Assembly (NCBI GenBank): GCA_030630935.1
Contig: DAOVMD010000006.1
Coordinates: 1-19,958, forward strand
Origin: Candidatus Mcinerneyibacteriota bacterium
Lineage (GTDB): Bacteria; AUK180; JAQVHJ01
Direction: 5' to 3'
Length of the DNA stretch: 19,958 nucleotides
The notes under the pieces are model-generated. The model was not told the origin of the DNA, made no database searches, and saw only the letters and a list, made by a program, of their open reading frames with translations. The position numbers and the translations under genes are program-made. Of the stretch, positions 1 to 19,958 are shown in pieces (position 1 is the first letter of the stretch; each line of letters begins with the position of its first letter).

Positions 1-149
1 ACCAGGTAGTATTTACAATGAAGGATATCGCAAATGTTACAAAACAATCTGCTGCTTCCACAAAACAAGTTATGAATGCGACTGAAGAATTGAATAAGTT
101 AGCAGAAGATTTTAAGGCTGTAGTAGGTAGGTTTACAATTGAGGAGTAG
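1..149 (+). CDS. Methyl-accepting chemotaxis protein, C-terminal end (partial)
   Basis: This is the 3' end of a chemoreceptor gene whose start lies before the window. It is read in frame from base 3 and stops with TAG at 147-149. The 48 visible residues form the last coiled-coil segment of an MCP cytoplasmic domain. They match the C-terminus of the next gene at about 37 of 46 aligned positions, and the DNA is also very similar, so the two genes are almost certainly a tandem duplication. The sensory part cannot be seen. The next gene starts 74 bp downstream on the same strand. Confidence 0.9.
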   Translation, partial: QVVFTMKDIANVTKQSAASTKQVMNATEELNKLAEDFKAVVGRFTIEE

Positions 150-223
150 ATTTTTACAGGTAAGAATGTTTTAATTTATCAAGAATTATAATGAAATATT
201 AATTTTAAAAATGGAAGGCAATT

Positions 224-2152
224 GTGGAGAATAATCAAGCTTTAGATCTCAAACAAAAGCTTAAGTTTGAGCACAGGGAGAAATTTAAAGACCTTGCGAT
301 TAAGGGAATGAAGGATAGGGGAGCAATCCTGATTTTAGGGGAATTACTGATTATCGTTGGTAATTTGACAAATATAACAGAATTTCCGTGGATTTTATTG
401 ATAGTTTTTCCTGTTATTATTGGTGCGGCCGAAGCGTTTCAGTATTTTGGGATTAAGAAAGACTTTTACCAGGTTAGGAATGAACTGTTTGTCAATTCAA
501 TTGATATTATTGTTATTACTATTACTGTTTATTATACCGGATTACACCATAGTCCGTTCTTTATACTTTATTTTCTAATTATTATTCACTATGCAATTGA
601 TATGGGAATGAAATTAACAATGATAAATGCGACAATGACGGTTCTTGCATATATTGTAATTCTTCTTATTGGAAGTAATATAGGCAAGTTTAATATCAAT
701 CTGACTATTGGAAGTCAAACAAGCATGTTTGATATCAATCCGATATATGAAATCGCCCGATGTGTATTATTATTTTATACGGCATTTATTGCTGCAAGTT
801 TAGGAAATAGAAATCTAGTTCGTCTTGCAAAGTTAAGAAAGACGATGGCACTCGTAGAAGAAGGAAATATCGATGTCAGAACTGAGCTGGAGGGAAAGGA
901 TGAAGTTGGCTGGACTTTAATCAGTTTTAATAAAATGCTGGATAACCTGAACGAACTTGCTGCCCAGGCGGAAGCGATTGCAAATGATGATTTAAATAAC
1001 GAAGTATTAGATATTGAGATAAAGGGAAAACTCGGTGATGCCTTTGCCAGGATGGTAACCAAACTTAGGAAATTACTGAAACAAGCAGAATTTATAGAGG
1101 CGGATGATTTAAAAAATCCAATTTTAACGGAGAAGATGTCCGGAGACCTCGGTTCTACATTCTCCGGTATGGTGGATAAGTTAATCATGTTCAGTAAGAG
1201 AGCAGAACTAATCACTTCCGGCAATCTAAAGGTTAAGGACTCGTTTAAAATGGAAGGAAAATGCCTGGTTAAATCATTTGATGATATGGAAGGTAACTTG
1301 AGAGAAGTTATCCTGAATATTAAGAAAGCCGGGTTTAAAATCGCATCATCTTCTACGCAAATTCTATCTGCAAGTGAAGAGCTTGCTTCGGGTGCCGGCG
1401 AGCAAGCAGCATCGGTTGAAGAGACGAGTTCAACAGTTGAAGAGTTTGCCACAACCGCAACACAGATTGCAGAGAATGCTGAAATAGTAGCCAAACTTGC
1501 AGAAGAGACCCTCACTATTACAGAAGCCGGAACTAAGAAAATGACTGAGGCTCTATATAGTATCGAAGGAATTAAAACTTCTTCTCAAAATACATCAAAG
1601 CGGATATTAGAACTTGGTGATAAATCCAACAGGATAGGAGATATCGTTGAGATGATTGACGAGATCTCCAGCCAGACAAAATTACTCGCCTTAAATGCAT
1701 CAATTGAAGCTGCCGGTGCCGGAGAAGCAGGCAAGAGGTTTGGTGTGGTTGCGGTCGAGATTAAAAAATTAGCTGAGACCGTTGCTGAGTCGACTGAAGA
1801 AATCAGTCATTTAGTAAGTGAGATTCAGCTTTCTATTAATTCATCAATTATGTCGACTGAAGATGAGATTAAAAAAGTTGAAGAGGGTGTTTTAAAGGCC
1901 GGTAAGGTAAATGATCTGCTGGTAAGGCTTTATAGTATGGTCGAGAAAACGACAGATGCCTCAAAACAAATTTCTTTTGCTACTCAACAACAAAAGACTG
2001 CGGGTGAACAAGTCGTATTTACAATGAAGGATATTGCAAATGTAACAAAACAATCTGCAGTAAGTACAAAAGAAGTTATGAATTCGACTGAAGAACTAAG
2101 TAAACTTGCTGAAGATTTTAAAGACATTGTTGATAAATTTGAACTTGAATAA
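224..2152 (+). CDS. Methyl-accepting chemotaxis protein, multi-TM sensor with tandem HAMP-like units
   Basis: A 642-residue chemoreceptor that would pass ligand or membrane signals to CheA/CheW. The start is GTG, chosen because GGAAGG at 213-218 lies five bases upstream. About six hydrophobic segments (roughly residues 33-50, 56-75, 88-105, 110-127, 131-152 and 176-193) make an integral-membrane sensor with no large periplasmic domain. Residues about 195-365 contain some four repeating HAMP-like units with no membrane segment between them. Residues 365-640 are the helical signalling domain. The hairpin tip near 484-516 is recognisable (QTKLLALNASIEAAGAGE), but Gly498 replaces the usual Arg of EAARAGE and Lys486 the usual Asn of QTN. 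A TATAAT at 187-192 could be a -10 box, but I see no good -35. The ligand is unknown. Confidence 0.95.
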   Translation: MENNQALDLKQKLKFEHREKFKDLAIKGMKDRGAILILGELLIIVGNLTNITEFPWILLIVFPVIIGAAEAFQYFGIKKDFYQVRNELFVNSIDIIVITITVYYTGLHHSPFFILYFLIIIHYAIDMGMKLTMINATMTVLAYIVILLIGSNIGKFNINLTIGSQTSMFDINPIYEIARCVLLFYTAFIAASLGNRNLVRLAKLRKTMALVEEGNIDVRTELEGKDEVGWTLISFNKMLDNLNELAAQAEAIANDDLNNEVLDIEIKGKLGDAFARMVTKLRKLLKQAEFIEADDLKNPILTEKMSGDLGSTFSGMVDKLIMFSKRAELITSGNLKVKDSFKMEGKCLVKSFDDMEGNLREVILNIKKAGFKIASSSTQILSASEELASGAGEQAASVEETSSTVEEFATTATQIAENAEIVAKLAEETLTITEAGTKKMTEALYSIEGIKTSSQNTSKRILELGDKSNRIGDIVEMIDEISSQTKLLALNASIEAAGAGEAGKRFGVVAVEIKKLAETVAESTEEISHLVSEIQLSINSSIMSTEDEIKKVEEGVLKAGKVNDLLVRLYSMVEKTTDASKQISFATQQQKTAGEQVVFTMKDIANVTKQSAVSTKEVMNSTEELSKLAEDFKDIVDKFELE

Positions 2153-2188
2153 TCCTGTCTCCTGAATAGGAAATGGTTAAAAGAATAA

Positions 2189-4498
2189 ATGATAGAAGAA
2201 TTTGTTAATGATCTTATGTCGAATCCCCGATTCAGGGATAATATCATTCAGGTTAAAAAATTAAATGCACAACCGGCAAAGCTGGAAGAAATTCCATCAA
2301 TAATTCATGAATCAGTTATAAAAGCCTTAAAAAAGAATCAGATTGAGAAGTTATATAGTCATCAGCATTCTGCAATTGAAAAGATTTTAAATAAGGAAAA
2401 TGTTGTAGTTGTAACACCCACTGCTTCAGGAAAAACATTATGCTATAATATCCCGGTCCTTGATGCAATAAAGAAAGACAGCAATAGCCGGGCGATATAT
2501 TTATTCCCGACAAAAGCCCTTTCCCAGGATCAATACAAGGAGTTATATAATCTTAATACATTAGGAAAATTAGGGATAAAAACACATACCTACGATGGTG
2601 ATACCCCGGCAAATATCCGGCGCAAGGTTCGGGAAAAAGGTCAGGTTGTAATTACTAACCCGGATATGCTTCATATGGGAATCCTCCCGCATCATACAAA
2701 ATGGTTTAAACTATTCAGGAATCTAAAGTATGTTGTTATTGACGAAATTCATACATATCGCGGGATCTTCGGCAGTCACCTGGGAAATGTAATCAAAAGG
2801 TTGAAACGAATCCTTAAGTATTATGGGGCGAATCCGGTTTTTATTTTGTGCTCCGCAACAATACATAACCCAGTTGAACTATCAGAAAAGATAATAGGGG
2901 AGAAAGTTACACTCGTTAATAATAATGGTGCTCCCAGGGGAGAGAAATATATCCTGCTTTATAATCCGCCGTTAATTAACATGGAACTCGGGATTCGAAG
3001 AAACCCCCTGGTAGAAGTGGTTGCACTTGCGTATGAATTATTTAAACGGAATTCACAAGCTATTATTTTTAGTAGATCCAGGATTGGAGTAGAGGTAACC
3101 CTTTCTCATTTAAAGAAGAAAGTGAAGGATGAAAAATTTGACCCCAACCAGGTCACAGGTTATCGGGGAGGGTACCTTCCAAATGAAAGAAGAGAGATTG
3201 AAGATGCTATAAAGAAGAAAGAGATTATCTCTGTTGTTTCTACGAATGCTCTTGAACTGGGGATCGATATCGGAAACCTTGATGCGTGCATTGTTTCCGG
3301 GTATCCGGGTGCGATTTCAAGTTTATGGCAGCAAATAGGCCGGGCAGGCCGACGCTCCTCAACTTCACTCGGGATTTTAGTCGCATCTTCTAATGCCCTT
3401 GATCAGTTCCTCATGAGCCATCCAAACTACATCTATTTAACGTCTCCGGAGAATGGGATAATTAATCCAGATAACTTAATTATTAAAGCAAATCATATTA
3501 AATGTGCATCATTTGAAATTCCCTTTGAAGACGGAGAAACATGGGGTGACGGAGAAGATATTTCAGAGATATTAAATTTGTTTGAGACGGAGAAAATCTT
3601 AAAAAAAGCAGGGAAGAAATATCATTGGTCAAGCACTTCATATCCGGCTGAAGGAGTCTCATTAAGGAGTGCATCAGCAGAGAATTGTGTGATCATAGAT
3701 ATCTCAAATGGAAACGAAGTTATTGGAGAAGTGGACAGGGAATCGGTTCCGTTCCTGCTATATGAAGGAGCAATTTACATTCATAGAAGTAAACAGTATC
3801 AAGTTAATAAATTGGATTTTGAACAATCAAAAGCGTTTGTTGAAGAAGTTAAGGTAGATTATTATACTCAAGCTCAAGTCGATACGGAAATCAGAGAACT
3901 AACCGCGGATCAAACCGAAGTGAAGAAAGACTTTGCGTTGAATGTTGGTGATGTCCTCGTAACTTTTGTAGCTTCACTATATAAAAAAATAAGGTTTCAT
4001 TCTTTTGAAAATATTGGTGCTGGAGAAATACATCTTCCGGAACAGGAACTCCAAACAACTTCATTCTGGTTAGAGATATCAAGAGAAATAGTGAACGAGA
4101 TAGAGAATACCGGGAGATATTTTCCGTTTGCTCTGGAAGGTCTTTCTAATCTATTAGAGAACATAATTCCTTTATATATCTTATCAGACCCGCAGGATAT
4201 CGGGGTAATCTCTCAGATAATGGGGAAATTATCAACTAAACCAATGATATATATATTCGATAAGTACCCCGGAGGCGTCGGGTTCTCTGAAAAAATATTT
4301 GAGATATTTAAGGATATATTAATTGCTTCAAAAAACCTGGTTGAAGGTTGTAAATGTAACAGCGGCTGCCCGGCATGCATCGGTCCTTATAATGATTTTC
4401 TGTCAAAAATATATAGAAAGAAAATTACCGGAGAAAAAGTTAAAGATGTAAAAGGTGCTGCCCTGTGCCTTATTAATTTAATTTTAGAACAAATCTAA
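2189..4498 (+). CDS. DEAD/DEAH-box helicase with DUF1998-type C-terminus, MrfA/YprA family
   Basis: A 769-residue superfamily 2 DNA helicase, close in length to Bacillus subtilis MrfA (YprA), which acts in repair of mitomycin-type DNA damage. Visible motifs: Walker A PTASGKT at residues 77-83, DEIH box at 185-188, SAT at 222-224, and motif VI QQIGRAGR at 381-388. The C-terminal region ends in a four-cysteine cluster (C721, C723, C727, C730, read as CKCNSGCPAC), typical of DUF1998 and expected to bind a metal. All helicase motifs look intact. The gene starts 36 bp after the chemoreceptor gene and may be co-transcribed with it. The ribosome site is weak (AGGAAA about 15 bases upstream), so a slightly later start is possible. 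The MrfB exonuclease partner is not next to it here. Confidence 0.92.
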   Translation: MIEEFVNDLMSNPRFRDNIIQVKKLNAQPAKLEEIPSIIHESVIKALKKNQIEKLYSHQHSAIEKILNKENVVVVTPTASGKTLCYNIPVLDAIKKDSNSRAIYLFPTKALSQDQYKELYNLNTLGKLGIKTHTYDGDTPANIRRKVREKGQVVITNPDMLHMGILPHHTKWFKLFRNLKYVVIDEIHTYRGIFGSHLGNVIKRLKRILKYYGANPVFILCSATIHNPVELSEKIIGEKVTLVNNNGAPRGEKYILLYNPPLINMELGIRRNPLVEVVALAYELFKRNSQAIIFSRSRIGVEVTLSHLKKKVKDEKFDPNQVTGYRGGYLPNERREIEDAIKKKEIISVVSTNALELGIDIGNLDACIVSGYPGAISSLWQQIGRAGRRSSTSLGILVASSNALDQFLMSHPNYIYLTSPENGIINPDNLIIKANHIKCASFEIPFEDGETWGDGEDISEILNLFETEKILKKAGKKYHWSSTSYPAEGVSLRSASAENCVIIDISNGNEVIGEVDRESVPFLLYEGAIYIHRSKQYQVNKLDFEQSKAFVEEVKVDYYTQAQVDTEIRELTADQTEVKKDFALNVGDVLVTFVASLYKKIRFHSFENIGAGEIHLPEQELQTTSFWLEISREIVNEIENTGRYFPFALEGLSNLLENIIPLYILSDPQDIGVISQIMGKLSTKPMIYIFDKYPGGVGFSEKIFEIFKDILIASKNLVEGCKCNSGCPACIGPYNDFLSKIYRKKITGEKVKDVKGAALCLINLILEQI

Positions 4499-4657
4499 TA
4501 GAAACCAAGCTCAAGCAACTTTGTTGCTTGAGCGGAAAGCAGAGAGCTGAGAACCGATAACTGTCGTTTTATAGATAAAAGCATCATGCTTAACAATGCA
4601 AATCATTCTTCATTTTTCATTGTTCATTCTTACTTATTCATTGAGCAGCGAAGCTGC
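4499..4657. other. Gene-free gap between convergent genes, built of small repeats
   Basis: The gap between the helicase and zinc-ribbon genes holds two perfect hairpins (listed separately). It also has a low-complexity stretch at about 4600-4640 built on repeated TTCATT-like words, and a 16-base segment at 4563-4578 whose reverse complement recurs exactly at 15531-15546. No coding sequence is convincing. A + strand reading frame crossing this gap and the zinc-ribbon gene is a shadow of that gene plus repeat DNA. Confidence 0.6.
4509..4533. repeat. Perfect 11-bp hairpin with TTT loop, CTCAAGCAA family
   Basis: GCTCAAGCAAC is followed by TTT and then its exact reverse complement, just after the helicase stop codon. 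Its place suggests a role at the transcript end, but no T-run follows on either strand, so it is not a classic intrinsic terminator. The same arm recurs in hairpins at 7126-7148 and 15643-15663. Confidence 0.75.
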
Positions 4658-4662
4658 TCAAT
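4640..4662. repeat. Perfect 10-bp hairpin with GAA loop over the stop of the zinc-ribbon gene
   Basis: ATTGAGCAGC, GAA, then the exact reverse complement. The right arm overlaps the TGA stop (4658-4660) and last codon of the convergent 116-residue gene. There is no T-tract downstream on the - strand. A shorter hairpin with the same core (CAGC, GAA, GCTG) lies at 15516-15526. Confidence 0.75.
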
Positions 4663-5008
4663 CATTTTCAATAATTAAATCTTCAATCTTTTTATCTTTA
4701 ACTTCCTTCGCATCTAATACCTTTGTTATTCTTTCAAACTCTTCTTTAACTTCAGTGGATAAAAACTCAAGTTCTTCTTTTATCTTTTTACCGCTTAATC
4801 TAATGTGTTTCAGATTAGCAAGATAGGATTCATAAGTCTTATCGGATAAATATCTTTCGAGAATGTATCGGGCAGTAAATGCTTTGCATTTTAAACAGCG
4901 TACATAAACGGTGATGTTTTTACCAGGTACAAATTGAAGGATGTTTTCAAGAGCAGTACTTCCACAGGAAGGACAGTGTTCACGTCTGATTTTTTCTATT
5001 TTTTCCAT
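4658..5008 (-). CDS. Small zinc-ribbon protein with coiled-coil tail
   Basis: A 116-residue protein of unknown function. An N-terminal CPSC pair (C12, C15) and a CLKC pair (C38, C41) have the spacing of a zinc ribbon. Residues about 70-112 are highly charged and should form a helix or coiled coil. No membrane segment or signal peptide is visible. The ATG start is preceded by AAGG seven bases upstream. It lies 35 bp downstream of the SLC13 transporter gene on the same strand and is probably in its operon. A nucleic-acid or protein-binding accessory role is possible but not shown. Confidence 0.8.
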   Translation of the reverse strand: MEKIEKIRREHCPSCGSTALENILQFVPGKNITVYVRCLKCKAFTARYILERYLSDKTYESYLANLKHIRLSGKKIKEELEFLSTEVKEEFERITKVLDAKEVKDKKIEDLIIEND

Positions 5009-5043
5009 GTTTTTACCTTACATTACTTTAATGATTATTAATG

Positions 5044-6384
5044 TTATACAAAATATTTAATGAAAAATTTTAAAAATAAAATTAGTACCAGGAGTGCAAT
5101 AATTCCAATTACAAGCCCGACCTTAACCATATCTTTTACTTTAAGTTCATTTGAACCATACGCAATTGCATTTGGAGGAGTACTGATTGGAAGTACCATT
5201 GCACAAGATGCTGCTAATGCAGTTGCAATCGCTGCCGCGAGCGGAGCAATCGTTGGGATCTTAGTAACAATCGGCATTAATAAGTTCGTTGTAGCTGTAT
5301 TACTCATAAAAGTTGATAATACAATTGTGATTGTTGAGATAATTCCTAATGCTGCAAAATCCGGCAGCGCCTCAAAACTGATTTTCGAAATTAACCAGGT
5401 ATCTAATCCTGATTTTGTCATTGCAACTCCTAAGGATAACCCGCCGCCAAGCAGCATTAAAACATCCCAACCGATACTTCTGAAATCCTTGGCATTAAGT
5501 ATTCCAAATGCTAAGAATATGATAAGAGGTAATAATGCTGTGATTGCATCTGGTATCTTATGTTTAAATGAGGTTAACCATAAAAGAATTGTAACAAGAG
5601 CAATTGCAATAACAAATTTAGATTGGTTGTTAAGTTTGTTTTCTATTTTTACATCAAAACTATAGGAATTAAGTTTGGGTCTGAAAAATAATAATAAAAC
5701 TATCCACGCAATAAATAATAATATAAGAGATACAAGTAAACCGAATTTCATCCAACCTAAAAATGAAATCGCTCCAACTCCAGGTAGATTACGTAAAGTC
5801 TCAAGCGCAATTGCATTCGGGGGGGTACCAATTGGTGTCGCCATCCCACCTAAATTTGCTGCAACCGGAATTGATAAAATAATTAATTTCCGGAAATTAT
5901 CGTCCTTGTCTAATGAATAAATAATCGGTAATGAAACAGTGATCATCATCGCGGTGGTGGCGGTATTACTCATCCACATAGATAAAAAAGCAGTTACTGC
6001 CATTAAACCGAATGTTATCCACGCAGGCTTTTTTCCAAAAGTATTTAAAATGTTCTTAGCTAAAATTATATCAATTTTATATTTATGTAATGCAGTCGAT
6101 AAAATATAACCTCCCATAAATAAAATTATTACCGGGGAAAAGAAGGGAAAGACAAAAGTCTTGTATGGAATTTCAGGAGTTGAAAGCAAAAGAGCTTCAA
6201 GAAGCAGAATAACAAATGAAGTTACATAGAGCGGAATCGCTTCCGTTATCCAGAAAATCGCTGCAAGAACAAAGATACTTAAACACTTCTTCGCCAATGG
6301 AGGGATATCTCCCATTGGTATAAAATACACGGCAATTGCTGCCGCAACCCCTATAAAGATCGAAATAACTTTTTTCTTGTTCAT
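5044..6384 (-). CDS. SLC13/DASS family anion:sodium symporter
   Basis: A 446-residue inner-membrane transporter of the divalent-anion:Na+ symporter family, which imports dicarboxylates, tricarboxylates or sulfate. Two inverted-topology halves are visible, each with the family's SNT motif (MSNTATT at about residues 138-144 and 360-366). Each is followed by a TPPNAIA segment that lines the substrate and sodium sites. Length is close to the Vibrio INDY transporter. The reading frame can be extended five codons to 6399, but I prefer the ATG at 6382-6384 because GGGGG lies eight bases upstream of it, while the outer ATG has no ribosome site. A promoter is visible at 6418-6446. The substrate cannot be told from sequence; dicarboxylate is a reasonable guess. 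Confidence 0.93.
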   Translation of the reverse strand: MNKKKVISIFIGVAAAIAVYFIPMGDIPPLAKKCLSIFVLAAIFWITEAIPLYVTSFVILLLEALLLSTPEIPYKTFVFPFFSPVIILFMGGYILSTALHKYKIDIILAKNILNTFGKKPAWITFGLMAVTAFLSMWMSNTATTAMMITVSLPIIYSLDKDDNFRKLIILSIPVAANLGGMATPIGTPPNAIALETLRNLPGVGAISFLGWMKFGLLVSLILLFIAWIVLLLFFRPKLNSYSFDVKIENKLNNQSKFVIAIALVTILLWLTSFKHKIPDAITALLPLIIFLAFGILNAKDFRSIGWDVLMLLGGGLSLGVAMTKSGLDTWLISKISFEALPDFAALGIISTITIVLSTFMSNTATTNLLMPIVTKIPTIAPLAAAIATALAASCAMVLPISTPPNAIAYGSNELKVKDMVKVGLVIGIIALLVLILFLKFFIKYFV

Positions 6385-6417
6385 CCTAAAAACCCCCATT
6401 GTTTTTAATTAGGTTGG

Positions 6418-6446
6418 ATTGTATCATACTTTTTCAAATATTGCAA
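6418..6446 (-). promoter_or_regulatory. Sigma70-type promoter for the transporter and zinc-ribbon genes
   Basis: Reading the - strand: TTGCAA (6441-6446), a 17-base spacer, then TACAAT (6418-6423). Transcription would start near 6411, giving a short leader of about 27 bases before the chosen ATG at 6384. Confidence 0.55.
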
Positions 6447-6504
6447 GTGAAATCTTGAGAATTTATTCACAAACCCCGACTCAGAGAGCAGTCGTTTATT
6501 TGTC

Positions 6505-6534
6505 ATTGCGAAGGAGTGAAACGACTGCGGCAAT
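6505..6534. repeat. Palindromic intergenic element of the ATTGCGA...GCAAT type
   Basis: ATTGC and GCAAT arms enclose a core reading GAAGGAGTGAAACGACTG. It resembles the short palindromic intergenic repeats with a GCGAGGAGCGAAGCGAC-like core known from many unrelated bacteria. Only one clear copy is in the window. Confidence 0.55.
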
Positions 6535-6540
6535 CTCATA

Positions 6541-6557
6541 GCGAAGCTTTGCTTCGC
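6541..6557. repeat. Perfect 7-bp hairpin with TTT loop
   Basis: GCGAAGC, TTT, GCTTCGC: an exact inverted repeat with a three-base loop, immediately after the palindromic element at 6505-6534. It has the same architecture as the other three-base-loop hairpins in the window. Confidence 0.7.
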
Positions 6558-6622
6558 ATTTATGATTTAGAATTGTTAATTGATAATTGGTTTTGCACTA
6601 TATATTACAATGCAGTATGGAT

Positions 6623-6742
6623 ATTGTTTGCTCCCGGAAACAACAGTATTCAGACCGAGATATCAGATAAAGAAAGTACAAAATGCTTACAATACTTTGT
6701 CTCAAACCCCAACTCGAACGGAAAAATTAAAATAAATATTTT
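6623..6742. repeat. 120-bp direct repeat, copy 1
   Basis: Begins ATTGTTTGCTCCCGGAAAC and ends in an A/T-rich run with TAAATATTTT. It matches 6996-7115 at 115 of 120 bases, with no gaps. The five differences fall in three clusters. The copies are 253 bp apart. Confidence 0.9.
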
Positions 6743-6783
6743 ATTTTAAAATCGTTTACGATTATTATGAAAAAGATTCGTAG

Positions 6784-6803
6784 CCTGGGGGGTCACCCCC
6801 AGG
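6784..6803. repeat. 8-bp G/C hairpin
   Basis: CCTGGGGG, loop GTCA, CCCCCAGG: a stable perfect stem between the two 120-bp repeats. No T-run follows, so a terminator is not supported. Confidence 0.6.
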
Positions 6804-6995
6804 AAAACGATAGAAGAGTAATCGACATTTATGTCGAGTATGAAAATAATAATTTTTAATATATTTTTTCGAAGATAAAAGCATTGCTTACCAAAAAATG
6901 TATGCGGCGCATCGAAACGAAGCGTCCATTCCCTGATCGAATAAACATAACCCTCCCGTATGAAATGTAAGTAAACAAGTAAACGCCTATCCCTC

Positions 6996-7115
6996 ATTGT
7001 TTGCTCCCGGAAACGCCAGTATTCAGACCGAGATATCAGATAAAAACAGTACAAAATACTTACAATACTTTGTCTCAAACCCCAACTCGAACGGAAAAAT
7101 TAAAATAAATATTTT
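6996..7115. repeat. 120-bp direct repeat, copy 2
   Basis: Second copy of the repeat at 6623-6742, same orientation, 115 of 120 bases identical. The sequences outside the copies differ, so the unit ends sharply at both sides. Confidence 0.9.
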
Positions 7116-7125
7116 CTGTTCTCGG

Positions 7126-7148
7126 CTCAAGCAAAAGAATTGCTTGAG
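7126..7148. repeat. Perfect 9-bp hairpin, CTCAAGCAA family
   Basis: CTCAAGCAA, loop AAGAA, then the exact reverse complement. The arm is the same as in the hairpin at 4509-4533. It lies about 20 bp beyond the stop of the - strand gene ending at 7168. Confidence 0.7.
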
Positions 7149-7167
7149 TATGGAATACTTTAACTGT

Positions 7168-7575
7168 TCAAAACAAATAAGAATCCGGATATTTCTTTTT
7201 CATCTTATAATAATATTTTAATTCATCATCATCATAATCTTTTAAAAGTTTTCTTTCTTCTTCTCTTGATTTAGAATCAAAGTTTTTACAAATATTTGCT
7301 TTTTTACAATCATGACACCAAATTCTACATTGATATACTATATTATAACCCTTTTCTTCTTTCATCATCTGGCATAGTGGACAATCATCATGAAATTGTT
7401 CTTCAGACATTGCTTCTTTAATTCTATTTCGAATATCTTCAGAGCTGGGGCAATCCAAATGTACTAAATTAAAATCTCCCATCGGTGTCAACCATCCCTC
7501 TTCAATTTCATAAGTTCCACAGACTCCTATTCCAGGGGTAATATTATTTCTACTCTTAAATTTTTTCCTTTTCAT
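7168..7575 (-). CDS. Cysteine-rich hypothetical protein
   Basis: A 135-residue protein I do not recognise. It carries eight cysteines: C19, C42, a CPLC pair (C65, C68), C83, a CHDC pair (C87, C90) and C96. This suggests one or two zinc sites. The C-terminal third is strongly charged and probably helical. There is no signal peptide or membrane segment, so it is likely cytosolic. The ATG has a good ribosome site (AGGAG eight bases upstream), which supports a real gene. It stands alone, with repeat DNA downstream and an AT-rich gap upstream. Confidence 0.75.
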   Translation of the reverse strand: MKRKKFKSRNNITPGIGVCGTYEIEEGWLTPMGDFNLVHLDCPSSEDIRNRIKEAMSEEQFHDDCPLCQMMKEEKGYNIVYQCRIWCHDCKKANICKNFDSKSREEERKLLKDYDDDELKYYYKMKKKYPDSYLF

Positions 7576-7703
7576 TGATTATTCTCCTGTTTTTGTTTTT
7601 CTTTATATTTATCTTTTTAATATTAAATTGATTTTCCATTTCAATAATACTATATTTAATTATTAAATGGCTATCTTTAATTATGTAATTTATATTTTCT
7701 ATT

Positions 7704-7734
7704 AAGATGCTTATCCCTCATGAATAAGTATCTT
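7704..7734. repeat. Imperfect 11-bp inverted repeat in the 7576-7814 gap
   Basis: AAGATGCTTAT and ATAAGTATCTT pair with one G-T wobble around a nine-base loop. It lies between the cysteine-rich gene and the PEBP lipoprotein gene, and could be the end of the upstream operon's transcript or a regulatory site for the cysteine-rich gene. The rest of this 239-bp gap is plain AT-rich DNA with no other feature I can support. Confidence 0.4.
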
Positions 7735-7814
7735 CAAATACTATTGGGAGAGAATGTTTGTAAGGATATTGTTTTTCTTTTATCTATCTATTTAATTCTC
7801 CTTAATTCTTAATA

Positions 7815-8423
7815 TTATATATCAGGCCATTTTTTAAAATCATGTGGATCCATTCGTGATTTAAAGAAACCTATTAATTTACCCTTAGCAACGATATGAC
7901 CTCTCATTGCCGTTTCAATCTCGCGTTCTGTTTTTCCGGATTCCAGATTCAATTTAATGTCAAGAGCATAAATTTTAAAACAATATTTATGTGTAATTCC
8001 TGGAGATGGACATGGTCCTTTGTATTCATTTTTGCCCCAGCTGTTTTTCCCAAGCTTTGCATCAATTTTATTTATATCCGCATTTTCAGGAATAGAATCA
8101 AGATTTCCCGGGATATCATAAACAAGCCAATGAATCCAAGTTCCAGCGTGTGCATCAGTATCTCCGCAGATAATAACGATGCTTTTTGTCTCTTTGGGAA
8201 GTCCTTCCCATTTTAATTTAGGAGAAACGTTTTTGTCTTTACAAGTATATTTATCTGGAATTAAGCCTTCTTCTGCAAAAGCAGTGCTTGTAATTATAAG
8301 TTCTTCAGCATCCGTTTCAATGAAATCAGCTTGCGGTTCTTTTTTAATAGAATTATCAGTGATTTTACATGAAGTGAAAACAAGTAATAAAAGAATTAAA
8401 AACAAACTACAATGCTTCTTCAC
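7815..8423 (-). CDS. YbhB/YbcL-family (PEBP, Raf-kinase-inhibitor-like) lipoprotein
   Basis: A 202-residue member of the phosphatidylethanolamine-binding protein family. The N-terminus has a lysine, a hydrophobic run and FTSC ending at Cys19, a relaxed lipobox, so it is probably a lipid-anchored envelope protein. Family landmarks are present: GDTDAHAGTWIHWLVYDIP (residues about 87-105), GPCPSPGITHKYCFKIYALD (about 136-155), and GKLIGFF near the end. Bacterial members have no well-established biochemical role; ligand binding is assumed. The start is GTG with GGAGAA a few bases upstream. It overlaps the 3' end of the barrel gene by 17 bp, so the two are translated from one message. Confidence 0.9.
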   Translation of the reverse strand: MKKHCSLFLILLLLVFTSCKITDNSIKKEPQADFIETDAEELIITSTAFAEEGLIPDKYTCKDKNVSPKLKWEGLPKETKSIVIICGDTDAHAGTWIHWLVYDIPGNLDSIPENADINKIDAKLGKNSWGKNEYKGPCPSPGITHKYCFKIYALDIKLNLESGKTEREIETAMRGHIVAKGKLIGFFKSRMDPHDFKKWPDI

Positions 8424-9003
8424 TTTTCTTCTCCTTTTTTATCTTAAAAATATATGAAAAACCAAACATAAAGTTTGCAGTATAGTAATGAATCTTTTCT
8501 GTTCTCTCATAATAACCACTTGGCTGGTATTCCCAAATCTTTTCTTCTGCTCCATAGTATTCTGTGCGCCTTAATTCAACTCTAAAGATAAGAGATTCAG
8601 AAAAATTAAATTTAAAGCCAACTCCAATATTTACAGCCGTCAGATTGCTGCCTTCCCAGAGTGGCAAGGTTCCAAAGTTAAAACTATTTCCATATCCGAT
8701 ACCGGTGATAATAAAAAAGTGCGATTTTTCATTAACTCGCAGATTAATATTTAGGTTTGTTGAAAATAGAATGCTATCATTTCCAGCCATTAGCTCTGGT
8801 TCAAGTTCAAGAACATGATTAAAAAAATAACCATATCGAAAAAATAGATTTACATTTTCATAATTATAAGAATATTCACCCGCCCTGCTTACTTTTGATG
8901 CTGTTAAAGAAAAAGAGACTTCCTTATCCCCTTTATTAAAATCTCCATAAACAAATATTGATATGAATAAAGAAATTAATAAAATTGTGAGTTTTTTGTT
9001 CAT
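8407..9003 (-). CDS. Predicted outer-membrane beta-barrel protein
   Basis: A 198-residue protein with a clear Sec signal peptide (MNKK, hydrophobic run, cleavage likely after VYG near residue 20). The rest alternates polar and hydrophobic/aromatic residues in strand-like blocks, for example HFFIITGIGYGNSF and ANFMFGFSYIFKI, the pattern of a small 8-strand outer-membrane barrel. I cannot assign a named family. The last 13 residues are charged (KKEKKSEEAL), so the usual C-terminal aromatic signal is internal; the overlap with the next gene may explain the tail. AAGGAAGAG lies five bases before the ATG. It is the second gene of a probable operon (small ORF, barrel, PEBP lipoprotein). Confidence 0.8.
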   Translation of the reverse strand: MNKKLTILLISLFISIFVYGDFNKGDKEVSFSLTASKVSRAGEYSYNYENVNLFFRYGYFFNHVLELEPELMAGNDSILFSTNLNINLRVNEKSHFFIITGIGYGNSFNFGTLPLWEGSNLTAVNIGVGFKFNFSESLIFRVELRRTEYYGAEEKIWEYQPSGYYERTEKIHYYTANFMFGFSYIFKIKKEKKSEEAL

Positions 9004-9015
9004 CTTATCTCTTCC

Positions 9016-9168
9016 TTAAAGTGCATCGCAATTTATTTTTCTGTAAATGCAAAAAGTAGATTCTTTGTTCTGATTATTATTGAGGTTGCAAATTGCGATT
9101 TCGTTATTAATTGTTTTATCAATCTTGAGAAAAGCCTTTTCATGAAGAGAATCAAGATTACAAGACAT
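9016..9168 (-). CDS. Small 50-residue cysteine-containing protein
   Basis: A short ORF running ATG to TAA. It is supported by a strong ribosome site (GGGAGG seven bases upstream) and by its fit: its stop is 12 bp before the start of the barrel gene, with that gene's own ribosome site in between. The product has four cysteines (C3, C27, C40, C47), many Asn and Ile residues, no membrane segment and no signal peptide. I do not recognise a family. It may be a real small protein or a translated leader peptide for the operon. Confidence 0.6.
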   Translation of the reverse strand: MSCNLDSLHEKAFLKIDKTINNEIAICNLNNNQNKESTFCIYRKINCDAL

Positions 9169-9194
9169 TACCAAACCTCCCGGTGATAGATATC

Positions 9195-9203
9195 ATAATA
9201 CCA
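9195..9203 (-). promoter_or_regulatory. Possible extended -10 promoter of the small ORF/barrel/PEBP operon
   Basis: Reading the - strand, TGGTATTAT fits an extended -10 element (TGnTATAAT-like), 27 bases upstream of the small ORF's ATG. No good -35 hexamer is at the right distance, so the call is weak. Confidence 0.35.
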
Positions 9204-9223
9204 GATTAATGTTACCATAATTT

Positions 9224-10495
9224 TCAAATTTCAAATTTAATGAATGGTAATAATATAACGGGGAAAAAATAAACTTGTTTTTCTTCCCTTAAAATATTCT
9301 TTGTAACAACTACTGTCTTTTTTACATTATTATATTTATCCTTAAACCTCTTTATAGAAATCGGTACTTTAGGTTTTTGTCTGAATTTAACTTCAACAGG
9401 GATTAATTCATCCTTCGATTTGACAATAAAGTCAATCTCAGACTTTGAGATAGTTCTATAAAAGAATATATTTCCTTTATCAAAGGTACTTCTCAAGTTG
9501 TTATATACAAAATTTTCAATACTTTTACCATTGATAAGCAAATACCTATCATATTCAATTCCTGTAAATTGCTTCAGTAAACCAATGTTATTCAAATAAA
9601 CCTTCTGCATTTTTGATAATTCTTTACGGATATTGGTATAGAAAGGACTTAAAAACGAAAAAATAAATGTCCCTTCGAGTATATCCAGATACTTATTAAG
9701 GGTATTCGAATGTAAATTTAAAGTATTTGATAGTTCATTTTTATTTACAAGGTTCCCTATCTGAGAACATAGAATTGAAATCAAATTATTAAATCCGCTG
9801 ACGTTTTCGATTCTTAAAAAATCTATTACATCTTTCCTAATATATGTATTAATAATCTCCTTTAATATAAGCATTCTCTTTTCTGATTGCGAATGTAATA
9901 CTACTTCAGGATAACCTCCCCAGTTTATATAGTCAACAAAATGTTGTTCCAGATCTTCCTTGTATGTTTTATAGAAATCGGATAATATTTTAAATCTATC
10001 GGTTACTTTCCATAGTAAATTATATTTGAAAGATGACTTCGCACGGAGATGCTCTAAAAAAGAAAATGGTGTAAGTAAAAATTCTATTTTCCTGCCTGTA
10101 AGAAATTCCTTATCTTCAGAAAGCCTTAAAGTGGATGAGCCGCTTACAATAATATTTAAATAGGATTTTGTTATATCAAATAATACTTTAAGGAAAAAAC
10201 CGGTACTTTTTATATACTGTACTTCGTCCAGGATTAAATATGAACTTCTATTGTGGATATTATATTCATTTTTTAGATAATTAATTAATAACTTAGGCTC
10301 TTTAAATATGGGATTTGTAATCTCTTGATCAATAGAAAAATAAATAACCCGCTTATTCTGTTCTTCCAGAATATCCTTTAGATAGTATAACAAAGTTGTC
10401 TTTCCCACTTGCCTTGCACCCTTAATAAGGATGATTTTCCTTTCATCAAGCCATGGTAAAACTTTATCAAGTAATTCTCTTTTAATAATTTTCAT
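9224..10495 (-). CDS. AAA ATPase with DUF4143 and nuclease-like C-terminus
   Basis: A 423-residue member of the large AAA_14/DUF4143 family of prokaryotic ATPases, whose cellular role is still unclear. Walker A GARQVGKTT is at residues 26-34, Walker B YLILDE at 86-91, and sensor-like SGSS at 118-121. Residues about 215-310 form the DUF4143 helical region (IRKDVIDFLRIENV and following). The C-terminal part has E327, D355 and E368/K370 (SEIDFIV then PVEVKF), the layout of a PD-(D/E)XK nuclease-like fold. No toxin or antitoxin partner is next to it. There is a good promoter at 10521-10549, but no clear ribosome site before the ATG, so the leader is very short and weakly initiating. Genes of this family often move between genomes. 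Confidence 0.9.
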   Translation of the reverse strand: MKIIKRELLDKVLPWLDERKIILIKGARQVGKTTLLYYLKDILEEQNKRVIYFSIDQEITNPIFKEPKLLINYLKNEYNIHNRSSYLILDEVQYIKSTGFFLKVLFDITKSYLNIIVSGSSTLRLSEDKEFLTGRKIEFLLTPFSFLEHLRAKSSFKYNLLWKVTDRFKILSDFYKTYKEDLEQHFVDYINWGGYPEVVLHSQSEKRMLILKEIINTYIRKDVIDFLRIENVSGFNNLISILCSQIGNLVNKNELSNTLNLHSNTLNKYLDILEGTFIFSFLSPFYTNIRKELSKMQKVYLNNIGLLKQFTGIEYDRYLLINGKSIENFVYNNLRSTFDKGNIFFYRTISKSEIDFIVKSKDELIPVEVKFRQKPKVPISIKRFKDKYNNVKKTVVVTKNILREEKQVYFFPVILLPFIKFEI

Positions 10496-10520
10496 AATGC
10501 ACCGTTAATATTCTTAGATA

Positions 10521-10549
10521 ATTATAACATGATACTGTAAAAAAATCAA
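10521..10549 (-). promoter_or_regulatory. Sigma70-type promoter of the DUF4143 ATPase gene
   Basis: Reading the - strand: TTGATT (10544-10549), 17-base spacer, TATAAT (10521-10526). It would give a leader of about 20 bases before the ATG at 10495. Confidence 0.6.
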
Positions 10550-10662
10550 GGTATTTTTTACAGCATTTGTTTCCTTGCCGTATTGCTTAGTCAAACTTCA
10601 CGTTTACAAATAAAAGCAAAAAAAAAAGATATTTTACCACCCCGAACTAAAAGAAAAAACGG

Positions 10663-10779
10663 GGTAAACTCCGAACACAGAGGACACGGAGAGAAAAAAA
10701 TACATAAGTTCAGATTTTTAACAGAGATTGGAATCAAAGATTCCAACAACATGATTAATGGGATTATTAAAATGAATAG
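10663..10779 (+). repeat. Composite dispersed repeat, locus A, arm 1
   Basis: Three modules in order: a purine-rich part with GAACACAGAGGACACGGAG (from 10673), then TTTTTAACAGAGATT (10715-10729), then CATGATTAATGGGATTATTA (from 10750), ending in AATGAATAG. These words belong to degenerate intergenic repeats known from many environmental bacteria. Between modules two and three sits an extra perfect hairpin, TTGGAATC-AAA-GATTCCAA (10728-10746), absent from arm 2 and from locus B arm 1. Confidence 0.75.
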
Positions 10780-10862
10780 AAAAAAACTAATGAAAAAACT
10801 TCTTAATACAAGATAAAACCCGAATTTATTATATAGTTATAATCAAATAGAGATTCATCTTT

Positions 10863-11010
10863 TCTATTCATTTTTTTATCCCCAAATCATGTAATCTCTG
10901 TTAAATCTTTTCAGTGTGATCAGTGCGGAGTCGGGAACTCCACGTAGTTCTTGATGTTCAGTGGTTAAAAGTTTTTCTGCTATCTTCTCTCTGTTATCTG
11001 CTCAGTAGTT
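10863..11010 (-). repeat. Composite dispersed repeat, locus A, arm 2 (inverted)
   Basis: Read on the - strand this is an inverted copy of arm 1: a CACTGAACA/CACTGA module, then TTTAACAGAGATTACATGAT, then GGGGATA and AATGAATAG. The two arms face each other across about 83 bp of unrelated AT-rich DNA and could fold into a large imperfect cruciform. The outer part also contains a small inverted repeat (GGAGT-CGGGA-ACTCC on the + strand, near 10928-10942). Confidence 0.7.
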
Positions 11011-11247
11011 AAATATTTCTTTTTACATTGTAAATAAATTAATATGTCAAAGAACTGATTTATATTAAATAATCTTATAAATGAACTTCTGAAAACTGCC
11101 TAAGTAAGAAAAGAGCTGCTTCATATATCTACTTTTGGGGTAGTTTTATTTTTCATATTCTTTCATATTACTTTTCACACTTCCTATTGTAAAAATATTT
11201 TTAAAACAAGTTATAAAACTCCTTTCTAATCTCTTTTATTGCTTCAC

Positions 11248-12447
11248 TCATTCTTCACTCCATTCTTCTTCATCTTCTATAAATTTAAAAAAATTATGTT
11301 TTTTATTTTGTTTTATGAATAAATTTTCGACTTCTGACCAGTCTTGCAGCTGGTTGCCTTTATCAAAAAGTTCATCAATTCCATCCGGCATTATTCCGGC
11401 AAACATTCCAGCAAGGTAGTATCTGATTCCCATATGATCATCCGGGTCAAATTCAAGAATTAACTTATAAAATTTCTCTGCTTCCTTGAGGTTTTTTATT
11501 TCCTGTGCATAAACCGCTTTATTATAGATTGCTCTAAAATATTGTCTATTCTCGATCTCGCCCCATTCTAATATTTCGGGGAGTACGGGAAAGTGTTTTA
11601 AAGTTTTCTTATAAGCAAGCTCGATATGTTTAACTCTTTGTTTTAAATTGTTTTCCACTTTATATGTCTCAATAAGTCCAACCTCAGCAGCAACAAAATC
11701 CTGATCAATTTTCAATGCTTTATTGAGCAGGAGCTTTGCGGCTTCTGTTAGGTCATTATTTATATCCTCCATTGCATCATAATAAAGATCCCATTTATCC
11801 TTTTCATCAAAATTGTAATTCTCGTTTATATTTTTAGTTTCTTTTTCCTGTCTATATTTTTCATAAATAGCTTTTAGAGGTATTGGATTTAACAAAACAT
11901 TCAGCAGCTGCTGAAGACTTTTATAAATCGAGGTCGGCAGTTCACTTATGTATTTATAAGAATAATATTTGGGGGACATATTTTTTTCAATCAACTTATG
12001 AACAATATCAATACTTCTGCAGTAATTTAACATTAACCTTTCGTGTTTCTTTTTATTATATTCTTTTAATACAAACAAACCAAGAATATCCATTAACAGA
12101 TATTCAAAAGAAGAAACAGCAGCCCGTCTTAAATTGCCATTTTTATGTTGAATGATTATAAGCAAGAAATCTGATAAAAGTTCGTAATTCTCAACGACAT
12201 AACCTAACCAAATAACACTTGAAATCCGAATAAATGCAATTTTATTATTGATATTTTTTATTGAATCAAAATCTACAAGTTCATTTTTGAACTTTCTAAA
12301 TAAAAGGTTCTTATCCTCTCCCTTTTTTCCAAGTTCGGTATTCCATAATTTGTCTATTGCTTTCTTTGCAGTCTTTATTTCGTCCTTGTTTCCTGTTTTT
12401 ATTTTTCTGATATTTTCAGAGATAAAATTGTCTTTTTCAATGGTCAT
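11248..12447 (-). CDS. Hypothetical protein with TPR-like C-terminal half
   Basis: A 399-residue soluble protein I cannot assign to a named family. The N-terminal half is helical, with a hydrophobic stretch at about 85-125 that looks like buried HEAT/TPR-type helices, not membrane segments. The C-terminal half contains at least two TPR-like units: NNDLTEAAKLLLNKALKIDQ (near 229-248) and NLKEAEKFYKLILEFDPDD (near 317-336), followed by a conserved-looking YYLAGMFAGI. The tail is acidic. It would be a protein-protein interaction scaffold. The ATG has GGGAAA five bases upstream. A perfect consensus promoter lies about 190 bp upstream of the start. Confidence 0.8.
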   Translation of the reverse strand: MTIEKDNFISENIRKIKTGNKDEIKTAKKAIDKLWNTELGKKGEDKNLLFRKFKNELVDFDSIKNINNKIAFIRISSVIWLGYVVENYELLSDFLLIIIQHKNGNLRRAAVSSFEYLLMDILGLFVLKEYNKKKHERLMLNYCRSIDIVHKLIEKNMSPKYYSYKYISELPTSIYKSLQQLLNVLLNPIPLKAIYEKYRQEKETKNINENYNFDEKDKWDLYYDAMEDINNDLTEAAKLLLNKALKIDQDFVAAEVGLIETYKVENNLKQRVKHIELAYKKTLKHFPVLPEILEWGEIENRQYFRAIYNKAVYAQEIKNLKEAEKFYKLILEFDPDDHMGIRYYLAGMFAGIMPDGIDELFDKGNQLQDWSEVENLFIKQNKKHNFFKFIEDEEEWSEE

Positions 12448-12484
12448 TTTTATTTCCCTTTTTTATTTCAAACATTCCGAAGCC

Positions 12485-12607
12485 TTAAGAATATTTTGAA
12501 CCTAACCCTGAATAGTATGAGAGTTTAGTAAGTTTTTTATTTGCTGTTAATTTAAATACACCATAAGATGAATCAATAAATGTTCCTTGAAGTGAGATAA
12601 AGTTACT
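12485..12607 (-). pseudogene. Possible 3' remnant of a lost gene (40 open codons, no start)
   Basis: In the leader of the TPR-like gene, one - strand frame stays open for 40 codons to a TAA but has no start codon and is closed upstream by a stop. The translation (for instance SLQGTFIDSSYGVFKLTANK) has protein-like composition, unlike the AT-rich noise around it, and looks like the end of a protein. It may be a decayed gene or chance. Confidence 0.25.
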
Positions 12608-12642
12608 TTAATTCGCATAATCCTAATTCATTTTTTATTAAC

Positions 12643-12671
12643 ATTATAAACTAAAAATATTTAAATGTCAA
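12643..12671 (-). promoter_or_regulatory. Perfect consensus sigma70 promoter with a leader of about 190 bases
   Basis: Reading the - strand: TTGACA (12666-12671), 17-base spacer, TATAAT (12643-12648), matching the consensus at all twelve positions. Transcription would start near 12636, about 190 bases before the ATG at 12447, much longer than the leaders of other genes in the window. The leader contains a 23-codon ORF in another frame and the 40-codon remnant, but no riboswitch fold I can recognise. Confidence 0.7.
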
Positions 12672-12803
12672 GTGAAATCAGGCATAAAATTGGTATCTGT
12701 AGGAGATCCTAAGGCTGGAAGCCTAAGTTACTTTGTTAGTTATAAATGGCTTTATAAGAATCATAAACGATTTTAAAGAATTATTTAATAATGCAAACCA
12801 TCA

Positions 12804-13961
12804 TTAATTCTTCATGTTTTTATCTAAAAATTCATCAAGAACTTTGTACTTCCAATAATTATCTCCAATGAGATTAATAATACTCCTTTTTAATTTGGGT
12901 AATTTATTCATTAGTTCTGTCTTATCAAATACTATAAGTTTTTTGCTCTCTAAGAAATCAATATAAATAGGAAAACCTATTGCAAGAATGGTACCTGCAT
13001 GACAATCTCCAAACAATGGATTAAGTTTTAAAACAAGAAATTTTTCAAGATAATCTACAGAAACATATAAAGCATTCTCAATGTTTTCAAACATATTTAA
13101 TTGAAGAATTACAAAATTAGTAATTTCATTTTTCAAATTATTACTAAAGCCATAATCAATATTTCTTGATTTTGCATAAGCAATGAACTCCACAAATAAC
13201 CAATGTAAATTATCTTGGTAATTCGGTTGTTCAATACTAAATTGTCCTGTTCCCCAGTTAAAACTATCTTTTCCTTCTATTACTCTTACCGTTTTTACGA
13301 ATTCACCCTTTTTCGGTTTTATATATTGTCTGATGTGTTTATAGAATTGCTGCAGTTGCTCCTCTGAATAATTTTCATTATTAATCAGGAAAGTAAAGAT
13401 ACTATTAAATAATATAATATGCTTGATTTCATCTTTTGCAAATTTCATAATATTTGAATCTTTCATAAAAGCAATATATATTTGTTCTATAAAGAATAAT
13501 GTCAGACTATAGTGTGAATATATTTCAAAAAAGGATAATATTTGAAATATAAGTTTAGGAACCTTAATAATATTATTTTTTGCAATCTTTATTATTCTTT
13601 TTATTTCATCAAGGTTCCATTTAATGAAATTCAGATAAATCAAGTATTCATAAAGATATACAGATATTTTTTTAAATAGCTCTCCTTTCCTTTCTTTAAA
13701 CTCCCATATTAATGATATTGCATTATCATTCTTTCCTTCAATCCCGGCACTATCAACTGTTCTACCTAAAAAATCTAAATATAGTGACTTATCATCGAGT
13801 TCATTGTAATTCATTAATTCACGAATTGTTTCTATCTTTTCATCAGAATTATTCGTTTCATCAAATCTATTTTCCCAATACTCAAAAGATGTAATGCTGT
13901 AGTATTTTTTCTGCTTTGGAAATCTCGGCTTTTTCCGTCTACCTTTTTTCTTCTTCGACAT
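12804..13961 (-). CDS. Hypothetical protein, basic N-terminus and helical repeats
   Basis: A 385-residue protein I do not recognise. The first 19 residues are extremely basic (MSKKKKGRRKKPRFPKQKK), as in proteins that touch nucleic acid or ribosomes. The rest is a series of amphipathic helices, probably an alpha-solenoid, with many Ile, Asn and Lys residues. There is no signal peptide. A hydrophobic stretch near residues 153-167 is aromatic and probably buried. The start is supported only by a weak AGAAG upstream. Composition and layout resemble the neighbouring TPR-like gene, and the two could be related orphans, but I see no direct similarity. Confidence 0.7.
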   Translation of the reverse strand: MSKKKKGRRKKPRFPKQKKYYSITSFEYWENRFDETNNSDEKIETIRELMNYNELDDKSLYLDFLGRTVDSAGIEGKNDNAISLIWEFKERKGELFKKISVYLYEYLIYLNFIKWNLDEIKRIIKIAKNNIIKVPKLIFQILSFFEIYSHYSLTLFFIEQIYIAFMKDSNIMKFAKDEIKHIILFNSIFTFLINNENYSEEQLQQFYKHIRQYIKPKKGEFVKTVRVIEGKDSFNWGTGQFSIEQPNYQDNLHWLFVEFIAYAKSRNIDYGFSNNLKNEITNFVILQLNMFENIENALYVSVDYLEKFLVLKLNPLFGDCHAGTILAIGFPIYIDFLESKKLIVFDKTELMNKLPKLKRSIINLIGDNYWKYKVLDEFLDKNMKN

Positions 13962-14105
13962 AAGAATCTTCTTTAGAATTATTTTTTGTTTTTAATAAGT
14001 TACTTTCCCGAATGCTTGTATTAACTCTACTTACTAAACAAGCCTTACTCAAATAAATATAATAATACTTGATTAAATCAATAATATTTTCTTTCATTTA
14101 ATAAC

Positions 14106-15053
14106 CTAATATTTCCTATTATATTGTCTTCTTATTTCGAAGAAGATTCCTCTCTTTTCTTTTTTTGTAACTATTCGTTTTTGGTCAAGCAGAATTCGGA
14201 TATATTTTTGAAGTTCTGCTATTTTAATATTGAGAATAATATTCAAATCTTTAATTGTCATAGGTCTCCTTGAAATTGCGGAGAGAATCAGTTTATCAAT
14301 ACTGGTTGAATGTTCACGGAAATATTTATCTTTATCCTTGAATTTTGCAATGATTTCCGAACCTGGGATCATTTTTTTAATTTTCAGTAATTCTTTTTTA
14401 GAGACTTGTTTGACCCAGGCTTCTGTTCCAGGCCTATCTAAAGTATTCAGCTGGATCTTTTCAGGTTTCAATTTATCCAGGAGCTCTTTTATTTTGAGGA
14501 TTTCTTTTCTGGAATCGTTTATGCCTTTTATAATAAATATCTCTATCCATAATTGGCCTTTAAACATTTTTCTAAATTCAATAAGCCCGTCGATTATTTT
14601 CTTTAGGTTTAATTTGGAATGTGGTTTATTAATTTTTTTGAAAGTTTTTAATGTAACTGAATCAATTGACGGAATTACTATGTCAGCTTGAGCTAAATCC
14701 TTTCTGACCTGTTCTCTATATAACAACGACCCGTTTGTCAGCACGGCGATCTTATATTGTGGATATTTCATTTTTAAATACACAATGATTTTGCCGATTA
14801 TTGAACTAAGAGTAGGTTCACCTGATCCGGAGAAGGTGATATAGTCGAGTTTTGGTTTGACCTTAAGGAAACTATTTAATTCCCTAATTAGATTTCTGTA
14901 AGGGAAAAATTCTTTTCTTCGGATTGTTTTGTTGGTAGTTTTTCCGCATTCACAATAAACACAGTCATAAGTACAGGTTTTAAATGGGACTAGGTCAATC
15001 CCGAGAGAAATCCCAAGTCTTCTTGATGGCACCGGTCCAAAAAGATATTTCAT
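14106..15053 (-). CDS. Radical SAM protein, COG0731-like
   Basis: A 315-residue radical S-adenosylmethionine enzyme. The 4Fe-4S motif is CTYDCVYC (C27, C31, C34), preceded by FGPVPSRRLGISLGIDLVPF, typical of the COG0731 group whose archaeal members make wyosine-type tRNA bases. Bacterial members of this type have mostly unknown substrates. The glycine-rich SAM-binding strand GSGEPTL is at about residues 76-82. Residues about 245-315 look like a winged-helix domain (TIKDLNIILNIKIAELQKY), common in this subgroup and probably a nucleic-acid or partner-binding part. AAGGAG lies close before the ATG, and a good promoter is at 15082-15110. It is a single-gene unit, divergent from the HD-GYP operon. 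Confidence 0.9.
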   Translation of the reverse strand: MKYLFGPVPSRRLGISLGIDLVPFKTCTYDCVYCECGKTTNKTIRRKEFFPYRNLIRELNSFLKVKPKLDYITFSGSGEPTLSSIIGKIIVYLKMKYPQYKIAVLTNGSLLYREQVRKDLAQADIVIPSIDSVTLKTFKKINKPHSKLNLKKIIDGLIEFRKMFKGQLWIEIFIIKGINDSRKEILKIKELLDKLKPEKIQLNTLDRPGTEAWVKQVSKKELLKIKKMIPGSEIIAKFKDKDKYFREHSTSIDKLILSAISRRPMTIKDLNIILNIKIAELQKYIRILLDQKRIVTKKEKRGIFFEIRRQYNRKY

Positions 15054-15081
15054 TATATCTCCTTTTTTCTCATACTTCAGG

Positions 15082-15110
15082 ATTTTAACATAAAACGATA
15101 ATTATTTCAA
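15082..15110 (-). promoter_or_regulatory. Sigma70-type promoter of the radical SAM gene
   Basis: Reading the - strand: TTGAAA (15105-15110), 17-base spacer, TAAAAT (15082-15087), five of six consensus matches in each hexamer. The leader would be about 23 bases. Confidence 0.6.
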
Positions 15111-15148
15111 GTAAAAATTATGATTTGACATTCGCTTTGCTTATTGAA

Positions 15149-15298
15149 GAGGCCTCAGAGCACGCGGAGGAAAACAAAAAGAACAAGAAAAAAACATTAA
15201 CCACTGAACACACTGACCACGCCGCAAAAAACAAACAAAAGAGAATAGATTTTTAACAGAGATTACATGATAAATGGGATTATTAAAATAAATAGAAT
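15149..15298 (+). repeat. Composite dispersed repeat, locus B, arm 1
   Basis: Same module order as locus A: CCTCAGAGCACGCGGAGG, then AACCACTGAACACACTGACC (from 15199), then TTTTTAACAGAGATTACATG (15250-15269), TGGGATTATTAAAATAAATA and so on to 15298. This copy has no hairpin between AACAGAGATT and CATGAT, so it looks like the uninterrupted form. Confidence 0.75.
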
Positions 15299-15378
15299 AA
15301 AAGCGAAGGAATTACTTTTTTACTCAGGATTAAATTTAAGTTAATTCTGTGATTATGCTTAAACAAATATTTATATCT

Positions 15379-15460
15379 CTATTCATTTTTCTTATCCCAT
15401 ATTATCATGCTTCCGGAATCTTCGCTTCAAATCTCTGTTAAAAATTTATAGTGTGTTAGA
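15379..15460 (-). repeat. Composite dispersed repeat, locus B, arm 2 (inverted)
   Basis: Read on the - strand: TTTTTAACAGAGATT, then about 20 extra bases (complement of 15410-15429, with GAAGCGAAG and the palindrome CTTCCGGAAG), then CATGATAATATGGGATAAG and AATGAATAG. It is inverted relative to arm 1, about 80 bp away, as in locus A. The extra sequence sits at the same site as the extra hairpin in A1. Confidence 0.7.
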
Positions 15461-15515
15461 ATAATTCATTATGTATGGGAACTTTCCTTACTTGAGCGCG
15501 CTTTTGTACTCTTGG

Positions 15516-15777
15516 CAGCGAAGCTGTAAATTATCTATAAAACGACTGTTTCCACGCCCTGCACCCAAGCGAAGCAGTGGTACAGGGTCAGTTTTCTACT
15601 ACGGTGTCCAGTATCCGACGTGGTACTGGATCTTCTCTCTGTTCAAGTAACAGAGTTGCTTGAGGATGGGACTGAACTCCCTCGTTGTACATCTGTCCCT
15701 ACGGGACAGTGTGTGTTGTGGGATATTTTTACCCAGCAATGAATTGCTGGGCTATTCTCAACTGTCCTTTCAGGACA
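15516..15777. repeat. Cluster of six or seven small hairpins
   Basis: In order: CAGC-GAA-GCTG (15516-15526); CCCTG with CAGGG, extended with a mismatch (15557-15587); TCCAGTA with TACTGGA (15607-15630); TCAAGTAAC-AGA-GTTGCTTGA with one wobble (15643-15663); CTGTCCC-TAC-GGGACAG (15693-15709); CCCAGCAAT-GA-ATTGCTGGG (15732-15751); TGTCCT-TTC-AGGACA (15763-15777). None has a T-run like an intrinsic terminator. The fourth belongs to the CTCAAGCAA family seen at 4509 and 7126. Confidence 0.75.
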
Positions 15778-15849
15778 AATGTTGAAATCAGAGTTTACAC
15801 AAGTAGTGAAGCGCGTGATAGAAGTTCTGATATCAATGATTAAAAAAAC

Positions 15850-15878
15850 TTGACATAAATTACTAAATTTGTTATACT
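15850..15878 (+). promoter_or_regulatory. Sigma70-type promoter of the HD-GYP/ComFB/flavodiiron operon
   Basis: TTGACA (15850-15855), 17-base spacer, TATACT (15873-15878), eleven of twelve consensus positions. Transcription would start near 15885, giving a short leader with AAGGAG at 15894-15899. Confidence 0.75.
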
Positions 15879-15910
15879 ATACATAATAATGACAAGGAGT
15901 TTTTTTAGTA

Positions 15911-17080
15911 ATGACGATGGAGCAACTAGAGAAGCAGTTTAATAAATTGATAGAGATTGGGATATCTCTTACAAGTGAGCATAACTTAGAGAAACTTTTA
16001 TCAACGATTGTTTCTGAAGCCCGCGCATTTACGTGTGCCGATGCCGGTTCTCTTTATATTAAGGAAGGCGATGAATTGGTATTTATGATCAGCCAGAATG
16101 ATACTATTAGAAATCGAGATGGTGCAGACGAAGAGAAGAAAGCTTACAAGAAATTCACATTGCCTATTAACAAGAAGAATCTTGCCGGCTATGTTGCATT
16201 TACCGGGCAGATTTTAAATATTCCTGACGCGTATAATATCCCTGAAGATGTTGAATACAGTCATAAAAAAACTTTTGATAAGCAGTACAACTATAAAACT
16301 GTTTCGATGTTAATGATTCCCATGACCGATAATGAAGGAGAGATTACTGGTGTACTTCAATTAATAAATTCTTTACAGAATCATGGTCAAGCGGTTCCTT
16401 TTAAAAAGGAGCAGGAGCAGATTATTCTTTCAATGGCTTCACAAGCGGCGGTTGCAATTAACAATGCAAAATTAACCGAAGATATCAAGAAGGCGCATTA
16501 TAATACAATTATCCGTCTTGCAGTTGCTGCAGAATATAAAGATGAAGATACAGCATTACATATTAAAAGGATGAGTGAATACTCTGCTATTATTGCTAAG
16601 GGTATGGGGTTTGATGATAAATATGTTGAGAATATCCGTTTTGCGAGTCCTATGCATGACATTGGCAAGATCGGGATTCCTGACAGGATTTTATTAAAGC
16701 CAGCCAAGCTTGATAAGGAAGAATGGCAAGTGATGATGTCACATACTACGATAGGCGGTGATATCCTGAAGAATCCTGATTCAGATATTATTGCACTTTC
16801 AAGAACCATTGCATTATCCCACCATGAGAAATTTAACGGTAAGGGTTATCCTTTTGGTATCCAGGGTGATGATATTCCCTTAGAAGGGAGGATTGTCGCA
16901 CTTGCAGATGTGTTTGATGCCCTTTCTTCAAGAAGACCGTACAAAGAACCGTGGCCTTTAGAGAAGATTACCAACCTGATATCTGAAGAGCGCGGTGAAC
17001 AATTTGACCCGACTGTTGTTGATGTATTTCAGGAGAATTTTGAAGAGATACTGAAGGTTCGTGATGAATTTATTGAATAA
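15911..17080 (+). CDS. GAF/HD-GYP domain protein, predicted cyclic-di-GMP phosphodiesterase
   Basis: A 389-residue cytosolic signalling enzyme. Residues about 10-190 are a GAF sensor domain (start of the fold near LEKLLSTIVSEA, end near QAAVAINNAKL). Residues about 200-385 are an HD-GYP domain. The metal and catalytic motifs are intact: H217, H249-D250 in MHDIGKIGIPD, and HHEKFNGKGYP at 304-314. The enzyme should therefore break down cyclic-di-GMP, with the GAF ligand (possibly a small molecule, haem or nucleotide) setting its activity. AAGGAG lies 11 bases before the ATG; a second in-frame ATG two codons later is also possible. First gene of the operon, 22 bp before the ComFB-like gene. Confidence 0.93.
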   Translation: MTMEQLEKQFNKLIEIGISLTSEHNLEKLLSTIVSEARAFTCADAGSLYIKEGDELVFMISQNDTIRNRDGADEEKKAYKKFTLPINKKNLAGYVAFTGQILNIPDAYNIPEDVEYSHKKTFDKQYNYKTVSMLMIPMTDNEGEITGVLQLINSLQNHGQAVPFKKEQEQIILSMASQAAVAINNAKLTEDIKKAHYNTIIRLAVAAEYKDEDTALHIKRMSEYSAIIAKGMGFDDKYVENIRFASPMHDIGKIGIPDRILLKPAKLDKEEWQVMMSHTTIGGDILKNPDSDIIALSRTIALSHHEKFNGKGYPFGIQGDDIPLEGRIVALADVFDALSSRRPYKEPWPLEKITNLISEERGEQFDPTVVDVFQENFEEILKVRDEFIE

Positions 17081-17102
17081 TAATTAAATTTGGAGGATTT
17101 AA

Positions 17103-17384
17103 ATGGCAATTAAAAATTATTTAGAAGATATTGTTCAGAGTATTGTTAAGGAAGAATCGGAAAAGGATCCTATACTCAAAGCTTCAAAAATCTTACAAGA
17201 AGATGTAATAGCTTATACCCTCAATCATCTAAAACCAAAATATGCGCGAACAAGAAAGGGATATATTTTAACAGAGGTTGAGATGGCTTCTGAACAACTC
17301 CGTGCAGAGATTTTGGTTAAAGTTTTAAAAGCGATAAAAGTTATTAAGGAGCACCCTAAAGGTAAAGAGATAGAGAAGCTATAA
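17103..17384 (+). CDS. ComFB-family protein, possible cyclic-dinucleotide receptor
   Basis: A 93-residue helical protein resembling the ComFB (late competence development) family: an N-terminal NYLEDIVQSIV helix, DVIAYTLNHLKPKYARTRKG, and the C-terminal SEQLRAEILVKVLKAIKVI. Family members have been reported to bind cyclic di-nucleotides, which fits its place directly after the HD-GYP gene. Bacillus ComFB carries zinc-binding cysteines; this one has no cysteine at all. GGAGG lies six bases upstream of the ATG. The call rests on pattern recognition by eye, so a profile match would be useful. Confidence 0.7.
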   Translation: MAIKNYLEDIVQSIVKEESEKDPILKASKILQEDVIAYTLNHLKPKYARTRKGYILTEVEMASEQLRAEILVKVLKAIKVIKEHPKGKEIEKL

Positions 17385-17425
17385 TTTTTATTATCCCACC
17401 CACAATTTATTAAAGAAAGGTACTT

Positions 17426-18604
17426 ATGAGATTTATTATTATAGGAGATGGTGTTGCTGGTGATTCTGCAGCGATGTCTATCCGGCAAGTAGACCAGGAA
17501 TCTGAAATTTTTATTTTTACTGATGAATCGATTCCATTTTATTACCGACCGCGATTGATTGATGTTGTGTCAGGTGAAATTGAATTGAATAGAATTATTA
17601 TCCATAATCAAGGTTTTTATAAGAACAAAAATATTAAATTATTTTTATCATCTCGAATAAAAGAGATTAACACAAAAAAGAATTTTATATTAACGGAATC
17701 CGGAGAAGAGTTTACTTATGATAAGCTCTTAATTGCCGCAGGCGCTCATCCTTTTATTCCCCCGATTTCCGGTTCGGATAAGGATGGAGTTATAGCTTTA
17801 AGAGACGCTGCTGATTTAGAGAGGATTCAAAAATTTCTCCCCGGCATAAATAAAGTTATCATGATCGGCGGAGGGTTATTGGGTCTTGAAACGGGCAATG
17901 CATTTCTCAAACAGGGGAAGCAAGTTTCAGTAATTGAATTTTTTAATAGACTTCTTCCAAGACAATTAGATGGAGAAGGAGCAAGCATTCTAAAGAGTCA
18001 ACTTGAATTAAAAGGTCTGAGCTTTTTTCTGGATGAAGTGACAGAAGAAATTACGGGTTCGGATCAGATTTCCGGCATTAAGACCAAATCGGGAAAAGAA
18101 ATTCCAGGTGAGCTTGTGGTTATTTCTGCTGGTGTAAGGTCAAATCTTGATATCATCAGGGAGACTCCAATTAAAATTAATAAAGCAATTACTGTAAATG
18201 AATACCTTCAGACATCTGTTTCGAATATATATGCCGCTGGTGATTGTGCCGAGGTTAACGGTCGGTTCTACGGGATTTACCCGCCATCAATGGAACAGGG
18301 TAAGGCTGCCGGATTCAATATCGCAGGGAAAGAAATGAAGTATGAGGATATTCCAACTTCACATAAATTAAAGGTCGTAGGAATTGATTTATTCTGTGTC
18401 GGGAAACTTGATATGGAAAATAAACTTAAGACAATTTCATACACGAACCAGGATGGTTATATTTATAAAAAAGCATTTTTAGAAGATGATAAGATTGTTG
18501 GGGCAATGTTATTAGGAAACCTTGATGGTGCATCTGAGATTGAGGCTGCGATCTTGAATAATTCTGATTCACAAGCAGTTGAAAATTATTTTAAGGAGAA
18601 ATAA
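17426..18604 (+). CDS. FAD/NAD-dependent oxidoreductase, NADH:rubredoxin reductase-like
   Basis: A 392-residue flavoprotein of the pyridine nucleotide-disulfide reductase superfamily, most like NADH:rubredoxin or NADH:flavorubredoxin reductases. FAD-binding GDGVAG is at residues 7-12, NAD-binding GGGLLGLETG at 148-157 with an acidic residue (E171) at the end of the second strand (suggesting NADH over NADPH), and the second FAD motif NIYAAGDCAE at 267-276. There is no redox-active CxxC, as expected for this group. It should pass electrons from NADH to a rubredoxin or directly to the flavodiiron protein next door. No rubredoxin gene is in the window. A GAAAGG-type ribosome site precedes the ATG. 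Confidence 0.88.
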   Translation: MRFIIIGDGVAGDSAAMSIRQVDQESEIFIFTDESIPFYYRPRLIDVVSGEIELNRIIIHNQGFYKNKNIKLFLSSRIKEINTKKNFILTESGEEFTYDKLLIAAGAHPFIPPISGSDKDGVIALRDAADLERIQKFLPGINKVIMIGGGLLGLETGNAFLKQGKQVSVIEFFNRLLPRQLDGEGASILKSQLELKGLSFFLDEVTEEITGSDQISGIKTKSGKEIPGELVVISAGVRSNLDIIRETPIKINKAITVNEYLQTSVSNIYAAGDCAEVNGRFYGIYPPSMEQGKAAGFNIAGKEMKYEDIPTSHKLKVVGIDLFCVGKLDMENKLKTISYTNQDGYIYKKAFLEDDKIVGAMLLGNLDGASEIEAAILNNSDSQAVENYFKEK

Positions 18605-18606
18605 TC

Positions 18607-19809
18607 ATGGACGCAGTTAATATTAAAAACTCTATTCATTGGGTCGGAGCATTTGATCCGGATCTTGATGTTTTTGATTTAATAATGCCATTGAAACGTG
18701 GTACCACTTATAACTCATATCTCATTATTGATGAGAAGATAGCTTTAGTTGATACAGTCAAGAAAGGTTTTGAAGACGAATGGCTTAGCCGGATACAATC
18801 TGTAATTTCACCGGAAAAAATTGATTATATTATCCTAAACCATTTTGAGTTAGACCATTCTGCAAACCTGACAACTATTCTGGAGAAAGCTCCCAATGCG
18901 AAGATTGTGATTTCAAGGAATGCTCAATTATTTTTAAAGGGGACATTTAACCATGATTTTGACAATGTGATTTTAGTGAATGACGGTGATGAAATTAGTC
19001 TTGGTAAAAAAACGATTAAGTTTTTCAAGGCTCCATTTATGCACTGGCCTGATACTTTATTTAATTATTTAGTTGAAGATGAAATGATAATAACGAGTGA
19101 TGCGTTTGGTGCTCATGTTTGTGATAAGCGCATTTTTAACGATCTTACGGATGACTATTTACACGATTTTGAATACTATTATCATGTGATTATGTCACCG
19201 TTTAAAAGCTTTGTGCTTGCAGCTCTTGATAAGATTAAGGACTTGAAAATTTCTGTTATTTGTCCTGCACATGGACCGATTCTGAGAAGAGATGCAGATT
19301 TATATTTGAAGAAATATCGAGTCTGGAGTACATTACCGGCAAAAGATAAGATTAAAGTTTTTATTGCATACGCAAGTATATACGGTAGCACCAGGAAAAT
19401 GGCTGAAAAAATTGCAGAAGGACTTAAAAATGATAAAATTAAAGTTGAATTATACGATATCGTAAATGATTCAGAAAAATATGACAACCTGCCTTATATT
19501 CTTGACCAATCTGATTGTATACTAATAGGTTCACCGACAATTGTTTCTGCACCAATACATCCTGTTTGGGATTTTTGCGCAAATTTGATTATGATAAATA
19601 AAAGGAAAAAATTCTCAGGAACCTTCACATCTTTTGGCTGGAACGGGGACTCTGTTTCTGTGATTGAAGGTTTATTAAATGGAATGCACTTTAAGCTTAT
19701 TTCAGAAGGTTTAAAGGTAAACATGGTTCCGGATAAAAGTGACCATGATTTATGTGTTTCCTGGGGTAAGGAAATTGCAGAAGCCTTAAAGAATAAAATT
19801 AAACTATAA
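18607..19809 (+). CDS. fprA: Flavodiiron protein (FprA type), O2 and/or NO reductase
   Basis: A 400-residue flavodiiron protein: an N-terminal beta-lactamase-like diiron domain (residues 1-245) and a flavodoxin domain (250-400). All diiron ligands are visible: H79, E81, D83 (NHFELDHS), H146 (APFMHWPDT), D165 (SDAFGAH) and H222 (CPAHGP). The flavodoxin domain has the FMN loop YASIYGSTRKMA at 255-266 and GSPTIVSAP near 308-316. The length is that of the simple two-domain class with no fused rubredoxin or reductase. It should reduce O2 to water or NO to N2O. It begins two bases after the reductase stop, with AAGGAG inside that gene's last codons, so translation is coupled. Confidence 0.95.
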   Translation: MDAVNIKNSIHWVGAFDPDLDVFDLIMPLKRGTTYNSYLIIDEKIALVDTVKKGFEDEWLSRIQSVISPEKIDYIILNHFELDHSANLTTILEKAPNAKIVISRNAQLFLKGTFNHDFDNVILVNDGDEISLGKKTIKFFKAPFMHWPDTLFNYLVEDEMIITSDAFGAHVCDKRIFNDLTDDYLHDFEYYYHVIMSPFKSFVLAALDKIKDLKISVICPAHGPILRRDADLYLKKYRVWSTLPAKDKIKVFIAYASIYGSTRKMAEKIAEGLKNDKIKVELYDIVNDSEKYDNLPYILDQSDCILIGSPTIVSAPIHPVWDFCANLIMINKRKKFSGTFTSFGWNGDSVSVIEGLLNGMHFKLISEGLKVNMVPDKSDHDLCVSWGKEIAEALKNKIKL

Positions 19810-19863
19810 AGTAACCAAGAAATAATAATATAAACTTTCTATTTTCTTTCTCATGAGGGGCTT

Positions 19864-19958
19864 ATGAATGATATAGATATTCGCAAACTTTTTGTTGCGG
19901 ATGAAACTTTTAAGTACTCGATTAGAGTAAATAAAAGGTCAAAGTATATTCGAATTAC
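19864..19958 (+). CDS. YgjP-like metallopeptidase domain protein (partial, N-terminus)
   Basis: The first 31 codons of a gene running past the window edge, with GAGG five bases before the ATG. The visible FKYSIRVNKRSKYIRI resembles the start of YgjP/DUF45-type zinc peptidases, which begin with a similar basic strand. The HExxH active site would lie beyond the window, so the call is tentative. It may be the last gene of the flavodiiron operon (54-bp gap). Confidence 0.5.
   Translation, partial: MNDIDIRKLFVADETFKYSIRVNKRSKYIRI

Follow-up and report, generated by a model that had tools for sequence, protein, structure and literature searches.

A small, lineage-specific gene set placing predicted cyclic-dinucleotide signalling genes beside flavoprotein genes in a Candidatus Mcinerneyibacteriota genome

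Four tandem genes in the genome of a Candidatus Mcinerneyibacteriota bacterium raise the question of whether a cyclic-di-GMP (c-di-GMP) decision is coupled to the removal of oxygen or nitric oxide and, if so, by what means. The first-pass annotation had read them as one operon behind a single strong promoter, with a GAF domain as the possible gas or redox sensor, and had put the set forward as a candidate new system. The window analysed here, 19,958 nucleotides, corresponds to the entire contig G000:C396 in a draft genome of 3.16 Mb (G000; 471 contigs, about 80% complete). The four intact plus-strand open reading frames (ORFs) span 15911-19809, and the ORFs, Pfam and NCBIfam bear out the gene identities first proposed, as well as the intergenic gaps of 22 bp (HD-GYP/ComFB), 41 bp (ComFB/NROR) and 2 bp (NROR/FDP), where NROR stands for the NADH:rubredoxin-oxidoreductase-type protein and FDP for the flavodiiron protein. 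The features are as follows.

15850..15878, plus strand: sigma-70/sigma-A type promoter, TTGACA-17-TATACT, 11/12 consensus positions with TG extension
15911..17080, plus strand: GAF-HD-GYP protein, 389 aa, predicted c-di-GMP phosphodiesterase (Pfam)
17103..17384, plus strand: ComFB/CdgR family protein, 93 aa, predicted cyclic-dinucleotide receptor (PF10719)
17426..18604, plus strand: NADH:rubredoxin oxidoreductase-type flavoprotein, 392 aa (Pyr_redox_2 and Rubredoxin_C)
18607..19809, plus strand: class A flavodiiron protein, 400 aa (ODP and Flavodoxin_1)
19864..19958, plus strand: first part of a gene for a YgjP-like metallopeptidase, truncated where the contig ends; its translation MNDIDIRKLFVADETFKYSIRVNKRSKYIRI resembles YgjP of the sister genome G001

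The gene 5' of the set (14106-15053) is divergently oriented, which makes the HD-GYP gene the first of the series. The promoter ahead of it is the best-scoring one of the region; its 17-nt spacer ends in TGT, providing the TG extension before TATACT, and it is the sole promoter of such quality with a TG in the 20-kb window, none occurring in 10 simulated windows. The element is near-identical in the sister genus, where the flanking bases have decayed and an independent scan also picks it up; the claim of one strong promoter stands. Scanning inside the set revealed no terminator-like sites, in agreement with the original reading of one operon, and a strong internal promoter or terminator was rejected, the internal promoter-like sites scoring 9-10/12; the region as a whole holds 33 promoter-like sites against 24.3 expected (sd 4.9), a weak excess. 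From this layout we infer that the four genes are co-transcribed from the 15850 promoter and, since the FDP start lies 2 bp past the NROR stop, these two are probably also translationally coupled. The set may run on into the YgjP-like ORF, which opens 54 bp past the FDP gene and continues off the contig edge. An artefact of contig joining was considered for the FDP gene and judged unlikely, because the gene is flanked by NROR and YgjP, which adjoin in the sister genus, and because its GC content (0.337) matches that of the window (0.329).

Pfam analysis of the first protein indicated an HD_5/HD domain (HD_5, 3e-27) and a GAF domain (2.6e-15), and the protein aligns with PmGH (PDB 4MCW, E=8e-80). 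With the metal-ligand and catalytic positions of PmGH as reference (PMC4159591), all eight metal ligands (D213, H217, H249, D250, H278, H304, H305 and D333), the catalytic D211/K253 and the GYP motif at 312-314 are present, and the protein is predicted to be a c-di-GMP phosphodiesterase. A Glu-to-Asp change at PmGH E185 has been reported within the eight-ligand group (PMC4159591). An AlphaFold model of the GAF-HD-GYP protein, made from two input sequences, was discarded (pLDDT 37).

The second protein matches PF10719 at 4e-19 (68.9 bits against a cut-off of 25), with profile hits on the structures 4wai and, more weakly, 8hja; its AlphaFold model (mean pLDDT 73) has an all-helical fold whose top five Foldseek matches are all 4wai or 8hja (probability 0.99-1.00, E-values 0.06-0.11). 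It lacks the CxCxxC cysteines, which most of its relatives, more distant ones, keep; the motif is also missing in the aligned stretch of 8hja and is present in 4wai. ComFB proteins elsewhere are c-di-GMP/c-di-AMP receptors, and in cyanobacteria both dinucleotides are bound by ComFB/CdgR (PMC12313861, PMC13075795). Makers of both are encoded in the source genome, with 11 GGDEF matches and one DAC (c-di-AMP cyclase). Family profile and modelled fold together predict a cyclic-dinucleotide receptor here as well, and the receptor role of ComFB elsewhere fits a plausible view of HD-GYP and ComFB as a signalling pair.

The reductase carries FAD/NADH Rossmann domains (Pyr_redox_2, 6e-52) and a Rubredoxin_C domain (4e-15). 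Its nearest solved chain is 3klj (E=1e-45), recorded as a NirB-family NAD(FAD)-dependent dehydrogenase, which we take to be Clostridium acetobutylicum NADH:rubredoxin oxidoreductase; the fold is also common to the NirB N-terminal domain and to an aldehyde oxidoreductase subunit. In several genomes, close NROR homologues have a gene for rubredoxin, an FDP or a rubrerythrin-like protein as neighbour, rubredoxin being the one at L150 and L151, and rubredoxin, rather than another partner, would be what the window protein reduces. In the FDP (ODP 1e-23, Flavodoxin_1 8e-9; closest solved relative 1ycf, E=4e-72) the diiron ligands H79-x-E81-x-D83, H146, D165 and H222 are all present with spacings of 62, 18 and 56, and there is no rubredoxin domain or other extra domain, as in class A. 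It is established that NROR, rubredoxin and FDP make up a chain that reduces O2 or NO, and in class F FDPs they are fused (PMC6033852). The source genome encodes rubredoxin in a PerR-desulfoferrodoxin-rubredoxin cluster at the edge of another contig (G000:C128), so that in principle no member of the chain is lacking; the assembly may have missed a second FDP beside that cluster. Pairing of FDP and NROR recurs elsewhere, as an NROR gene, three rubrerythrin-like genes and an FDP gene in G361 and as an 849-aa FDP-NROR fusion in G148; of the 18 neighbourhoods examined for the FDP's nearest relatives, one has a similar NROR nearby and one holds an FDP-NROR fusion.

Conservation of the gene order could be followed in one further genome of the same family (G001, JAQVHJ01, of another genus), both family members being incomplete drafts. 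Here the gene order is kept in part: HD-GYP, ComFB and NROR follow one another in the same orientation, 18 and 47 bp apart, with a divergent upstream gene as in the window, but the FDP is missing, the YgjP gene lying 49 bp past NROR with no FDP at that place. The only FDP detected in G001 is on a separate contig and is 35% identical to that of the window. A scan of genome contigs returned seven ComFB relatives, and the one with the window context was again the sister genome. The three-gene core is therefore found in two genomes and the full set in one, and functional selection on the set is only weakly tested; the FDP may have been either a gain in the source lineage or a loss in the sister genus. 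The first-pass reading was to be refuted if these genes never occurred together in related genomes; three of them withstand that test and the FDP does not, so that a putative coupling of signalling to gas removal would be specific to this lineage.

On balance, and somewhat more probably than its competitors taken together, we read the locus as a family-specific operon of known parts in which signalling and gas removal are coupled through shared expression. One vegetative-type promoter would co-express HD-GYP, ComFB and NROR; a GAF-regulated HD-GYP phosphodiesterase would lower c-di-GMP, and a ComFB/CdgR-type receptor would read the cyclic-dinucleotide level. Behind NROR, a class A FDP would have been added in the source lineage, and electrons would pass from NADH to NROR, to the rubredoxin of G000:C128, to the FDP and finally to O2 or NO. 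The physiological link would then most likely be made by shared expression and not by gas sensing through the GAF domain, and coupling by shared expression only is the most economical account.

A less probable, yet the best surviving, alternative is that the genes have accreted without function: rearrangement would have joined the core in the ancestor of the family, the FDP would have been inserted later or lost in the sister, and promoter sharing would carry no regulatory meaning. The wider comparisons, which are samples and not a census, lend it weight. ComFB occurs in 37 genomes of a spread of 386; this spread and the contig scan together supplied about 48 ComFB loci elsewhere, and in none of them does HD-GYP, NROR or FDP adjoin ComFB, an HD-GYP gene lying at >2 kb once, a remote NROR-like protein being encoded once and an FDP never being nearby. 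GAF-HD-GYP homologues elsewhere likewise have unrelated neighbours, with no ComFB, NROR or FDP beside any of 15 close homologues outside the class, and one genus away the FDP link is absent. What speaks against mere accretion is that core order and promoter are kept between two genera whose nucleotide identity has fallen to 74% (HD-GYP), 73% (ComFB) and 67% (NROR).

In a sister family of the same class, five genomes hold a GAF-HD-GYP orthologue at 49-52% identity, and neither ComFB nor a comparable reductase was found in them. The orthologue is followed by genes for an SLH-domain protein, a probable winged-helix protein (no Pfam match) and an NFACT-like protein, and in some genomes an FHA protein is also encoded 3' of it. 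This different conserved neighbourhood, without ComFB or NROR, is an observation that runs against a family-operon reading. The FDPs of the sister family mostly lie among oxidative-stress or related redox genes, for PerR/Fur, rubrerythrin or ferritin-like proteins, desulfoferrodoxin, flavin reductase and peroxiredoxin; in the tree they branch apart from the window FDP (support 0.997), and the FDPs of the class are not its orthologues.

The remaining alternatives turn largely on the GAF domain. It is rather unlikely, in our estimate, that the phosphodiesterase is gated through binding of a cyclic nucleotide, such as cAMP, to this domain, establishing a cAMP-c-di-GMP link in which the flavoproteins are co-expressed housekeeping. 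The solved GAF matches are mostly cyclic-nucleotide GAFs, namely CyaB2 (1ykd), PDE5 and PDE2, with PmGH the exception, and cAMP is the one GAF-HD-GYP ligand named, for Tlr0485 (review PMC8846402). G001 has a gene for a dCache class III nucleotide cyclase downstream of the set and in the same orientation, but it is several genes away, and the window contig ends before any counterpart. Cyclic-nucleotide GAF domains are marked by the NKFDE motif, and despite the clear homology to such domains this motif is degenerate in the window protein and in the class.

We give still less credence to a dedicated redox-signalling module of HD-GYP, ComFB and NROR, in which the NADH/rubredoxin state, via NROR or GAF, would set c-di-GMP and ComFB, and the FDP would have been recruited as terminal oxidase in one lineage. 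Least probable of all is a dedicated switch of c-di-GMP by gas, in which haem, iron, NO or O2 would be bound by the GAF domain and the HD-GYP protein would thereby sense what the FDP removes: the genes do lie in one predicted operon, sensor domains of other kinds occur in known O2-/redox-sensing c-di-GMP enzymes, such as hemerythrin-HD-GYP (review PMC8846402), and in the GAF region His24 and His118 are common to the two family members, but to those only, no GAF His or Cys (the residues looked at in the alignment) being kept across seven class orthologues, and the sister genus has an 81% identical GAF-HD-GYP without an FDP in its operon. Nothing in the sequence points to binding of haem or iron and, with the likeness to cyclic-nucleotide GAFs, the lack of conserved His or Cys leaves the suggested gas or redox sensor unsupported.

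With respect to novelty, all parts are of known kinds and their arrangement is small and lineage-specific. The four-gene order was not kept in any genome sampled outside the source genome. Literature searches, thin on subscription papers, found none on HD-GYP with flavodiiron proteins and, by title and abstract, nothing relevant on flavodiiron proteins with c-di-GMP. We found no account of the arrangement in the literature searched. With three genes kept in a two-genome family and the FDP at that place in one genome, the case for a new system has become weaker. If the co-expression in the preferred family-operon reading is functional, a cyclic-dinucleotide decision would be tied to NADH-driven O2/NO removal via gene order and not via a gas-sensing domain, and ComFB, studied mainly in cyanobacteria and Bacillus, would have a phosphodiesterase as partner within its own operon.

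Each part of the locus has a characterized counterpart from which it departs in some respect. The first protein shares with PmGH of Persephonella marina an identical domain order, the eight ligand positions, the catalytic D/K pair and GYP, but has Asp for E185, and its next triplet is D-T-A, not E/D-T-G. Tlr0485 of Thermosynechococcus vulcanus, compared here by domain make-up, similarly joins a GAF1 domain to HD-GYP, but is cAMP-responsive, whereas the window protein has a degenerate cyclic-nucleotide motif. The ComFB protein resembles ComFB/CdgR of Bacillus (4wai) and Synechocystis (8hja) in family profile and fold, being CxCxxC-less like the 8hja stretch; unlike theirs, its gene adjoins neither comF nor hfq genes. 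Class F FDPs, for example CD1623 of Clostridioides difficile, and the NROR-rubredoxin-FDP chain comprise the same enzyme types, and NROR and FDP are adjacent in the window, although here rubredoxin is encoded elsewhere, the polypeptides are separate and c-di-GMP genes precede them. In E. coli, norVW is a gene pair for an FDP and an NADH reductase, and the window likewise pairs an FDP gene with an NADH reductase gene, but in reversed order, with an FDP lacking the rubredoxin domain and with no NorR-type regulator seen.

Close homologues of all four operon proteins are present in one distant genome from outside the class, G361, namely of GAF-HD-GYP (55%), of the NADH:rubredoxin-oxidoreductase-type flavoprotein NROR (41%), of the flavodiiron protein FDP (45%) and of ComFB (n = 3). 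The G361 contigs concerned are C5 (locus L132), C73 (locus L157), C4, C88 and C101; C5 groups NROR, three rubrerythrin-like genes and FDP, and the HD-GYP and ComFB genes lie on contigs other than C5. In G272, also outside the class, a rubredoxin gene directly adjoins GAF-HD-GYP:

L159, 6057-6257, minus strand: rubredoxin gene, immediately upstream of the GAF-HD-GYP gene on the same strand

The surroundings of GAF-HD-GYP are better conserved in the sister family (loci L062-L066 of G002-G006) than in the window. There, in five of five genomes, the genes that follow it encode an SLH protein, a protein that has neither a name nor a Pfam match and is probably of the winged-helix type, sometimes an FHA protein, and an NFACT-like protein. 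One possible source of a GAF ligand is a cyclase encoded downstream of the operon in G001, the same-family sister genome:

L007, 1903-4020, minus strand: dCache class III nucleotide cyclase, on the strand that carries the operon

The window's own genome carries an oxidative-stress cluster, and an FDP of the type found in the class could lie beyond the contig edge there:

L125, 1-1057, minus strand: PerR/Fur, desulfoferrodoxin and rubredoxin cluster, at the contig edge

Within the window, the operon promoter lies 73 bp downstream of a match to an RNA family that occurs in the vicinity of group II introns:

15732-15777, plus strand: Acido-Lenti-1 RNA (Rfam RF01687), scoring 46 bits where the gathering score is 37
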